Shown here: one piece after another, positions 1 to 64,000 of the stretch | How the letters are laid out: each line of letters begins with the position of its first letter | How positions within the stretch are numbered: the first letter of the stretch is position 1 | Assembly (NCBI GenBank): GCA_028279365.1 | Contig: JANQNX010000003.1 | Span: 124,001-188,000, forward strand | DNA: 64,000 nucleotides | Direction of reading: 5' to 3' | Origin: Gammaproteobacteria bacterium | GTDB taxonomy: Bacteria; Pseudomonadota; Gammaproteobacteria; Eutrophobiales; Eutrophobiaceae | Translations under genes and position numbers: made by a program | The notes under the pieces: generated by a model | Told to the model about the DNA's origin: nothing | Database searches by the model: none | What the model saw: the letters and a program-made list of their open reading frames with translations, nothing else

Positions 1-2
1 TT

Positions 3-1676
3 GATACCTACGTGCCGCTAAAGAAAGCCGGGAAGAACCATCAGGCCTGTTGTCCGTTCCATGATGAAAAAACACCGTCGTTTACCGTGAGCCAGCAAAA
101 ACAGTTTTATCACTGCTTTGGCTGTGGGGCGAACGGTTCCGCGATTGGTTTTCTAATGGAATATCTCAACATCGGTTTTGTCGAGGCGGTTGAGGAACTG
201 GCGTCCCGTGCTGGATTGGAAATACCGCGTGAGGCCACAGAGCAAACAAAAAGCAACAGTCAGACCTCTGAGTTATATGAGCTTCTAGAGATGACCAATA
301 AATTTTATCTCAAACAGCTCAGAAAGCATCCTCAGGCAAAGCGGCTGATTGATTACCTCAAGGGACGAGGCATTAGTGGCGAGATCGCCAAACAATATGA
401 GTTAGGTTTCGCACCTCCCGGCTGGGATAGTTTGATTAAAGAACTCGGGCGCTCTGATGCCGCGCAAAAGCGCTTATTAAAAATCGGCGCCATTATTGAG
501 AACGATAGAGGCAGTCACTACGACCGCTTTCGCGATCGACTCATGTTCCCTATTCGCGATCAACGTGGACGCGTGATTGGTTTTGGCGGTCGGGTATTGG
601 ACGACAGCAAACCCAAATATCTGAACTCACCGGAAACCCCGGTTTTTCATAAAGGCAGAGAACTTTACGGCTTGTATCAAGCCCGAAAATCATTAAAGGA
701 AAACGATTGTATTTTCATCGTCGAGGGCTATATGGACGTCATTGCGCTGGCCCAATTTGGCATCGACAATGCGGTTGCCAGTCTTGGTACGGCAGCAACA
801 GAAGAACATATCGAAAAGCTATTTCGACTAACCGGCAAGATCATATTCTGTTTTGATGGGGATGAAGCCGGCAAGAAAGCGGCCTGGCGAGCCTTGGAAA
901 ATGCCTTACCACAACTTCGGGATGGCAGACAGGTTAACTTCATCTTTTTGCCGGAAGGTGAAGACCCGGATTCGTTTGTCAGGAATCAGGGTGAGAATGC
1001 CTTTCTGGATAACACTATGCAGACCGCTTTATCGGCGTTTTTGTTTACTGAATTAAGCAGCCAGATTGAACTCGATACGCTGGAAGGGCGCGCATTGATG
1101 GAGGAGAAGGCGATCCCTCTGTTAGCAAAAATCCCGCCGGGAACAATAAAGAAATTATTGGTTGAAGAACTGGATAACTATATTCATACCGGGATTAACG
1201 ATATTGATGCTCGATTGAGCCAAGCTGGCCATACAAGACAAATACAACGAAAAACACCTGCCTCTAATCAGCCGGGTAAAGGCGTAGAAAAGATTCGCTG
1301 GTTAATACGCTGTCTATTGCATCGACCCGAATATGCGCTGGGACTGGATTCCACCGAGCCACTTCAAAAATTCGATACTCCAGGAATCAAATTTTTACAT
1401 GAGCTACTTGAGTTTATCCGTGGTCGTCCCAATGTAACGGTAGCGTCAATTATTGAGAATTGGCGTGATACTAAATATGAATCGCGCCTGCGTGAGTTAG
1501 CCAGAGACGAAGACGCATTTGAAGAGGCGGATATCAATCAGGAGGTGTTTTTGGACGCGATTCGCTTGTTGATTGAATCCAGTAAAAATGAATTCGACGT
1601 CATGAAGCAAAAACGCAGCATCTCTGATTTAACCGAAGCGGAAAAACAGGCACTGAGAGATTTGCAAAAAACCTGA
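3..1676 (+). CDS. dnaG: DNA primase DnaG (5' end outside window)
   Basis: Primase that makes RNA primers for DNA replication at the DnaB fork. The reading frame is open from the first bases (Asp-Thr-Tyr-Val before the first in-frame GTG at 12), so about 20 N-terminal codons lie upstream of the window and the GTG is not the true start. Numbering from that GTG, a CHC2 zinc finger is seen with ligands C14, H17, C35 and C38. The Toprim catalytic core shows EGYMD (codon Glu at about 722) and DGDEAG (about 854). The C-terminal part is the DnaB-interacting region. It is followed by rpoD, as in the rpsU-dnaG-rpoD macromolecular synthesis operon; rpsU would lie off the left edge. Identification is firm. 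Confidence 0.97.
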   Translation, partial: DTYVPLKKAGKNHQACCPFHDEKTPSFTVSQQKQFYHCFGCGANGSAIGFLMEYLNIGFVEAVEELASRAGLEIPREATEQTKSNSQTSELYELLEMTNKFYLKQLRKHPQAKRLIDYLKGRGISGEIAKQYELGFAPPGWDSLIKELGRSDAAQKRLLKIGAIIENDRGSHYDRFRDRLMFPIRDQRGRVIGFGGRVLDDSKPKYLNSPETPVFHKGRELYGLYQARKSLKENDCIFIVEGYMDVIALAQFGIDNAVASLGTAATEEHIEKLFRLTGKIIFCFDGDEAGKKAAWRALENALPQLRDGRQVNFIFLPEGEDPDSFVRNQGENAFLDNTMQTALSAFLFTELSSQIELDTLEGRALMEEKAIPLLAKIPPGTIKKLLVEELDNYIHTGINDIDARLSQAGHTRQIQRKTPASNQPGKGVEKIRWLIRCLLHRPEYALGLDSTEPLQKFDTPGIKFLHELLEFIRGRPNVTVASIIENWRDTKYESRLRELARDEDAFEEADINQEVFLDAIRLLIESSKNEFDVMKQKRSISDLTEAEKQALRDLQKT

Positions 1677-1734
1677 TAGTAAACAATAAATTATTTCAAG
1701 ATTACCTAGCGAAGTTAATATTCGTGTGCTATAT

Positions 1735-1764
1735 TTGATCGTTTTCGCCTTGTGAAAATATCTT
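1735..1764 (+). promoter_or_regulatory. Possible sigma-70 promoter in the dnaG-rpoD gap
   Basis: The 178-base gap between dnaG and rpoD contains TTGATC (1735-1740), an 18-base spacer and TATCTT (1759-1764), each four of six matches to consensus. A small inverted repeat TAGGTT/AACCTA (1776-1791) lies downstream. An internal promoter for rpoD is expected from other gammaproteobacteria, but these matches are weak. Confidence 0.3.
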
Positions 1765-1854
1765 ATATTTATCAATAGGTTATGAAACCTAACAAAGAAC
1801 AAAATACCGTTTAATTTCATAAAATTTACAAGCAATTTTCGAGCCAGAAACTCT

Positions 1855-3693
1855 ATGGAACCAGTTGAACAAATCTTTAAAGAAGACGATACCTCGCAAC
1901 TCAAAAAGCTGATTGCCAAAGGTAAGGAGCAGGGCTTCCTGACCTATCACGAAGTCAACGACCACCTGCCAGACGATATTGTCGAGCCTGAACAGATCGA
2001 AGATATCATTAACATGATTAATGATATGGGTATCAAGGTGCATGAATCACCGCCAGATGATATCGATCAAATCACCGATAACACCGACACCCCTGACGAA
2101 GATGCCGCCGCCGAAGCTGCTGCTGCACTGGCAAGCCTGGAAAATGAATTTGGCCGCACCACGGATCCGGTCAGAATGTATATGCGTGAAATGGGTACCG
2201 TGGACCTGTTGACGCGCGAAGGCGAAATTAAAATTGCGAAACGTATTGAGGAAGGTATTCAGCAGGTGTTGGGTGCCTTATCCAGTTACCCCGGCACCGT
2301 TGCCATCTTACTTGAGGCCTTCGATCTGGTGCTGAAAGAAGAAATGAAGCTCAGTGAGATCATTGTCGGCTTCAATGACATGGAAGAGTACCCGGATGCC
2401 GGTATCCCGGTTAACAATCCGACAGAAAATAGCGACGACGACAATGAGGATGACGATGATGACACGGAAGAAGAGGAAGAAGCGGCACTAACCGCAGAGG
2501 ACGTTCAGGAGCACATCACCAAACTGGAAAAGCTGCATACCAAGTTTATCAAGTCAGTGAAGCGCTATGGCAAAGATAATGCAAAAACCAAAGTGCACGA
2601 ACATGAATTGGCCCAGTGGTTTCTGGAACTGAAACTGTCGCCGAAATTTATTGATTTATTGACTGACAATCTGCGCGACCTGATTGATCGTATCCGTTAC
2701 ACCGAACGTCACATTATGGAAGTCTGCGTGAAAGAGGCAAAAATGCCGCGTAAGGAATTCATCAGTTCTTTCCCGGGTAACGAAACCAACTTTAAATGGA
2801 TTAAAGGCGTGCTGAAAAACAAAGCACCTTATACTGAAAAGTTGAAGGAATACGAAGATGAGATCACTAAAATCCAGGAAAAGCTGGCGGCCATTTTTGA
2901 CGATGCACTGTTGGACATTTCCGAGATAAAAGAAATCAATCGCAAGATTTCGATTGGTGAAGCCAAGGCCCGACGCGCCAAAAAAGAAATGGTCGAGGCT
3001 AACCTGCGTCTGGTTATTTCGATTGCCAAAAAATATACCAATCGCGGTTTGTTATTCCTTGACTTGATACAGGAAGGCAACATTGGCTTAATGAAAGCGG
3101 TAGACAAATTTGAATATCGTCGAGGCTATAAGTTTTCGACCTACGCCACCTGGTGGATACGCCAGGCGATCACACGTTCGATTGCCGATCAGGCCCGAAC
3201 CATTCGTATCCCGGTTCATATGATTGAAACCATCAACAAACTGAATCGTATCTCCCGTCAGATTCTGCAAGAGATGGGACGCGAACCGACACCGGAAGAA
3301 TTGGCGGAACGTATGGAAATGCCGGAAGAGAAAGTACGTAAAGTCTTGAAGATTGCGAAAGAACCTATTTCCATGGAAACCCCGATTGGTGACGATGAAG
3401 ATTCGCACCTGGGTGACTTTATTGAAGACGCAAATATTCAGGCGCCAAGCGATTCGGCCAGTTTTGAAGGTCTGCGCCGAACCACACGCGAAGCATTGGA
3501 GGGCTTAACGCCGAGAGAAGCGAAAGTTCTGAGAATGCGTTTTGGTATTGATATGAATACCGACCATACGCTTGAAGAAGTAGGTAAGCAATTTGACGTC
3601 ACCAGGGAACGTATTCGTCAGATTGAAGCCAAGGCGTTGCGTAAGCTTCGTCACCCAACTCGTTCTGATCAATTAAAGACGTTTCTGGATTAA
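1855..3693 (+). CDS. rpoD: RNA polymerase primary sigma factor RpoD (sigma-70)
   Basis: Housekeeping sigma factor that directs core RNA polymerase to -10/-35 promoters. At 612 residues it is essentially the length of E. coli RpoD (613). Region 1.1 is present at the N terminus ([18 protein letters not shown]). A very acidic Asp/Glu run marks the non-conserved insert at about residues 195-215. Region 2 carries the -10 recognition and melting residues ([20 protein letters not shown]), and region 4 carries the -35 helix-turn-helix ending in [20 protein letters not shown]. It starts at an ATG 178 bases after dnaG and is transcribed the same way. A strong hairpin terminator overlaps its stop codon. 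Confidence 0.98.
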
Positions 3694-3717
3694 TATCCGG
3701 AAACGTCTCTTTTCATT
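3678..3717 (+). terminator. Intrinsic terminator of rpoD, overlapping the stop codon
   Basis: GACGTTTCTGGA (3678-3689) and TCCGGAAACGTC (3696-3707) form a 12-base-pair stem with one G-U pair and a six-base loop, followed by the T-rich TCTTTTCATTT. The left arm and loop include the last codons and stop of rpoD. It separates rpoD from the tRNA gene that follows. Confidence 0.8.
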
Positions 3718-3763
3718 TGCTGGCAAGTTTAATAACGTTCCTTTAAGATTCGCTATCTTTTTT

Positions 3764-3840
3764 GGGCCTGTAGCTCAGTTGGTTAGAGCAGTGGACTCAT
3801 AATCCATTGGTCGTAGGTTCGAGTCCTACCGGGCCCACCA
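3764..3840 (+). tRNA. ileX: tRNA-Ile2 (anticodon CAT, lysidine-modified, reads AUA)
   Basis: A 77-base cloverleaf with encoded CCA; anticodon CAT at 3798-3800 in loop CTCATAA. A CAT anticodon can mean elongator Met, initiator Met or Ile2. The acceptor stem reads GGGCCTG/CGGGCCC, giving C4-G69 and C5-G68, the positions known as TilS (lysidine synthetase) determinants of tRNA-Ile2. The second CAT tRNA in this window (16894-16970) has U4-A69 and A5-U68, as in tRNA-Met. Initiator features (a C1-A72 mismatch) are absent. The gene follows rpoD closely but lies beyond its terminator, and its own promoter is not obvious. Confidence 0.88.
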
Positions 3841-3912
3841 ATCTATTTATTCTTCGATCTTAAAATAAGCAATTTGATTAATGTTAATGACTCGAGGGAT
3901 AGGGCAAAGACT

Positions 3913-4362
3913 TTAAAAGCCGCTGGTGATCGCGACCATCGCTATCAGTCCACCAATCACAACGCCGAGTGGAATTTTAACCTTTTTGCGCGGTGTTTGT
4001 TGTTCCGGTACTGGCGTGGTTTCCGTTTCTACCGCCGTCTCGCCTACTTCGGCACCACGATAAACATACTCGTCATAAGCATAATCGATTCCATGAAGTT
4101 TAAACGATTGTAAACCGTCGCTGTTATAAGCCACATCAAATACCGCAGGCTGTGAATGTAATTGCGACATCGTCATTGTTTCAGTGGGTTTAACCATCGC
4201 CCTGTCTAAGCGGAATCCAAACTGATGCTTTGCCTTGTTTACCTGTGCTGCGTCAAATGACAGGTTGAAATAAAACATGCCTTGCTGATCCATAACCGGT
4301 TCAAACGCCGCGACCTGCGATGTCACTAACAATGATAAGAAAAATATAATGAATTTCTGCAT
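3913..4362 (-). CDS. Exported protein of unknown function with C-terminal membrane segment
   Basis: Not recognised. The 149-residue product starts with a clear signal peptide (MQKFIIFFLSLLVTSQVAA, probable cleavage before FEP). A roughly 90-residue extracytoplasmic region follows, then a Thr/Glu/Pro-rich linker, a short basic patch (PRKKVK) and one hydrophobic segment at about 128-149. The start is supported by a GGGGGAG Shine-Dalgarno just upstream. It is convergent with tRNA-Ile2 and followed upstream by another exported protein on the same strand, with a 75-base gap. It could be a periplasmic domain anchored at its C terminus. Confidence 0.65.
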   Translation of the reverse strand: MQKFIIFFLSLLVTSQVAAFEPVMDQQGMFYFNLSFDAAQVNKAKHQFGFRLDRAMVKPTETMTMSQLHSQPAVFDVAYNSDGLQSFKLHGIDYAYDEYVYRGAEVGETAVETETTPVPEQQTPRKKVKIPLGVVIGGLIAMVAITSGF

Positions 4363-4437
4363 GTCGCTCCCCCGATATCTAACATGTAATAGTTTTCAGA
4401 CTAATTAAATAAATCCGAACTGTAAATAAGCAAGCAT

Positions 4438-5049
4438 TCAGGTTTCCGTCGTTTTCGGTTCCTGCACTGACGGCGGTTGTTTTAGCGATTCTTCCAGATC
4501 GCGTAAAAACTCATCAATTTGCTTTTTAATCTCCGGCAGGTTTTTCTTTAATTCCTTTTCAGCTTGTTCAAGTTTTGATTGAATTTCCGGCACTGCTTTA
4601 TTTTTAAATTCCTCAACTGACTCGGCCAGTTCATCCGCAAACTGTTCCGTTAATTGTTCAATGCCACCCAGTAGCTCACTCATCTCTCGACTAAGCACAA
4701 ACGGTGAGGCGGTTTTTTTGTAATCAACCTTCCAGTCTTTATCGACTCTGACAAGACGGGTATTCAACGATAGTTGTTTGCCGCTATCTTTTAAGATCAG
4801 GTTGGTTTCAACACTGGCAGTGTTTTCCTTAACAATCATTTCACCAAGCGAATAGCGTTCCACACTGTCCAATAAATCCAGTTCGATGTGTTCCTGCTGT
4901 TCAGGTATCACCAGGCGCTTCATTGCATCAACATCCTTGGCTAGTGCGGCTTGCCAGAATTTATCGGCGACTTGTTTCGGTGCGGCGGCCGATTCACAGG
5001 CATTGATTAACCCCAAAGAAATCAAAATAAACAGCATGCGAAGCGCCAT
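4438..5049 (-). CDS. Putative lipoprotein with NTF2-like/DUF4878-type domain
   Basis: The reading frame can extend to a GTG at 5109, but the ATG at 5049 gives a compact lipoprotein signal (MALRMLFILISLGLINAC) with C18 as likely lipidation site, so that start is preferred; no strong Shine-Dalgarno settles it. The segment after the signal (PKQVADKFWQAALAKDVDAM) and the following beta-rich region with KDSGKQLS and DKDWKVD resemble DUF4878-type NTF2-fold lipoproteins. The C terminus, from about residue 125, is a charged, probably coiled-coil tail of Glu/Lys repeats. Function unknown; the family name is inferred from pattern. Confidence 0.6.
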   Translation of the reverse strand: MALRMLFILISLGLINACESAAAPKQVADKFWQAALAKDVDAMKRLVIPEQQEHIELDLLDSVERYSLGEMIVKENTASVETNLILKDSGKQLSLNTRLVRVDKDWKVDYKKTASPFVLSREMSELLGGIEQLTEQFADELAESVEEFKNKAVPEIQSKLEQAEKELKKNLPEIKKQIDEFLRDLEESLKQPPSVQEPKTTET

Positions 5050-5346
5050 ATCGCGAATGAAGTTAACTTCCATAAGCTGAAGTGTATCGCCTCTGTCCGG
5101 GCTATGCACATCGAACCGAGGCCTTGTCTACCTGTCAATCGTCCAAAAAAGATGCTATTACTTAAATATGTTCTTCAATGTTGTACAAAACCGCTATACC
5201 AATTCAAACGTCTGAAATGCACCAAAATGATCCATAAACATACCGATTTTCACGATTAATTTGTTAAATTGAATTTTATTGACTATATAAAGACTGTTAA
5301 CTGACTGATATTTCATCGAATAATGATTATGAAAAAGTGAATGGCA

Positions 5347-5457
5347 TGAGTATTGCTGCATCAACTATGTTCAAGAGCAATTGCAATCAGCATGACTCTG
5401 AACCTATGAAGCGTCACAGTTTATAGGTGAATGCGAAACGAATGCAGCAATAACTCA
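5347..5457 (+). ncRNA. Candidate structured leader RNA upstream of the hydrolase gene
   Basis: The 470 bases before the hydrolase start hold no credible gene. They do hold nested inverted repeats. TGAG plus TATTGCTGCAT (5347-5361) pairs perfectly with ATGCAGCAATA plus CTCA (5442-5457, one bulged A). Enclosed are GTTCA(A)GAG (5369-5377) with CTCTGAAC (5396-5403), and ACCTATGAA (5402-5410) with TTTATAGGT (5420-5428, one G-U). The last two share two bases. Together they would make a three-way junction ending about 50 bases before the Shine-Dalgarno. It could be a cis-regulatory RNA, a small RNA or a short mobile element with terminal inverted repeats. No known riboswitch consensus was recognised. 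Confidence 0.4.
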
Positions 5458-5475
5458 GGACACTCCTCTTCACAT

Positions 5476-5495
5476 GGGAGGCCAGATGGCCTCCC
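5476..5495 (+). repeat. GC-rich hairpin just before the hydrolase ribosome-binding site
   Basis: GGGAGGCC (5476-5483) and GGCCTCCC (5488-5495) form a perfect eight-base-pair stem with loop AGAT. It sits 12 bases before the AAGGAG Shine-Dalgarno (5508-5513). There is no T tract, so it is not a classical terminator. It may stabilise the mRNA or influence translation. Confidence 0.7.
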
Positions 5496-5519
5496 AAATT
5501 GGATAACAAGGAGAAACAA

Positions 5520-6692
5520 ATGATAAATGCGAGTACCAACCTGATTTATCGTTTACCGGTTCAACCTCTTCTGTCTGGTTTTCTCCTGTTAATTCTCTGT
5601 TTATTCCAAACCAACACCTTTGCCAAAACAAAATTCTACCCGGGCGAACTGGTCGACATTGGTACACACCGGTTACACATTCACTGCGTCGGCGAAAAAT
5701 TACCAACGATAGTCATCGACTCAGGTGTCGGTGGTTTTTCTTTGGAGTGGATCAAAATTCAGCACAAGCTGGCGAAGAATGCCCGTGTCTGTAGCTATGA
5801 TCGTGCCGGTTATGGCTGGAGCGATATGGGTCCGCGTCCGCGAACCACGAAACGCATCACCAATGAACTACATGAACTATTATCAGCGGCCAAGATTCCC
5901 GGCCCCTATTTATTGGTAGGTCATTCCTTCGGCGGTTACAACATACGTTATTTTGCAACCGATTATCCTGAACAGGTTGCAGGCCTGGTATTTATTGATG
6001 CGTCGCATCCGGAACAATTCAAGACTGAAGAATTTAAAAATAAACAGCGCGCTCCGATTACCTACACCGAACAATTTCGCAGCGGCAGAGGGCTGCGCTC
6101 AATGCAGCCCGTCATTTCAAATAAATATCCAGTAGAGAACCTTGGTACTGCTTACCGTTTGATGACTAGCATGAAGGCAAGGATGACCCTGCTGAATGAG
6201 CTGAACAATATGGAATATAGTGCTAATCAGCTAGTCGAAAAAGAACAATCCATCACTCATCATTTCCCGGTTGTCGTCATTACGCGAGGGAAACGCGTAT
6301 GGCCGCATACCGAAATGGGTGACCGGCGAGAGCAACAGTGGAGTTGGTTACAGAGCGATCTTGCCAATGTTAGCGATGACTCTTATCAATTTGTTGCCAA
6401 AAATAGCGGCCATATCGTCCATCTCGACGAACCCAACTATGTCACTAAAAATATTCTATTTGCCCTTGCGCAGGCCAACAGCTACCAGCAAGCGAAAATG
6501 TTGATGGAAAAATACCATATCCGCCTTGAGCATATCGGTATCGTGAGCGAGCCTTCGTATTTGTCCGAACATGGTATGTATTCCAATATTATTGAAAGCC
6601 AGTTCCCTCGGATAAATAGCATGCCACAACAGGTATCTCGGGAGTACCTGCATACCGCCTACAGTCGTAATCGGATCCGTATGCTATATTAA
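5520..6692 (+). CDS. Secreted alpha/beta hydrolase (paralogue A)
   Basis: The start chosen is the ATG at 5520, six bases after AAGGAG; the frame could begin at a TTG at 5499, but that has no ribosome-binding site. The 390-residue product begins with a signal peptide (hydrophobic core LLSGFLLLILCLF, cleavage near TFA). It has the alpha/beta-hydrolase core: oxyanion region DSGVGGFSLEW, CSYDRAGYGWSD, nucleophile elbow VGHSFGGYN, and a late catalytic His in SGHIVHLDEP. Substrate unknown. It has a close paralogue in this window (46256-47245), and a C-terminal extension of about 70 residues that the paralogue lacks. It probably acts in the periplasm or outside the cell. Confidence 0.85.
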   Translation: MINASTNLIYRLPVQPLLSGFLLLILCLFQTNTFAKTKFYPGELVDIGTHRLHIHCVGEKLPTIVIDSGVGGFSLEWIKIQHKLAKNARVCSYDRAGYGWSDMGPRPRTTKRITNELHELLSAAKIPGPYLLVGHSFGGYNIRYFATDYPEQVAGLVFIDASHPEQFKTEEFKNKQRAPITYTEQFRSGRGLRSMQPVISNKYPVENLGTAYRLMTSMKARMTLLNELNNMEYSANQLVEKEQSITHHFPVVVITRGKRVWPHTEMGDRREQQWSWLQSDLANVSDDSYQFVAKNSGHIVHLDEPNYVTKNILFALAQANSYQQAKMLMEKYHIRLEHIGIVSEPSYLSEHGMYSNIIESQFPRINSMPQQVSREYLHTAYSRNRIRMLY

Positions 6693-6748
6693 TCTGCCGA
6701 AACCCGATTTAATCTTACCCAGACTCTTTATTCCCGTTACGGAGGCGC

Positions 6749-6754
6749 TATAAT
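6749..6754 (+). promoter_or_regulatory. Consensus -10 element before hinT
   Basis: A perfect TATAAT lies 42 bases before the hinT GTG, in the gap after the hydrolase gene. No good -35 is visible at the usual distance, so this is only a candidate. Confidence 0.35.
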
Positions 6755-6795
6755 CCGAGCCTCAAAATCATTGTGACTAAATAACGGGATGAAGC

Positions 6796-7137
6796 GTGGC
6801 CGAAACAATTTTTTCTAAAATCATTAACCGGGAAATTCCTGCGGATATTGTCTACGAAGACGAGCTGTGTCTTGCGTTTCGTGATGTCAATCCGCAAGCA
6901 CCAATACATATTTTAATTATCCCGAAAAAACCCATTGAAAAAGTCGCGGATGCCCAAGCTGATGACCAGCAATTAATGGGACACCTGCTATTGAAAGCGG
7001 GCGATGTTGCCAGACAACAAGGCTGCGGAGACGCATTTCGGTTAATTATCAACAATGGCGAGGCAGTCGGTCAGACTGTTTTTCACATGCACATTCATAT
7101 TCTGGCGGGCCGCAATTTTCAATGGCCCCCGGGTTAA
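6796..7137 (+). CDS. hinT: HIT-family purine nucleoside phosphoramidase HinT
   Basis: Small cytoplasmic histidine-triad hydrolase that splits AMP-N bonds, for example adenosine phosphoramidates and lysyl-AMP. The 113-residue protein matches HinT in length and begins AETIFSKIINREIPADIVYE. The triad motif HMHIH lies near the C terminus, preceded by the conserved INNGEAVGQTVFH. The start is GTG, with only a weak purine-rich stretch upstream. It is followed after 24 bases by aroG in the same direction, so the two may be cotranscribed although their functions are unrelated. Confidence 0.95.
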   Translation: MAETIFSKIINREIPADIVYEDELCLAFRDVNPQAPIHILIIPKKPIEKVADAQADDQQLMGHLLLKAGDVARQQGCGDAFRLIINNGEAVGQTVFHMHIHILAGRNFQWPPG

Positions 7138-7161
7138 ACCGACAACACAATAAAAATAAAG

Positions 7162-8217
7162 ATGGAATACATTACAGATGATCTTCGGATCGAAGCGATA
7201 AAATCAGTCACGCCACCGGTAGAGGTGGCAGAAGAAATACCTATCAGCGAAGCCGCAGCACTCAACACCTACAACGCAAGAAAAGGTATCCATGAAATCC
7301 TGGCGGGCGATGATGATCGCTTGATTCTAATCACCGGCCCGTGCTCAATTCATGATACAAATGCGGCCAAGGACTACGCGACTCGATTAAAACCGTTAAT
7401 AGAAAAATATGCGGATGATCTGCATATCATTATGCGGGTCTACTTTGAAAAACCTCGGACCACAGTTGGTTGGAAAGGCTTGATTAATGATCCGGATTTG
7501 GACAACAGCTTCCAAATCAATAAAGGCATACGCCTGGCGAGACAGTTGTTACTGGACTTGAATGATATGGGTGTTGCCGCAGGTACGGAATATCTTGACC
7601 TAATTACGCCTCAATACGTGACTGATCTGATCGCCTGGGGAGCTATTGGCGCCAGAACCACAGAGAGCCAGGTTCATCGCGAACTCGCTTCCGGTTTGTC
7701 TTGCCCGGTAGGCTTTAAAAACGGTACTTTGGGCACGACTAAAATTGCTGTTGATGCCATCGGCGCTGCCACACGACCACATCACTTTTTGTCATTACGA
7801 AAAGAAGGCAATGCTGCGATTTTTTCGACCACTGGGAACCCAGACTGCCATATCATTCTTCGTGGTGGCAAAGACACCAACTATGATGCCGATAGTGTTG
7901 AACGCGTAGCCAAAGAACTGGAGGCGGCAAACTTGTCACCGAATATCATGATCGACATGAGTCATGCCAACAGCCGCAAACAACACCAAATGCAAATGGA
8001 TGTCAGCGATGCCGTGGCATCACAAATTGCTGCGGGTGATAAACGCATTATTGGTGTGATGATAGAAAGCCATCTGATAGCCGGCCGCCAGGACGTGGTC
8101 GAAGGTAAAGAACTGGTTTATGGCCAGAGTATCACCGACGCCTGCCTTGGCTGGGAAGACACGGAAATGGTGATAGAACGATTAGCGAACGCAGTAAAAC
8201 AAAGAAGAAAAAACTAA
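7162..8217 (+). CDS. aroG: 3-deoxy-7-phosphoheptulonate (DAHP) synthase, AroG type
   Basis: First step of the shikimate pathway: phosphoenolpyruvate plus erythrose 4-phosphate gives DAHP. The 351 residues match the type I-alpha enzymes (AroF/G/H, about 350). Conserved blocks include GPCSIHD, RVYFEKPRTTVGWKGLINDP, WGAIGARTTESQVHRELASG and DMSHANS. The N-terminal extension before the barrel is of the kind that carries aromatic amino acid feedback control in this family. The sequence looks closest to AroG (Phe-sensitive), but effector specificity cannot be settled by eye. The stop is 17 bases from that of the convergent znuB. Confidence 0.95.
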   Translation: MEYITDDLRIEAIKSVTPPVEVAEEIPISEAAALNTYNARKGIHEILAGDDDRLILITGPCSIHDTNAAKDYATRLKPLIEKYADDLHIIMRVYFEKPRTTVGWKGLINDPDLDNSFQINKGIRLARQLLLDLNDMGVAAGTEYLDLITPQYVTDLIAWGAIGARTTESQVHRELASGLSCPVGFKNGTLGTTKIAVDAIGAATRPHHFLSLRKEGNAAIFSTTGNPDCHIILRGGKDTNYDADSVERVAKELEAANLSPNIMIDMSHANSRKQHQMQMDVSDAVASQIAAGDKRIIGVMIESHLIAGRQDVVEGKELVYGQSITDACLGWEDTEMVIERLANAVKQRRKN

Positions 8218-8234
8218 GCTGCCTTCTTTAACAA

Positions 8235-9050
8235 CTATTGCAAATGTCGTCTTCTGGCAATCATTGACGCAAAATAAGTCAGGCAAGTTAACAACACGAT
8301 TACTGAACCACTGGGCAAGTCTGGTTTGTAAGATATGGCCAGACCGCTGATGCTGATGATCAAACAAAGCAAAGCCGCAAGAATAAACATTTTATGCAGT
8401 GAATACACATACTGATTCGCGATTGCAGCAGGCAGGGTCAATAATGCGATCACCATGATGACACCGACCAGCTGTATCAATAACACAATGGTCATCGAAA
8501 TCAGACACAACAATAGCATATAAGTAAACTGCGTATTGATACCGCGTAAACGAGCAAACTCTTCATCAAACACGCTGGTTAATAACTGCTTGTAAAATAC
8601 ATAGCATACCGTCACCACCACAATATCGAGTATGAGCATCAGTAACAAATCCTGTCGTGTTATTAGCAGGATGTTACCAAACAGGTAACTCATCAAATCG
8701 ACGTTATAACCCGGCGTTTTGGATAGAAATAAAATACCAATTGCCATACCGCAGGACCAGAATGCGGCAATCAACACATCCGCGTTTTCCTGAAAGCGTT
8801 GATTCATCCAACCTATCAATAATGCAGCAATAATTGCGGTAACAACGGCGCCGATCAAAGGCGAGGCATTAAAAAAATAGGCGATACCCATACCGGCCAA
8901 CACCGAGTGCGCAATACCACCGGTCAAGAAACTGATTCGCTTTACTACAACGTAAGTGCCAATCACACCGCAACCAATACTCGCCAACACACAGGCCAAT
9001 ACCGCATGCTGCATGAAGGTAAAATGAGTCAGTGCGTGCAGGAAATCCAT
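8235..9050 (-). CDS. znuB: Zinc ABC transporter permease ZnuB
   Basis: Inner-membrane permease of the high-affinity zinc importer, family ABC-3. The 271-residue, highly hydrophobic protein has about eight membrane segments. It shows the family patterns GGIAHSVLAG and, late in the protein, LVGVIMVIALLTLPAAIA. It is the last gene of zur-znuA-znuC-znuB and starts one base after the znuC stop, consistent with translational coupling. Zinc rather than manganese is assigned from linkage to zur and the Zur box. Confidence 0.92.
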   Translation of the reverse strand: MDFLHALTHFTFMQHAVLACVLASIGCGVIGTYVVVKRISFLTGGIAHSVLAGMGIAYFFNASPLIGAVVTAIIAALLIGWMNQRFQENADVLIAAFWSCGMAIGILFLSKTPGYNVDLMSYLFGNILLITRQDLLLMLILDIVVVTVCYVFYKQLLTSVFDEEFARLRGINTQFTYMLLLCLISMTIVLLIQLVGVIMVIALLTLPAAIANQYVYSLHKMFILAALLCLIISISGLAISYKPDLPSGSVIVLLTCLTYFASMIARRRHLQ

Positions 9051-9051
9051 A

Positions 9052-9780
9052 TTAGTGGTGATGATGTATCATCCTGACCGGTGCTTCGTACAGTTCCTCG
9101 ATCATCTTACCACTTATCGATTCAGTATTATGACAAACCAGGGTGCGATTGAGACAGGCAACACGATCCACATAACCAGAGATAAACGCGATATCATGCG
9201 AGACAACAATGATCGTCATGTGCTCACTGTAGTTCTTTAATAAAGCAAATATATCTTCCTCTGCCTTGATATCGACATTCGCGGTCGGTTCGTCAAGCAA
9301 TAAGATTTCCGGTTTGCTAACTAATGCGCGCGCTAGTAAGACCCTTTGTAATTGACCGCCTGATAATGCGCCAACCTGTCGTTGTGCTAATTCTTCAATG
9401 CCTAATGTCTGCATAGCAGAATACGCCGCCTCCATTTCCGCTTTACTGTAGGAAAAACAGTACGCATTGCGACTGACATGTCCCATCAATATCGCTTCAA
9501 TAACAGTAATGGGAAAGTCTCTGGAAAACGTGATGTGCTGTGGCACATAGCCAATCTTGCTAGCGTGCTGCCCGACAGGACTTTGCAAACAACGAATCGT
9601 ACCCTTATCAGGCTGTAATAAACCAAGAATTAGTTTCAGTAGTGTACTTTTGCCGCTGGCGTTCGGGCCGATAATACCAATAAACTCATCTTCAACAATC
9701 TGTAACGATACGTCCTGTAGCACCAAAACACTGCCGTAATGAAAACTAACGTTATCAATATCAACTACAACATTTTTCAT
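9052..9780 (-). CDS. znuC: Zinc ABC transporter ATPase ZnuC
   Basis: Cytoplasmic ATPase that powers ZnuAB zinc uptake. The 242-residue protein shows Walker A GPNASGKST (about 38-46), signature LSGGQLQRVLLARAL (about 139-153), Walker B ILLLDEPTA, and the switch His in VVSHD. It ends in a four-histidine tail (MIHHHH), possibly a metal-responsive feature. Its ATG overlaps the znuA stop (ATGA), so it is translated as part of the same operon. Confidence 0.94.
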   Translation of the reverse strand: MKNVVVDIDNVSFHYGSVLVLQDVSLQIVEDEFIGIIGPNASGKSTLLKLILGLLQPDKGTIRCLQSPVGQHASKIGYVPQHITFSRDFPITVIEAILMGHVSRNAYCFSYSKAEMEAAYSAMQTLGIEELAQRQVGALSGGQLQRVLLARALVSKPEILLLDEPTANVDIKAEEDIFALLKNYSEHMTIIVVSHDIAFISGYVDRVACLNRTLVCHNTESISGKMIEELYEAPVRMIHHHH

Positions 9781-10616
9781 TGCGATAAACCTGATACGAT
9801 TGCAGCTGTGACTTCACGCATATTGTCAAGATAATGATAGGCCAAAGGGTCAAGTGAAATCACGACAGCACCGATTTCTGCGGCAATGATCTTTGCGGCC
9901 TTATTGTTAAATTGTGGTTGGCTAAATACCGCCTTAATCTGCTTTTCTCTGGCGAGTTCAATCAAGTCCGTCATCGACGCAGCCTGAATTTCCTTGCCAT
10001 GCTGTTCGATAGAATGTTGGGTTAAATTATATTGCTCGGCATAAACTGACCATGCCGGATGCGCGACGATCAAATCACGTTTACTCAAATGGCTAAGTTG
10101 GCTCTCGATATCAGTATCCAGTTTGACCAGCTTACTGATAAATACCTCGGCAGCTTGTTGAAAATGTTCTGCATGATTGCCATCAAGCGCAATTAATTCA
10201 TCTGCGATGAGTTTTGTCATGTGCATGGCGTTGTTAGGATTTAGCCAAACATGCGGATCATGTTCAAGATGATGCTGCTGTGTCTCATTAACAGAGTGAC
10301 TCCCCATGTTAATCACTCTAAGTCCCGGGTTGTTTCTTTGAATAGTTGATAGCCAGGCTCGTTCAAATGGCACACCAATGGAGAAATAGAGCTGGCTGTC
10401 TTCGATCTCGGCAATTTGCTTGAGGGTCGGTTCATAGGTAGCAGGGCTATGCCCCGGGCCCACCATCAGTTTTACATCGACCTTGTCGCCACCGACCTGC
10501 TCCACAAAATATTTCTGCGGCATAATGCTGACGACAACCGATAGTTTTTCATTCGCTTGTAAGCTTTGGCAATAAAAGATTACCCCACACAGGATGATGA
10601 ACGGGAGATTACGCAT
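9777..10616 (-). CDS. znuA: Periplasmic zinc-binding protein ZnuA
   Basis: Captures zinc in the periplasm and hands it to ZnuB. The frame extends to 10682, but the ATG at 10616 gives a proper signal peptide (RNLPFIILCGVIFYCQSLQA) and overlaps the zur stop by eight bases, so it is the start used (279 residues). Metal-ligand signatures are H56 in VGPGHSPATYEPT and a His-rich loop (QQHHLEHDPHVWLNP) carrying the second conserved His, with later His in VAHPAW. The charged loop is short compared with E. coli ZnuA. Confidence 0.93.
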   Translation of the reverse strand: MRNLPFIILCGVIFYCQSLQANEKLSVVVSIMPQKYFVEQVGGDKVDVKLMVGPGHSPATYEPTLKQIAEIEDSQLYFSIGVPFERAWLSTIQRNNPGLRVINMGSHSVNETQQHHLEHDPHVWLNPNNAMHMTKLIADELIALDGNHAEHFQQAAEVFISKLVKLDTDIESQLSHLSKRDLIVAHPAWSVYAEQYNLTQHSIEQHGKEIQAASMTDLIELAREKQIKAVFSQPQFNNKAAKIIAAEIGAVVISLDPLAYHYLDNMREVTAAIVSGLSQ

Positions 10617-11130
10617 GAGAATTATGCTTTTTGGTGACGCAATTCTGACAATGCCCTTTAATTTCAATATGTTCATGCTCAATAGTAAATTTTAATTCGT
10701 TAGCAATGCTATCAATCAAGCGATTGACGTTAGTGTCATCCAGTTCAGCAACAGATCCACAACGCTGACAGATAAAAAACTGGCTACTATGCGACTCAAA
10801 AGGATGACCGCAACCTATGTAGGCGTTTAATGACTCAATTTTATGTACGAGTCCTTGCTGTTGAAGAAAATCGAGCGCCCTGTATACAGTTGGTGGTGCG
10901 GAAGAAGCCTTTTCCTGTTTCAGCGCATCAAGAATATCGTAAGCCTTAACCGGTTCATGATTTTGCCAGACGAGTTCCAGCACACGCTGTCGCAGCGGCG
11001 TCAGTCGCATGCCTTTGTTAGTACATTGCAGCTTGGCAGCATCCAGCGCTGACTTGAGACACTCTCCATGCGCATGGTTATCCGGCTTGAATGGGCTGAT
11101 AACTCTACTTTTGTTCACTTTCTCGATCAC
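10609..11130 (-). CDS. zur: Zinc uptake regulator Zur (Fur family)
   Basis: Zinc-dependent repressor. The 173-residue protein has the Fur-type winged helix (TPLRQRVLELVWQ, then APPTVYRALDFLQQQGLVHKI). The dimerisation/metal domain carries a structural zinc site, CQRC plus CQNC near the C terminus, with His-rich segments (HSSQFFICQRC, EHEHIEIKGHC). The first gene of its operon, it starts at GTG 11130 with no clear Shine-Dalgarno. A Zur box 24 bases upstream indicates autoregulation and shared control with the divergent znuD transcript. Confidence 0.93.
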   Translation of the reverse strand: MIEKVNKSRVISPFKPDNHAHGECLKSALDAAKLQCTNKGMRLTPLRQRVLELVWQNHEPVKAYDILDALKQEKASSAPPTVYRALDFLQQQGLVHKIESLNAYIGCGHPFESHSSQFFICQRCGSVAELDDTNVNRLIDSIANELKFTIEHEHIEIKGHCQNCVTKKHNSHA

Positions 11131-11153
11131 TATCGCAAATTGACGGGTATGTA

Positions 11154-11176
11154 TTAATGTTATAATGTAACATTAA
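11154..11176. promoter_or_regulatory. Zur box between zur and the znuD transcript
   Basis: TTAATGTTA-TAATG-TAACATTAA is a perfect palindrome with nine-base arms and a five-base centre. It closely resembles the gammaproteobacterial Zur consensus (GAAATGTTATANTATAACATTTC). A TATAAT (11161-11166) lies inside it on the + strand, with TTGACG (11140-11145) 15 bases upstream, so bound Zur would cover the -10 of the rightward promoter. Confidence 0.85.
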
Positions 11177-11197
11177 ATCGATTAATTAAAAAACTGC

Positions 11198-11470
11198 ATG
11201 CTGTACTTAACACGACTACTACTGGCGATCTTATTGTCAGTACAAATAATGGCGACCGTCCATGCCGCTGAGCATGTGTCTGACCATGATCACAAGGAAA
11301 CGTGTCAGTTCAGTGTTAATGCTTATGATCCATTATCAAGTGGCTGCGAAGTCGCAATCCCGGTATTTCAGATTAGTTATATTGCTGTAACAGAAAGCAA
11401 TTTTGTCAATCATTATTTTTCTTATCAAGCTAAGGGAGCACATAGCCGCGCGCCGCCCCATTCTCCATAA
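11198..11470 (+). CDS. Small secreted His/Cys protein, candidate zinc chaperone (DUF2946-like)
   Basis: The 90-residue protein has a signal peptide (LLLAILLSVQIMATVHAA) and a short metal-ligand cluster right after it (EHVSDHDHKETC, plus a second Cys in SSGCE). It ends in SRAPPHSP, reminiscent of the RAPP/RGPP ending of DUF2946-type proteins often found beside zinc uptake genes. It sits directly behind the Zur box and 56 bases ahead of the ZnuD-like receptor, so it is very likely Zur-controlled and cotranscribed with it. A periplasmic zinc carrier role is inferred from composition and context only. Confidence 0.7.
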   Translation: MLYLTRLLLAILLSVQIMATVHAAEHVSDHDHKETCQFSVNAYDPLSSGCEVAIPVFQISYIAVTESNFVNHYFSYQAKGAHSRAPPHSP

Positions 11471-11521
11471 ACACGTATTTTTGAGCCTGGCGCTCAACAC
11501 CAATTAGCAATTTATGGAGAA
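11461..11521 (+). promoter_or_regulatory. Inverted repeat able to hide the znuD ribosome-binding site
   Basis: TTCTCCATAAA (11461-11471), which contains the stop of the small zinc ORF, is perfectly complementary to TTTATGGAGAA (11511-11521), which contains the GGAG Shine-Dalgarno of the receptor gene. An inner hairpin TTGAGC/GCTCAA (11481-11497) lies between. In mRNA the stem would mask the receptor's ribosome-binding site until a ribosome reaches the upstream stop codon. Confidence 0.6.
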
Positions 11522-11526
11522 GTATA

Positions 11527-13506
11527 ATGAAACAATTAGTATTACCTGCATTACTGGTATTTTCAGCAGCAGATGCAGCCTTTGCAGAGGAAATTGAAAA
11601 CTTATCTGACGTAGATATTTACGCCAGACCCATTGGCTTACAAAGCCTTGAGCACGTTGCCCAACCAATCACGGTAATTAACAACGAGGAACTTAGAGAG
11701 AAACAATCCTCAACCATTGGCGAAACGCTGGAGAACATTCCTGGCGTAACCACAGATCGCTTCAGTCCGCTTGCGAGTCGTCCAGTGATTCGTGGTTTAG
11801 CCGGACCTCGTGTTCAGGTACTTGAAAACGGAATTGGTTCACTGGATGTGTCTACCATTAGTGTCGATCACGCTGTATCGATCGATCCGATTAACGCTGA
11901 ACAGATTGAAGTCTTTCGTGGCCCATCAACTTTACTGTATGGTAGTGACGCTGCGGGCGGTCTGGTTAACGTAGTCACCAATCGTATACCGGATTATGTA
12001 CCCGATTCACTTGAAGCCAAGATCTATTCCAGCTACAACACCAATTCGCTGGAAAAACTGGTTTCATTTCAGGCCGACGGTGGCTATGAAAATATCGCCT
12101 TTCACCTGGATGGGTCTGATCGTGATGCAAAAAATTACGAATCAGCTGATGGCACGGTCGCCAACAGTTTTTATGATGTGACCAATTTTAATTTTGGCAC
12201 CTCTTACGTTGATGACTGGGGTTATGTCGGCGTCTCCTATGGCCGTTTTGATTCCACACATGGTGTGCCGGTCAATCCGGAAGAACCAGACGAACTAAAG
12301 TTTCTTGATTCAGAGCAAGATCGCTTTGACGTTAACGCACAACTTAACCTGGATAACAGCTTTATCAAGGCAATACGATTTCAAATGGGTTACAACGATT
12401 ATCTTCATACCGAGTTCGAAAGCCCGACCGAAGCTGGTACGGTATTCAGCAACGAACAACTGCAGGGCCGTATGGAATTGCAACATCAGAAGATTGGTAT
12501 CTTTAATGGTGTAATTGGTACGCAGTTCGGCTATCGCGATGTCAGTGCCGTGGGTGAAGAGGCCTTTATCCCCAAAACCAACACCGATACCTTCGCACTG
12601 TTTATACTCGAAGACACCGATATCGTTGAAGATGTACACTTCGAAATCGGTGGTCGTTATGAACACCAAACCAGTGATCCTGACAATGCAGGTGAGGTCA
12701 GCAATGATCTATACAGTGTCTCATCCGGTATCCATTGGCATTTTACCGATGCCATGTCATTAGGTTTAAGCATTGGTCGTAGTCAGCGTGCCCCTGCTGC
12801 CGAAGAATTGTTTGCAAACGGCCCGCACGAAGCAACCAGCACCTTTGAGGTTGGAGATGCCGGGCTTGATGTAGAAACCGCAAACAGTATTGATTTGTCA
12901 CTGGCAAAGGAAACTGGCCGCTTACAATTTAATACCAGTTTGTTTGTGAATTACATTGAAAACTTCATCTTCCTTCAGGGAGTAGATAGTAACAACGATG
13001 GCGTTGTGGATGAGGTCGATGACGATGGTAATTTAGGTGGCGAACTGTTGTCGGTAGCGTTCCAACAAGACGATGCCATATTTTATGGTTTTGAATTCGC
13101 TAGCAAGTTCAATGTATTCAATAATAATAATGGCAGCCTGGACTGGAACGTGTTTGGCGATTATGTCCGAGCAGAGAGAACGAATGGTGAGAACCTGCCG
13201 CGTATATCGCCGGCCCGACTCGGTACTGGATTGGATTACAGCTTTAACCGTTTCAGCGCTGGTGTCGACCTGACCACTGTACTGGCACAAAATGATAATG
13301 CCGTACTGGAAACCGATACTGGTGGCTTCACGCTGTTAAACATGAATGCCAATTACGCATTGTTCGAGGGCGAACGCTCGCTGGATTTATTTATGCGTGC
13401 TAATAACCTGCTTGATGAAGACGGTGCTTTACATACTTCCTTTATTAAGGATCGTGCACCCATCATGGGACAATCATTTATTGTTGGGTTCCAGGCTGGA
13501 TTTTAA
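11527..13506 (+). CDS. znuD: TonB-dependent outer-membrane receptor, ZnuD-like (zinc)
   Basis: Outer-membrane importer powered by TonB. The 659 residues include a signal peptide ending near AFA, a plug domain with IGETLENIPGVTTD, RPVIRGLAGPRVQVLENG and IEVFRGPSTLLYGSDAAGG, and a beta-barrel ending in the C-terminal aromatic pattern FIVGFQAGF. GGAG precedes the ATG by seven bases. The position behind the Zur box, divergent from zur-znuACB, makes zinc (or a zinc complex) the likely substrate, as for Neisseria ZnuD. The plug lacks an obvious long His-rich loop, so substrate assignment rests mainly on context. Confidence 0.85.
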   Translation: MKQLVLPALLVFSAADAAFAEEIENLSDVDIYARPIGLQSLEHVAQPITVINNEELREKQSSTIGETLENIPGVTTDRFSPLASRPVIRGLAGPRVQVLENGIGSLDVSTISVDHAVSIDPINAEQIEVFRGPSTLLYGSDAAGGLVNVVTNRIPDYVPDSLEAKIYSSYNTNSLEKLVSFQADGGYENIAFHLDGSDRDAKNYESADGTVANSFYDVTNFNFGTSYVDDWGYVGVSYGRFDSTHGVPVNPEEPDELKFLDSEQDRFDVNAQLNLDNSFIKAIRFQMGYNDYLHTEFESPTEAGTVFSNEQLQGRMELQHQKIGIFNGVIGTQFGYRDVSAVGEEAFIPKTNTDTFALFILEDTDIVEDVHFEIGGRYEHQTSDPDNAGEVSNDLYSVSSGIHWHFTDAMSLGLSIGRSQRAPAAEELFANGPHEATSTFEVGDAGLDVETANSIDLSLAKETGRLQFNTSLFVNYIENFIFLQGVDSNNDGVVDEVDDDGNLGGELLSVAFQQDDAIFYGFEFASKFNVFNNNNGSLDWNVFGDYVRAERTNGENLPRISPARLGTGLDYSFNRFSAGVDLTTVLAQNDNAVLETDTGGFTLLNMNANYALFEGERSLDLFMRANNLLDEDGALHTSFIKDRAPIMGQSFIVGFQAGF

Positions 13507-13541
13507 TAAAATGCGGTATTTTCAATGGCCATCGATTTACT

Positions 13542-13814
13542 GTGGAAGAAGTTTTCGAAGATACCGACATAAAAGTTGACGAATACCTGGATGCAAAGGG
13601 GCTGAATTGCCCCTTACCCATCCTGAAAACCAAGGTGTTACTTAACAAGATGCCTGCTCAGCAGGTGTTAAAAGTTGACGCCACCGATCCACACTCCCAG
13701 GTGGATTTCGAGGCCTATTGTGCTCGTACCAATCACGAACTGTTGACCTCTTCTCAACGAGAAGAGGTCTTCACGTTTTTCATACGCCGCGCTGAAAATC
13801 CGAAAAAAATCTAA
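13542..13814 (+). CDS. tusA: TusA-family sulfur carrier protein
   Basis: Small cytoplasmic persulfide carrier. The 90-residue protein has the family motif DAKGLNCPLPILKTK with the sulfur-accepting Cys (residue about 23) in CPxP, and the usual beta-alpha fold (VLKVDATDPHSQVDFEAYC). A GTG start at 13542 is used because no in-frame ATG lies upstream of the motif. It begins 35 bases after the znuD stop and may read through from it. Whether it is the TusA of tRNA 2-thiolation or a paralogue cannot be told here. Confidence 0.88.
   Translation: MEEVFEDTDIKVDEYLDAKGLNCPLPILKTKVLLNKMPAQQVLKVDATDPHSQVDFEAYCARTNHELLTSSQREEVFTFFIRRAENPKKI
13745..13769 (+). terminator. Terminator-like hairpin inside the 3' end of tusA
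   Basis: GACCTCTTCTC (13745-13755), triloop AAC and GAGAAGAGGTC (13759-13769) form a perfect 11-base-pair hairpin followed by TTCACGTTTTT. It lies within codons for the last third of TusA, about 45 bases before the stop. It may attenuate readthrough from the znuD transcript or end an antisense or short transcript. Confidence 0.45.
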
Positions 13815-14001
13815 ACTACACTCGCACTTTATTCCTACTGGTTCTATTCTTAAAGCAAGGTCTTTCTACCTAAAAAAGAGTAGAGAGTTATTTATAAAAT
13901 ATACCCTGAATTGACTAAAGTTATTCGCATGCTGTCGTTATATAATGACATAGTAGAGGCTGTAAGTATTTCAAATGCCTAAATTTATTTTTGGAGGCGC
14001 G

Positions 14002-14643
14002 ATGTCTGGGGAGCATATTCTGGTGGTTGATGATGACTACACAACGGCCAGTGTCATGCAACTTTATCTCGAAAATTTTGGTTTTGTCGTATCCGATATA
14101 GCTTGCAATGGCAGAGATGCCATCGACAAGTCAAAGAAACTCAAACCCGATCTGGTCTTAATGGACATTCATCTTGGTAAAGGGCTCGATGGCATCGATT
14201 GTGCCGAAGTGATCATGCAAAAGCTGGGCATACCGGTAGTCTATGTCACGGCGCATAACGATGAAGAGACGCTGGAACGCGCCCAGATGAGCAATCCGTT
14301 TGGTTTTATTAATAAGCCACTGCGCGATACCGATTTGAAAACAACCGTCCGTTTTGCACTGGACAAAAGTAAGAAAAAACCAGATAAAAAAAAGCCAAAG
14401 CTGGAAGACGTGCTTTATCAGGTCTACGAACTCACCCCAGCGGAATCCCGCGTGGTATCGAGATTACTGGATAAACCCGACGTCGAGGACGTTGCCAAAG
14501 ATTTACATGTCAGCGTTTCAACCATACGCACGCACCTTAAGCACATCTATCGCAAAACCGATACCAACCGACAATCCGCCCTATTCCATAAGATCGTGAC
14601 CGGGCCGGTAGGTATGATCATGAAAGATGTGGAAGAAAAATAG
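14002..14643 (+). CDS. Response regulator, receiver plus LuxR-type HTH
   Basis: The ATG at 14002 is preferred over 13975 because GGAGG (13993-13997) precedes it. The receiver domain shows the acidic pocket VVDDD, phospho-acceptor Asp in LVLMDIHLG, Thr in YVTAH and Lys in FINKPL. After a Lys-rich linker (KSKKKPDKKKPK) comes a LuxR/GerE helix-turn-helix (LTPAESRVVSRLL, HVSVSTIRTHLKHIYRKT). It would bind DNA when phosphorylated. No histidine kinase is adjacent; the PAS protein downstream is a possible partner only by position. A TATAAT at 13941-13946 could be its -10. Confidence 0.88.
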   Translation: MSGEHILVVDDDYTTASVMQLYLENFGFVVSDIACNGRDAIDKSKKLKPDLVLMDIHLGKGLDGIDCAEVIMQKLGIPVVYVTAHNDEETLERAQMSNPFGFINKPLRDTDLKTTVRFALDKSKKKPDKKKPKLEDVLYQVYELTPAESRVVSRLLDKPDVEDVAKDLHVSVSTIRTHLKHIYRKTDTNRQSALFHKIVTGPVGMIMKDVEEK

Positions 14644-14846
14644 CAACAATTGATAATGCTATTTTCTCTCTAGTCGTTGCCGTCTATTTGCACGCATTGC
14701 GATTTAGCTAAACCAATAAAGCAGCAATAAAAACAATCGGTTAATTAGCCTGTTTTTTCTCACCTAAAGTCAATATATGGCTAAAGTTTCCCGACCACGA
14801 GTCGTTAACTTAGTCAGAAATTAACTAAATCAACAGGTGTACTAGC

Positions 14847-15665
14847 GTGATACGACTTCCCTCACTCGATACTGATAACTTACTGTCTTTGTTGCATCTT
14901 ATGCCAGTTGGCATATTTTTGGTGAATGCTGAAGATCGCATTGTCTGGGTTAACAAAACCCTATGTGAACAAGTTGGTATTGAAGCTAGACAAATTATCG
15001 GCCACATGCGTTCAGAATTACCTGGCACGAATGTGTACCCAATTTCTGAGCGTATTGCCCGACATCACATCAAAGACGCTCAAAATGAGACCTTGTTTAA
15101 CTTTAACTATCTGGCAAAAAAATTAAATGGTCAGTTTGAGAACGTCACAGAAATAGGTTGCCTGGTTAAGTTTTCCAGCTTCACTGATAACCAAATTCAT
15201 TTTGGCTTTGAGCAGGTAGAGGAACAGACCGGTCTGTACACGCGCCATGGTATTTTGAAGAAGCTATCACTGCATGTAACGCGTAGTCGTCGTTACTTTA
15301 ATCCGCTTTCAATGATCATGCTGCGCGTGACACCAACCAGCGATATGGATAATGAAAATATTAACCATGCCATTGCAAAAATTCTTCGCGACAAATTGCG
15401 TTGGGTCGATGATGTCGGTCACTGGAATATGTCTGATTTTCTCTTGATTCTTCCAGAGACAAATGAAGAGTCGGCCAAAAAACTGGCAAGAAAGATTAAG
15501 TTTCAGTTGAGCCGATTTAAATTGCCCGATCAGAAAAAGATCCCAACGGCGATTGCAGTCACATCCTGGAAAAAAGGCGAAGATGAAAACAGTCTGATTA
15601 AACGACTTAACGAACAGCTTCCAGAAACCAATTATTCTGTCTCGTCTACCTCGAGAATTTCGTAG
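14847..15665 (+). CDS. PAS domain protein with degenerate GGDEF domain
   Basis: The 272-residue cytoplasmic protein has an N-terminal PAS sensor (about 12-125; MPVGIFLVNAEDRIVWVNK) and a C-terminal GGDEF-like fold (about 128-265). The catalytic motif is replaced by HWNMSDF where RxGGDEF is expected, so diguanylate cyclase activity is unlikely; it may be a signal-binding or interaction module. GTG start, with AGGTG seven bases before it. It follows the response regulator gene after about 200 bases. Its 3' end overlaps the convergent osmC-type gene by 34 bases. Confidence 0.75.
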   Translation: MIRLPSLDTDNLLSLLHLMPVGIFLVNAEDRIVWVNKTLCEQVGIEARQIIGHMRSELPGTNVYPISERIARHHIKDAQNETLFNFNYLAKKLNGQFENVTEIGCLVKFSSFTDNQIHFGFEQVEEQTGLYTRHGILKKLSLHVTRSRRYFNPLSMIMLRVTPTSDMDNENINHAIAKILRDKLRWVDDVGHWNMSDFLLILPETNEESAKKLARKIKFQLSRFKLPDQKKIPTAIAVTSWKKGEDENSLIKRLNEQLPETNYSVSSTSRIS

Positions 15666-16060
15666 CTGTGCGTTATCTCAGCCGTTGCACCTAGCATAAT
15701 TGAAGCAGAACAGTATTTTTCTGCTGACAGACTCACGGCTCTGGCCACTTGCTTTTCCTTCAAACCGTCACCCTGCAAAATGAAGTGAAGCTTAATGCGA
15801 GTAAAGACCTTCGGTTCAGACTCCGCTCGCTCTGCTGATACAATAACCTGACAGTCTGTAACCGCCTGTCGCGCTTTTTTTAGAATAGAAACAACATCAT
15901 AGCTACTACACGCGCCGGTACCGATTAATAACATTTCCATTGGTCGCGGTCCTAAATCACGACCTCCACCCTCAGGCGGCCCGTCCATTAAGACCTTATG
16001 ACCGGATCCCGATTCTCCAATAAACGAGGCTGCGCCAGCCCAGCTCACCTTAATTTCCAA
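15632..16060 (-). CDS. OsmC-family protein (YhfA-like)
   Basis: OsmC-fold proteins are dimeric thiol peroxidases or related redox proteins. The 142-residue protein holds the two conserved cysteines: one in GTGACSSYDVVSIL and one in AEKYCSASIML. The arginine-containing segment PEGGGRDLGPRPMEMLL is also typical. Divergent orientation beside crp matches the E. coli yhfA-crp arrangement, which supports the YhfA subgroup. Its 3' end overlaps the PAS/GGDEF gene tail. Confidence 0.88.
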   Translation of the reverse strand: MEIKVSWAGAASFIGESGSGHKVLMDGPPEGGGRDLGPRPMEMLLIGTGACSSYDVVSILKKARQAVTDCQVIVSAERAESEPKVFTRIKLHFILQGDGLKEKQVARAVSLSAEKYCSASIMLGATAEITHSYEILEVDETE

Positions 16061-16145
16061 TTAAATACTCCAAGCAGTTGATTTTCTGGAAAAAGAGTAA
16101 CATAGTTCATATTTAGTTCGCATAGTTAATTAATAGGGGAGAGCT

Positions 16146-16778
16146 ATGGGCCCAGTCTCGCAAGAGCAGGATCCGGTTATTTCCGGGTTTCTCGAACATT
16201 GCCATCGTAAGTCATACAATGCCAAGCAGCTCATCATTAAAGAAGGCGATCCGTCAAATGACTTATACTATATCGTAAGTGGTTCAGTTACTGTCATGAT
16301 TGAAGATAGCAAAGGTCATGAAATCGTGCTCGCTTACTTAAATGCAGGTGAGTTTTTCGGTGAATTAGGTTTATTTGATAAAGAACATAATCGAACAGCC
16401 TTTGTACGAGCAAAATCTAAATCAGATATTGCCAGAATTAGTTACGAGAAACTAAAAGGCCTACATAATCTCTTCCCTAATTTGCTGTTTTCGATTGCGT
16501 CGCAAATGGCAATACGTTTACGCCGAACCAGTCGCAAAGTCAGCGATTTGGCGTTTACGGATGTAAAAGGACGCGTGGCGAGAACCCTGCTGGATTTATG
16601 TAAAGAACCCGACGCGATGACGCACCCGGATGGGATGCAGATCAAAATTACCCGTCAGGAACTGGGCAGAATCGTAGGCTGTTCCCGGGAAATGGTCGGC
16701 CGTGTCTTGAAAAGCCTGGAAGAAGACCACCTCATCTCCGTTTCCGGCAAAACCATGGTGATCTTTGGCACCCGCTAG
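16146..16778 (+). CDS. crp: cAMP receptor protein Crp (Vfr-like)
   Basis: Global transcription regulator activated by cAMP. The 210 residues equal E. coli CRP. The cyclic-nucleotide pocket is present (FFGELGLFD, then NRTAFVRAK: Glu and Arg kept, Thr in place of the usual Ser). The C-terminal helix-turn-helix RQELGRIVGCSREMVGRVLK matches CRP. A purine-rich AGGGGAGAG lies just before the ATG. No clear TGTGA-N6-TCACA site was found in the 85-base divergent gap with the osmC gene. Confidence 0.95.
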   Translation: MGPVSQEQDPVISGFLEHCHRKSYNAKQLIIKEGDPSNDLYYIVSGSVTVMIEDSKGHEIVLAYLNAGEFFGELGLFDKEHNRTAFVRAKSKSDIARISYEKLKGLHNLFPNLLFSIASQMAIRLRRTSRKVSDLAFTDVKGRVARTLLDLCKEPDAMTHPDGMQIKITRQELGRIVGCSREMVGRVLKSLEEDHLISVSGKTMVIFGTR

Positions 16779-16788
16779 TGATCATTTC

Positions 16789-16817
16789 TTGACAATTTTG
16801 GCCTGAAAAAAGACAAT
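16789..16817 (+). promoter_or_regulatory. Promoter for tRNA-Met
   Basis: TTGACA (16789-16794), a 17-base spacer and GACAAT (16812-16817), followed by a C-rich discriminator CCCCGTCC. The perfect -35, optimal spacing and GC-rich discriminator fit a stringently controlled stable-RNA promoter about 70 bases before the tRNA. Confidence 0.7.
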
Positions 16818-16893
16818 CCCCGTCCTTCAAATATCTGGCAATGTCGCTTAAGCAACGCCTTTTGAAGTAATAATTACATTTAATTCAGACTAT

Positions 16894-16970
16894 GGCTATG
16901 TAGCTCAGTTGGTTAGAGCGCAGCATTCATAATGCTGATGTCGGTGGTTCAAGTCCACCCATAGCCACCA
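16894..16970 (+). tRNA. tRNA-Met (elongator, anticodon CAT)
   Basis: A 77-base cloverleaf with encoded CCA; anticodon CAT at 16928-16930. The acceptor stem GGCTATG/CATAGCC matches elongator tRNA-Met of E. coli at nearly every position, with U4-A69 and A5-U68, which are not lysidine-synthetase determinants. It lies downstream of crp behind its own promoter. Confidence 0.9.
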
Positions 16971-16974
16971 TTTA

Positions 16975-17274
16975 TTACCAATACCTACTGAGACCTTCCT
17001 TTATGATAATGGTAAAAAAACTAATGAATCCGGAAAGAAATAATATCCACGCATATGGAATTGGTACAGCATTAATATCTGTTATATTTAGTGTTATGGA
17101 CTCGCCGTTGAGAATTTGATTTAACTGCAGTGATGCAGTAATGCTTGTATATTCATCTAGCAAAAAAGATAGCATTAAATCCTCGATATCAAATCCATCA
17201 AACAAAAAATTTGTTGCTTTGACAAAAGTAAAGCTATCATTTATTTCTGGAATAAAATCACCAAAATCAAACAC
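16975..17274 (-). pseudogene. Possible remnant of a PEP-CTERM-type exported protein
   Basis: The 99-residue frame begins at GTG with a stop two codons upstream and has no signal peptide. It ends with DINAVPIPYAWILFLSGFIS, a hydrophobic stretch and a basic residue, strongly reminiscent of the VPLP-type PEP-CTERM sorting tail recognised by exosortases. Such proteins normally carry an N-terminal signal, so this looks like the 3' part of a degraded gene. It starts only five bases from the 3' end of tRNA-Met and is AT-rich. No exosortase is present in the window. It could also be an intact small membrane protein. Confidence 0.45.
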
Positions 17275-17444
17275 TAATTAAGTGAATCAAATTAAAACTG
17301 GAGAAACCTTCATTCAAGTTAAACTGAGGTGAGCTTTGATGTAGGGTATATATAGTGAATGACTGTTTTTATTCGAGGTCTGTGATAATTAACCCGGGAT
17401 ATACGCCACCACTTATATCTATTCGACGCTTCATGCTCAGCCGG

Positions 17445-17789
17445 TTATATACTATTTTCTTCGGACCATTTTTTGAGCTGTTTCAACACCTTGAGTGCTG
17501 AACGGCCAAACTCAGTAATGGAATACTCAACGGCAATCGGCCGCTCGCTAATTACGTTTCTCTTAATGAGTCCCATTGCTTCCAATTCCTTCAACCTCTC
17601 ATTGATCATTTTTTTACTGGCGCCGCCAAGCTGACGCGAGAGCGCGTTAAACCTTACCGGTTGGTCCTTAAGGTGCCACAAGATAGAGCCTTTCCATTTA
17701 CCACCCAAGATCCGCATCCCCCTCTCGATAGGGCACGGTTCCAAACAGCTGGTAATTGTCTCAGTTTTAATGTTTGTGTGTGTTGGCAT
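17445..17789 (-). CDS. HxlR-family transcriptional regulator
   Basis: The 114-residue winged-helix regulator has the HxlR pattern: CPIERGMRILGGKWKGSILWHL, RFNALSRQLGGASKKMINERLKELEAMGLI, and the wing VEYSITEFG. The Cys in CPIE corresponds to the redox/electrophile-sensing Cys of relatives such as YodB and QorR. It is divergent from the mdaB-type quinone reductase gene with a 94-base gap, a typical regulator-target pair, so it probably represses that gene until quinones or oxidants modify it. Confidence 0.88.
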   Translation of the reverse strand: MPTHTNIKTETITSCLEPCPIERGMRILGGKWKGSILWHLKDQPVRFNALSRQLGGASKKMINERLKELEAMGLIKRNVISERPIAVEYSITEFGRSALKVLKQLKKWSEENSI

Positions 17790-17796
17790 AACTATA

Positions 17797-17835
17797 TTGG
17801 TTACAAAAAGTATACTGGTTGATTTATGTTACCAA
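17797..17835. promoter_or_regulatory. Candidate HxlR operator in the hxlR-mdaB gap
   Basis: The gap contains the exact palindrome AGTATACT (17809-17816), flanked by an imperfect inverted repeat TTGGTTAC (17797-17804) and GTTACCAA (17828-17835). HxlR/YodB/QorR sites often contain TACT/AGTA half-sites, so this is the most likely binding site. Confidence 0.45.
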
Positions 17836-17883
17836 ATTATCCTAGCATATTTTCAAACATAATTATCACCGCAGGTTAGCGCT

Positions 17884-18471
17884 ATGAACAACGTACTAAT
17901 TATTAATGCTCATCACGAATACCCATTTTCCAGGGGGCAATTGAATGCCTCTTTGGTAGAGAGAGCAAAAGCAATACTTGAACAGAATGAGTATACCGTC
18001 AGGACAATCAAGACAGATGCTAGCTGGAATATCGAACAAGAATTAGAAAACCATATTTGGGCTGATGCCATTATCTTGCAAACACCGGTTAACTGGATGA
18101 GTGTGCCATGGACGTTCAAAAAGTACATGGATGAAGTTTATACCGCAGGAATGGGAGGTGCGTTATGTAAAGGTGATGGAAGAACAGCAGAGGAACCCAA
18201 AAAGAATTACGGTGCTGGTGGCAGTCTGACAGGTAAAAAATATATGTTGTCCTTAACCTTTAATGCGCCAGCAGAAGCATTCGACGAACCAGATGAATAT
18301 TTATTTGCAGGAAAAAGTGTCGATGATTTGCTGTTTCCGATGCATATGAATTTCCGTTTCTTTGGAATGGAAGCGCTACAAACATTTGCCTGTTATGACG
18401 TCATGAAAAATGCAGATATTGAAAACGATTTTATTCATTTTGAAGCACATCTGAAAAAACTTTTTATATAA
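17884..18471 (+). CDS. mdaB: NAD(P)H:quinone reductase, MdaB type
   Basis: Flavodoxin-fold FAD enzyme making two-electron reductions of quinones, protecting against redox cycling. The 195-residue protein matches MdaB length. Family segments seen: [19 protein letters not shown]-like N terminus, [39 protein letters not shown] and [17 protein letters not shown] at 17884 with AGG upstream. Divergent from the HxlR regulator, its likely repressor; followed after 41 bases by the GFA-family gene, possibly cotranscribed. Confidence 0.87.
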
Positions 18472-18512
18472 ACTACCCATTAAACAGTAATTTAACATAA
18501 ACAACCACTACT

Positions 18513-18914
18513 ATGACGAAAACACATAAAGTCCATTGTGATTGCAATGCAGTAACTGCCACCATGGAAGGACAACCTAAAGTGCATGCGTTTTGTCACT
18601 GCGCCGATTGCAGAGAGTTATTGCAAGTCCCCTATCATTCTGTACTTGCATGGGACTCTGAGCAAGTGAATATCACTAAGGGCAAAGGCAAGGTTGTTGA
18701 GTTTCAACATCCACACAAGCGAATGACGCGAATATTTTGTCAGTTGTGTGGTGATATTTTGTACAATACCAATGCTGCAGGATGGAAACTGGTTTCTCAG
18801 CTGATGTTTATGAAATGCAATGACAATAACTTGCCTGAGGGTTACCAGTCAAATGCGCATTTCTTTTATGATAGAAGAATCGTCGATATCGATGATCCAT
18901 TACCTAAAAAATAA
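18513..18914 (+). CDS. GFA/CENP-V domain zinc protein
   Basis: The 133-residue protein is of the glutathione-dependent formaldehyde-activating (GFA) fold family. Zinc ligands are visible as CDC near residue 9-11, CHCADC (about 28-33) and CQLCG (about 76-80). The family covers formaldehyde-glutathione adduct formation and many members of unknown role, so no reaction is claimed. It lies downstream of mdaB on the same strand, perhaps in the same stress-responsive transcript. Its 3' end faces the TerB-like gene with only three bases between stops. Confidence 0.8.
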   Translation: MTKTHKVHCDCNAVTATMEGQPKVHAFCHCADCRELLQVPYHSVLAWDSEQVNITKGKGKVVEFQHPHKRMTRIFCQLCGDILYNTNAAGWKLVSQLMFMKCNDNNLPEGYQSNAHFFYDRRIVDIDDPLPKK

Positions 18915-18924
18915 CCCTCAGGCA
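18832..18924. repeat. 13-base inverted repeat across the GFA/TerB convergent junction
   Basis: TGCCTGAGGGTTA (18832-18844) in the GFA gene and TAACCCTCAGGCA (18912-18924) are perfect complements 67 bases apart. The right arm contains both stop codons of the convergent genes. It could form a long-range 3' stem in either transcript. Confidence 0.5.
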
Positions 18925-19322
18925 TGGTTTTGTTTAATCGCAACGGATAAATAATCAATAATAGCTTTTTCTTCTTTTGAATAATCATGATCGGCATTCG
19001 CGATCAGCTCCGCCATCTTGACCAAACTATTAGTGATAACTTTCGTATTAATCGACGACACACATTCATCAATAAAAAATTTTATTTTTTCAATATCGTG
19101 AATGTTTTCAAGGAGAGACAAGCGGGTTTTTGTGACCAGCTCGGCCACTTTCTGATTTTTAGCAAAACGGGTAATAAAAAGAATTCTGTCCAATAATTCA
19201 ATTTCTGAGCTTTCGATATTTTCATCGCAATGCATGATCAACAAGGCAATTTTAATCACTGCCTCTGATTCTTCATGGTGAACCTGGGAATATTCAAATA
19301 ACTCTTTTACAACATCGTCCAT
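18918..19322 (-). CDS. TerB-like (tellurite-resistance/co-chaperone) domain protein
   Basis: The 134-residue, mostly helical acidic protein shows two TerB/DjlA-N-type motifs, each an acidic calcium- or metal-like loop: CDENIESSEIELLDRI (about 33-48) and ANADHDYSKEEKAIIDYL (about 110-127). These domains are found in stress and tellurite-resistance proteins; no partner ter genes are present here. It lies 40 bases downstream of the GGDEF gene on the same strand, so the two are probably cotranscribed. Function not established. Confidence 0.65.
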   Translation of the reverse strand: MDDVVKELFEYSQVHHEESEAVIKIALLIMHCDENIESSEIELLDRILFITRFAKNQKVAELVTKTRLSLLENIHDIEKIKFFIDECVSSINTKVITNSLVKMAELIANADHDYSKEEKAIIDYLSVAIKQNHA

Positions 19323-19362
19323 AAGGCTTCCATAATAAAGATAATGTTTTTATCTTACAGAA

Positions 19363-20421
19363 TCAGGAACACGATGTCGCTTTTCCGGTCTGATTCTTGC
19401 CATTTTGCTTGGCGTGATAAAGGGATTTATCAGCCTGCTCAACTAGCAACTCGCGCGAATGGTTCTTTTTATATTCACTAACACCAATACTGATCGACAG
19501 GTCTCTGCGTGAAAACAAATTCACTTCTTTCACTTTCGCCCTTAATTTTTCTGAAATATCGTATGCCTCATCAACGCCAATCTCGGGAAAGATGACTGCG
19601 AACTCATCACCACCAATACGATAAACTGAATCGGTTGACCTGACTGAGGCACTGACAATATTCGCAATTTCTACCAACGCCTTGTCACCCACATTATGTC
19701 CATCACGATCATTAATCTGTTTAAAATCATCGATATCAAATAAGGCGAGACTGAAAGTACGTTCATAACGATTACTGCGTCTTATTTCATTATCCAGATC
19801 GCGATTAAAGGCTTTCAGGTTTTTTAATCCAGTCAAATAATCGGATGAGACTTCTCTCTCGAGTTTATTTCTGACAGAGAAATATATTAAGCCCATAATA
19901 AACACATTACCAAAAACGGTAACACCAATAATAAAGTAGTATATGTTGATATTGGACAGTTTATAGGTTGACGATACCTCGGCAATTAACACCGCAGCGT
20001 CGGCTATTTCCCATATCAGTTCACTTAATTCAGTAATATTTTTCTTAAGCTCGGCATCATCAGACTCACTAAATTTATGTACCAGTAATTTTAATAACCC
20101 CCACTTTTCATCGAGTAAGTTAATCTGAGCATATAAATCATCCGAAATGTGTTCTCGATTTTTCATATAAGTCTGACGCAAAGTCGCGAGCTCTCTGTCG
20201 ACTCTTATCTCGATTTGTTCACAGCGAATACCGCAGCCATCCAGTACAAGTTTTGTGTAGCGTTGGATTGATCCACGTACTATGCCTGAGTGGTTGATGA
20301 TGAAGGCATCATCTCTGAGACTCTGGTGAATGTGGTTAGTCAGATACGCCGTGCTGACTACGGATAGCAGCAATAATGAGGACAATATCAGCAGATAAGT
20401 TGACGTCTTGTTATTTTTCAT
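19363..20421 (-). CDS. Membrane diguanylate cyclase (GGDEF)
   Basis: Makes c-di-GMP from two GTP. The 352-residue protein has a membrane segment at about 8-28, a helical periplasmic sensor (about 30-160) with two Cys in DGCGIRCEQ, a second membrane segment (about 163-185), then a GGDEF domain. The active motif is intact (RIGGDEF), and a product-inhibition I-site RSTD lies five residues before it. The sensor resembles PilJ/NIT-type four-helix modules, but no ligand can be named. It is followed by the TerB-like gene. Confidence 0.88.
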   Translation of the reverse strand: MKNNKTSTYLLILSSLLLLSVVSTAYLTNHIHQSLRDDAFIINHSGIVRGSIQRYTKLVLDGCGIRCEQIEIRVDRELATLRQTYMKNREHISDDLYAQINLLDEKWGLLKLLVHKFSESDDAELKKNITELSELIWEIADAAVLIAEVSSTYKLSNINIYYFIIGVTVFGNVFIMGLIYFSVRNKLEREVSSDYLTGLKNLKAFNRDLDNEIRRSNRYERTFSLALFDIDDFKQINDRDGHNVGDKALVEIANIVSASVRSTDSVYRIGGDEFAVIFPEIGVDEAYDISEKLRAKVKEVNLFSRRDLSISIGVSEYKKNHSRELLVEQADKSLYHAKQNGKNQTGKATSCS

Positions 20422-20610
20422 TTGCTACAACCATGAAAAACCCTTGGGTTGGATACAATGTGAATGACGAGATCGGTTTGCAGCGTTACTGTATATATCA
20501 TCGACTGCAAATTAGTAAACTTTAAAAATTACAGCATTTGTCGGAAAAAAACTACATAAATTTCGACCTAAATGGGGCCGATATAAGAAGACAAGTGACT
20601 ACTAACTCTC

Positions 20611-23600
20611 TCAGGTATCGCCGGCCAGTAATGCTTCCAGAGGTAAGGGTTTGCCTATCCCGTAACCCTGCGCGTAATTGACGCCCAGTTCCACCAGCAT
20701 GTCACGTATCACATCATTTTCGACAAACTCGGCAATGGTTTTCATACCCATGACTTGGGCAACATCGTTAATTGATTTGACCATGGCATAATCAATCGAA
20801 TCATCGACAATGTCCTTGACAAACATGCCGTCTATTTTTAAGTAATTGACCGGCAGGCTCTTCAAATAACCAAACGATGATAAGCCGCTGCCAAAATCAT
20901 CGAGTGCAAATTGCACATTGCGTTCTTGTAACAGCGTAATAAATTTCTTCGCCTGATTTAAATTGGCAATCGCTGCCGTCTCGGTAATTTCAAAACAAAT
21001 ATGCTGACCATTTAAGTGATTCATTTCCAACTGACGAATAATAAAAGCCAATAATGTTTCATCGGCGATAGACTGGCCTGACAAATTAATTGAAAAATGA
21101 TCGGTATGATTAAAAAAATGCTGATGCTGTCCCAGTATTTTGAAGGCATGTTCAATCACCCATCGATCAATTTGCCCGGCCTGGTAATAGCGCTCCGCTG
21201 CTGGCAGGAAGCCACCGGGAGGCGTAATACTGCCATCTTCATTTTTTAACCGAATCAATAACTCATAACTGGTCTTGTTTTGTTCGTCTAAACTCACAAT
21301 AGAATGTGCATAGATACAAAAACGATTCTCATCCAATGCACGATGGATCCTTTCTACCCACTGCACCTCACCATGTTTCTCTACCAGTTTTTTATCCTGG
21401 ACACTGTAGATATGTATCCGGTTACGGCCCAGGTCTTTCGCCATATAACAAGCCGCATCGGCTTGTTTCATTAAATCACCCACACTACAGGTCACATTAT
21501 TAATTGGGACAACACCAATACTGACACCGACACGAAAGACATGCCCCTCCCAGCTAAACTGAAAATCCTGTATCACCTGTTTAATTGAGTGCGCAACACG
21601 CTGCGCGTTATCCAGTGTGCAATGCTCCATTAACACGGCAAATTCATCGCCACCCAAACGTGCCAATGTATCGCGCATCCTCACTTCCTGTTTTAACACC
21701 TCCGCAATCTGTTTTAACATTTCATCGCCAGCAGCGTGACCAGAAGTGTCATTAATGACTTTGAACTGGTCAAGATCAAGGAAACAGAGCACGTGCTCCT
21801 CTGTCACAATATTTTCAGAGGCCAATAACGCCTGGGCACGTTTTTCAAATTCCGTACGGTTAATCAGTCCAGTCAACGCATCATGTGATGCCTGATAGCT
21901 CAGCTTCTTATTGAGCTGATGCTCTTTGGTAATATCCTCCTGAATACTGACATAATTGATAATCTTTCCCTGTTTGTCACGAATTAACGATATGGTGACG
22001 CGATCCCATTGCGAGGAACCATCCTTGTTCTTGTGTTTTAGTTTTCCCTTCCATTCTTTATTCCGTTTTATTGATCCTCGAAGCTGTGAATAGATCTGAT
22101 CCGGTGTATCATCACTTTTCAATAGATCAATATTCTGCCCTCTAACGTCTTGTGCTGAATAGCCATAGTGTTCCTCAAATGCCGGGTTAACATATTCAAT
22201 GTTACCATCGTCATCAGTAATAATGATCGACGCGCTGCTTGACTCAACTGCCCGGGATAATTTCTGCAACTCAATGTCTTTGAGTTTTCTTTCGGTAATA
22301 TTCTCGAACGTGCCGGCAATACTGATGATTTTATTATTGAGTCTCACTGCTTCACCGACTGAGCGTACCCATATCAGATTATTTTTAGCAGTGATAACCT
22401 TCAACTCAAGGTCGAATGGTTTGCCGTTCTCACGGAGATAATGCACCGCCCGTTCCATGATCGGCCTCGACTCCTCATCATAGAAATCAAGTGCAGTCTC
22501 AACGCTGGGCATGAAATCCTTGGGTAACTCATGAATCATATAGGTCACATCTGTCCAGCTTAATTCATTAGTTAAGAGATTTAATTCCCAGCCACCCACT
22601 CTGGAGATACTCTGGGTCTTTCTTAACAAATCGCGCGTACGGTATAGATCATGCTCAAGGTTTCTTGACAGACTGACGTCCTGAATTATGCCTATGATCT
22701 TGTCGAGTTTTCGCTGCTGATCGAAAATTTTGGTCGAGAATGCCAGTAGGGTTTTTAATTTCCCTTCAGGGGTAATGATTCTGAATTCTGAGGAAAACTC
22801 TTCTGAACGCTGTATCGCATCAAAAAACTCTTTTGACATTTGTTTCGCATCGCCGGGAGGTAGACAACGCTTGAATGCTTCATTTTCATTTTTAAACATG
22901 CCCTTCTTGATTTCAAAAATATCGTAAACGGCATTATCCCAAAACAGCTGTTGTCTATGGATATCATATTCCCATAGACCCATTCGGCCAGAACGAATCG
23001 CCAACTGTAATCGCCGCTGGCTGTCAGTTAATGCGTTTTCTGCAAGCCTTTCCTGGGTAATATCATGCTGCGTACTGAAAAAATGCGTGGTGATACCGGA
23101 TTCGTCTTTGACCGGCACGATGCGCAGGTCGTTCCAGAACATATCACCATTCTTTCTGTAATTTCTCAACACAACATGACACTCACGCTGTTCTTTTAGC
23201 GCCTGGCTTATCTGTTCTATTTCTTTTTGTTCCGTGTCAGTTCCTTGAAATATACGACAATTAACACCCAGTAATTCCTCAGCTGAATAGCCGGTAATAT
23301 TCTGAATGGCGGGATTGGTGAATATAATCGGGTTATCTTTGGCGCGGGCATCAGTAATAATAGTGCCCAGATCCAATGTATCAAACGCCTTGTCACGAAT
23401 TCGCAAGGCCTTTTCCAACTCTCTGCTCTCAGATACATCCCTGCCAATCGAACAGCTAAGCTCAAGATCGTGTAGTTTTACATAACTGGCGATAGACTGA
23501 ATCTCTCGTTCCTGTCCATTTTTTCCCACATGCACGACATTGGAAGTGACCACTTTTTCTTGCCTAAGCTTTGCGAAGCGTTCCTGCCACTGCTGCGCGT

Positions 23601-24387
23601 TCAAATGCGGTTTGATACCAAATATCGTCATCGATAGCAGCTCTTCAGAACTGTAACCTAGCGATTGGCACATGGAGTCATTGACAAAAAAGAACGCACC
23701 ATCAGGCTTGACCCAATACATACAGTCCGTTGTATGTTTGGCAAGGGACTCATACAGTTTTAATTTGTCTTGCGCATCTTTCTCAGCGGTAATATCGGAG
23801 ATATGAGCGACGTAGCCACTAATCGTGTTCAACTCATTATATTTAGGGTAATACTTAACAGCATAATAGCGTTGCCCCGAAACGGTTTCATACCAACCTT
23901 CAAATGAAACGGTCTCGCCTGCTAAGGCCAGATTGGCGTGTGGCAGTGCGATTTTCTGAAAATGCTCCTGACCGAGCACTTCTTTTAGATGCTTATTAAT
24001 GACATCTTCATAGGTTAAATTAAACGCATCCAGATAGGCTTGGTTACAAGCTACGTAGGTAAGGTCTTTATCGATCAGCGCCAATAGATCACCATGACTG
24101 GTCACGATGTCTCTGAAGTAAAATAAATCCTTAGTCAGCTTTTCAAGTTTTGCTACACACCAATAGCCTATGAATGCATAGGACAAAATGACAAGGGCAA
24201 TCACAGTGCGGGCTTCGAGTTCATAAGCCAGCTGGCTCTGAATAAAACCGGAAACTGAGACTAATGTAAAAAATTCGGCATCGAACAGCGGTAGACATAA
24301 CCAAACTAATGCTGCGATTAACATCCCTGCACTCAGAAATAGTTTAGCCATAGACCATTTCAAAAATTGAACAAGAAATGATGGCAT
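20611..24387 (-). CDS. Multi-PAS/LOV GGDEF-EAL c-di-GMP signalling protein
   Basis: The 1258-residue protein has two membrane helices (about 14-37 and 61-80), then six PAS domains (about 90-200, 211-320, 330-445, 456-572, 585-700, 708-822). A GGDEF domain follows (about 828-995; LGGDEF, I-site R903-x-x-D906), then an EAL domain (about 1010-1255). The EAL catalytic set is complete: E1042-L-L, N1101, E1133, D1163/D1164, K1184, E1220, Q1240. The third PAS carries GVNCRIFQG with C377. N409, N419 and Q440 sit at exactly the spacings of flavin-binding LOV domains. It could therefore make or degrade c-di-GMP in response to blue light, among other cues. It reads alone, leftward. Confidence 0.92.
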   Translation of the reverse strand: MPSFLVQFLKWSMAKLFLSAGMLIAALVWLCLPLFDAEFFTLVSVSGFIQSQLAYELEARTVIALVILSYAFIGYWCVAKLEKLTKDLFYFRDIVTSHGDLLALIDKDLTYVACNQAYLDAFNLTYEDVINKHLKEVLGQEHFQKIALPHANLALAGETVSFEGWYETVSGQRYYAVKYYPKYNELNTISGYVAHISDITAEKDAQDKLKLYESLAKHTTDCMYWVKPDGAFFFVNDSMCQSLGYSSEELLSMTIFGIKPHLNAQQWQERFAKLRQEKVVTSNVVHVGKNGQEREIQSIASYVKLHDLELSCSIGRDVSESRELEKALRIRDKAFDTLDLGTIITDARAKDNPIIFTNPAIQNITGYSAEELLGVNCRIFQGTDTEQKEIEQISQALKEQRECHVVLRNYRKNGDMFWNDLRIVPVKDESGITTHFFSTQHDITQERLAENALTDSQRRLQLAIRSGRMGLWEYDIHRQQLFWDNAVYDIFEIKKGMFKNENEAFKRCLPPGDAKQMSKEFFDAIQRSEEFSSEFRIITPEGKLKTLLAFSTKIFDQQRKLDKIIGIIQDVSLSRNLEHDLYRTRDLLRKTQSISRVGGWELNLLTNELSWTDVTYMIHELPKDFMPSVETALDFYDEESRPIMERAVHYLRENGKPFDLELKVITAKNNLIWVRSVGEAVRLNNKIISIAGTFENITERKLKDIELQKLSRAVESSSASIIITDDDGNIEYVNPAFEEHYGYSAQDVRGQNIDLLKSDDTPDQIYSQLRGSIKRNKEWKGKLKHKNKDGSSQWDRVTISLIRDKQGKIINYVSIQEDITKEHQLNKKLSYQASHDALTGLINRTEFEKRAQALLASENIVTEEHVLCFLDLDQFKVINDTSGHAAGDEMLKQIAEVLKQEVRMRDTLARLGGDEFAVLMEHCTLDNAQRVAHSIKQVIQDFQFSWEGHVFRVGVSIGVVPINNVTCSVGDLMKQADAACYMAKDLGRNRIHIYSVQDKKLVEKHGEVQWVERIHRALDENRFCIYAHSIVSLDEQNKTSYELLIRLKNEDGSITPPGGFLPAAERYYQAGQIDRWVIEHAFKILGQHQHFFNHTDHFSINLSGQSIADETLLAFIIRQLEMNHLNGQHICFEITETAAIANLNQAKKFITLLQERNVQFALDDFGSGLSSFGYLKSLPVNYLKIDGMFVKDIVDDSIDYAMVKSINDVAQVMGMKTIAEFVENDVIRDMLVELGVNYAQGYGIGKPLPLEALLAGDT

Positions 24388-24731
24388 TGTATTTTTTTAT
24401 AATTATAGGATTTTCCGTAGATAGCATAGAATATGCCAGCTAATAAATATACGGCTATCATCTGTATAGGATTTTTTCCTGAATTTACCAGTCGATACTA
24501 GAGGGCTCATTGATAGCGCGATTAACACGCTGTTTATTAAACAATTTTAATTCTATCGTAGATACTGAATCACAAAAGGTCAGACTGATAGTTGGTAATG
24601 GTGCTAACAAATCACCCATAGCTGGAGATAATCTGCATTGTCTACTACAGCTATAGACGTCAACCATGCTAACAGGCCAAATTAGTGAGAAAATAACGGA
24701 ACAATTTAACGATATATTTGAGGTAACGAAT
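24388..24731. other. Gene-free gap between the LOV protein and glutathione peroxidase genes
   Basis: No convincing gene. An 11-base direct repeat TATAGGATTTT occurs at 24404-24414 and 24465-24475, in the upstream region of the leftward multi-PAS gene, and could be a regulator site. A 44-codon minus-strand frame (MGDLLAPLPTISL...) has no ribosome-binding site and is not called. Confidence 0.4.
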
Positions 24732-25268
24732 ATGTATAGATTACTGGTTTTCATGGCAGCTTTTTTTGCAGCAAACGTTTGCGTCGCAGCAGCAAGTTGT
24801 CCGGATTATTTAGACACCGACTTGAAATTATTGCACTCCAGCAAAACCGTTAACATTTGCGAAGCCTATGCCAATCAACCATTATTAATTGTTAATACGG
24901 CCAGCCATTGCGGTTTCGCCCCACAGTTCGAAGGCCTGGAGGCCTTACATCAGGAACTTAAAGATGAAGGGTTGGTGGTGCTGGGCTTTCCAAGTAATAG
25001 CTTCAAACAAGAAGCGGCGTCTGAAGAAAAAACAGCAGAGGTGTGTTACATGAACTACGGTGTGACTTTCACTATGCTTTCAACCGTCTCCGTTCGCGGC
25101 GAAAACACCCACCCGATTTTTCAGGAGCTTGCCAGACAATCAGAACAGCCCGGCTGGAATTTTAATAAATACCTGGTGGGCAAAGATGGAAAAGTGATCA
25201 AACACTTTGGCAGTCGTGCCCGCCCTGATTCAGAAGGGTTTATTCAGACGGTTAAGACAGCGCTTTAA
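24732..25268 (+). CDS. Exported glutathione peroxidase-family protein
   Basis: Thioredoxin-fold peroxidase using a catalytic Cys. The ATG at 24732 is chosen over 24666 because GAGG lies eight bases upstream and it opens directly into a signal peptide (MYRLLVFMAAFFAANVCVAA); the mature protein would be periplasmic. Active-site features: NTASHCGFAPQFEGL with the peroxidatic Cys where eukaryotic enzymes have selenocysteine, Gln in FKQEAASEE, and Trp in PGWNFNKYLVG. The usual FPCNQF is altered to FPSNSF, so the resolving Cys may differ. Convergent with a Sel1 lipoprotein gene. Confidence 0.87.
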   Translation: MYRLLVFMAAFFAANVCVAAASCPDYLDTDLKLLHSSKTVNICEAYANQPLLIVNTASHCGFAPQFEGLEALHQELKDEGLVVLGFPSNSFKQEAASEEKTAEVCYMNYGVTFTMLSTVSVRGENTHPIFQELARQSEQPGWNFNKYLVGKDGKVIKHFGSRARPDSEGFIQTVKTAL

Positions 25269-25273
25269 CTGAT

Positions 25274-25303
25274 TCATCAGTGACTAAACTTAGTCACTGA
25301 TGA
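25274..25303. terminator. Bidirectional terminator between convergent genes
   Basis: TCATCAGTGACTAA (25274-25287) and TTAGTCACTGATGA (25290-25303) form a perfect 14-base inverted repeat around a two-base centre. It is placed between the gpx stop and the Sel1 gene, whose stop codon is in the right arm. The right side continues CTTCTTTATT; the left side lacks a long T tract. Confidence 0.65.
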
Positions 25304-25763
25304 CTTCTTTATTAATATATTGCTTCGCTTCCTGCTCGGCATACCTTACCTGATTACCGAGCAGCTTATGCTCAGAGGCAATGCCTGTTAATCGCTTTGC
25401 TGCATGCTGATTACCATTATGGTCTGCAGCAAAAAACCACAGATAGGCTTTATAGTAGTCTTTTGCAACATGCTCGCCATTTGCATACATCGCACCAAGA
25501 TTATATTGGGCATCGGGATAGCCCTTTACGGCAGCCTTCGCAAACCAGGTGACGGCTTTTCGAAAATCCCTATCTACCCCCAGGCCAAGATAATGGTGAA
25601 TACCAACGTAATTTTGTGCGAGTAGGTTGCCTTGCTCTGCCATTGGCAGCCACATGGCATAAGCCTCCTGGTAATCGCCATTGTCGAACAAGGTTTTAGG
25701 ATCGTTGGCATCGGTACATGCTGCTAATGACAAAATCAGCAGAAGATAAATAGAATGAAACAA
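25290..25763 (-). CDS. Sel1-repeat lipoprotein
   Basis: The 157-residue protein has a lipoprotein signal with lipobox LAAC (C16) and three Sel1/TPR-like repeats. Examples are YQEAYAMWLPMAEQGNLLAQ, FRKAVTWFAKAAVKGYPDAQ and YKAYLWFFAADHNGNQHA. Such repeats mediate protein contacts in envelope complexes. It lies 21 bases downstream of metY on the same strand but is functionally unrelated as far as can be seen. Confidence 0.82.
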   Translation of the reverse strand: MFHSIYLLLILSLAACTDANDPKTLFDNGDYQEAYAMWLPMAEQGNLLAQNYVGIHHYLGLGVDRDFRKAVTWFAKAAVKGYPDAQYNLGAMYANGEHVAKDYYKAYLWFFAADHNGNQHAAKRLTGIASEHKLLGNQVRYAEQEAKQYINKEVISD

Positions 25764-25784
25764 TAAAAAACGCGTATTAATTTG

Positions 25785-27056
25785 CTAAGCCTTATTCAAT
25801 GCCTTTTCGATATCCTCTAACAAATCATCGATATGCTCAATGCCGATTGATAACCTGATCAGGTCTTCAGACACACCGGCTTTAGCAAGTTCTTCTGCAG
25901 ACAGCTGTCGGTGTGTGGTCGTAGCGGGATGGCAGGCTAATGATTTGGCATCGCCAATATTGACCAGCCGTGTAATCAATTCCAGCGCATCAATAAATTT
26001 TGTCCCGGCCTGTATTCCACCCTTAATACCAAAACTCAGGATACCGGCAGCTTTACCATCGGTGTATTTCTCCAGCAAACCATGATCAGGATGTGAGCTC
26101 AGGCCCGCGTAGCGCACCCATTCCACTTTGTCATGCTGAGATAAATATTCCGCGACTCGACTGGCATTTTCGCAATGCCGATCCATTCTTAACGGTAAGG
26201 TTTCGATACCTTGTAAGATCATAAAACTGTTCATTGGTGATATCGCGGCACCCATATTACGTAACGGTACCACCCGTGCACGACCAATATAGGCAGCTTC
26301 ACCTAATGCTTCGGTATAGACCACACCGTGATAAGACGGATCAGGTTCATTCAAACGTTGAAAACGCTGCTGATGTTCTACCCATGGAAACTTACCGGAG
26401 TCGACAATAATCCCACCGATGGAGGTACCGTGACCACCCATGTATTTTGTTAAAGAGTGAATCACAATGTCACAACCAAATTCAAACGGCCGACAAAGAT
26501 AAGGTGTCGCGACAGTATTATCGACAATCACCGGCACACCATGTTGATGCGCTATCTCCGCCATCGCCTCCAGATCAGCCACATTCCCTGCCGGATTGCC
26601 TATCGATTCACAAAACACACACTTGGTACGTTCATCAATTAAATCGGCGATCCGATCATAATCACCGACATCAATGAAACGTGTTTCAATACCCATCTGC
26701 GGCAAGGTATGCGCAAACAGGTTATAGGTGCCACCATATAAACTGCCGGTGGAAATAATATTGTCACCGGCTTCAGCAATCGTCTGTATTGCATAGCTAA
26801 TCGCCGCCATGCCAGAGGCCAACGCTAATCCACCAATACCGCCTTCCATCTCAGCAACCCGCTGCTCCAGTACTGCAGTAGTCGGATTCATAATCCGCGT
26901 GTAGATATTACCTTCAACCTTTAGATCAAATAAATCGGCACCATGCTGAGTATTATCAAAGGCATAAGATGTCGTTTGATATATCGGCACGGCAACCGCC
27001 TTGGTTGTCGGTTCGGGTGTGTAACCACCATGCACAGCAATCGTTTCAATTTTCAT
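25785..27056 (-). CDS. metY: O-acetylhomoserine sulfhydrylase (MetY)
   Basis: PLP enzyme of the Cys/Met metabolism family that makes homocysteine from O-acetylhomoserine and sulfide. The 423-residue length fits MetY (MetB/MetC are nearer 390). Motifs: HGGYTPEPTTKAVAVPIYQT, YTRIMNPTTAVLEQRVAEMEGG, the PLP-binding Lys in HSLTKYMGGHG, and LSIGIEHIDDLLEDI near the end. No SAM riboswitch or clear MetJ boxes are seen in the 50-base upstream gap. A MetZ-type sulfhydrylase is less likely given the length. Confidence 0.92.
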   Translation of the reverse strand: MKIETIAVHGGYTPEPTTKAVAVPIYQTTSYAFDNTQHGADLFDLKVEGNIYTRIMNPTTAVLEQRVAEMEGGIGGLALASGMAAISYAIQTIAEAGDNIISTGSLYGGTYNLFAHTLPQMGIETRFIDVGDYDRIADLIDERTKCVFCESIGNPAGNVADLEAMAEIAHQHGVPVIVDNTVATPYLCRPFEFGCDIVIHSLTKYMGGHGTSIGGIIVDSGKFPWVEHQQRFQRLNEPDPSYHGVVYTEALGEAAYIGRARVVPLRNMGAAISPMNSFMILQGIETLPLRMDRHCENASRVAEYLSQHDKVEWVRYAGLSSHPDHGLLEKYTDGKAAGILSFGIKGGIQAGTKFIDALELITRLVNIGDAKSLACHPATTTHRQLSAEELAKAGVSEDLIRLSIGIEHIDDLLEDIEKALNKA

Positions 27057-27106
27057 AATTAAAGAATGCCACTGTTGTATTGATAAAGATAATCACGATT
27101 TCTTCT

Positions 27107-27418
27107 TCAGGAGAAGAAAGGGCTGCGATTTTTCTTTGAGGCCTTATCTACCTCGTTTGTGTTAAAACAGGATTCTTGCCAATCGGTAATGTGATAGCCG
27201 CTCTTGAACTCCGATAACTCGGCCGAATGTTTATATGCCAGTAGATTTTCCTCAGAATCAAAATGATAAATGCCACCGATCTGCTGACTGGCTGCATCTT
27301 GTAACCAGGTCTTGGTTAGCAGCCCAGGTACATTGTTCATCCAATCAGCTAACTCATCCAGGTCAGCGACCATTCGCTCATAATCATCAGTCCGAAATCG
27401 CAAGATCAGTATATGCAT
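27107..27418 (-). CDS. YdhR-like ferredoxin-fold (ABM-type) small protein
   Basis: The 103-residue cytoplasmic protein resembles E. coli YdhR, a dimeric alpha/beta-barrel of the antibiotic-biosynthesis-monooxygenase fold. Shared features are a beta strand (HILILRFR), VPGLLTKTWL with a following acidic residue, and GGIYHFDSEENLLAYK. No substrate is known for the family. It sits between metY and the HhH/Lys-rich gene, all leftward with small gaps. A basic tail (KASKKNRS) ends the protein. Confidence 0.65.
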   Translation of the reverse strand: MHILILRFRTDDYERMVADLDELADWMNNVPGLLTKTWLQDAASQQIGGIYHFDSEENLLAYKHSAELSEFKSGYHITDWQESCFNTNEVDKASKKNRSPFFS

Positions 27419-27445
27419 TAATCACTACCTCTTAATGAAAACAGT

Positions 27446-27814
27446 CTATTTGTTTTTGCCTTTTTTATCTTTCTTGTTTTTCTTCTTATCTTTTTTATTC
27501 TTTTTATTTTTCTTATCTTTCTTTTTGTCTTTTTTACTATCTTTCTTTGCCGCTTCCTTCTTTTTGTTTTTTTCAGCTGCTTTTTTCGGCTGTGTTTTCT
27601 TCGCTACGCCTTTTTTAGTGCTTGTATTGTTTCCCAACAAAGAGTCTGCTGCTTTCATCACCGTCTCTGCGCGACCGGGATTAAACCCCGGGGCAAGGGC
27701 CAGCTTTTCAACACCAAACTTAATCAGGCCTTCAGCCGTCGTAACACGTTTTGTTTTTAAATAATCTGTCGTTTTAGGACCGATACCGATAACTTGATTC
27801 ACAGGAATAGTCAT
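27446..27814 (-). CDS. Helix-hairpin-helix protein with long lysine-rich tail
   Basis: The 122-residue protein has an N-terminal helix-hairpin-helix pair (about 5-62; QVIGIGPKTTDYLKTKRVTT with the GIGP hairpin), a domain type that binds DNA backbone non-specifically. It is followed by about 55 residues of mostly Lys with Asn/Asp/Glu/Ala. The tail recalls histone H1-like or nucleoid proteins and should bind nucleic acid. Start codon overlaps the mscS stop (ATGA), with GGAG eight bases upstream, so the two are translationally coupled. The role is unknown. Confidence 0.7.
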   Translation of the reverse strand: MTIPVNQVIGIGPKTTDYLKTKRVTTAEGLIKFGVEKLALAPGFNPGRAETVMKAADSLLGNNTSTKKGVAKKTQPKKAAEKNKKKEAAKKDSKKDKKKDKKNKKNKKDKKKNKKDKKGKNK

Positions 27815-28665
27815 ACTTTTTCTCCACTCGCATTTAGTTGTTGTGCCTTATCTGTCATTGTAACAACTCGTTTTGGATAAGACAGGCTTACCTCGGCACG
27901 GGTTAAACGTTTGTATATCGCCATATTGATTTCATATTTTAATTCAAAATAATGACGCGTCGGTATCCAATAGCGAACACCAATCTCAATACCATTTTCA
28001 GCAAACTGATCGATACCCACCTGTGCCCCGGGATCGGACGCCACGCCGGAATGGTTGGCAAGTTCCTGTTTAATGACATCGAGCGCCTGTTCAACATCAG
28101 ACTGATAATCGATGGTAATGGTTTGTTCCACAATCAGGTTTTTAAATGAATTAAATATTATTTCCCCAATAATGCGGTTGTTGGGAATCATAATGCGTTC
28201 GCCATCTTCATTACTTAATAAGGTATAGGCCAGTTTGATTTCCTCTGCTATCCCAATCACCTCATTGATTCGGATCGTGTCACCGACGACAAAAGGTCTG
28301 GTCAGGATGATTGTCAATCCCGCACCATAATTTGAAATCGGCCCCTGCAACGCCAGGGTACTACCGAATACAACAGCACCCAACGCAGCGACAAACGGTG
28401 CAATCGTAATACCGAACTTGCCCAACGCAATAATGACGACAAAAACCAATAGAACAGTTTTTGCCAGTCCCGCGAAAAACTTTGACAGGGTGATATCAAG
28501 TTTGAAGCGTTCGCATAGTTTCAATACCAGTGACGCGACGACTTTGGAAAGTTGCCAACCAATGATAAGAATGACCAACGCAGCAAAAAACTGGAAACCG
28601 TAATTGATCGCGATTTCCTGAGAAATTTCTATCACTTTCTGGATGGATTTAATTTCCTCGTCCAC
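27811..28665 (-). CDS. mscS: Small-conductance mechanosensitive channel (MscS family)
   Basis: Inner-membrane channel that opens under membrane tension to release solutes on osmotic downshock. The 284-residue protein matches E. coli MscS in length. It has three membrane helices, the pore-lining Gly/Ala-rich TM3 (PFVAALGAVVFGSTLALQGP followed by ISNYGAGLTI), and a cytoplasmic beta/alpha vestibule (PFVVGDTI, MIPNN). It precedes and overlaps the HhH/Lys-rich gene. Confidence 0.93.
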   Translation of the reverse strand: MDEEIKSIQKVIEISQEIAINYGFQFFAALVILIIGWQLSKVVASLVLKLCERFKLDITLSKFFAGLAKTVLLVFVVIIALGKFGITIAPFVAALGAVVFGSTLALQGPISNYGAGLTIILTRPFVVGDTIRINEVIGIAEEIKLAYTLLSNEDGERIMIPNNRIIGEIIFNSFKNLIVEQTITIDYQSDVEQALDVIKQELANHSGVASDPGAQVGIDQFAENGIEIGVRYWIPTRHYFELKYEINMAIYKRLTRAEVSLSYPKRVVTMTDKAQQLNASGEKV

Positions 28666-28692
28666 AGTTTTCTGCCTATATAGTTGCAGCTG

Positions 28693-29688
28693 TTAGCATA
28701 GCAATATTGATGAACTTTTAAAGCTGATCCAGACTTCGTCGCCTATCGACAATGATAATTCCTGTAGCGCCTGCGGCGTGATCATCACCTGAAAATCTTC
28801 ACCCGCATGAATCATCACTCGAATCCGATGCAATTCTTCACTCAAACTGATCACCCTGCCGCTAAAACTGTTTTGCATACTGGAATCAAGTGCCGTTCTT
28901 GAGATAACAATCTGATTGGGATCAATGGCAATCTGTTTCGGAGTTTGAACCGCATCGGGTAATCGAATAGCAATGTTACCAGTGTTAAACATATCGTCGT
29001 TACCCTCGGAGCTACCGGTAAAAATATTAAACGTCGCCGCACCAAGCAACCTGCCATTAACAATGCCAAACAGACTATCAGCCAGGAGTTGTGCCTGGAT
29101 CTGGTTATGCGTGGTCAGCACAATCGTTTTCTTCATTTCCTGTTTCAACATGGTAATCATCTGTTCCAAATCCTGAATTGAACGTTCGTCGAGAAATGTG
29201 AACGGTTCATCCAGTATCAACACATCAGGCTGCAGAACCAGTGCTTGTGCAATCGCGACTTTTTGTGCTTCGCCACCGGATAGTTGGTTGACCGAGCGCT
29301 TCGACATATGCGCAATGTTGAGCTGTTGCATAATTGAAGTCACGCGCTGGTCGCGCTCGGCTTTATCAACCCGCTGTAATTTAAGTCCCAGTTCTACATT
29401 GTTAATCACATTCCCACGTAGTAAATACGGGTTTTGCTGCACATAGCCGACTCTCTTTTTACACTGCGGCCTGGTCTGTTTTGTTACAGTTTCGCCAAAG
29501 AACGTCATCTGTCCGCTACCTGGCTGCTCCAGAAAGGCAAGTAAATTTAATAAGCTGGTTTTTCCCGATCCATTTGGCCCGACAACAGCAGTAATCGTAT
29601 TATCTTTAATCAATAGGTTGATATCAGTCAGCTGAAAAGCCTTGCCATAACAAAACTGAACATCGGTAAACTGGTAAGCGTGGTTCAT
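28693..29688 (-). CDS. tupC: Tungstate/molybdate ABC transporter ATPase (TupC-like) with TOBE-type tail
   Basis: ATPase of an oxyanion importer. The 331 residues contain Walker A GPNGSGKTSLL, signature QLSGGEAQKVAIAQAL, Walker B VLILDEPFTFLD and switch His in TTHNQ. From about residue 255 a C-terminal TOBE/MOP-like domain follows (NSFSGRVISLSEELHRIRVM), the kind that senses molybdate or tungstate in ModC-type ATPases. Its start overlaps the upstream fused permease gene by four bases, forming a two-gene operon. Tungstate is preferred over molybdate because the partner has TupA motifs. Confidence 0.85.
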   Translation of the reverse strand: MNHAYQFTDVQFCYGKAFQLTDINLLIKDNTITAVVGPNGSGKTSLLNLLAFLEQPGSGQMTFFGETVTKQTRPQCKKRVGYVQQNPYLLRGNVINNVELGLKLQRVDKAERDQRVTSIMQQLNIAHMSKRSVNQLSGGEAQKVAIAQALVLQPDVLILDEPFTFLDERSIQDLEQMITMLKQEMKKTIVLTTHNQIQAQLLADSLFGIVNGRLLGAATFNIFTGSSEGNDDMFNTGNIAIRLPDAVQTPKQIAIDPNQIVISRTALDSSMQNSFSGRVISLSEELHRIRVMIHAGEDFQVMITPQALQELSLSIGDEVWISFKSSSILLC

Positions 29689-31223
29689 CGGCTGCGAACC
29701 TGAAACTGTTGCAACAAGGCGTTCACAACAAAGGCAACCAGTAACAGCATAAAACCTAACGCCAGCGCAAATTCAAAATCACCTTTACTGGTCTCTAATG
29801 CGATGGCAGTGGTCATGGTTCGCGTATAACCATCAATATTGCCGCCCAGCATCATTGCGATCCCCACTTCGCCAATTGCCCGACCAAAACCGGCAACAAT
29901 AGCGGCAATCAATGCAAACCGAACCTCGCTCATGTAAATAAGGCAGCGTTGATAATAGTTCGCACCCAATGATGAGCAGGTCCTGGCCAGTCTCGGGTCA
30001 GCACCGTTGACGGCAGCGATAGACAGGTTCCAGATTACCGGAGTAATTAATACGCATTGACCGATCACCATCGCTGTCGGTGTATACAACAGGCTCATGT
30101 GGCCAAGCAAACCTTGCCGATTCAGTATTCCATATAACAACAAACCAACAACGACTGTAGGCAATGCCATCAATGTATTCAAACAAGCTTGTAGAAATGT
30201 TTTACCTGCAAATGAATTCAATGCCACCATGATGCCTAAAGGAACACTGATAACAGCGGCAATTAACACTGACAACAGTGAGACTTTCAACGAGGTCCAG
30301 ACAACAAAAAACAGATCCCGATCAAAATCAGCAATCAACTTCACTGACGATAAGATGGCATCAATAAAAAAACTGCCACGCTGAGTTTCGTTGCTAGCCG
30401 AATCCAATGCTGTCACATCTGCATTGACCGGATAAAACAACGGCACACCATCGATCTGAAAATTGGCAATTAAACCTTGCGCCTGATCGCCGGTGAGAAA
30501 ATCAATATACCGTTCTGCCATTGCATAATTAATATTGTCATGCCGCTCCGGATTCACCGCCATGACGTGATAGGGGTTGCGAAGTCGCGCATCATCCTGG
30601 TAAACAATTTTCAGCCCTAGCTTGTCTTTTAGGGCCAGGAATGTACCGCGGTCGGTGAGCGTATAGGCCCCGCGCTGATCGGCCATTAATAACACGGCGC
30701 CCATTCCACTTGCCGCGCTTATTAACCAGTTTGCATCCGCCTCGATCTGATTCGCTGCCAGGATCGCCTGCTCTTTTTTATGTGTGCCAGACTCATCACC
30801 GCGAGAAATATAAAGCAAATCTGAGTTCGATAACTGTTGATAGGCTGCGGCAATGGATACGGCATCGGCAATATAAGCCGGGTCAGCGACGGGCCCGACC
30901 AGGATAAAGTCATTGTGCATTACGGGTTTACGCAGTAAGCCGTATCCCCGCTCGATGAATTGCTTTTCATCATCAGGGGCATGGGTAAGCAAAACATCAA
31001 TTTCGCCAGACTCAGCCAAACGCAGTGCCTTACCACTGGCAACGGTAATAATGCTCATTTCAACATCATGCTGTGCTTGAAACACGGGGTTAAGCACATC
31101 CATTAGACCTGAGTTTTCAGTCGTATGGGTGATGGCCAGTCGCAAGCTTCTCGCCTCAGCAAGTGACTGATCACAACACAGTATCAGCAGGTAAAAGAGT
31201 AGGGATTTAGAAGCTAGTTGCAT
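29685..31223 (-). CDS. Fused tungstate-binding protein and permease (TupA-TupB)
   Basis: The 512-residue continuous frame joins two proteins usually encoded separately. Residues about 1-22 are a signal peptide. About 25-275 form a TupA-type periplasmic binding protein with RGDESGTHKKE, SGMGAVLLMADQRGAYTLTD and the anion-site Ser/Thr in THTTENSG. A short linker leads to a permease of about five membrane segments (about 303-512), with the cytoplasmic ATPase-contact loop in GANYYQRCLIYMSEVRFALI. A five-helix permease has its N terminus outside, so the fused domain would lie correctly in the periplasm. Overlaps tupC by four bases. Confidence 0.88.
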   Translation of the reverse strand: MQLASKSLLFYLLILCCDQSLAEARSLRLAITHTTENSGLMDVLNPVFQAQHDVEMSIITVASGKALRLAESGEIDVLLTHAPDDEKQFIERGYGLLRKPVMHNDFILVGPVADPAYIADAVSIAAAYQQLSNSDLLYISRGDESGTHKKEQAILAANQIEADANWLISAASGMGAVLLMADQRGAYTLTDRGTFLALKDKLGLKIVYQDDARLRNPYHVMAVNPERHDNINYAMAERYIDFLTGDQAQGLIANFQIDGVPLFYPVNADVTALDSASNETQRGSFFIDAILSSVKLIADFDRDLFFVVWTSLKVSLLSVLIAAVISVPLGIMVALNSFAGKTFLQACLNTLMALPTVVVGLLLYGILNRQGLLGHMSLLYTPTAMVIGQCVLITPVIWNLSIAAVNGADPRLARTCSSLGANYYQRCLIYMSEVRFALIAAIVAGFGRAIGEVGIAMMLGGNIDGYTRTMTTAIALETSKGDFEFALALGFMLLLVAFVVNALLQQFQVRSR

Positions 31224-31311
31224 GCGAAGTTATTGCAAGCCATTGGCTCTGGCTTGACTTACATTGATTAATATTTATGCTTCAAATGAGTCTGGAAATT
31301 CACACACGCTA

Positions 31312-31761
31312 ATGAAAATAGAATTTGAAACAAATAGTAACGACTATCAGGAAGCACGTAAATTCAAATTATTGATCGATACTATCCTCAATCACGATGA
31401 CATCGATGCTTCGCTCAAATCGTTCGCGACATCGATTGACACACAGCTAAACGATTTTCTATCCAAACCTGAGTTTGAAGACATGAAAGGCGACGATCAG
31501 GATGCACGCTACACCTCAAATCATTCTGAAACACTGGGTTCCGGACTGGGTAGTTTTATCAGAAAAATCCGCGGCCCAAGCCGTCGGGAACTGGAGTTAA
31601 GCACACAGCGTCAACAGCTGATAGAACGTGCAGAACATGCGGAAGCTTCCGCATTTGAAGCACTGGCAGAAACGGCCGAAATTGGTCGGGAACGCGATGA
31701 TCTCAAGTCACAACTGAAAGCGCTGCAGTCAGAATTGGAAAAATATCAGGAAAACCCCTGA
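31312..31761 (+). CDS. Hypothetical protein with C-terminal coiled coil
   Basis: Not recognised. The frame could start at TTG 31264, but the ATG at 31312 is preferred; neither has a good Shine-Dalgarno. The 149-residue cytoplasmic protein has an acidic helical N-terminal half, a Gly/Ser linker (SETLGSGLGSFIRKIRG), and a C-terminal coiled coil of about 60 residues rich in Glu, Leu, Arg and Ala (AEHAEASAFEALAETAEI). It is divergent from the tungstate genes and followed by miaB after 114 bases. Confidence 0.6.
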   Translation: MKIEFETNSNDYQEARKFKLLIDTILNHDDIDASLKSFATSIDTQLNDFLSKPEFEDMKGDDQDARYTSNHSETLGSGLGSFIRKIRGPSRRELELSTQRQQLIERAEHAEASAFEALAETAEIGRERDDLKSQLKALQSELEKYQENP

Positions 31762-31770
31762 AATAAAGCT

Positions 31771-31860
31771 TTGACAGGCGTTTTTTTACTGCATATTTTT
31801 GTGATCGAGGCTGGAAAAACAGCCTTATAACGTGTAATTTAGCCAGCCCTTTTTTGGCTC
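31771..31860 (+). promoter_or_regulatory. miaB promoter and leader with competing hairpins
   Basis: TTGACA (31771-31776), 17-base spacer and TATTTT (31794-31799) form a good sigma-70 promoter. The leader then has AGGCTG (31808-31813)/CAGCCT (31820-31825) and AGCCA/TGGCT (about 31841-31859) hairpins. GGCTGG (31809-31814) can instead pair with CCAGCC (31843-31848), so the folds compete. Confidence 0.5.
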
Positions 31861-31875
31861 GAACGACGTAAATAA

Positions 31876-33231
31876 ATGCAACGTAAATTGTTTATCAAGA
31901 CCATGGGCTGTCAGATGAATGAGTATGATTCTGACCGGATGGTCGATACGCTGAAACAAGCGCACAATTTGATATCAACCGAGGATCCGTCAGAAGCGGA
32001 CCTAATCTTATTGAATACCTGCTCGATTCGGGAAAAAGCCCAGGAAAAAGTGTTTTCAGACCTTGGCCGCTGGCGAAAACTGAAACAATCCAAACCGGAA
32101 ATGATTATTGGCGTCGGAGGCTGTGTTGCTAGCCAGGAGGGGGATGCGATTATCAAGCGCGCGCCCTATGTTGATATTGTCTTTGGTCCACAAACCTTAC
32201 ATCGCCTGCCGGAGATGGTGGCAGATGTGTTGCAAAACAGACAGCCCGTGGTTGATATTTCCTTCCCGGAAATTGAAAAATTTGATCACCTGCCCAGCCC
32301 CAAGGCAGACGGGCCCACGGCCTTTGTTTCGATCATGGAAGGCTGCAGCAAATACTGCAGTTTTTGTGTCGTCCCCTATACCCGTGGCGAGGAGGTCAGC
32401 CGTCCGTTTGATGATGTCATCATGGAAGTCGTCGAACTTGCCGAGCAAGGCGTGCGCGAAGTGAATTTATTGGGCCAAAATGTGAATGCGTATCGCGGCA
32501 TCATGCATGATGGACAGATAGCCGATTTAGCTGTGTTGATTGAATATGTGGCTGCTATTGAGGGCATTGATCGGATTCGCTTTACTACTTCACACCCGGT
32601 CGAATTTTCTGACAGCTTAATCGACGTCTATGGAAAAGTACCGGAACTGGTCAGTCACTTACACTTACCTATACAGAGTGGCTCGGATCGTGTGTTGGCG
32701 CTAATGAAACGCGGTCATACAAGACTCGAATACAAAAGCAAAATTAAACGCCTGCGGGCAATCCGACCTGACTTGAGTATGTCGTCTGATTTTATTATTG
32801 GCTTTCCTGGCGAGACAGATAACGATTTTGAAGACACCATGGAATTGATTAATGACATCGGCTTTGACCATTCATTCAGTTTTATCTATAGCGCTCGACC
32901 TGGTACTCCAGCTGCAGCACTGCCTGATGAGACCAGTATGGAAACCAAAAAGCAACGTTTATCCATTTTACAAAATCGCATTAGCCAAAAAGCGGCTGAA
33001 ATTAGTCAAGCAATGATTGGCACGACACAAAAGATACTAGTCGACGGCTATTCGAAAAAAGACCCGGCACAATTAAGTGGTCGCACTGAAAACAATCGCG
33101 TCGTTAATTTTGACGGCGATGCGCGTTTAATCGGCCACTTTGCCGATGTCATTATCACCGAAGCGCTGCCGAATTCGCTGCGTGGCCGACTCGTCACTTC
33201 TTCACAGCTAGATCAGGTTGCTAACCTGTAA
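31876..33231 (+). CDS. miaB: tRNA 2-methylthio-N6-isopentenyladenosine synthase MiaB
   Basis: Radical-SAM methylthiotransferase acting on i6A37 of tRNAs that read U-starting codons. The 451 residues follow the family layout. The UPF0004 domain has three cluster Cys ([27 protein letters not shown]). The radical-SAM core has [15 protein letters not shown] (the CxxxCxxC cluster), followed by a C-terminal TRAM domain ([20 protein letters not shown]). It is the first gene of miaB-ybeZ-ybeY-corC-lnt, the usual gammaproteobacterial order. Confidence 0.97.
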
Positions 33232-34204
33232 ACCACAAACCGCCATTAACGCTATCACCTCAAACGATTTACGCCTCGAACCTGTTGATAATCCACGATT
33301 ATCGAACCTGTGTGGGCCATTAGATCAACACTTGCGACAAGTGGAACGTTTCATGGGTGTGGAGATCAATAATCGCGGCAACAACTTTCATATTAGCGGT
33401 AACCAGAAATCGATTGAGTTAACAGAACAAATCCTGCGTGATATGTACGCGTCAACGGCAAACGAAACACTCTCTACCGAACGAGTACATCTCTATCTAC
33501 AGTCAGTCAACATTGAAGAAGAGATTGAAGAGGAACTGGACAAAGACATTGCGATAAAAACCCGACGCGGATTAATTCGCGGACGCACCCCTAATCAACA
33601 ACGCTATCTGCTAAATATTCAATCACACGATATCAGTTTTGGCATTGGCCCGGCCGGCACCGGAAAAACCTATCTGGCAGTTGCCTGCGCGGTGGCGGCG
33701 ATGGAGCAGGATCAGGCACGGCGTCTGGTACTGGTTCGACCGGCAGTAGAAGCAGGGGAAAAACTTGGCTTTTTGCCGGGAGATCTGGTGCAGAAAGTTG
33801 ACCCGTATTTACGACCGCTGTATGACGCATTATTTGAAATGCTTGGTTTTGAAAAAGTCACCAAACTAATCGAACGTAATGTCATTGAGGTTGCACCGTT
33901 GGCATTTATGCGCGGCCGCACATTGAATGAGTCGTTCATCATCCTCGATGAAGCACAAAACACGACCATTGAACAAATGAAAATGTTTTTGACGCGTATC
34001 GGTTTTAACTCGACTGCAGTAATCACCGGTGATATCACGCAAATTGATTTACCCAATGGCAAACAATCCGGTTTACGCCATGTCATTGATATCCTGCAGG
34101 ATGAAAATGACATTAGTTTTACGTTTTTCAAATCACGCGATGTCGTTCGCCACCCGCTGGTTGCACGCATATTGAACGCGTATGAAAAACATGAAAAAGA
34201 ATAA
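33218..34204 (+). CDS. ybeZ: PhoH-like ATPase YbeZ
   Basis: P-loop ATPase of the PhoH family, thought to work with YbeY in rRNA maturation. The 328 residues include an N-terminal KH-like region ([19 protein letters not shown]), Walker [31 protein letters not shown], Walker [12 protein letters not shown] and [14 protein letters not shown]. No ATG is available at the expected N terminus. The only standard start upstream of the conserved region is TTG 33218, overlapping the miaB stop by 14 bases; a rare ATT start a few codons later cannot be excluded. Confidence 0.93.
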
Positions 34205-34215
34205 TTGAATACGAC

Positions 34216-34668
34216 ATGGCAGTGAATATCGATATCCAAAACGCCTCGGCGTCATCACCTGTCCCCAGCCTGACGCAATTACAACAATGGGCCCAAGTTG
34301 CACTTGAGAATAACAATGCTGAACTGGCACTGAGGATTGTTGATGAAGCAGAAGGCAAACAGCTAAACAAACAATGGCGCAATCAGGACAAGGCAACCAA
34401 CGTACTGTCATTTCCAGTCGGAGAAAAACTAGAACATGCGCCGGAATTATTGGGTGACATTGTTATCTGTGCGCCAATTGTAGAACAGGAAGCCATTGCT
34501 CAAGAAAAAACACTGGACGCTCACTGGGCGCATTTGTTGATACACGGCATTTTACATTTACAGGGCTTTGATCATCAGTTGGAAGAAGAGGCACGGATCA
34601 TGGAAGAAAACGAAATAAGACTGCTTAATAAGATGGGTTATGCTAACCCTTACCAAGGCGAAGATTGA
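34216..34668 (+). CDS. ybeY: Endoribonuclease YbeY
   Basis: Zinc-dependent endoribonuclease needed for 16S rRNA 3'-end maturation and ribosome quality control. The 150-residue protein carries the diagnostic HGILHLQGFDH with three zinc-binding His (around residue 114-124), preceded by NVLSFP and LGDIVICAP. It starts 11 bases after ybeZ, and its end runs into the region just before the corC ATG. Identification is firm. Confidence 0.96.
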   Translation: MAVNIDIQNASASSPVPSLTQLQQWAQVALENNNAELALRIVDEAEGKQLNKQWRNQDKATNVLSFPVGEKLEHAPELLGDIVICAPIVEQEAIAQEKTLDAHWAHLLIHGILHLQGFDHQLEEEARIMEENEIRLLNKMGYANPYQGED

Positions 34669-34672
34669 TCAT

Positions 34673-35551
34673 ATGGACAAGTTTAAACAAAAACTCAGGA
34701 AGCAATTCAACCGTGCGATCAACTTCTTTTCCCAAGGACCTGATAGTCGTGATGAGCTGATAGAGCTTTTACGTGAAAGTGAGCAGCGCCAGTTACTGGA
34801 TCACGATGCACTGATCATGATCGAAGGCGCAATCCATGTATCGGAACTGCGAGTGCGCGATGTCATGGTTCCCCGGGTACAGATGATAGTGATCAAGGAA
34901 GATGCCGAACCGGAAGATATACTATCCACCGTCATTGAATCAGGCCACTCACGCTTTCCTGTAATTGGCGATACCACTGATGAAATCATCGGTATCTTAC
35001 TGGCCAAGGATTTACTGAATTATTTTGCCAACCCTGATGGCGAGTTTGATATTAAGGACTTAATGCGCACTACCGTTTATATCCCGGAAAGCAAACGCCT
35101 GAATGTCTTGCTGCGCGAGTTCCGAACCAGTCGCAACCACATGGCAATCGTCATCGATGAATACTCCGGCGTTGCCGGACTAATTACCATTGAGGACGTC
35201 ATTGAAGAAATCGTCGGTGAGATTGAAGATGAACATGACTATGACGAGGATGAAGAGAACATTAAACCGCATGGCAAGGATCGCTACACGGTAAAGGCAT
35301 TAACATCGATTGATGAATTTAATCAGTATTTTAATGTTGCGATTGTCGATGAAGATAAAGATACGATTGGTGGTCTTATCATCACTGCCTTTGGACATCT
35401 ACCCAAACGCGGTGAGATGGTCGACTTTGAAGGTTTTAATATCAAGGTACTCAGGGCAGATAAGCGTCGAGTTCATTTATTATTATTTACCCAATTAAAG
35501 CAGCAAAAAGTGGCGGAGCATCTCGCCGAAGACAGTAGCAATCCGGAATAA
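34673..35551 (+). CDS. corC: CorC/YbeX-type CBS-domain protein
   Basis: Cytoplasmic CBS-pair protein of the CorC (YbeX) group, linked to magnesium/cobalt efflux and, by its operon, to ribosome metabolism. The ATG at 34673 is preferred over 34640 and gives 292 residues, the same as E. coli YbeX, with AAGG upstream. Two CBS motifs are seen (RVRDVMVPRVQM..., then DLMRTTVYIPESKRL), followed by an acidic hinge (DEHDYDEDEEN) and a C-terminal CorC_HlyC domain (KDTIGGLIITAFGHLPKRGE). No membrane segment. Confidence 0.93.
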   Translation: MDKFKQKLRKQFNRAINFFSQGPDSRDELIELLRESEQRQLLDHDALIMIEGAIHVSELRVRDVMVPRVQMIVIKEDAEPEDILSTVIESGHSRFPVIGDTTDEIIGILLAKDLLNYFANPDGEFDIKDLMRTTVYIPESKRLNVLLREFRTSRNHMAIVIDEYSGVAGLITIEDVIEEIVGEIEDEHDYDEDEENIKPHGKDRYTVKALTSIDEFNQYFNVAIVDEDKDTIGGLIITAFGHLPKRGEMVDFEGFNIKVLRADKRRVHLLLFTQLKQQKVAEHLAEDSSNPE

Positions 35552-35591
35552 ACCATTAGCTACTATCTCTTCATCATCACCATTTGCCGAC

Positions 35592-37085
35592 ATGGAGAAC
35601 TTACTCAATAACAAGAAGCTTCTTCGTCTTATTGTTATCGCGGCTGGGGCTACCACGGTGCTGGGATTTGCTCCTTTCGGATATTACCTGATACCCATTA
35701 TCAGCCTCGCACTATTACTGTTCGTCTGTTCCCACAGCACTTCCAAGGAAACGTTTCTATTAGGCTATCTATTCGGCTTTGCGTTTTTTGGCGTAGGTGT
35801 GAACTGGTTACATATCAGTATCAATTTATTTGGTGGCGTCAATTTAGTAATGGCCTATTGTTTTACCTATTTGCTGGTCGCGTTTCTGTCGCTTTATCCG
35901 GCATTATGCGTTTATTTATGTCATCGTTATTTTCATCAGACCCAGTTTTATGTATTCCCGGCAGCATGGGGTTTGAGTGAATGGTTACGAGGCTGGGTAT
36001 TTACTGGCTTCCCCTGGCTAAACATCGGTGTAAGTCATACCGATAGTATGTTTTCATCATTGGCACCTGTCATTGGCGTTTATGGAATTTCAACCGTGGT
36101 TGTTTCTATTGCCAGTCTGGCAGTAGTGGTTTTCACCGGATCAAATCGACAGCGTTTGGTTTCTATTATCCTCTTGCTAACAATATTAATACTGAGTCAT
36201 TTTTCTCATTCTCTTAATTGGACTCAAGCTCTTGGGAAAGATGTGCGCGTTGCGTTAATTCAGGGCGCCGTGCCACAAGCAATAAAATGGAAGCCGGATC
36301 AGCGGCAACCCACTCTGGAAACCTACAGCCAGTTAAGCAATCCGTTTTGGTCAGCGGATCTGATTATTTGGCCGGAGACAGCAATACCTTCGCTGTATCA
36401 TCAAGCGGATGACTTTATTGAACGTATTACCCGCGACCGCGCTGATTCAAATACAGTGTTTCTGAGTGGTATTGCCTATAAAGATAATAACAGCGGCAAC
36501 TATTACAACAGCACTCTACTGATCGATGATGAACATCGGTTCTATCATAAAAATCAACTGGTACCGTTCGGCGAATACCTCCCGTTTAAATCGATACTGG
36601 GAAAACTGCTTAGCTTCCTGCAAATACCGATGTCGGATTTTTCCTCAGGCGATATCGATACCAAGATCATGCCGACCAACATCGGTGTACTGGGCATGAG
36701 TATTTGTTATGAAGATGCCTATACCTCACAAATGCGTGCCACCATGCCTGGGGCGAATATTCTGATTAACATCAGCAATGACGCCTGGTTTGGAGACTCC
36801 CTGGCACCGCATCAACACCTGCAAATTGCCAGGATGCGCGCACTGGAAAATGGACGTTATTTATTACGTGCAACGAATACCGGTATTTCTGCAATTATTG
36901 ATGATCGCGGTAAAATTATCGCATCGTCACCGCAGTTTCAGCCGCATGCATTAACTGCTGAAGTCACATTGCAGAAAGGCTCAACACCCTACAGCCGCTA
37001 TGGCAATAGCATGATTCTCATCTATATCTTTATTTTCATCATGCTGGCTGCACTGTATCAACGATCAGTCCGACTGCAGGTCTGA
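35592..37085 (+). CDS. lnt: Apolipoprotein N-acyltransferase Lnt
   Basis: Inner-membrane enzyme adding the third acyl chain to bacterial lipoproteins. The 497 residues have several N-terminal membrane helices, then a periplasmic nitrilase-fold domain with catalytic Glu (IWPETAIPS), Lys (HKNQLVPFGEYLP) and Cys (SICYEDAY), plus NISNDAWFG. A final membrane helix precedes the C terminus. It is the last gene of the ybe operon. The 3' end overlaps the convergent antiporter gene by 21 bases. Confidence 0.96.
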   Translation: MENLLNNKKLLRLIVIAAGATTVLGFAPFGYYLIPIISLALLLFVCSHSTSKETFLLGYLFGFAFFGVGVNWLHISINLFGGVNLVMAYCFTYLLVAFLSLYPALCVYLCHRYFHQTQFYVFPAAWGLSEWLRGWVFTGFPWLNIGVSHTDSMFSSLAPVIGVYGISTVVVSIASLAVVVFTGSNRQRLVSIILLLTILILSHFSHSLNWTQALGKDVRVALIQGAVPQAIKWKPDQRQPTLETYSQLSNPFWSADLIIWPETAIPSLYHQADDFIERITRDRADSNTVFLSGIAYKDNNSGNYYNSTLLIDDEHRFYHKNQLVPFGEYLPFKSILGKLLSFLQIPMSDFSSGDIDTKIMPTNIGVLGMSICYEDAYTSQMRATMPGANILINISNDAWFGDSLAPHQHLQIARMRALENGRYLLRATNTGISAIIDDRGKIIASSPQFQPHALTAEVTLQKGSTPYSRYGNSMILIYIFIFIMLAALYQRSVRLQV

Positions 37086-39494
37086 TTTTCTTGACGAGCT
37101 TATTTCTTCGAGACGTTGCTTTAATTCGGGTTCTTTACTGGCAATAGACAATACATCTTTACGGCTCAGCCTCAACAACGTAGTCGACTTGACTGCGCGA
37201 ACATTGGCCGTGCGAACCTGTGTATCCAATAATGCCATTTCTCCGAAAAAATCGCCGTCACGCAGGCTGGCTATAGGTGTGCTCTCATGTCCTTCCTTAT
37301 AAACCGAAACCAGGCCATGAGTAATGATATAAAGCGAGTCACCCTTTTCACCTTCGCCAATCACAAGATCGCCAGGCAAAAACGTTAATGCCTTGGCAAG
37401 TTTGGATAAACGCTCAAGCACTACTGAAGATAAACCGTTTAATAACGGTACCATGCCGATTAAATCACTGGGACGCAGCTTGGGAGCCGGATCAGAGATC
37501 GGCTGTAGCTGATTCAGTGCCTGATAGATTCGACGTTCAATATTGGTATGCACTTTGGAACCAATCTCACCATTATGATGGGCTTCATTATTAAAAAATT
37601 CCGCCGCTACCAGCGCGACTTTTGCAAACAGGCGCGTCTCAAAACGCAAATAAAAATCAGGAAAATCTTCTGCCACACGTTCCAGTCTTTCCTTTCTTCG
37701 CACAGAGCGCGCCGTGTATTCATCAATGACCTGTTGTTTAAAAGCGGCATTAAAGTCATCGATCTGATTTAACTGCTCGATCACTTTTTCACAAATTAAT
37801 ATACCAGCAATATCACGCTGCAGACTTTGCGAGAACCTGAGATATTGATAGCGTGCCAATAAACCTGTCGCCCAGTTAACCTCGCGAAACCATCGTATCA
37901 ACATTGATTCAATTTTCAGAAACACATTGGACTGATTTTTCTGCGCGTGATCAGAATTAATGCTCTCGCGTTCATGCTGTAGTGAGTTTTTGATACTGAG
38001 ATACGTATAGTATTGGAGAAAGCCAATATCATAGAGATATTTCAGTTCATGCATTTCTATTCGTAATGCGGTGATATGCACATGGCGGCTTTCTATACTT
38101 TCATCGGATGAGTCATCATCAACGCGAAAAACCTGTTTAGTTTTATTTTGAATTAACTGCTGTGTACTTCTTGAAATCAAACCGGCATCAAGAAAAGAAT
38201 GGAGTATCTTATCGGCATACTGTTGGGACTGGATCAGGCCGTGCTTTAATTCAGCCACTTCATCACCAGTGAAATTATTGAACCCTAAACGATTCATCAA
38301 CGGCCGGATAGTAGATGCATTAATTAACAAAGAAAATAACACCACACCCAAGGTAATGTATAACAAGGTTTCACGACCGGGCATATCGACGGGAATAGAC
38401 AACACAATGGCAATTGCCAGACCACCTTTTAAGCCGCCCCACCACATGATGTGACGTTCGCCCATCGACACATTCGGCAAAGAAAATAACCTGATTGTGG
38501 CCGGCACCATAGTATAGACACCGGCAGCACGAGCCAGTAACACCAATACAATAGCAATCGCAATGCTGTCCAGGTGTGAGTACAGCTGGGAGACATCAAC
38601 CGATAACCCGACCAGCAAGAACAACAATGAGTTACATATCAACACGATGACATCCCAGGTTTCATCAACAGTTTCACGTTCGGTCTGCGGTATTCTGCTG
38701 AAACCCAGAATACCAAGCGCAATCGCCGCTGACACCACTGCCATTACACCGGAGACATCTAATACATGATCTGCGATAACAAAACTTCCATAGGCCAGTA
38801 CTATCGACATCACAAGGTAAGAACTCACGCCAGCACGCATTCGAAATAATAATTCGCTGAATAAGATACCAATTACGGTGCCGACACAGACACCTCCTAG
38901 AAAGACTTTAAAAAAATCGAATATCGCTATTCCCGCATCATACAAACCAAAACTGTGAACAGCAGGCAGTACAAGAATAATGTTAAAAAACACAATCGCT
39001 GTTGCATCATTAAACAGCGACTCACCTTCGACCAGTGTTGTCAGACGCTGCGGTGCGCCTAACTCCTTAAATAATGCAATAACCGCGACTGGATCGGTCG
39101 CGGAAATCAATGCACCAAACAACAACGCATGAAATAGTGTGAAATCCTGGATAAGCCATAGTCCTATCCCAATAATGGCGGCAGAAATCAACATCGCCGG
39201 CACCGCAAGCACCAGTATTGGCATGATGTCCTTCATTAATGACCGTGCATCCAGATTAATGGCGGATTCAAAAATCAATGCCGGTAAAAATAAGAATAAA
39301 ACAATATCCTTTGTGAGTTGAAACTTGATAAGGAATGCGAACTCGGGATAGTGACGAGCGATGAAACCTAATACAGTACCGACTATCACTAGAACGACTG
39401 TGTAAGGCACGGGAATATTGCGACAAATGGCTGCAGCAATCATCGCTACAGTCAGCAGCCCCATGACAACCAATACGACTTCAGATAATGGCAT
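37065..39494 (-). CDS. CPA1 Na+/H+ antiporter with C-terminal cyclic-nucleotide-binding domain
   Basis: Inner-membrane cation/proton exchanger. The 809 residues have about a dozen membrane helices in the first 400, with the ion-site motifs ISATDPVAVIALFKELG and EGESLFNDATAIVFF. About 250 residues of cytoplasmic helical linker follow, then a cNMP-binding domain (about 670-795). Its phosphate cassette FFGEMALLDTQVRTANVRA holds the Glu and Arg used to bind cAMP or cGMP. This architecture is like that of sperm-type SLC9C exchangers and some bacterial NhaP relatives. It could be gated by cAMP, which Crp in this genome also reads. Confidence 0.88.
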   Translation of the reverse strand: MPLSEVVLVVMGLLTVAMIAAAICRNIPVPYTVVLVIVGTVLGFIARHYPEFAFLIKFQLTKDIVLFLFLPALIFESAINLDARSLMKDIMPILVLAVPAMLISAAIIGIGLWLIQDFTLFHALLFGALISATDPVAVIALFKELGAPQRLTTLVEGESLFNDATAIVFFNIILVLPAVHSFGLYDAGIAIFDFFKVFLGGVCVGTVIGILFSELLFRMRAGVSSYLVMSIVLAYGSFVIADHVLDVSGVMAVVSAAIALGILGFSRIPQTERETVDETWDVIVLICNSLLFLLVGLSVDVSQLYSHLDSIAIAIVLVLLARAAGVYTMVPATIRLFSLPNVSMGERHIMWWGGLKGGLAIAIVLSIPVDMPGRETLLYITLGVVLFSLLINASTIRPLMNRLGFNNFTGDEVAELKHGLIQSQQYADKILHSFLDAGLISRSTQQLIQNKTKQVFRVDDDSSDESIESRHVHITALRIEMHELKYLYDIGFLQYYTYLSIKNSLQHERESINSDHAQKNQSNVFLKIESMLIRWFREVNWATGLLARYQYLRFSQSLQRDIAGILICEKVIEQLNQIDDFNAAFKQQVIDEYTARSVRRKERLERVAEDFPDFYLRFETRLFAKVALVAAEFFNNEAHHNGEIGSKVHTNIERRIYQALNQLQPISDPAPKLRPSDLIGMVPLLNGLSSVVLERLSKLAKALTFLPGDLVIGEGEKGDSLYIITHGLVSVYKEGHESTPIASLRDGDFFGEMALLDTQVRTANVRAVKSTTLLRLSRKDVLSIASKEPELKQRLEEISSSRKSDLQSD

Positions 39495-39543
39495 TGTATT
39501 CTCCTTTACTGAATGTATATCAACTCATTCAGATAAACAAAGC

Positions 39544-40464
39544 CTAGTTAAAATCAACAGTCGATTTTTCAGCGATACGCTCAAGTAATATGACTACGAT
39601 TAAGCCTATCAACAGCATCGTTAGCGAGATAATGACCTGCTTATCGAACAAATCCGGCAGGTAAGGCACCGATGACATCAGGCGTTCTTTACCGCGGATG
39701 ATCTCGTACGAACGCAGTTGAAATGGCCAAATTACATACAACGAAGCCAGCAATAGTCCAATAATAAACTGCACTGTCTGTTGATATAGATTCTTTAATA
39801 AAAAAGACAGCAATCGACTAAAAAAAATGACGCCGGCCAACATACCAAAGGCGAAAGGAATAATAATACTGAAATCAAACTGACCTATCGCATCAAAAAT
39901 ATAGGCGTACTTTTTCATCATCAATAAGATAAACGAGCCCGAAATCCCCGGTAACAGCATAGCCGAGATGGCCAGTGCACCACACAGAAAAATAAACCAT
40001 GCTGCATTTGGTGTTGAAGCTGGCACCAGCGTCACCACAAAGCCACCAAAGACGAGACCAACTAGCAGAAAAGGCAGATTTTGTCCCAGATTTTTTAAAC
40101 CGGCTTGTTTAAACATGAACAGGATAGAACCGACAATCAGCCCAAAAAATAAACCATAGATGATCTCTGGTTCGGTCTTGATCAGTGTCGGCAACGGCAC
40201 AACCCGGGTAAAAAACAGTAATGCAACAAAAGCTCCGACAAACAACGGAATTAAGAAAGACAGATGTGGCTTGGCAATCGCGCCCTTGATATCAAAACGT
40301 ATCACGCTCTTTAACCAATCCAGATTAAAAGACTTTATCGCGTTAATCAGTTGCGGATAAATACCAAGGATAAATGCCATCGTGCCACCGCTAACGCCAG
40401 GGACGACATCAGCCGATCCGATACAAAACCCTTTAGCAAAGAGTTTCAGATTTGGTTTAAACAT
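39544..40464 (-). CDS. popT: DUF368 undecaprenyl-phosphate translocase (PopT-like)
   Basis: Polytopic inner-membrane protein of the DUF368 family, members of which recycle the lipid carrier undecaprenyl phosphate across the membrane for cell-wall and polysaccharide synthesis. The 306 residues have about eight to nine hydrophobic segments. Duplicated signature loops are seen: GSADVVPGVSGGTMAFILG near the N terminus and AISAMLLPGISGSFILLMM in the second half. It lies 49 bases downstream of the antiporter gene on the same strand. That is notable because PopT-type function has been reported to matter at alkaline pH. Confidence 0.85.
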   Translation of the reverse strand: MFKPNLKLFAKGFCIGSADVVPGVSGGTMAFILGIYPQLINAIKSFNLDWLKSVIRFDIKGAIAKPHLSFLIPLFVGAFVALLFFTRVVPLPTLIKTEPEIIYGLFFGLIVGSILFMFKQAGLKNLGQNLPFLLVGLVFGGFVVTLVPASTPNAAWFIFLCGALAISAMLLPGISGSFILLMMKKYAYIFDAIGQFDFSIIIPFAFGMLAGVIFFSRLLSFLLKNLYQQTVQFIIGLLLASLYVIWPFQLRSYEIIRGKERLMSSVPYLPDLFDKQVIISLTMLLIGLIVVILLERIAEKSTVDFN

Positions 40465-40475
40465 GATCGCGGGAA

Positions 40476-41546
40476 CTAATGCGTGTGATAAGGTTTACTC
40501 AACTCATGCACCGAATCAATAAACACACCAGCGTGCTTAGGATCGATATCTGGTGTAATACCATGACCAAGATTGAACACGTGACCACTGCCTTCGCCAT
40601 AAGAGGCCAGGATTCTGCCCACCTCTGATCGTATTGCAGCTTTGGAGGCGCGTAACACTGCCGGATCCATATTCCCCTGCAAAGCAACATTGGCCCCGAC
40701 TTTTGCACGTACTTCACCGAGATCCTGAGACCAGTCAATACCCATGGCATCACAGCCGGTTGCAGCTATGTCCTCAATCCATAGGCCGGCACCTTTACTG
40801 AATAAAATGATCGGGATTCGATCTCCCTCATATTCCCGATCCAGTTTGTCTTGTATCTGCTGCATGTAGGCCAGAGAAAATTCACGATAGGCAGGGCCAC
40901 TCAGCGCCCCACCCCAGGTATCAAATATCATGATCGCTTGCGCACCGGCATGTATTTGTCCGTTGAGATAATTTGCCACCGCTGTGGCAACGTGTCCGAG
41001 CAGCAAATGTAGCGTTTCCGGTTCCGAGTAAAGCAGCGTTTTAATTTTACTAAAGTCACGACTGGAGCCGCCTTCGATCATATACGTCGCCAGCGTCCAG
41101 GGGCTGCCAGCAAAACCGATTAACGGCACACTATTATCGAGTTCTTTTCTGATCAAACGCACGGCATCCATCACATAACCCAGGTCATCTTCAGGATCCG
41201 GCATTGGCAGATTTTCAATCTCTGCTTTCGAGCCCACTGGTTTTTTGAAGCGGGGGCCGACTGATTCAATTAACTCAAGCCCCAGACCCATGGCATCCGG
41301 GATAGTTAAAATATCGGAAAATAAAATTGCCGCATCAAGCGGATAGCGAGCCAAAGGCTGCAGCGTCACTTCACAAGCCAGCTCGGGCGTCTGGCACAGT
41401 GTGATAAAATCGCCAGCCTTTTCCCTGGTGGCGCGGTATTCGGGTAAATAACGTCCTGCTTGTCGCATCATCCATACTGGTGTCATATCCACAGGCTGTC
41501 GCAACAAAGCGCGTAAAAAACGATCATTTTTTAACTGATTTGACAT
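40476..41546 (-). CDS. hemE: Uroporphyrinogen decarboxylase HemE
   Basis: Converts uroporphyrinogen III to coproporphyrinogen III in heme synthesis. The frame extends to 41774, but homologues begin near the ATG at 41546 ([17 protein letters not shown]), giving 356 residues (E. coli 354). Conserved: [16 protein letters not shown], the catalytic Asp in [28 protein letters not shown], and [13 protein letters not shown] near the end. The extra 76 codons overlap the rhodanese gene on the other strand and are not used. popT starts 11 bases after it, on the same strand. Confidence 0.96.
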
Positions 41547-41645
41547 CTTAGAGGTCTGTACCGATGTTATTATTAGTTCAATCAAATGATACGTTAAATA
41601 ACCCTTTGGTTCATCGTCATATTCAATATAAAAGGAGTCAACAAG

Positions 41646-41996
41646 ATGATTACACCGGTCAGTGAATTGATAGCAGCAGCACGCGAGCAGATTAGTTGCA
41701 TGGATATTGATACGTCCAAATCCTGGCTTAGCGAAAACAATACGGCAATCATTATTGATGTCCGCGAGCCACACGAGGCCGAAGCGAGCCAGTTAAGCGA
41801 TTCGGTAAATATTCCTCGTGGCCAACTTGAGATGAAGATTAGCGACGTCAGTTTAGAGCCGGAACAGCCACTATTGATACACTGTGCAGCGGGCGGCAGG
41901 GCATCGTTGGCAGCATTAACCCTCAAGAATATGGGTTATACCAACGTGCATGCTTTAACGGCAAATTACGATGAGATAAAACAGGCCTTAGGCTAG
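41646..41996 (+). CDS. Single-domain rhodanese-like sulfurtransferase
   Basis: The 116-residue cytoplasmic protein has a rhodanese fold with [15 protein letters not shown] and an active-site loop [10 protein letters not shown], the catalytic Cys in a CxxGxR-type arrangement. It would carry a persulfide or act in thiol metabolism; partners are unknown. AAGGAG precedes the ATG by about nine bases. It is divergent from hemE and is followed by the DASS transporter gene after 20 bases, on the same strand. Confidence 0.87.
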
Positions 41997-42016
41997 GTTT
42001 AATTCTCTTAACAACA

Positions 42017-43513
42017 TTGCGTAAATCTAAAACAGCCGGTTTATTTACCGGCGTGATTGCTTTTATCGGCCTGCTATTTCTGCCCTTTGAAAGCCTGTCA
42101 CCGCAGGCGCAGGCTGTGCTGGCTGTGGCTGCGCTGATGGCAATCTGGTGGATGACGGAAGCGATCCCCATCGCCGCGACAGCCTTATTACCGATTGTGC
42201 TGTTTCCGATACTAGGTGTAATGGATTCCCGATCGGTCACGCTACCGTATGCCAATCATTTGGTTTTTCTGTTTCTCGGCGGTTTTTTAATTGCTGCAAC
42301 TATCGAGAAATGGAACCTACATCAGCGCATCGCCTTGCATACCATCCGACTGATCGGCACGTCACCTGACAGAATCATCCTTGGTTTTATGATTGCCGTC
42401 GCTATCCTGTCTATGTGGATCAGCAATACCGCAGCCAGTTTGATGATGGTAACGATTGGGCTGGCAGTGCTAAAAAAAATTACCGACAATATTCATCAAG
42501 ATCCAACATTAGATATCGATACGCGACCCACGCATTTCCAATTTGGCATTGCATTAATGCTAGCCATTGCCTACGGCGCGGCCATCGGCGGTATTGCGAC
42601 ACCGATCGGCACGCCGCCCAATGCAATCTTGCTCGGAATCATTGAACATCAATTCGGTCAGCGTATCGGTTTTTTCCAATGGATGTTATTTGCATTACCT
42701 ATCTCAATCACCATGCTGTTCATCGCCTGGTTATACCTGACCCGATTCGCACTAAAGCTTGAGATTAATGTTCTGCCGGGAGGTGCAGAAACCATCAAAC
42801 AGGAACTCAGTGAGCTAGGCAAAATGTCGAAGCAGGAAAAACAAATATTAATGGTTTTTTTACTGGTCGCATCGCTTTGGATTTGTCGCGGCATATTTGA
42901 TTTTGCTATTTTTAACAAGATCAACGATGCCAGTATTGCGATTGCAGGCGCATTGTTATTATTTATCTTGCCTGCCGACATTAACAAGGGAACCTTCTTA
43001 CTCGACTGGAAAACCGCAAGTCATATTCCTTGGGATATTTTGATACTGTTTGGTGGCGGTCTGACATTGGCACAAGGCTTTAGTGATAGTGGCCTAACTG
43101 AAGCCTTGGCATCGCAGCTAACAATACTGCAAGGCATGAACCTGATTCTGATATTGTTTATTAGTATCATTCTCGTAGTCTGCGTCACCGAAATGGCCTC
43201 GAATACCGCAACGGCAACCTTGTTTCTCCCGGTCATGGCTGCGTTTTCTGTCGCCATGTTACTGCACCCTTATACACTGATGACCGCTATTGCCCTGGGC
43301 GCATCATTTGCTTTTATGTTGCCGGTCGCCACACCTCCGAATGCGATTGCTTTTAGCAGCCGTTATTTCACGATTGGACAAATGTTTAAACTCGGCGTCG
43401 GCCTCGATCTATTAGGCATCGTTGTGATTATTTTCTTCGTCTATTTCTACATGCCAGTAATCTGGGGTATTAATATCCACGAATTACCTGCCAACATGCA
43501 GCTAGTTAAGTAG
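42017..43513 (+). CDS. DASS/SLC13-family sodium:carboxylate symporter
   Basis: Inner-membrane sodium-coupled transporter of di- or tricarboxylates, or possibly sulfate. The 498 residues have about eleven membrane segments. The inverted-repeat signature motifs are WISNTAASLMM in the first half and MASNTATATLFLP in the second, which form the sodium and substrate sites. The start is TTG 42017, with no better codon nearby. The substrate cannot be named from sequence; dicarboxylates are most common. Convergent with the yqeC-like gene, with which it overlaps by eight bases. Confidence 0.87.
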   Translation: MRKSKTAGLFTGVIAFIGLLFLPFESLSPQAQAVLAVAALMAIWWMTEAIPIAATALLPIVLFPILGVMDSRSVTLPYANHLVFLFLGGFLIAATIEKWNLHQRIALHTIRLIGTSPDRIILGFMIAVAILSMWISNTAASLMMVTIGLAVLKKITDNIHQDPTLDIDTRPTHFQFGIALMLAIAYGAAIGGIATPIGTPPNAILLGIIEHQFGQRIGFFQWMLFALPISITMLFIAWLYLTRFALKLEINVLPGGAETIKQELSELGKMSKQEKQILMVFLLVASLWICRGIFDFAIFNKINDASIAIAGALLLFILPADINKGTFLLDWKTASHIPWDILILFGGGLTLAQGFSDSGLTEALASQLTILQGMNLILILFISIILVVCVTEMASNTATATLFLPVMAAFSVAMLLHPYTLMTAIALGASFAFMLPVATPPNAIAFSSRYFTIGQMFKLGVGLDLLGIVVIIFFVYFYMPVIWGINIHELPANMQLVK

Positions 43514-44264
43514 CGCGTTCTATTACAGCAACCACCGGCTCCGCTTGTTTCATTGAGGCCAACACCACGCGATCAAATCGTTGCGTCATGCCTAGCGCCA
43601 GCTCTGCTACCTCGCGCGCAGCGTCGGCGAGTCGTTCATCATCGACCATATTGATCAACGGCACCACCTTCGCTTTTTCAGTAAATTTCAATGAACCATG
43701 TTCGCTTGCCATCAATCGTGCAAGATGAATAGGTTCGAATTTATTGTGCAGAGATAGTCCGGTTAATTGTGAAATCTCGTCAACGCGATGCGCAATCTGA
43801 TCGGTCAGGGGCTCACCCAGTACCTTGGCTGACATAATCGGAATAATGGTATCTGAGTTTGGTGAAACTGCCGGTTCATGTCTGGCCGGTGCCTTGATAA
43901 AACGACTACGCGCGCCATCTGCCTTGATCACCATCAAATCGAACTTGCCTGCCTGTTTGAATGTTAACACCGAGTCAATATCTATCCCGGCACGTCTGCC
44001 AAATCTTTCCGATGGTTTCGCAAACGCAATGGCAGTCGAACTATGATCGTTTTCAATCGCTTGTAATAATGCAGGTTCATCGCCGATATAATTGGTCGCC
44101 TTAAGCGTCTTCGGAAAAAATTCAATATGCGCCGTAGCAGTGATACCGACTCGACCGGCATGCGCCTCGGCAAGACGAAACATGGTGGTTTTTTTTCCTC
44201 CCGCGCCAACACAACTGACAATACCTTGCTTGGCGTGGAATAATTCAAGTAAATCAACAAACAT
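43506..44264 (-). CDS. yqeC: Selenium cofactor biosynthesis protein YqeC-like
   Basis: The 252-residue protein has a P-loop-like N terminus (CVGAGGKKTTMFRLA), VIKADGARSRFIKAPARHEP and an adenylate-like core, the pattern of YqeC. In E. coli and other bacteria yqeC is linked to selenium-dependent molybdenum hydroxylases. No hydroxylase, yqeB or selD lies in this window, so the gene is an orphan here; its partners may be elsewhere. The tungstate/molybdate transporter at 28.7-31.2 kb could be related, but this is only an idea. Confidence 0.72.
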   Translation of the reverse strand: MFVDLLELFHAKQGIVSCVGAGGKKTTMFRLAEAHAGRVGITATAHIEFFPKTLKATNYIGDEPALLQAIENDHSSTAIAFAKPSERFGRRAGIDIDSVLTFKQAGKFDLMVIKADGARSRFIKAPARHEPAVSPNSDTIIPIMSAKVLGEPLTDQIAHRVDEISQLTGLSLHNKFEPIHLARLMASEHGSLKFTEKAKVVPLINMVDDERLADAAREVAELALGMTQRFDRVVLASMKQAEPVVAVIERAT

Positions 44265-44356
44265 AGAAATTAAATCAGGCTAGATAAATTCAATAGTTAA
44301 TACAAGTGTGTCTTAATACTGATGATAGTAACAAAATAACGATATGATTGATAAAT

Positions 44357-45541
44357 ATGACTTCGTCTAACACAAAAATAACTGAACTGAAAAAACTATT
44401 GGCTAAAGCAAAACATAACGAACAGCGCTTTAGGCAAATCATCGATTTAATGCCCAATTATATCTATGCCAACGATGAGAACGGAAAAGTCATCCTGGCA
44501 AATAAAGCAACCGCCCAACTTTATCAATGTACGGTTGATGAAATTGAGGGTAGCTACCTGGTCGATGTGTCAAAACATAAAGAACAAAGCCAACATTTAC
44601 TTGAAATTAATCAGCAGGTCATGAAAACGGGCAAACCCGTGCATATCAAGCATATGCCGGTGCTGAATAATCAAGATGAAATGAGGATTATCGAATTTTC
44701 CTGTATTCCCTATTTTGATATCGAGACCGGCAGGCCAACCGTATTTGGTATGGCAACCGACATTACCGAAGACATAGAAACCGAAGAAGCCTTGAATGAG
44801 AAACACTATCTCGATAAAGAACTGAATATCGCCAGAAAAATTCAGCAGCAGTTAATGCCTAAGGATGATCCGGATATCAACAACTTTGATATCGCTGGCT
44901 GGAGTCTGGCAGCGAATCAAACCGGCGGTGATTATTATGACTGGCTGGTATTACCTGATGGGAAGTTCGTATTTAGTATTGCCGATGTTACTGGTCACGG
45001 CGTTGGGCCCGCTATTATCGTTGCTATTTGTCGTTCCTACTTCCGCGCATTAGCCATCTCAGGACAACCGTTAAAATCTATCGTAAATAATATCAATGAA
45101 ATGATCTTGCCTGATTTAACCGACGGCCGAATTATCACCACGGCAATGGGCATGATAGAACCAGAACAATGTAAGCTGGATTTTTTTTCAGCCGGGCACG
45201 GTTCTATTTTCTATTACTCGGCAAAATCCCGCTCTATTCAACAATGGCAGGCACATGATGTACCGGTAGGTATTACCGAATTAGCAGCGGAACCAACCAA
45301 ACAACATCAGTTTGAAAAAGGCGATATCCTGGCGCTGTTTACCGATGGGTTTTTCGAGTGGGAAAATCAAAACGGCGAACAATATGGCACCGACAGACTG
45401 TGCCAAATCATTGTTAACTATCATGAGTTACATCCCAAAAAACTGATCCAGCAACTTTACGCCAATGTCCAGGAATACGGACGAGGCGTTCAGCGTTCGG
45501 ATGATCTCACTGCATTAATTATTAAGCGAGAGGCAAACTAG
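44357..45541 (+). CDS. PAS-domain SpoIIE-type PP2C serine phosphatase
   Basis: The ATG at 44357 (MTSSNTK) is preferred over TTG 44348. The 394-residue cytoplasmic protein has a short coiled coil, a PAS domain (about 25-140; IIDLMPNYIYANDENGKVI) and a linker helix (LDKELNIARKIQQQLMP). The SpoIIE/RsbU-type phosphatase domain follows, with metal-binding Asp in QTGGDYYDWL, DVTGHGVGPAI and DGFFEW, and RSDDLTALII at the end. Such proteins dephosphorylate anti-anti-sigma factors, but no STAS or RsbW-type gene is near. Confidence 0.88.
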   Translation: MTSSNTKITELKKLLAKAKHNEQRFRQIIDLMPNYIYANDENGKVILANKATAQLYQCTVDEIEGSYLVDVSKHKEQSQHLLEINQQVMKTGKPVHIKHMPVLNNQDEMRIIEFSCIPYFDIETGRPTVFGMATDITEDIETEEALNEKHYLDKELNIARKIQQQLMPKDDPDINNFDIAGWSLAANQTGGDYYDWLVLPDGKFVFSIADVTGHGVGPAIIVAICRSYFRALAISGQPLKSIVNNINEMILPDLTDGRIITTAMGMIEPEQCKLDFFSAGHGSIFYYSAKSRSIQQWQAHDVPVGITELAAEPTKQHQFEKGDILALFTDGFFEWENQNGEQYGTDRLCQIIVNYHELHPKKLIQQLYANVQEYGRGVQRSDDLTALIIKREAN

Positions 45542-45717
45542 TGAAAACTATTCACATTCACATCGCTAATTTGATGTTCATGAAAATCAACCCAGTTATC
45601 GCTAATCGATAACGGTTCTGCAAACACCCTCGCAACAGTTCCGCTGGGAAGCTCAACTTGCCTGATATGTATCGGTGAATCACATACCGGGCATGGGATA
45701 GTAGGAATCTTGTTCAT
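45538..45717 (-). CDS. Small protein with CPVC zinc-ribbon-like motif
   Basis: A 59-codon frame read leftward: it opens MNKIPTIPCPVCDSPIHIRQ, continues with an ordinary mixed composition (VELPSGTVARVFAEPLSISD) and ends with a His-rich DFHEH segment. CPVC looks like half a zinc ribbon. It has no clear Shine-Dalgarno. Its stop overlaps the stop of the convergent PP2C gene by two bases, an arrangement typical of real gene pairs. Function unknown. Confidence 0.45.
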   Translation of the reverse strand: MNKIPTIPCPVCDSPIHIRQVELPSGTVARVFAEPLSISDNWVDFHEHQISDVNVNSFH

Positions 45718-45947
45718 AATTTTTTACGTCTAATCTATTGAAAATTTTTGGCATTCTGTAACTAACAATTCTTTCGCTTATCAACGATATATTGCGATGT
45801 CGGTGTTTAACGAATTGGAGTCTAGGGTTGGATTGAAACCAACATTTACGTTTTTGCTAACCGCAGCACGAGGTATTCTGACACTCAGCCATGAACGAAT
45901 TTAGATTGGGACATACTGACACAATTCAAGTACGATCCATCATCAAT

Positions 45948-45966
45948 AGTAATGATAATCCTCATT
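45948..45966. promoter_or_regulatory. Possible Fur box before the small membrane protein gene
   Basis: AGTAATGATAATCCTCATT matches 14 of 19 positions of the Fur consensus GATAATGATAATCATTATC, including 11 in a row. It lies 10 bases before the ATG at 45977, where bound Fur would block the promoter or translation start region. The remaining gap from 45718 holds no gene. Confidence 0.35.
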
Positions 45967-45976
45967 CGTACTACTT

Positions 45977-46228
45977 ATGGCAACGTTATCACCAATAGAG
46001 ATATTGTTAGGTTATTGCAACAAACTGAAGTTCAGGAATTTATTTATTATTGTTTCTGTTCTATTTGTGATTAATTTTTTTGTCCCGGACTTTATTCCAT
46101 TTATCGATGAGATCATTCTGGGCTTGATGGCAATCATCCTTGCCAATATTAAAAAGGAAAAACAGCTGGAAGATAAAAGAGATATTATTGAAGGCGAAGT
46201 TGTTGAAGACGACGATACACAATCGTAG
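45977..46228 (+). CDS. Small membrane protein of unknown function (DUF6116-like)
   Basis: The 83-residue protein has two hydrophobic segments (about 21-36 and 41-57; FLIIVSVLFVINFFVPDFIP-like) joined by the PDFIPFIDEIILG motif. A charged cytoplasmic tail follows (KKEKQLEDKRDIIEGEVVEDD). The pattern resembles DUF6116-type small inner-membrane proteins, but this is by eye. It is convergent with the hydrolase gene, 27 bases apart, and preceded by a possible Fur box. Confidence 0.6.
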   Translation: MATLSPIEILLGYCNKLKFRNLFIIVSVLFVINFFVPDFIPFIDEIILGLMAIILANIKKEKQLEDKRDIIEGEVVEDDDTQS

Positions 46229-46255
46229 TCATTTTAAATCATTAACAACCCATCA

Positions 46256-47245
46256 CTATCTCTTCGCGTATACCACTTCCATATGTTCCAGGCCGGTTGA
46301 AATAATCATATCGGTGATCGCATTGTAAACCAGGTCGGGTTGATCCAGGTGCACCGAGTGGCCACTGTCTTGCGCAAAGATATGCCGCGACTTTCTGCCT
46401 AACAATGCCAATTCATCTTGTAACTCTTGCCAAACACGTTCTGATTCATTACCAAATGCATTATTTGGCCAGACTCGTTTGGCACGCGTGATAACGGTAA
46501 CCGGAACATCAGGTAAATGATCAAAATGCTCTACCTGTTTGGCGCTGGTAATAAACTGTTCGAGTTCAAGCAACTGCGTTCGTTTTGATTTCATTTTTGA
46601 TAGCAGAAAATACGCTGCCATCTTTTGTTGTTGAGGATAGTTATGACTCAACACAGGTTTCGCCATCCTAATCTGCCATTCGCGTTTAACCGGATTCGTT
46701 TCAATCTTCAGGTTATTTGGCGTTTGCGGCATACGAATATGTTGTTGCGGATGTGATGCGTCAACAAATACCAAACCTGACACAATCTCAGGGTGTTCAC
46801 TGGCAAAGTAACGAATGTTATAGCCACCAAACGAATGTCCTACCAAGACATAAGGCCCCGGTACTTCAGCAATCGCTAGTAACTGGTATAGCTCAGACGC
46901 AATGTGCTTTGTGCTTCGAGGGTTAGGGCTTTCTTCACTCCAGCCATAACCGGAACGGTCATAACTACAGACGCGACCGTAACGCGATAATTGTTGTTGT
47001 AATCTTGCCCACTCCAGGGAGAAACCACCCAAACCGGAATCAATCACTATGGTCGGGCTTTCTGTACCCTGACAATAGAGATGCATCTTATGCGTGCCAA
47101 TGTCGATTAATTGTCCGGGCGGGTTAAAATCTTGTGAGACATCTTCGGCGTGAACAGACAAGCTGATAAAGACACCAAGCATAACCAACAAGATTAAACT
47201 TGATAGTATTTCTTTCCTGCCATCTTTTGCTATCACTCGTAACAT
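46256..47245 (-). CDS. Secreted alpha/beta hydrolase (paralogue B)
   Basis: The 329-residue protein is a clear paralogue of the hydrolase at 5520-6692. Shared segments are IDIGTHKMHLYCQG, VIDSGLGGFSLEW, RVCSYDRSGYGWSEE, the nucleophile elbow VLVGHSFGGYNIRYFAS, SGLVFVDASHPQQ, VTVITRAKRVWPN and catalytic-His region SGHSVHLDQPD. A signal peptide ends near VHA. GGAG lies eight bases before the ATG. It lacks the roughly 70-residue C-terminal extension of paralogue A. Substrate unknown; secretion and duplication suggest scavenging of esters. Confidence 0.86.
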   Translation of the reverse strand: MLRVIAKDGRKEILSSLILLVMLGVFISLSVHAEDVSQDFNPPGQLIDIGTHKMHLYCQGTESPTIVIDSGLGGFSLEWARLQQQLSRYGRVCSYDRSGYGWSEESPNPRSTKHIASELYQLLAIAEVPGPYVLVGHSFGGYNIRYFASEHPEIVSGLVFVDASHPQQHIRMPQTPNNLKIETNPVKREWQIRMAKPVLSHNYPQQQKMAAYFLLSKMKSKRTQLLELEQFITSAKQVEHFDHLPDVPVTVITRAKRVWPNNAFGNESERVWQELQDELALLGRKSRHIFAQDSGHSVHLDQPDLVYNAITDMIISTGLEHMEVVYAKR

Positions 47246-47555
47246 AACAATTTCTCCAATAAGAAAGTATTTACTCAGCAGCGGCTGAGCCTATGACCTC
47301 CTCCAAGTAACTTATTGTTATGGCTTACTCTGTCTTATTACTTATATCGACATTTGTGGAGCAAACTTCATTAGTAGTGACAACGCAATAGTGATGCCAA
47401 TTATTGCAAACCTAAGGACAAGTTATTTTTTATTTACTTTTCAATAGCTTGAGTGGATTGTTAAAAAGCAGGAAACTAACTGTTAACCGGTAAATGATCA
47501 GAAAGTTGGTGCAGCGTAGCATCGTAATAGTGCAATCGTGAACTTGGCTAAATCA
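47246..47555 (-). other. Leader region of hydrolase B with hairpin before the ribosome-binding site
   Basis: This 310-base gap holds no gene. Just upstream of the GGAG Shine-Dalgarno a hairpin CTCAGC (47274-47279)/GCTGAG (47284-47289) with a four-base loop is seen, the same placement as the GGGAGGCC hairpin of paralogue A. A second GGAGGAGG-like run lies farther upstream in the leader, with no start codon next to it. Confidence 0.5.
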
Positions 47556-48584
47556 TTAAACAAACATTTCCACCAGATCAACACTCGAACGATAAGCAAT
47601 ATTACGATAATTCTTTTTTAACCAGCCTTGCACAACATGCTGACCTTTATCATAGAGTTGATTGATGAATTCAGACTGCGCAGTATAGCGACTGTTGGCA
47701 TCCAGTTTTTCAAAATTGGTATCTTCAATAATGTGAATATTTAAACGACCCATCTTTTTTTCCAACTCACCGGAATAAAGCCAATCTTTTTTAATCTGTT
47801 CTTTGGATAAGGCAATCGCGCGCATTTCACGCAGAAAAGTATTGGTAAACATTAACTCGTTTGAACGCTTGCGGATTTCTTCTGCCGTTGTTGGCAACTG
47901 TTCACGTAACAATGGTTGTAATAACACCACCACAATATCATTACCACTAGTGTCAAAAATCAATGGGAATAATGGCGGATTACCCGAGTAACCCCCGTCC
48001 CAATAATGTTCACCATCAATTTTTATTGCATGATGTAGTGAGGGTAAACAGGCAGAGGCCAACAATACATCGCTGCTTATTTCCTTATTGGTAAAAATGC
48101 GCATCTTACCGGTGCGCACTTGTGTCGCGCCAATATGCAATTCAATCGGGCAGTGTTTTTGTAATGCCTTAAAATCAACAAACTCGTTTAATATTTTTTC
48201 CAACGGATTCAGATTAAACGGGTTTAACTGATACGGCGAAAAAGACTGCGTTAAAGACAGAAAGGAATCAAACGAAGGATGGTAGTCCATTCCCACAACT
48301 TTATCCCAAACAACAGATGGATTGGTTTCAAACAAACTACTGTACTTACTCGATACCGCATTCCAAAAGTCGGTCAAGCGTTGTTTTGCTCCAGGTCTTC
48401 CGCCATCAAGATAACCCGCCGCCAGCACACAGGCATTCATGGCACCCGAACTCACACCCGCGATAGCATGAATATCAATACGTTCTTCATCAAGCAAATG
48501 GTGAAGTACACCCCAGGTAAATGCCCCGTGCGATCCCCCTCCCTGAAGCGCAAGATTAATACGTTTTACTGCTTTGCTATTCAT
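47556..48584 (-). CDS. Patatin-like phospholipase
   Basis: Serine acyl hydrolase with a Ser-Asp dyad. The 342-residue cytoplasmic protein shows the oxyanion GGGSHG near the N terminus (LALQGGGSHGAFTWGVL), the nucleophile elbow GVSSG (about residue 44-48) and the catalytic Asp in YWDGGYSGNPP. No signal peptide is present. It would hydrolyse phospholipids or related esters; the substrate is unknown. It lies upstream of hydrolase B on the same strand, but the 310-base gap argues for separate transcription. A short hairpin ATTGC/GCAAT occurs at 48604-48619, ahead of its start. Confidence 0.87.
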   Translation of the reverse strand: MNSKAVKRINLALQGGGSHGAFTWGVLHHLLDEERIDIHAIAGVSSGAMNACVLAAGYLDGGRPGAKQRLTDFWNAVSSKYSSLFETNPSVVWDKVVGMDYHPSFDSFLSLTQSFSPYQLNPFNLNPLEKILNEFVDFKALQKHCPIELHIGATQVRTGKMRIFTNKEISSDVLLASACLPSLHHAIKIDGEHYWDGGYSGNPPLFPLIFDTSGNDIVVVLLQPLLREQLPTTAEEIRKRSNELMFTNTFLREMRAIALSKEQIKKDWLYSGELEKKMGRLNIHIIEDTNFEKLDANSRYTAQSEFINQLYDKGQHVVQGWLKKNYRNIAYRSSVDLVEMFV

Positions 48585-48802
48585 ATGAATGGTAAATCCT
48601 CATATTGCAATGCAGCAATTAGAGCGGTTTATTTTGTAAAAAGCAAATTAAAATTTTGTGAATAATGTCATAAATATGAGAGAGTTAGCGCATTATTTTG
48701 GTGCGAGAACTTGAGTTTTTATGTCGAGTTTTAGTAACAATTTACCTGAAATTAAGCGGTGGCTTATTACCAATCAAGGCATTAACAATAGTGTTTAACA
48801 AC

Positions 48803-49948
48803 TCAATGTTCGGTTAACCATCTGCGATCAAGTTGCGCAAACTCAGTGCACCCAATTTGCTGAAGTGTGCGTGTCATTTCATCGCGAAGAATTTCTATCA
48901 CCTGTCGACCCCCATCATCTCCAGCCGCCGCCATCGCATAAAGAAACGATCGTCCGCTAAACGCCATCTGTGCACCTGCTACTTTACTACGAACCACATC
49001 CAGACCGGTGCGTATACCACTATCAATCATGATCGTTAGCTTTTGTTGTATTTCCGGATCAAGCTGTTGCAAGGCATGAATACTGGAAGGCGCGGCATCT
49101 AATTGTCTGCCACCGTGATTAGAAACGATCACACCGTCGATACCCGCATCATAACAACGCTGAATATCATCGCTATGCTGTAAACCTTTTATCACCAATG
49201 GACCCTGCCATAATTCGCGTATCTGCTTGATACGTTCCAATGTCACACCGGGCATGAAGAATTGAGTCAGGAATTCGCCAAGGTGTTTCACGTTTTTTAA
49301 ATCACCATAAGGCGCAAGATTAATAAAACGCGGTATGCCTTGTTGTAAGGTTTTTACTAACCATGCTGGTCGCGTCAAAGTTTGCGCAATAATTTTTGGT
49401 GTAAAGGTAAATGGCAAGATTAATCCATTCTTTAATTCTTTATCACGTTTGGCACCGACCGGGATATCGACTGTAATCACCAATACCTTAAAGCCGGCAT
49501 TTTTGACTCGTTCAATTAAATCCTGCATCACACTACGATCACGTGGGACATAAAGTTGATACCAAGCGACATCCGGTGCGAGTTTAGCGATTGTTTCCAA
49601 TGGCGTGGTACCCATCGTGCTTAAGGTATAAGGGATATTCGCCTGTTTTGCCGCGCGTGCCAGATGGCTCTCAGCATGCGGCCACATCATATTAGACAAA
49701 CCGACTGGTGAGATACCGACACCTAAATCATAACGGTGATTAAATAATTCGCACGACGTATCCACCTGACCAACATCAGTCAGATAACGTGGACACAATA
49801 AAACCTGACTCAGATCCGAACGATTACGTGACAGGGACTTCTCTTCGCTAATACCACCGGATAAATAATCCCAGGCAAAACCAGGCATGCGTTTTTTTGC
49901 CCGCTGTTCCATATCGAAGATCGAGGGTAATCCCGGGTTATATTTCAT
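48803..49948 (-). CDS. lldD: FMN-dependent L-lactate dehydrogenase / alpha-hydroxy-acid oxidase
   Basis: Oxidises L-lactate (or a related alpha-hydroxy acid) to the keto acid, passing electrons to quinone or oxygen. The 381-residue TIM barrel shows the family motifs FAWDYLSGG, ISPVGLSNMMWPHAE, WYQLYVPRDR, VITVDIPVGAKRDKE and the catalytic-His segment SNHGGRQLDAAPS, then DSGIRTGLDVV. It starts 13 bases after the lactate permease gene, so substrate uptake and oxidation are encoded together. L-lactate is assigned mainly from that context. Confidence 0.88.
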   Translation of the reverse strand: MKYNPGLPSIFDMEQRAKKRMPGFAWDYLSGGISEEKSLSRNRSDLSQVLLCPRYLTDVGQVDTSCELFNHRYDLGVGISPVGLSNMMWPHAESHLARAAKQANIPYTLSTMGTTPLETIAKLAPDVAWYQLYVPRDRSVMQDLIERVKNAGFKVLVITVDIPVGAKRDKELKNGLILPFTFTPKIIAQTLTRPAWLVKTLQQGIPRFINLAPYGDLKNVKHLGEFLTQFFMPGVTLERIKQIRELWQGPLVIKGLQHSDDIQRCYDAGIDGVIVSNHGGRQLDAAPSSIHALQQLDPEIQQKLTIMIDSGIRTGLDVVRSKVAGAQMAFSGRSFLYAMAAAGDDGGRQVIEILRDEMTRTLQQIGCTEFAQLDRRWLTEH

Positions 49949-49961
49949 GTCTGATTACTTT

Positions 49962-51617
49962 TTATAGTTTTAACAGATGAACCAGGATTAAGCCTAGCAT
50001 GCCAAGTGCAGTGAGGTAATAGATCAATGGCAACAGCGTGCGTCGTAATGTCGCACCCTCCTGACCGAGCAGTCCGACCGTCGCCGAGGCCGCCACGACA
50101 TTGTGAATCGCGATCATGTTTCCAGCAGCCGCACCGACTGCCTGTAACGCGACAATCAATGCCGTTGTGATACCCAGACTTTCTGCTACAGAAAACTGAA
50201 ACTGTGTGAACATCAGGTTGCTCACCGTATTACTGCCAGCAATAAATGCACCCAATGCACCGATTACCGGTGCAAACAATGGCCACACCTCACCCACATG
50301 AACCGATACCCACTGTGCCAATGTAATCGGCATACTGGCAATATCAAGACCATTTATGCCGGAGTTAATATAGATACGTACCATCGGGACAGTGAAAATA
50401 AGAACGAAACCGGCGCTAACTAATGTGATCGTTGATTCATGCAAGGCATGTTGATATTTTCTTACCGACATACCATGTAGTAGGATAGTCAAAAGCGACA
50501 CCAACAACAATATAAAGGCAGGTAAATACAGCGGCGTAGTGGATGCTGAGATAGCAGTGCCTAGAATATTATTCCAACTTATCTTTACCAGCTTTAACCA
50601 ATCACCCATGCCGAGTTCCGGCAAACGTGTCAGTACCAGTAAAATCACCACCAACTGATAAGGTAACCATGCGCGCAACACAGTCATCGATCGTATCGGT
50701 ATGGCTTCATTTGTTTCTAACTTACCCAACCAGTGTGACGGCCAATATTCACGCTGCGGAAAATCCCAATGATCGTTTGGCATTAGGAAACCCGTCTTGA
50801 TTGCGAGCACTACCAGACCAACACCTATCAATGCGCCCAGTAATGATGGAAACGCCGGCCCAAGAAAATAACCGGTCAAAAAATACGGCACGGTAAAGGC
50901 CAAGCCACCGAATACTGCAAACGGCAAGATAGCCAGTCCTTCAGTCCAGGAACGATTTGCGCCGAAGAAACGTGTCATCATCATTACCATCAGGGTCGGC
51001 ATTAATGTACCGACGATGGCATGCAACATCGCCGCATAGATTGTCACCTGCTGGATAAATACTTCCATCGAAACGTCCCCTATAACGGCTGTATTCTCAA
51101 GTCCATTTTGCACACCGATCAATATCGGTGTACCAACCGCGCCAAAGGTTACCGGCGTACTTTGCACCATCATGCCGAGCATGACCGCAGTCATCGCTGG
51201 AAAACCAAGGGCAACCAACAATGGTGCAACAATGGCAGCCGGTGTTCCAAAGCCGGACGCCCCCTCAATAAAACTACCGAACAGCCAGCAAATAATAATT
51301 AACTGAATACGTCGATCACTCGAGATATCCGAGAAGCCTTGCCGAATCACATGCACCGCACCGGAATGTTTCAAGGTATTCAATAGCAGAATCGCAGCAA
51401 AGATGATGAACAGAATATTAAAGGTAATGAACAGACCTTGTATCGCTGAAGCAAGGATATTGGAAACAGACATCTGCCAGGCAAAGCTGCCAATCAGCGC
51501 AGTTAAGATGAACACGAATGGCATCGCTAACCGAGCTGGAAATCGAAACCCTACCAGCATGGTACCAGCAGATAGGATGGGTAGTATTGCTAGCAAAGCT
51601 TGCAGGTTGATACTCAT
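49962..51617 (-). CDS. lctP: L-lactate permease (LctP family)
   Basis: Inner-membrane lactate:proton symporter. The 551-residue protein has about 12-14 membrane segments and the family signature [19 protein letters not shown], followed by [12 protein letters not shown]; late in the protein [15 protein letters not shown] and [16 protein letters not shown] are typical. It is the first gene of a lactate uptake and oxidation operon with the downstream lldD-type gene. No LldR-type regulator is adjacent, and no clear operator was recognised in the upstream AT-rich gap. Confidence 0.9.
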
Positions 51618-51784
51618 AATTCACGATTTGAAAACAAAAAATAAAATATTTTGTATTTTTGCTTTTAGAATTGAACTATAAGAATAAATTCAAATAACCC
51701 AGATTATGTCTCTTTAAGCTATTCGATGAGTAATACTAAAGTTATAGTGTTATTAAATTGAAAGATTTAGTTCGTGCTTCTGAT

Positions 51785-52639
51785 TTAAGCAGCTTTATCA
51801 ATTAAATGTATAGCAGCACTATCAACGCTTGAACTTGCATATATTCCTAGTTCTCTTCTTGATGCTTCGTATTCAAGCTCGCTAATAAATTCATTTACAA
51901 CATCAGCTTCACGATCCTCCAACTTTGAAGGCGTTTGTATCAGCAACTCACATTCTTCAGGAGGAAAAAGATTATCTAAATTATCTCTTAATCTATCTAG
52001 TTGCCATAATTTGCTCTGGGCACGAACTAAACTGTGCTGAATAGATTTTATATCTGAAATTGCATCAAAATGCGCAGCATAATTATGTGAAACAAAACCA
52101 AAACTAATAGGAACACCAGAGCCTGTAATTGCTACTTTTTTGTCAAAGCAATGCGCTAAATCAACATTTTTAACTCTTACCGCATCTATAATACTTTTTC
52201 TCCACGACTCTGGAGCAGATATATTAGGCTTTATACTATTTACTCTTTCTGAATCAAGAGAAACACTAAAAGAGGAACAATATGAAGCAGCTATCATTAA
52301 AGCTTCTTCAATGTTTTCAGCAACTGAAGAATTCACGTTGTTTAAATAGAACCCTCCAAGAGGGGGAGTCCATTCGGTAGTTAATGATTTGTTTAAATAA
52401 AATTCTTCAGCAGAATTGACGCAAATAGACAAAGCATCAGAAATTTTACTGCCGAACTCATTTCCATAAACTTTTTTTAATTTTGAAGCTGATATTAATT
52501 TTGCAGCAACTAATGCTTTATCTACACCTTGAATTATTGCACCAATAGTTATTCTCTCTCCAGAGAGCAATATTGGCTCAACCTGAATGCTCCTCCACGA
52601 AAATGGATAGTTTGGCAACTTTGGAAATTTATTATTCAC
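51785..52639 (-). CDS. Unknown partner of the HipA-like kinase
   Basis: Not recognised with confidence. The 284-residue soluble protein opens with a beta-rich segment (WRSIQVEPILLSGERITIGA) that recalls DUF3037-type partners, which in other bacteria sit beside HipA-like kinases. A helical and mixed C-terminal region follows. There is no helix-turn-helix or membrane segment, so it is not a HipB-like antitoxin. Its ATG overlaps the kinase stop (ATGA), indicating coupled translation. The gene pair is visibly AT-rich (about 30-35% GC by eye on sample lines) compared with both flanks, which suggests horizontal acquisition. Confidence 0.6.
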   Translation of the reverse strand: MNNKFPKLPNYPFSWRSIQVEPILLSGERITIGAIIQGVDKALVAAKLISASKLKKVYGNEFGSKISDALSICVNSAEEFYLNKSLTTEWTPPLGGFYLNNVNSSVAENIEEALMIAASYCSSFSVSLDSERVNSIKPNISAPESWRKSIIDAVRVKNVDLAHCFDKKVAITGSGVPISFGFVSHNYAAHFDAISDIKSIQHSLVRAQSKLWQLDRLRDNLDNLFPPEECELLIQTPSKLEDREADVVNEFISELEYEASRRELGIYASSSVDSAAIHLIDKAA

Positions 52640-53436
52640 TTTATTTTTATCTTATTTTTTTTATTGGCAAATAGCTCTTGTTGTTTAAGACCTATATTTG
52701 CAGATATTATTTCTCTCAAATTATTAGAGCGCTTGATAAGATAATCCGAAAATTTATCAAACAATAAATCTGCGCTACTAATGATATCAGTATCTGGATT
52801 TACAAGTTCTTTAACTTCCTCCCAATCAATAGTTTTTATAGTCTCGACAACTTGCATTGCCTTTTCTCTAATTTGATACTTTTCAAACTCAGATTTATCT
52901 TTTATAAGTATTTGAAATAATTTATTGTTGATTGGTTGCGATTCTGTAATATATTCGGGCATGGCGTCATCGTGATCAAAAATTGAAAACTTACTATTCC
53001 CTTCAAACAATATGTTTTTGGGTAACCTATCACGATTTGCAATCCATTCATCGAACACTGCACATGGAATTACGGCATCCCATAATAATAATTCCTGAAT
53101 ATAATTGTTAATTTGAAATGCAGGTTCGTTATTGCTAATTAAACCAAACGCAATATTGTCATGGTTTGATTTTTCACTCAGTTCACTGCTTGCTACATAT
53201 ACATAGCAGGGTTGATCAATTGGTATGTTTAATACGCTAGCTAATACTGCGCAAATAGCTTCTTTTACTATGTCCTCATTATTAAGCAATTTTATAAATG
53301 CCTTACGATGTCGTATGTCTTCTCCTTGAGAGTGCAAATAAACAGTACCATGATAAGTTCTACCTTTTCTATTTGGCACCAACTGTACGCCTGGCACAGC
53401 TGATGTCCAAATTACTCGTTTGCTAGAACTACTCAT
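52636..53436 (-). CDS. HipA-like kinase-fold protein
   Basis: The 266-residue protein has a compact HipA/PI4-kinase-like core. Visible elements are a strand with the likely ATP-binding Lys (AFIKLL, K49), helix Glu E59 in VKEAICAVLASVLNIP, the catalytic loop WIANRDRLPKNILF (N134, D136, N141) and the metal-binding loop SIFDHDDAM (D154). It lacks the N-terminal HipA extension and has a Lys-rich C-terminal tail (KKNKIKIK). It is the first gene of a two-gene cassette in an AT-rich island between the lactate and glt operons. Protein phosphorylation in stress or phage defence is possible; the target is unknown. Confidence 0.7.
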   Translation of the reverse strand: MSSSSKRVIWTSAVPGVQLVPNRKGRTYHGTVYLHSQGEDIRHRKAFIKLLNNEDIVKEAICAVLASVLNIPIDQPCYVYVASSELSEKSNHDNIAFGLISNNEPAFQINNYIQELLLWDAVIPCAVFDEWIANRDRLPKNILFEGNSKFSIFDHDDAMPEYITESQPINNKLFQILIKDKSEFEKYQIREKAMQVVETIKTIDWEEVKELVNPDTDIISSADLLFDKFSDYLIKRSNNLREIISANIGLKQQELFANKKNKIKIK

Positions 53437-53583
53437 GATTTCAACCGTTTATATCTATAATATTTAACTAATTAGCCTAAATCTTCATTTTAGAGCACAG
53501 ACTCAGATAGCTATTATTTTAGGACAAAAACTGCTGTTTGTACGTGAACTTTAATAATGAAAAATTCACAGTAAAACTGATTA

Positions 53584-53605
53584 TATTTGTTATTTAAAAC
53601 AAATA
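53584..53605. repeat. AT-rich inverted repeat upstream of the HipA-like cassette
   Basis: TATTTGTT (53584-53591) and AACAAATA (53598-53605) are perfect complements around a six-base centre. It lies in the 278-base AT-rich gap between the end of gltD and the start of the kinase gene. It could be an operator, or a weak terminator of gltBD. Nothing else was seen in this gap. Confidence 0.4.
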
Positions 53606-53714
53606 GTTATTAAAATAATAAATGTATATGGAATTACAATTAATTACTAAAATTTTAGTCGTCAATGAACGAGCGCAAATAGCTAAAGTAAATTTTCAAA
53701 AGCTTTAGTTAACT

Positions 53715-55160
53715 CTATACTGGTGCGGGCAAATCCGTCTCACCCATTAACCATTCATCAATACCGGCTGCGGCACTTCGACCCTCGGCAATTGCCCAAA
53801 CAATCAAACTCTGACCACGGCGCATATCACCAGCAGCAAACACACCATCAACACTGGTCATCCATGTCTTGGGATCGGCAATCACATTACCACGTTGATC
53901 CAGTTCACAACCGAGTTGTTCAAGTAAGCCCTGCTTTTCCGGCCCAAGAAAACCCATAGCTAATAACGCCAGATCACAGGGAATTTCTTTTTCGCTACCC
54001 GCAACTTCTTCAAAACTCATACGGCCATCAACATTCTTTAATTCAACATCGACCAATTGCAAGGCTTTAACATTGCCATTGCCGTCATCAATGAATTTTT
54101 TCGACGAGACCGAGTAAACACGTTCCACGCCTTCTTCATGCGCAGACGCTGTTCTGAAGATGCGTGGCCATTCTGGCCAGGGGTTATCAATCGCACGCGT
54201 TTGTGGTGGCTTGGGCATAATCTCTAACTGATGCACGGAGGCACAGCCCTGACGATTTGAAGTACCCAAACAATCGGCACCGGTATCACCACCACCTATA
54301 ATGATGACATGTTTACCTTCTGCAGATATAAACGTATCCGGTTGCTCATCGCCTTCACAGAGTCGATTCTGCATCGGCAGGTATTCCATCGCTTGGTGGA
54401 TACCATTCAGTTCGCGTCCTTCAATAGGCAAGTCACGACGCTCACAAGCACCTCCGGTTAATAACACCGCATCGAAATCGTTTTTCAGATCATCAATAGC
54501 GATATCAATCCCGACGTTAGCATTGGTCTTGAATTTCACACCTTCTGCTTCCATTTGCTCAAGACGTCGGTCTAATACTTTCTTTTCCATTTTAAATTCG
54601 GGAATACCATAGCGTAATAAACCACCAATACGATCATCACGCTCAAATACCGTTACATCATGCCCTGCACGAGCAAGCTGCTGAGCTGCAGCAAGCCCAG
54701 CCGGGCCGGAACCTATAACCGCAACGCTTTTACCGGTTAACTTTTCCGGTGGCATGGGTTTCACCCAACCGTTTTCCCAGGCCTTATCAATGATCGAAAT
54801 CTCTACCGCTTTAATCGTCACTGGATCATCATTGATACCTAATACACAAGATCCTTCACAAGGAGCGGGACACAAGGTACCGGTAAACTCCGGAAAGTTG
54901 TTGGTCGCATGTAAGCGTGTAATCGCATCATGCCATTGATCGCGATAGACCAGGTCATTCCAGTCCGGGATTAAATTACCCAACGGACAGCCTTGATGAC
55001 AAAACGGAATACCGCAATCCATACAGCGCGCCGCTTGTTCTTTTAACGGTGCAACCGGCCACGGTTGCATGACCTGTTTGTAGTCTTTCAGGCGTTCATC
55101 AACCGGGCGGTACGGTTGTTTCTCTCTTTCGTATTCAATAAACCCGGTAACCTTACCCAT
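53715..55160 (-). CDS. gltD: Glutamate synthase small subunit GltD
   Basis: NADPH-oxidising beta subunit of glutamate synthase; it passes electrons through FAD and iron-sulfur clusters to GltB. The 481 residues show Cys clusters [18 protein letters not shown] and [14 protein letters not shown], an FAD site [19 protein letters not shown] and an NADPH site [28 protein letters not shown] lies near the end. Its ATG overlaps the gltB stop by eight bases. It is the end of the operon; the HipA-like island follows. Confidence 0.97.
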
Positions 55161-58100
55161 GAGCGGCCTCCATTACAGCTTCGTCTTCCGGCATACCGGT
55201 TTCACGCGCTTTCTTAATTGCAGCAAGCACACGCTTGTAGTCTTTCGGCATGACTTTTACAAATTTTTTCATTTGATTATCCCAATCATCCAATATGCGC
55301 TTTGCCACAGTGCTCTGCGTATATTGCTGATGATTTGTTAATAGTGTTTTCACGGTTTCAATATCTTCATCGCTATCAATCGCATCCAAATCCACCATGG
55401 CTTGATTACAGCGGATAGCGAAGTCATCGTCTTCATCGAAGACGTAGGCAACACCGCCTGACATACCGGCAGCAAAGTTGCGGCCGGTCTTACCAATAAT
55501 CACGACACGACCGCCGGTCATGTATTCACAACCGTGATCACCGACGCCCTCAACCACAGTATTTACGCCGCTGTTTCTGACACAGAAACGTTCACCAGCG
55601 ATACCGCGAAAATAGGCCTCGCCTTGAGTCGCGCCATATAACACGACGTTACCTACTAGGATGTTTTCTTCCGGTACAAACGTCGAGTGGCGTGGCGGAT
55701 AATTGATAATCTTGCCACCGGACAGGCCTTTACCTATGTAATCATTGGCATCCCCTTCCAGTGTTAACGTGACACCTTTAGGCAGAAACGCGCCAAAGCT
55801 CATGCCCGCTGATCCATTAAAGTGGATGTTTATTGTGTCTTCAGGCAAGCCTTCCGAACCATAACGCTTGGTAATTTCATAACCTAGTATCGTACCCACC
55901 GTTCGGTTGGTGTTGACGATAGGTAATATGGCATTAACCGGTTCTTTCTTTTCCAGCGCGTTTTTACACAGTGGAACAATGGTTGTCACATCCAGTGATT
56001 CTTCCAGGCCATGATCCTGTTTGTTCACACAGTAGATTTCATCACCTGGTTTAGGCGTAGCTTTATAAAGTATCTTCGAATAATCCAACCCTTTCGCCTT
56101 CCAGTGATCAACGGCCTTACGTGTGTCGATACGATCAACCTGTCCGATCATTTCATCGATAGTACGAAAACCCAGTTCCGCCATGTATTCGCGCACTTCT
56201 TCGGCAATATATTTGAAGAAGTTCTCAACAAACTCTGGCTGGCCACTAAACTTCTTGGTTAGTTCAGGGTTTTGCGTGGCAACACCAACTGGACAAGTGT
56301 TCAAATGACATACGCGCATCATGATACAGCCCATTACCACCAATGGTGCGGTCGAGAAACCAAACTCTTCTGCACCAAGTAATGCGGCAATCACAACATC
56401 ACGTCCGGTTTTTAACTGACCATCGGTTTGCACGACGATGCGATCGCGCAAGCCATTCTGGATTAATACCTGTTGTGTTTCAGCAAGCCCAAGCTCCCAT
56501 GGCAAACCTGCGTGTTTCAGTGAGCTCATGGGCGATGCACCGGTACCACCATCATAACCGGAAATAAGTACGACGTCAGAGTGTGCTTTCGCAACACCTG
56601 CGGCTACCGTGCCGACACCGACTTCCGCTACTAGCTTTACATGAATACGTGCCTCCGGGTTCGCGTTTTTTAAATCGTGAATGAGCTGGGCCAAATCCTC
56701 AATCGAATAAATATCATGATGCGGCGGCGGCGAGATTAAGCCAACGCCTGCGGTTGAATGTCGGACTTTGGCTATCCACGGATACACTTTAGGGCCAGGT
56801 AATTGACCGCCCTCTCCGGGCTTGGCACCCTGCGCCATTTTAATTTGAATATCATCTGCATTGACCAGATATTCACTAGTCACGCCAAAGCGACCGGATG
56901 CAACCTGTTTAATCGCGCTACGTCTTGAATCACCGTTTTCATCCGGGGTAAATCGGTCCGGGTCTTCACCACCTTCACCGGTATTGGATTTACCGCCAAT
57001 ACGATTCATCGCGATTGCCAGCGTTTCATGCGCCTGCTTGCTGATGGAACCGTATGACATTGCACCCGTTGAAAAACGTTTCATGATGTTTTCAATCGGT
57101 TCCACTTCATCAATGGATATCGGTTTACTGGCTGCTTTAAATTCAAACAAACCACGTAAGGTGGCAAGGTTCTCACTCTGGTTGTTTACCGATGAGGTAT
57201 ATTCCTTGAATATTTCATACTGACCGGAACGCGTCGCGTGCTGTAATTTAAATACGGTATTCGGGTTAAAAAGATGGTACTCGCCATCACGACGCCACTG
57301 GTATTCACCGCCCCATTCGAGATCCGGGTTTTTCACTTCACGATCCGGGAAGGCATTATGGTGACGACGCTGAACTTCCTCAGCAACCACATCAAGACCA
57401 ATGCCGCCGATACGTGACGCAGTCCAGGTAAAGTATTTATCAACAAATTCTTTTTCCAAACCAATTGCTTCAAAGATTTGTGCGCCTCGATAAGACTGCA
57501 CAGTAGAAATGCCCATCTTCGCCATGGTTTTAATCAGGCCCTTGTTAACGGCCTTGATAAAGTTTTGTACCGCCTGCTGATGTTCCATTTGCGGAATGTG
57601 TCCCTTACCAATTAAATCACCTAGCGATTCAAAGGCAAGATACGGATTCACACAGCCGACGCCATAACCTAGCAGCACCGCAAAATGATGCACTTCCCGT
57701 GGTTCTCCAGACTCAAGCACAATACTGATCTTTGCACGCGTGCCTTTGCGAATTAAATGATGGTGTACACCAGCTACCGCCATTAACGCAGGTATGGCGG
57801 CATGCTCTGCGTCAATATTTCGATCAGACAGAATCATATAGATGTAACCATCTTCAATCGCTTTATCTGCAGCCGCGCAAACTTGTTTTAAGCCTTCGTC
57901 CAATCCCTTACCACCGTCAACGACTTTGTAAGTGATCGGAATCACTGTAGATGTAAAACCCGGCATATCCATATCACGAATGCTGGCCAGTTCTTCATTA
58001 GTGATCACTGGCGATTTCAATTTAATCTGACGACAGTGTTCCGGACTCGCGACCAGCGGATTGCATTCTTTGCCAATGGTTGAACCGACCTGCGTGACCA

Positions 58101-59709
58101 GTTCTTCACGAATACCGTCTAACGGCGGGTTAGTGACCTGCGCAAACAGCTGCTTAAAGTAATCGTAAAGCAAACGTGAACGATTGGATAACACAGCTAA
58201 TGACGCATCCGTACCCATTGAACCGGTTGGTTCGAGTCCATCGCGCGCCATCGGCGCCATCAATATTCTTAAATCTTCATGCGTGTAGCCAAACGCCTGT
58301 TGACGTTGTAATAAGGTATCGGCATCGATGCCTTGTGTTTGTTTCGGATGCGGGAGGTTTTCGATTGGCATCATGTTTTCTTTTAACCAATCGCCGTAAG
58401 GGTTTTCGTTAACAAATTCCTGTTTGATTTCTTCATCATCAATGATCCGACCCTGTTTGGTGTCGACCATAAAGATGCGTCCGGGAGTGAGACGACCTTT
58501 GCTGAGTACGTTCTCTGGTGCCACTTCCAGTACGCCGACTTCCGATGCCATAATCACCATGTCATCTTTGGTGACGTAATAACGTGATGGACGCAGGCCA
58601 TTTCGATCCAGTACTGCACCCATGACTTCACCATCGGTGAAGGCAATGGAAGCCGGACCGTCCCAGGGCTCCATTAAACATGAATGGTATTCATAGAATG
58701 CTTTACGTTGTTCATCCATGGTTTCATGTCCGGCCCAGGCCTCAGGGATCATCATTAACACGGCATGAGGTAAGGGACGTCCTGCCATATGCAAAAATTC
58801 CATGACGTTATCGAAGGTTGCGGAGTCACTGCCGCCTTCGATGACAATCGGAAACAGTTTTTGTAAGTCGTCACCAAACAGTTCAGATTCACACAATGCC
58901 TCACGCGCTTTCATCCAGTTAGCATTACCACGCGCGGTATTGATCTCGCCATTGTGCGCAACGTAGCGGAACGGATGCGCCAGACGCCATTCAGGAAATG
59001 TATTAGTCGAAAAGCGCTGATGGACTAATGCCATTGCAGATTCAACATCTGGATCGCCTAATTCAGGAAACATCGGTTCAATCTGACTGCCCGTTAACAT
59101 GCCTTTATAAACAAAGGTTCGGTAAGATAACGATGGAATATAAAACAGGTGCTTTTCCGTCAGGTCTGAGTTCCAGACAGCATGTTCAATACGTTTACGG
59201 ATGACATAGAGTTTTCGATCAAAGGCACTGGAATCAATGCCCTCTTGTTTACCAATAAAGATCTGTTTAAAACTCGGTTCATCCTGTTTTGCTGATGGAC
59301 CTAATAATGAATCATCGGTTGGTACGTGACGCCAACCCAGGAATTGTTGTCCTTCTTCTTCAATAATTTTTTCAAATAAGTTCTGACAATGTTTGGACTG
59401 CTCTTCATCAACTGGAAGGAAGACCATGCCCGCGCCATAGCTGTCATTTTCAGGTAATTCAATGCCCGACTCTTTGCAAACACGCTGGAAAAATTTATCC
59501 GGTTTTTGCAACAGAATGCCGACACCGTCGCCGGTGTTTTCTTCGCAACCGCATGCACCTCTGTGCAACAGGTTTTTTAATATCACGAGGGCATTATCGA
59601 CAATCGTATGCGATTTAACGCCTTTGATATTAACGACAAATCCTACGCCACAGGAGTCGTGTTCAGTTGAAGGGTCGTAGAGACCAGTTTGCTCTGACGG
59701 TTGCGTCAT
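55153..59709 (-). CDS. gltB: Glutamate synthase large subunit GltB
   Basis: Makes two glutamates from glutamine and 2-oxoglutarate. The frame extends to 59766, but the ATG at 59709 puts the class II amidotransferase nucleophile (Cys20 in HDSCGVGFV) behind a 19-residue propeptide, so it is preferred (1518 residues). Other features: [29 protein letters not shown], the central and FMN-binding synthase domains ([18 protein letters not shown]), the 3Fe-4S cluster Cys in [15 protein letters not shown], and a C-terminal beta-helix ([13 protein letters not shown]). Translationally coupled to gltD. Confidence 0.97.
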
Positions 59710-60012
59710 AATTATTTTCTCAAATTTAATGGTTGAAATACTGCCATTATGGTGGCTTCGACACACATAATGCTTTGGGAATTACATCCTGAGATCGTCC
59801 TGATAAAGCTAATGTTATCGTTATTATTCTCGTCTTCTGCCAGCTGACAAAAGGACGAAAATTATAAATCAAGGCTACTATTTATGTCACGGTGCAACAT
59901 AATATTTCAGTGCTGCTGTCCATATTCATAAAAAACGGAAATTTCAGGACAATTAGCTACATTTAGCGTAATTTAGCCTAATTTAACTACTATTTTACAG
60001 ATTTTATGTGTG
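59710..60012. other. gltBD upstream region with decamer direct repeats
   Basis: No gene. Four consecutive ten-base blocks at 59951-59990 (AATTAGCTAC, ATTTAGCGTA, ATTTAGCCTA, ATTTAACTAC) repeat ATTTAGC-like words in exact helical phase, with a looser fifth (TATTTTACAG). They lie about 240 bases upstream of the gltB start and next to the 3' end of the damX-like gene. A multi-site regulator binding region for gltBD is the simplest reading. Confidence 0.5.
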
Positions 60013-61566
60013 TCAAAGTGATGGCTTCGCAAGCAGTTCCTTCAGACTTTTTATTGATCGCGGCCATGGCGCCATTTTTCTCGCCCTTTCTGGCAGGGCA
60101 GTAATGGCCTCAGCAGCTTTATCCCGGTCATCATAAATACCGTAGATCAACACATGCCAGGGCTTACCTTTATTGGTGGTCATGAGTTCTATGATGTCGT
60201 CAGTGTTTCCTGAAAATGAGCGCAGATAGAAATCAATCGTCTGTTTTTCGTTAGCACCGATGAGTTGAATCACATAATGACTGTCGTCCTGTTTTGATAA
60301 CCAGTCGTTGTCATTTACAGGAAGCTCATCATTTAACTCTTCAACAACAGGATCGGGTGATGTTAGCTTTTCTTCCTGCCCAGCCTCCAAGGTGATCTGT
60401 TCTTCAGTGTCGACCTCTTCAACAACGCTAGTCGTTTTGGTTTCATCTATTAATACGATTTCGTTTTTGCTTTCCTGCGGAGGCGAGGTCATCGCCATTT
60501 CGATATTCGATAAGATCGGCTCCGTCACATCCTCTGCTTGAATATCCATTGCTATATCAGATTTGGCATCCTCAGCTAATTCCGGAATTACCGGCGTTGA
60601 TAGTTGTTCTATGCTGACAGGTTCCGGTTCAATATCAGCGGGTTCAGGTTCATCAATATTTTTTAATTCGTTTAGCTGTGCATTGTGTTCCTGTTTTGGT
60701 AAATCAAGTTTGATTGTTTGTTTAGCAGTTTCCGTCTCAGTTCGATATAGCAAACTGGTCATGCCAATGGATAATAAAACTAATGCCAACGTTACCATTC
60801 CAATCATCTTGTATTTGCTTAAAAAGCCAAGGTTTAACTTAAATGATCGTTGAGGTTCCTTGTCTTGTTTTTCTACCGGGTCTTGTCGATATTGCTCGGC
60901 CAACAGATTGATTCTTCCGGGCAAGCCATGCGAGATACGGTGGATTTGTTTAATGGTTTTATCATCATAGAGCTTGTTTTCGCCAATCAGATCGTCAGTA
61001 TAACGATGGTGAATATATTGTATCGTTTGCTTTTCCGAGAAGCTTGGCATTTCAATGATATGCAGACTTCTATTATCGCTTTCTTCAATACCCAGTTCGG
61101 CTAACCTATCCAGAAAAGAGGGTTCACAAAATAAACATAAATGAAGTATCGGTTGCTGGTTCTGTGAGTTTATTTTTTCAAATAAAAATGAAAAAACTTC
61201 ATCGCTCAATAGATCGGTATCATCGATCAATAATGCAGGTATTTGCTGCTTGCTCTCACAACGCGCCAGCCACTGCTCCAAATCACTGAGTGTAGGCGCT
61301 GGTTCAGTCTCATTGTTACTGGAGATATCAAGGATGACTTCCAGTACATGCTGTTGCGTTGCCGTTGCGTTGCCGATTAACTTTTTTAGAATAAGACTGG
61401 ATTGCTCTTGCGTTTCCAGCTCATTACACAGCGAGGTTTTGCCTATGTCCTTATCACCTTTGATGATAATCAGGTGATTACTGTACTCGAGCAAATGTAA
61501 AATCAGCTCTATCCGATGAGTCAGTTCTGGTGTTTTAAAGTATGTATGCTGTGGCTGAATATTCAT
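60013..61566 (-). CDS. damX: DamX-like cell-division protein (AAA ATPase plus SPOR domain)
   Basis: The 517-residue protein has an N-terminal ExeA/AAA-type ATPase (about 1-230; P-loop GDKDIGKTSLCN, ALLIDDTDLLSDEVF). One membrane helix follows (about 252-272; MIGMVTLALVLLSIGMTSLLY), then a long acidic Pro/Glu-rich periplasmic linker, and a C-terminal SPOR domain (about 435-515; YVIQLIGANEKQTIDFYLR, WHVLIYGIYDDRDKA) that binds denuded septal peptidoglycan. Position near aroB and gltB matches DamX of other gammaproteobacteria, here with dgt inserted between. No dam gene follows. Confidence 0.87.
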   Translation of the reverse strand: MNIQPQHTYFKTPELTHRIELILHLLEYSNHLIIIKGDKDIGKTSLCNELETQEQSSLILKKLIGNATATQQHVLEVILDISSNNETEPAPTLSDLEQWLARCESKQQIPALLIDDTDLLSDEVFSFLFEKINSQNQQPILHLCLFCEPSFLDRLAELGIEESDNRSLHIIEMPSFSEKQTIQYIHHRYTDDLIGENKLYDDKTIKQIHRISHGLPGRINLLAEQYRQDPVEKQDKEPQRSFKLNLGFLSKYKMIGMVTLALVLLSIGMTSLLYRTETETAKQTIKLDLPKQEHNAQLNELKNIDEPEPADIEPEPVSIEQLSTPVIPELAEDAKSDIAMDIQAEDVTEPILSNIEMAMTSPPQESKNEIVLIDETKTTSVVEEVDTEEQITLEAGQEEKLTSPDPVVEELNDELPVNDNDWLSKQDDSHYVIQLIGANEKQTIDFYLRSFSGNTDDIIELMTTNKGKPWHVLIYGIYDDRDKAAEAITALPERARKMAPWPRSIKSLKELLAKPSL

Positions 61567-61586
61567 ATGTTATGGTAACGATTGAA

Positions 61587-62732
61587 TCAAACCACCTGCT
61601 TAATTCTTTTTAACTCGGCCAAGGCAAATCGATCAGTCATGCCGGCAACATAATCAGCGATCAATCTTGATTTACCCAAGGTATCGTTTTCTTTTTCTGC
61701 TTGTTCAATCGAAGCCTGTAAATCCTGACTTAACAAAGCCGGCTTTTCCATATAAGCATCAAACAATATTTTGACCGTCTGTTTGGCATCATCCGCCATC
61801 TTTTGTACTCGCTCATGCTGATACAAATTTTTTCTGAGGAACTGTTTTAGTTGTATATGTAGTTGATAGATATCCTGACTCATACCAATCAAGGGTTTGC
61901 TCAGTTCTCTGACTTGTTCGATAGATTGCGGATTAGCTTCACTGATATTGGCATGGCTCACTTCGATCAAATCACTAACCACAAAATTGATCATGCGGCG
62001 AATAATTTCATTCCTGAGTCTGCGTTCATCCAGTGTTTCCCATTTTTCAGTTACCAAACAATATTGCATTTCCAGCAATTCACACTCTCTTAATTGATCG
62101 ATCGTTAGCAGTCCAGCACGAAGTCCATCATCGATATCATGATTATTATAGGCAATGGCATCAGCGATATTCGCAATCTGCGCCTCAAGCCCTGGCTGTT
62201 TGTTATTGAGGAAACGTTGACCCAACTCGCCTAATTCCCTGGCATTATTTTTCGAGCAGTGTTTCATGATGCCCTCCCTGGTTTCAAAGGTCAGGTTTAA
62301 GCCTGGAAAATCCGCATAGCGACTTTCAAGCAAATCAACGATCCTTAGCGACTGTAAATTATGTTCAAAGCCACCATAATCACGCATGCATTTATTTAGC
62401 GCGTCCTGCCCCGCGTGACCAAATGGCGTATGACCAAGGTCATGTGCCAGGCAAATGGCCTCAGTTAGGTCTTCATTGAGTTTTAACGCGCGGGCAATGG
62501 TTCTGCCAATCTGGGCGACTTCAATTGAGTGTGTCAGTCTGGTGCGAAACATATCGCCTTCATGATTAACAAAGACCTGAGTTTTGTATTCCAACCTGCG
62601 AAAGGCAGAGGAGTGGATTACACGATCGCGATCGCGTTGATATTCATTTCTGTATTGCGCCTGTTGATCCTTGTATAACCTGCCTTTGGATGATTCAGAA
62701 TGGGCAGCATAAGTGGCAAGTGGCAAAGACAA
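61587..62732 (-). CDS. dgt: dGTP triphosphohydrolase-like HD-domain protein
   Basis: Hydrolyses deoxynucleoside triphosphates to nucleoside and triphosphate. The 381 residues carry the HD metal site: RLTHSIEVAQIGR and AHDLGHTPFGHAGQ, then NLQSLRIV and AQIANIADAIAYNNHDIDDGL. The length fits the shorter Dgt-like clade rather than E. coli Dgt (505), so nucleotide specificity may differ. It starts 10 bases after aroB and ends 20 bases before damX, all leftward. Confidence 0.9.
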   Translation of the reverse strand: MSLPLATYAAHSESSKGRLYKDQQAQYRNEYQRDRDRVIHSSAFRRLEYKTQVFVNHEGDMFRTRLTHSIEVAQIGRTIARALKLNEDLTEAICLAHDLGHTPFGHAGQDALNKCMRDYGGFEHNLQSLRIVDLLESRYADFPGLNLTFETREGIMKHCSKNNARELGELGQRFLNNKQPGLEAQIANIADAIAYNNHDIDDGLRAGLLTIDQLRECELLEMQYCLVTEKWETLDERRLRNEIIRRMINFVVSDLIEVSHANISEANPQSIEQVRELSKPLIGMSQDIYQLHIQLKQFLRKNLYQHERVQKMADDAKQTVKILFDAYMEKPALLSQDLQASIEQAEKENDTLGKSRLIADYVAGMTDRFALAELKRIKQVV

Positions 62733-62742
62733 GGTAAATTCC

Positions 62743-63822
62743 TTACTGCAAATATTTTTCTATTGTTTCGGTTAATGCTTCTGACGAATAATCCGCTGTA
62801 ATTAAGGCATTACCAACGCTGTTTAACAAGATTAAATACACCACTCCGTCCTTGGCTTTTTTATCCACTTTCATGTTTTCAAGCATTTGTTCAAGCGTAA
62901 CGCTTTGATGCACCTTGGTAGGTAACCCCGCTTTTTCAATGATTGACTCTACACGATACAGATTATCTTCTTCAATCAGTCCGAGTCGCACAGACAAGTC
63001 GGTCGCCATCAACATACCACAGCCTACCGCCTCGCCGTGTAACCAGTGCTGATAGGATAAACCGGTTTCTATCGCATGCCCAAAAGTATGACCAAAGTTT
63101 AAAATAGCACGTAAACCTGATTCCCTTTCATCCTCTGCAACGACTTCTGCCTTATTAATACAAGAACGCTCGATAGCATAAGTCAATGCGGCTTCATCGC
63201 GTTGAACCAGTTTCTCAATATTTTCTTCCAACCAGATAAAGAATAGTTCATCCCTGATTAGCCCGTATTTTATGACTTCTGCCAGACCAGCAGAGAGTTC
63301 ACGGTCGGGTAAAGTATGCAGTACATCGGTGTCAGCTATTACGGCCTGTGGCTGATAAAAAGCGCCTATCATATTTTTTCCCAATGCATGGTTGACCGCG
63401 GTTTTCCCTCCGACAGAAGAATCCACCTGCGCCAGTAAGGTTGTGGGAATCTGAACAAAGTTGACACCTCGTTGATAACAGGCTGCAACAAAACCGGTCA
63501 AATCACCAATGACTCCGCCACCCAAGGCAATTAATGTGCATGTTCGACTGTATTTGTTTTCTAGCAGTCGACTAATAATAAGTTCAAGATTAGCCAGTGA
63601 CTTGGTTTTTTCGCCGTCTGGTAAAATGTAGGTATCGTAATCCAGATGCTCAACAAATCTTTCAACTTTTTCCAGATAATGTTTTGCTACTACATCATTA
63701 GTTACAATGAGCACTTGCTGACTGTTGATATGCTTATTAATCAACTCTGAATTATCAAGCGTCTTGCCACCTATATAGATAGGATAACTACGCTCGGCTA
63801 ATGCGACATTAATTGTTTTCAT
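62743..63822 (-). CDS. aroB: 3-dehydroquinate synthase AroB
   Basis: Second step of the shikimate pathway: DAHP to 3-dehydroquinate, using NAD and a divalent metal. The 359 residues from ATG 63822 (an adjacent in-frame TTG at 63825 is also possible) include the NAD site ALGGGVIGDLTGFVAACYQRG, IPTTLLAQVDSSVGGKTAVN, metal-binding Glu and His in GLAEVIKYGLI and NFGHTFGHAIE, and HGEAVGCGM. It overlaps the end of aroK, as in the standard aroKB order, and complements aroG elsewhere in the window. Confidence 0.97.
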   Translation of the reverse strand: MKTINVALAERSYPIYIGGKTLDNSELINKHINSQQVLIVTNDVVAKHYLEKVERFVEHLDYDTYILPDGEKTKSLANLELIISRLLENKYSRTCTLIALGGGVIGDLTGFVAACYQRGVNFVQIPTTLLAQVDSSVGGKTAVNHALGKNMIGAFYQPQAVIADTDVLHTLPDRELSAGLAEVIKYGLIRDELFFIWLEENIEKLVQRDEAALTYAIERSCINKAEVVAEDERESGLRAILNFGHTFGHAIETGLSYQHWLHGEAVGCGMLMATDLSVRLGLIEEDNLYRVESIIEKAGLPTKVHQSVTLEQMLENMKVDKKAKDGVVYLILLNSVGNALITADYSSEALTETIEKYLQ

Positions 63823-64000
63823 CAATTTTAATCCGTTGTAACGCTTCCTTAACGATTTGATTCACACTGAGTTTATCAGTGTTGATGATCGTATCGGCTG
63901 TTTCCAGATATAGTGGTTCTCTGTCTGCCAGGATATCCTTAATCGTCTGGAGCCTATCTTCTGTTTGTAATAGTGGTCGACGTTTATCCGCCTGTGTCCG
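63809..64000 (-). CDS. aroK: Shikimate kinase AroK, C-terminal part (5' end outside window)
   Basis: The last 63 codons of a leftward frame run off the right edge. They read RTQADKRRPLLQTEDRLQTI... then ...REPLYLETADTIINTD, matching the lid-arginine and C-terminal part of shikimate kinase (E. coli: KRPLL, NPLYEEIAD). The stop TAA at 63809-63811 lies inside aroB's first codons, a 14-base overlap that indicates translational coupling of aroK and aroB. Confidence 0.92.
   Translation of the reverse strand, partial: RTQADKRRPLLQTEDRLQTIKDILADREPLYLETADTIINTDKLSVNQIVKEALQRIKIDENN

Follow-up and report, generated by a model that had tools for sequence, protein, structure and literature searches.

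Light-tuned c-di-GMP turnover is already known as a general principle, and a 2014 survey of 1390 bacterial LOV proteins found GGDEF or GGDEF plus EAL domains in about 18% of them (PMC4844311). SL2 of Synechococcus elongatus is a characterised light-stimulated LOV-GGDEF-EAL phosphodiesterase (PDE) (Cao et al. 2010, reviewed in PMC8846402); it has one LOV, one GGDEF and one EAL domain, and two phosphate arginines (PMC8846402). RmcA of Pseudomonas aeruginosa is a multi-PAS GGDEF-EAL protein whose LOV-like PASd, the fourth PAS and devoid of the Cys, is implicated in light control of c-di-GMP (PMC8846402). In MsLadC (PDB 8c05) LOV is linked to GGDEF by a direct coiled coil and there is no EAL, while P. 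aeruginosa RbdA (PA0861, PDB 5xgb) offers a solved PAS-GGDEF-EAL output module.

We analysed a 64,000-nucleotide stretch of a gammaproteobacterial contig (the window), in which one gene encodes an additional member of this known kind of LOV-GGDEF-EAL photoreceptor, to which RmcA is similar. The protein resembles SL2 in coupling a canonical LOV with an adduct Cys to GGDEF-EAL, but it additionally has two transmembrane helices and five more PAS domains, and only one phosphate Arg. In contrast to RmcA, its LOV is the third of six PAS domains and has the Cys; unlike MsLadC, it has an EAL domain. It also fails the motif filter of the MsLadC study, FxxxT(G/E)Y plus Gx(N/D)C(R/H)(F/I)L(Q/A), reading IxxxTGY and GVNCRIFQ. 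The RbdA-type output module is shared, together with the ELL(L/I)R motif, but RbdA keeps the Gln of YAQP where this protein reads YAHS, and the matched part of RbdA has no LOV. The locus provides a membrane c-di-GMP enzyme with a testable input for blue light, in an order otherwise without LOV among the genomes examined.

Gene and domain order

The gene is an intact open frame of 1258 codons on the minus strand. Apart from the two N-terminal membrane helices, which were predicted by hydropathy, the domain order was read from Pfam matches. The features are as follows.

20611..24387, minus strand: whole gene, 1258-aa TM-PAS-PAS-LOV-PAS-PAS-PAS-GGDEF-EAL protein (open frame, Pfam)
24277..24360, minus strand: predicted TM helix 1, residues ~10-37 (Kyte-Doolittle maximum 2.3)
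24142..24216, minus strand: predicted TM helix 2, residues ~58-82 (Kyte-Doolittle maximum 2.05)
23779..24096, minus strand: PAS1, residues 98-203 (Pfam PAS_4, 52 bits)
23413..23757, minus strand: PAS2, residues 211-325 (Pfam PAS_9, 31.5 bits)
23038..23388, minus strand: PAS3, the LOV, residues 334-450 (PDB matches, LOV profile, AlphaFold, Foldseek)
23257..23259, minus strand: C377 codon TGT, predicted flavin-adduct Cys (direct reading)
22648..23010, minus strand: PAS4, residues ~460-580 (Pfam PAS_3, 45.9 bits)
22282..22620, minus strand: PAS5, residues ~590-702 (Pfam PAS_3, 26.8 bits, barely above cut-off)
21928..22263, minus strand: PAS6, residues 709-820 (Pfam PAS_9, 70 bits)
21418..21891, minus strand: GGDEF domain, residues 833-990, motif and I-site intact (Pfam, motif positions)
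20647..21354, minus strand: EAL domain, residues 1012-1247, metal ligands intact, H1028 for the substrate Gln (Pfam, residue census)

The initial annotation had described a membrane-bound protein with c-di-GMP output. At the level of sequence both descriptions hold, the former through the two predicted helices and the latter through the GGDEF and EAL domains.

LOV identity and predicted flavin pocket of the third PAS domain

The same annotation had named the third PAS a probable LOV domain. All five residues on which it relied (C377, Q381, N409, N419, Q440) are at the places given, with exact spacings from the Cys of +4, +32, +42 and +63. The adduct-Cys motif GxNCR..Q is present as GVNCRIFQ, and the flavin-contacting Gln, Asn, Asn and Gln are all kept. 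This five-residue set does occur in LOVs of other bacteria. A chance occurrence was considered and rejected, since none of about 30 aligned PAS domains of relatives has the set, and both profile and fold point to LOV. The best 60 PDB matches listed for the domain by phmmer were all LOV proteins or LOV constructs, led by 9vf7 (E 7e-32). NCBIfam models for YtvA and LOV-histidine kinases also matched strongly, yet under their whole-protein cut-offs, because these models include further domains.

For a profile comparison we used 34 Cys-containing LOVs from class genomes and viral contigs, leaving out the LOV under study. Residues 338-448 scored 142.7 bits, far above the other PAS domains of the protein (78.6 bits for the next best, 713-824), and PAS domains in the other genomes of the family reached at most 89.6 bits. 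A domain from another family (L035) scored 142 bits as well, yet has Pro where the Cys is expected; a high score alone is thus no proof of photochemistry, and the Cys matters. The AlphaFold model, made with an alignment of 12 sequences, had a pLDDT of 95 and a LOV fold. Its best Foldseek match was again 9vf7, Meiothermus MrLOVe (rmsd 1.1 Å, TM 0.92), and the top 50 matches were all LOVs or LOV constructs. Eight of the ten LOV-receptor residues listed in PMC11151830 are kept (F452 is replaced by I and L453 by F), and that study takes at least eight of its listed conserved residues as the threshold for a LOV. Sequence, profile and predicted fold therefore support residues 334-450 as a genuine LOV domain and predicted photosensor.

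The domain is unusual around the flavin site. We defined a conserved LOV position as one with the same residue in at least 70% of the compared LOVs, which gave 39 positions, and 32 of these are matched. Five departing positions carry residues found in none of the 34 other LOVs; Avena numbers were assigned by counting from the Cys.

I361: Phe in 34/34 other LOVs (Avena F434)
I379: Phe in 33/34 other LOVs (Avena F452)
F380: Leu in 34/34 other LOVs (Avena L453)
S394 (+17): Arg in 27/34 other LOVs (Avena R467)
S438 (+61): Gly in 27/33 other LOVs (Avena G511)

The pocket may be re-packed: the Phe at the F434 position is lost, a Phe is gained beside Gln381, one phosphate Arg is left and a Ser stands at the G511 position. 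In LOV proteins two arginines contact the FMN phosphate (PMC4335406); here the first (+1, R378) is kept and the second (+17) is lost. The motif NCRIFQG had no other occurrence among 399 sampled genomes of the phylum. As a consequence of the five changes, flavin affinity or the photocycle could be altered.

Output module, proposed relay and competing explanations

The initial annotation had also taken both catalytic sets to be intact, which proved right except for one residue. In the GGDEF domain all active-site residues tested are present (DxLT D836-T839, D871, N879, D888 and the signature G912-F916), and the I-site RxxD is intact (R903, D906). The EAL domain keeps all of its metal and catalytic residues (E1042, N1101, E1133, D1163, D1164, K1184, E1220, E1223, Q1240). 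His1028 (codon 21304-21306), however, takes the place of the substrate-binding Gln, which corresponds to RocR Q161 in the assignment of PMC7911125; Gln stands there in 45 of 47 EAL relatives compared. PAS6-GGDEF-EAL aligns with RbdA over 537 residues (E 3e-137). For RbdA, GGDEF-EAL has PDE and no diguanylate cyclase (DGC) activity, and a PAS-containing construct is reported to have both (PMC7825114); light-raised PDE is thus the favoured output here, with DGC output possible.

The LOV is far from this module, with 535 residues and three PAS domains (PAS4-PAS6) between C377 and GGDEF. In gammaproteobacterial GGDEF-EAL proteins whose LOV is 50-54% identical and which likewise have extra sensor domains (L127, L128, L131), the LOV is, in contrast, the last PAS and adjoins GGDEF (~159 aa where measured). 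The same arrangement was seen for the closest gammaproteobacterial LOVs (genomes G162, G396, G193 and G303; Cys to GGDEF 159 residues), and in two others the distance is 281 residues, longer by about one PAS. Any light signal must therefore go through or along PAS4-PAS6, and strong coupling is less certain. The protein is in this respect a test case for signal relay by PAS chains.

We consider it probable that this is an inner-membrane c-di-GMP enzyme with PAS3 as its LOV photosensor, in which blue light and other signals most likely tune PDE output. PAS3 would bind FMN, and blue light would produce a C377-flavin adduct. A rearrangement near Q440 would then affect Ibeta and the flanking helices, and helices or coiled coils along PAS4, PAS5 and PAS6 would rearrange and so relay the signal to the GGDEF-EAL pair. 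If RbdA, the closest solved relative, and SL2 and RmcA are a guide, the net output would most likely be light-raised PDE activity, which would lower c-di-GMP and favour a motile or dispersed state. GGDEF would serve partly as a GTP-binding regulator. The remaining PAS domains would bring further signals, light being one of several inputs.

With the same sensor part, light might instead control the protein as a diguanylate cyclase. The intact GGDEF signature and I-site would allow this, H1028 may weaken the EAL, and LadC proteins are light-activated cyclases (PMC10396304). However, among solved proteins the output module is closest to RbdA and MorA, which are hybrids with measured PDE activity, and LOV-GGDEF constructs taken from LOV-GGDEF-EAL proteins lacked light-regulated synthesis (PMC10396304). 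We regard cyclase control as rather unlikely, though with an appreciable chance. Two further explanations concern the sensor, and we regard each of them as improbable. The LOV could be decaying, with little or no flavin binding, and now serve as a structural PAS spacer. Such decay would account for the five changes unique among the compared LOVs, including the lost phosphate Arg and the Gly to Ser438 exchange, and for the absence of NCRIFQG elsewhere in the sampled phylum genomes; in AsLOV2 the G511M variant yielded no soluble holoprotein (PMC11151830). Against decay, the five hallmark residues and most conserved positions are kept, and AsLOV2 F434M and L453M still formed the adduct, with faster recovery (PMC11151830). 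Moreover, the +61 position is Ala in several LOVs (FFASQ), and A, H, K or G replaces the +17 Arg in others with an intact Cys, so that the phosphate arginine pair is common rather than essential in LOVs.

The other explanation is that flavin-bound PAS3 mainly senses redox state or oxygen, a role proposed for the flavin PAS domains of RmcA and NifL, with the Cys adduct secondary. In RmcA, the effects of light and of phenazines both depend on the Cys-less PASd (PMC8846402), and a NifL model is among the weaker matches found with the whole protein, PAS6 being matched best. A pure redox role, however, would not need C377, Q381, N409, N419 and Q440, all of which are kept, and the Cys-less LOV-derived domains of the class (L035, L074, L087, L089) indicate that the Cys goes when it is not needed. 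We prefer to read the odd pocket residues as signs that the photocycle is tuned and not that the domain is dead, and the domain may offer a natural variant for the study of photocycle tuning. The four Cys-less gammaproteobacterial domains just named, of which L035 lies in G050:C23, have Pro or Gly in place of the Cys and are possible redox sensors in their own right.

Distribution and genomic neighbourhood

The order as examined consists of one family with 53 genomes in 18 genera. LOV was present in one of the 53, the source genome, and no LOV orthologue was found in the 52 others. Partial relatives in G006 and G030 could be aligned, but the LOV is absent from them. A listed 55% relative covering 289-1256 (L001) was rejected as a LOV protein, its nearest PAS having Pro at the Cys position. 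In the class sample, 40 of 369 genomes had a LOV-like match.

The source genome also has four short BLUF open reading frames and matches to the photolyase/cryptochrome family, which fits a light-exposed organism. Of the 53 family genomes only 7 have BLUF, and the single other species of the genus examined is not among them. A rhodopsin search gave no match, and its control search was likewise silent. Two of the BLUF genes are short and in tandem (L133:1222-1686 and 1943-2464, G000:C16), ~17 kb before the window and beside an apparent ferrochelatase gene; the two others lie on other contigs. GC and GC3 are even along the whole LOV gene, and the LOV segment has the same composition as the remainder, so that composition gives no hint of a recent transfer. 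The simplest interpretation is that light sensing was gained in this lineage specifically, and base composition gives no date for it. The full picture, namely a functional LOV whose flavin pocket is re-packed, with relay via three PAS domains, in the sole species of its order to collect blue-light sensors, is proposed only tentatively, as a possibility with rather less than even chances.

Within the window, a divergent glutathione peroxidase gene lies upstream of the LOV gene (24666). A second GGDEF protein, of membrane type and with an intact RIGGDEF, is encoded downstream in the same direction after a gap of 189 bp (19363-20421, minus strand), and the two genes may be co-transcribed. Another open reading frame (14847-15665, plus strand) encodes a PAS and a degenerate GGDEF with MSDF in place of the motif, and is probably no cyclase. 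A 122-aa protein without any Pfam match, encoded at 27446-27814 (minus strand), has a long tail rich in Lys (KKDKKNKKNKK...). The remaining genes sampled in the window resemble those of an ordinary chromosome.
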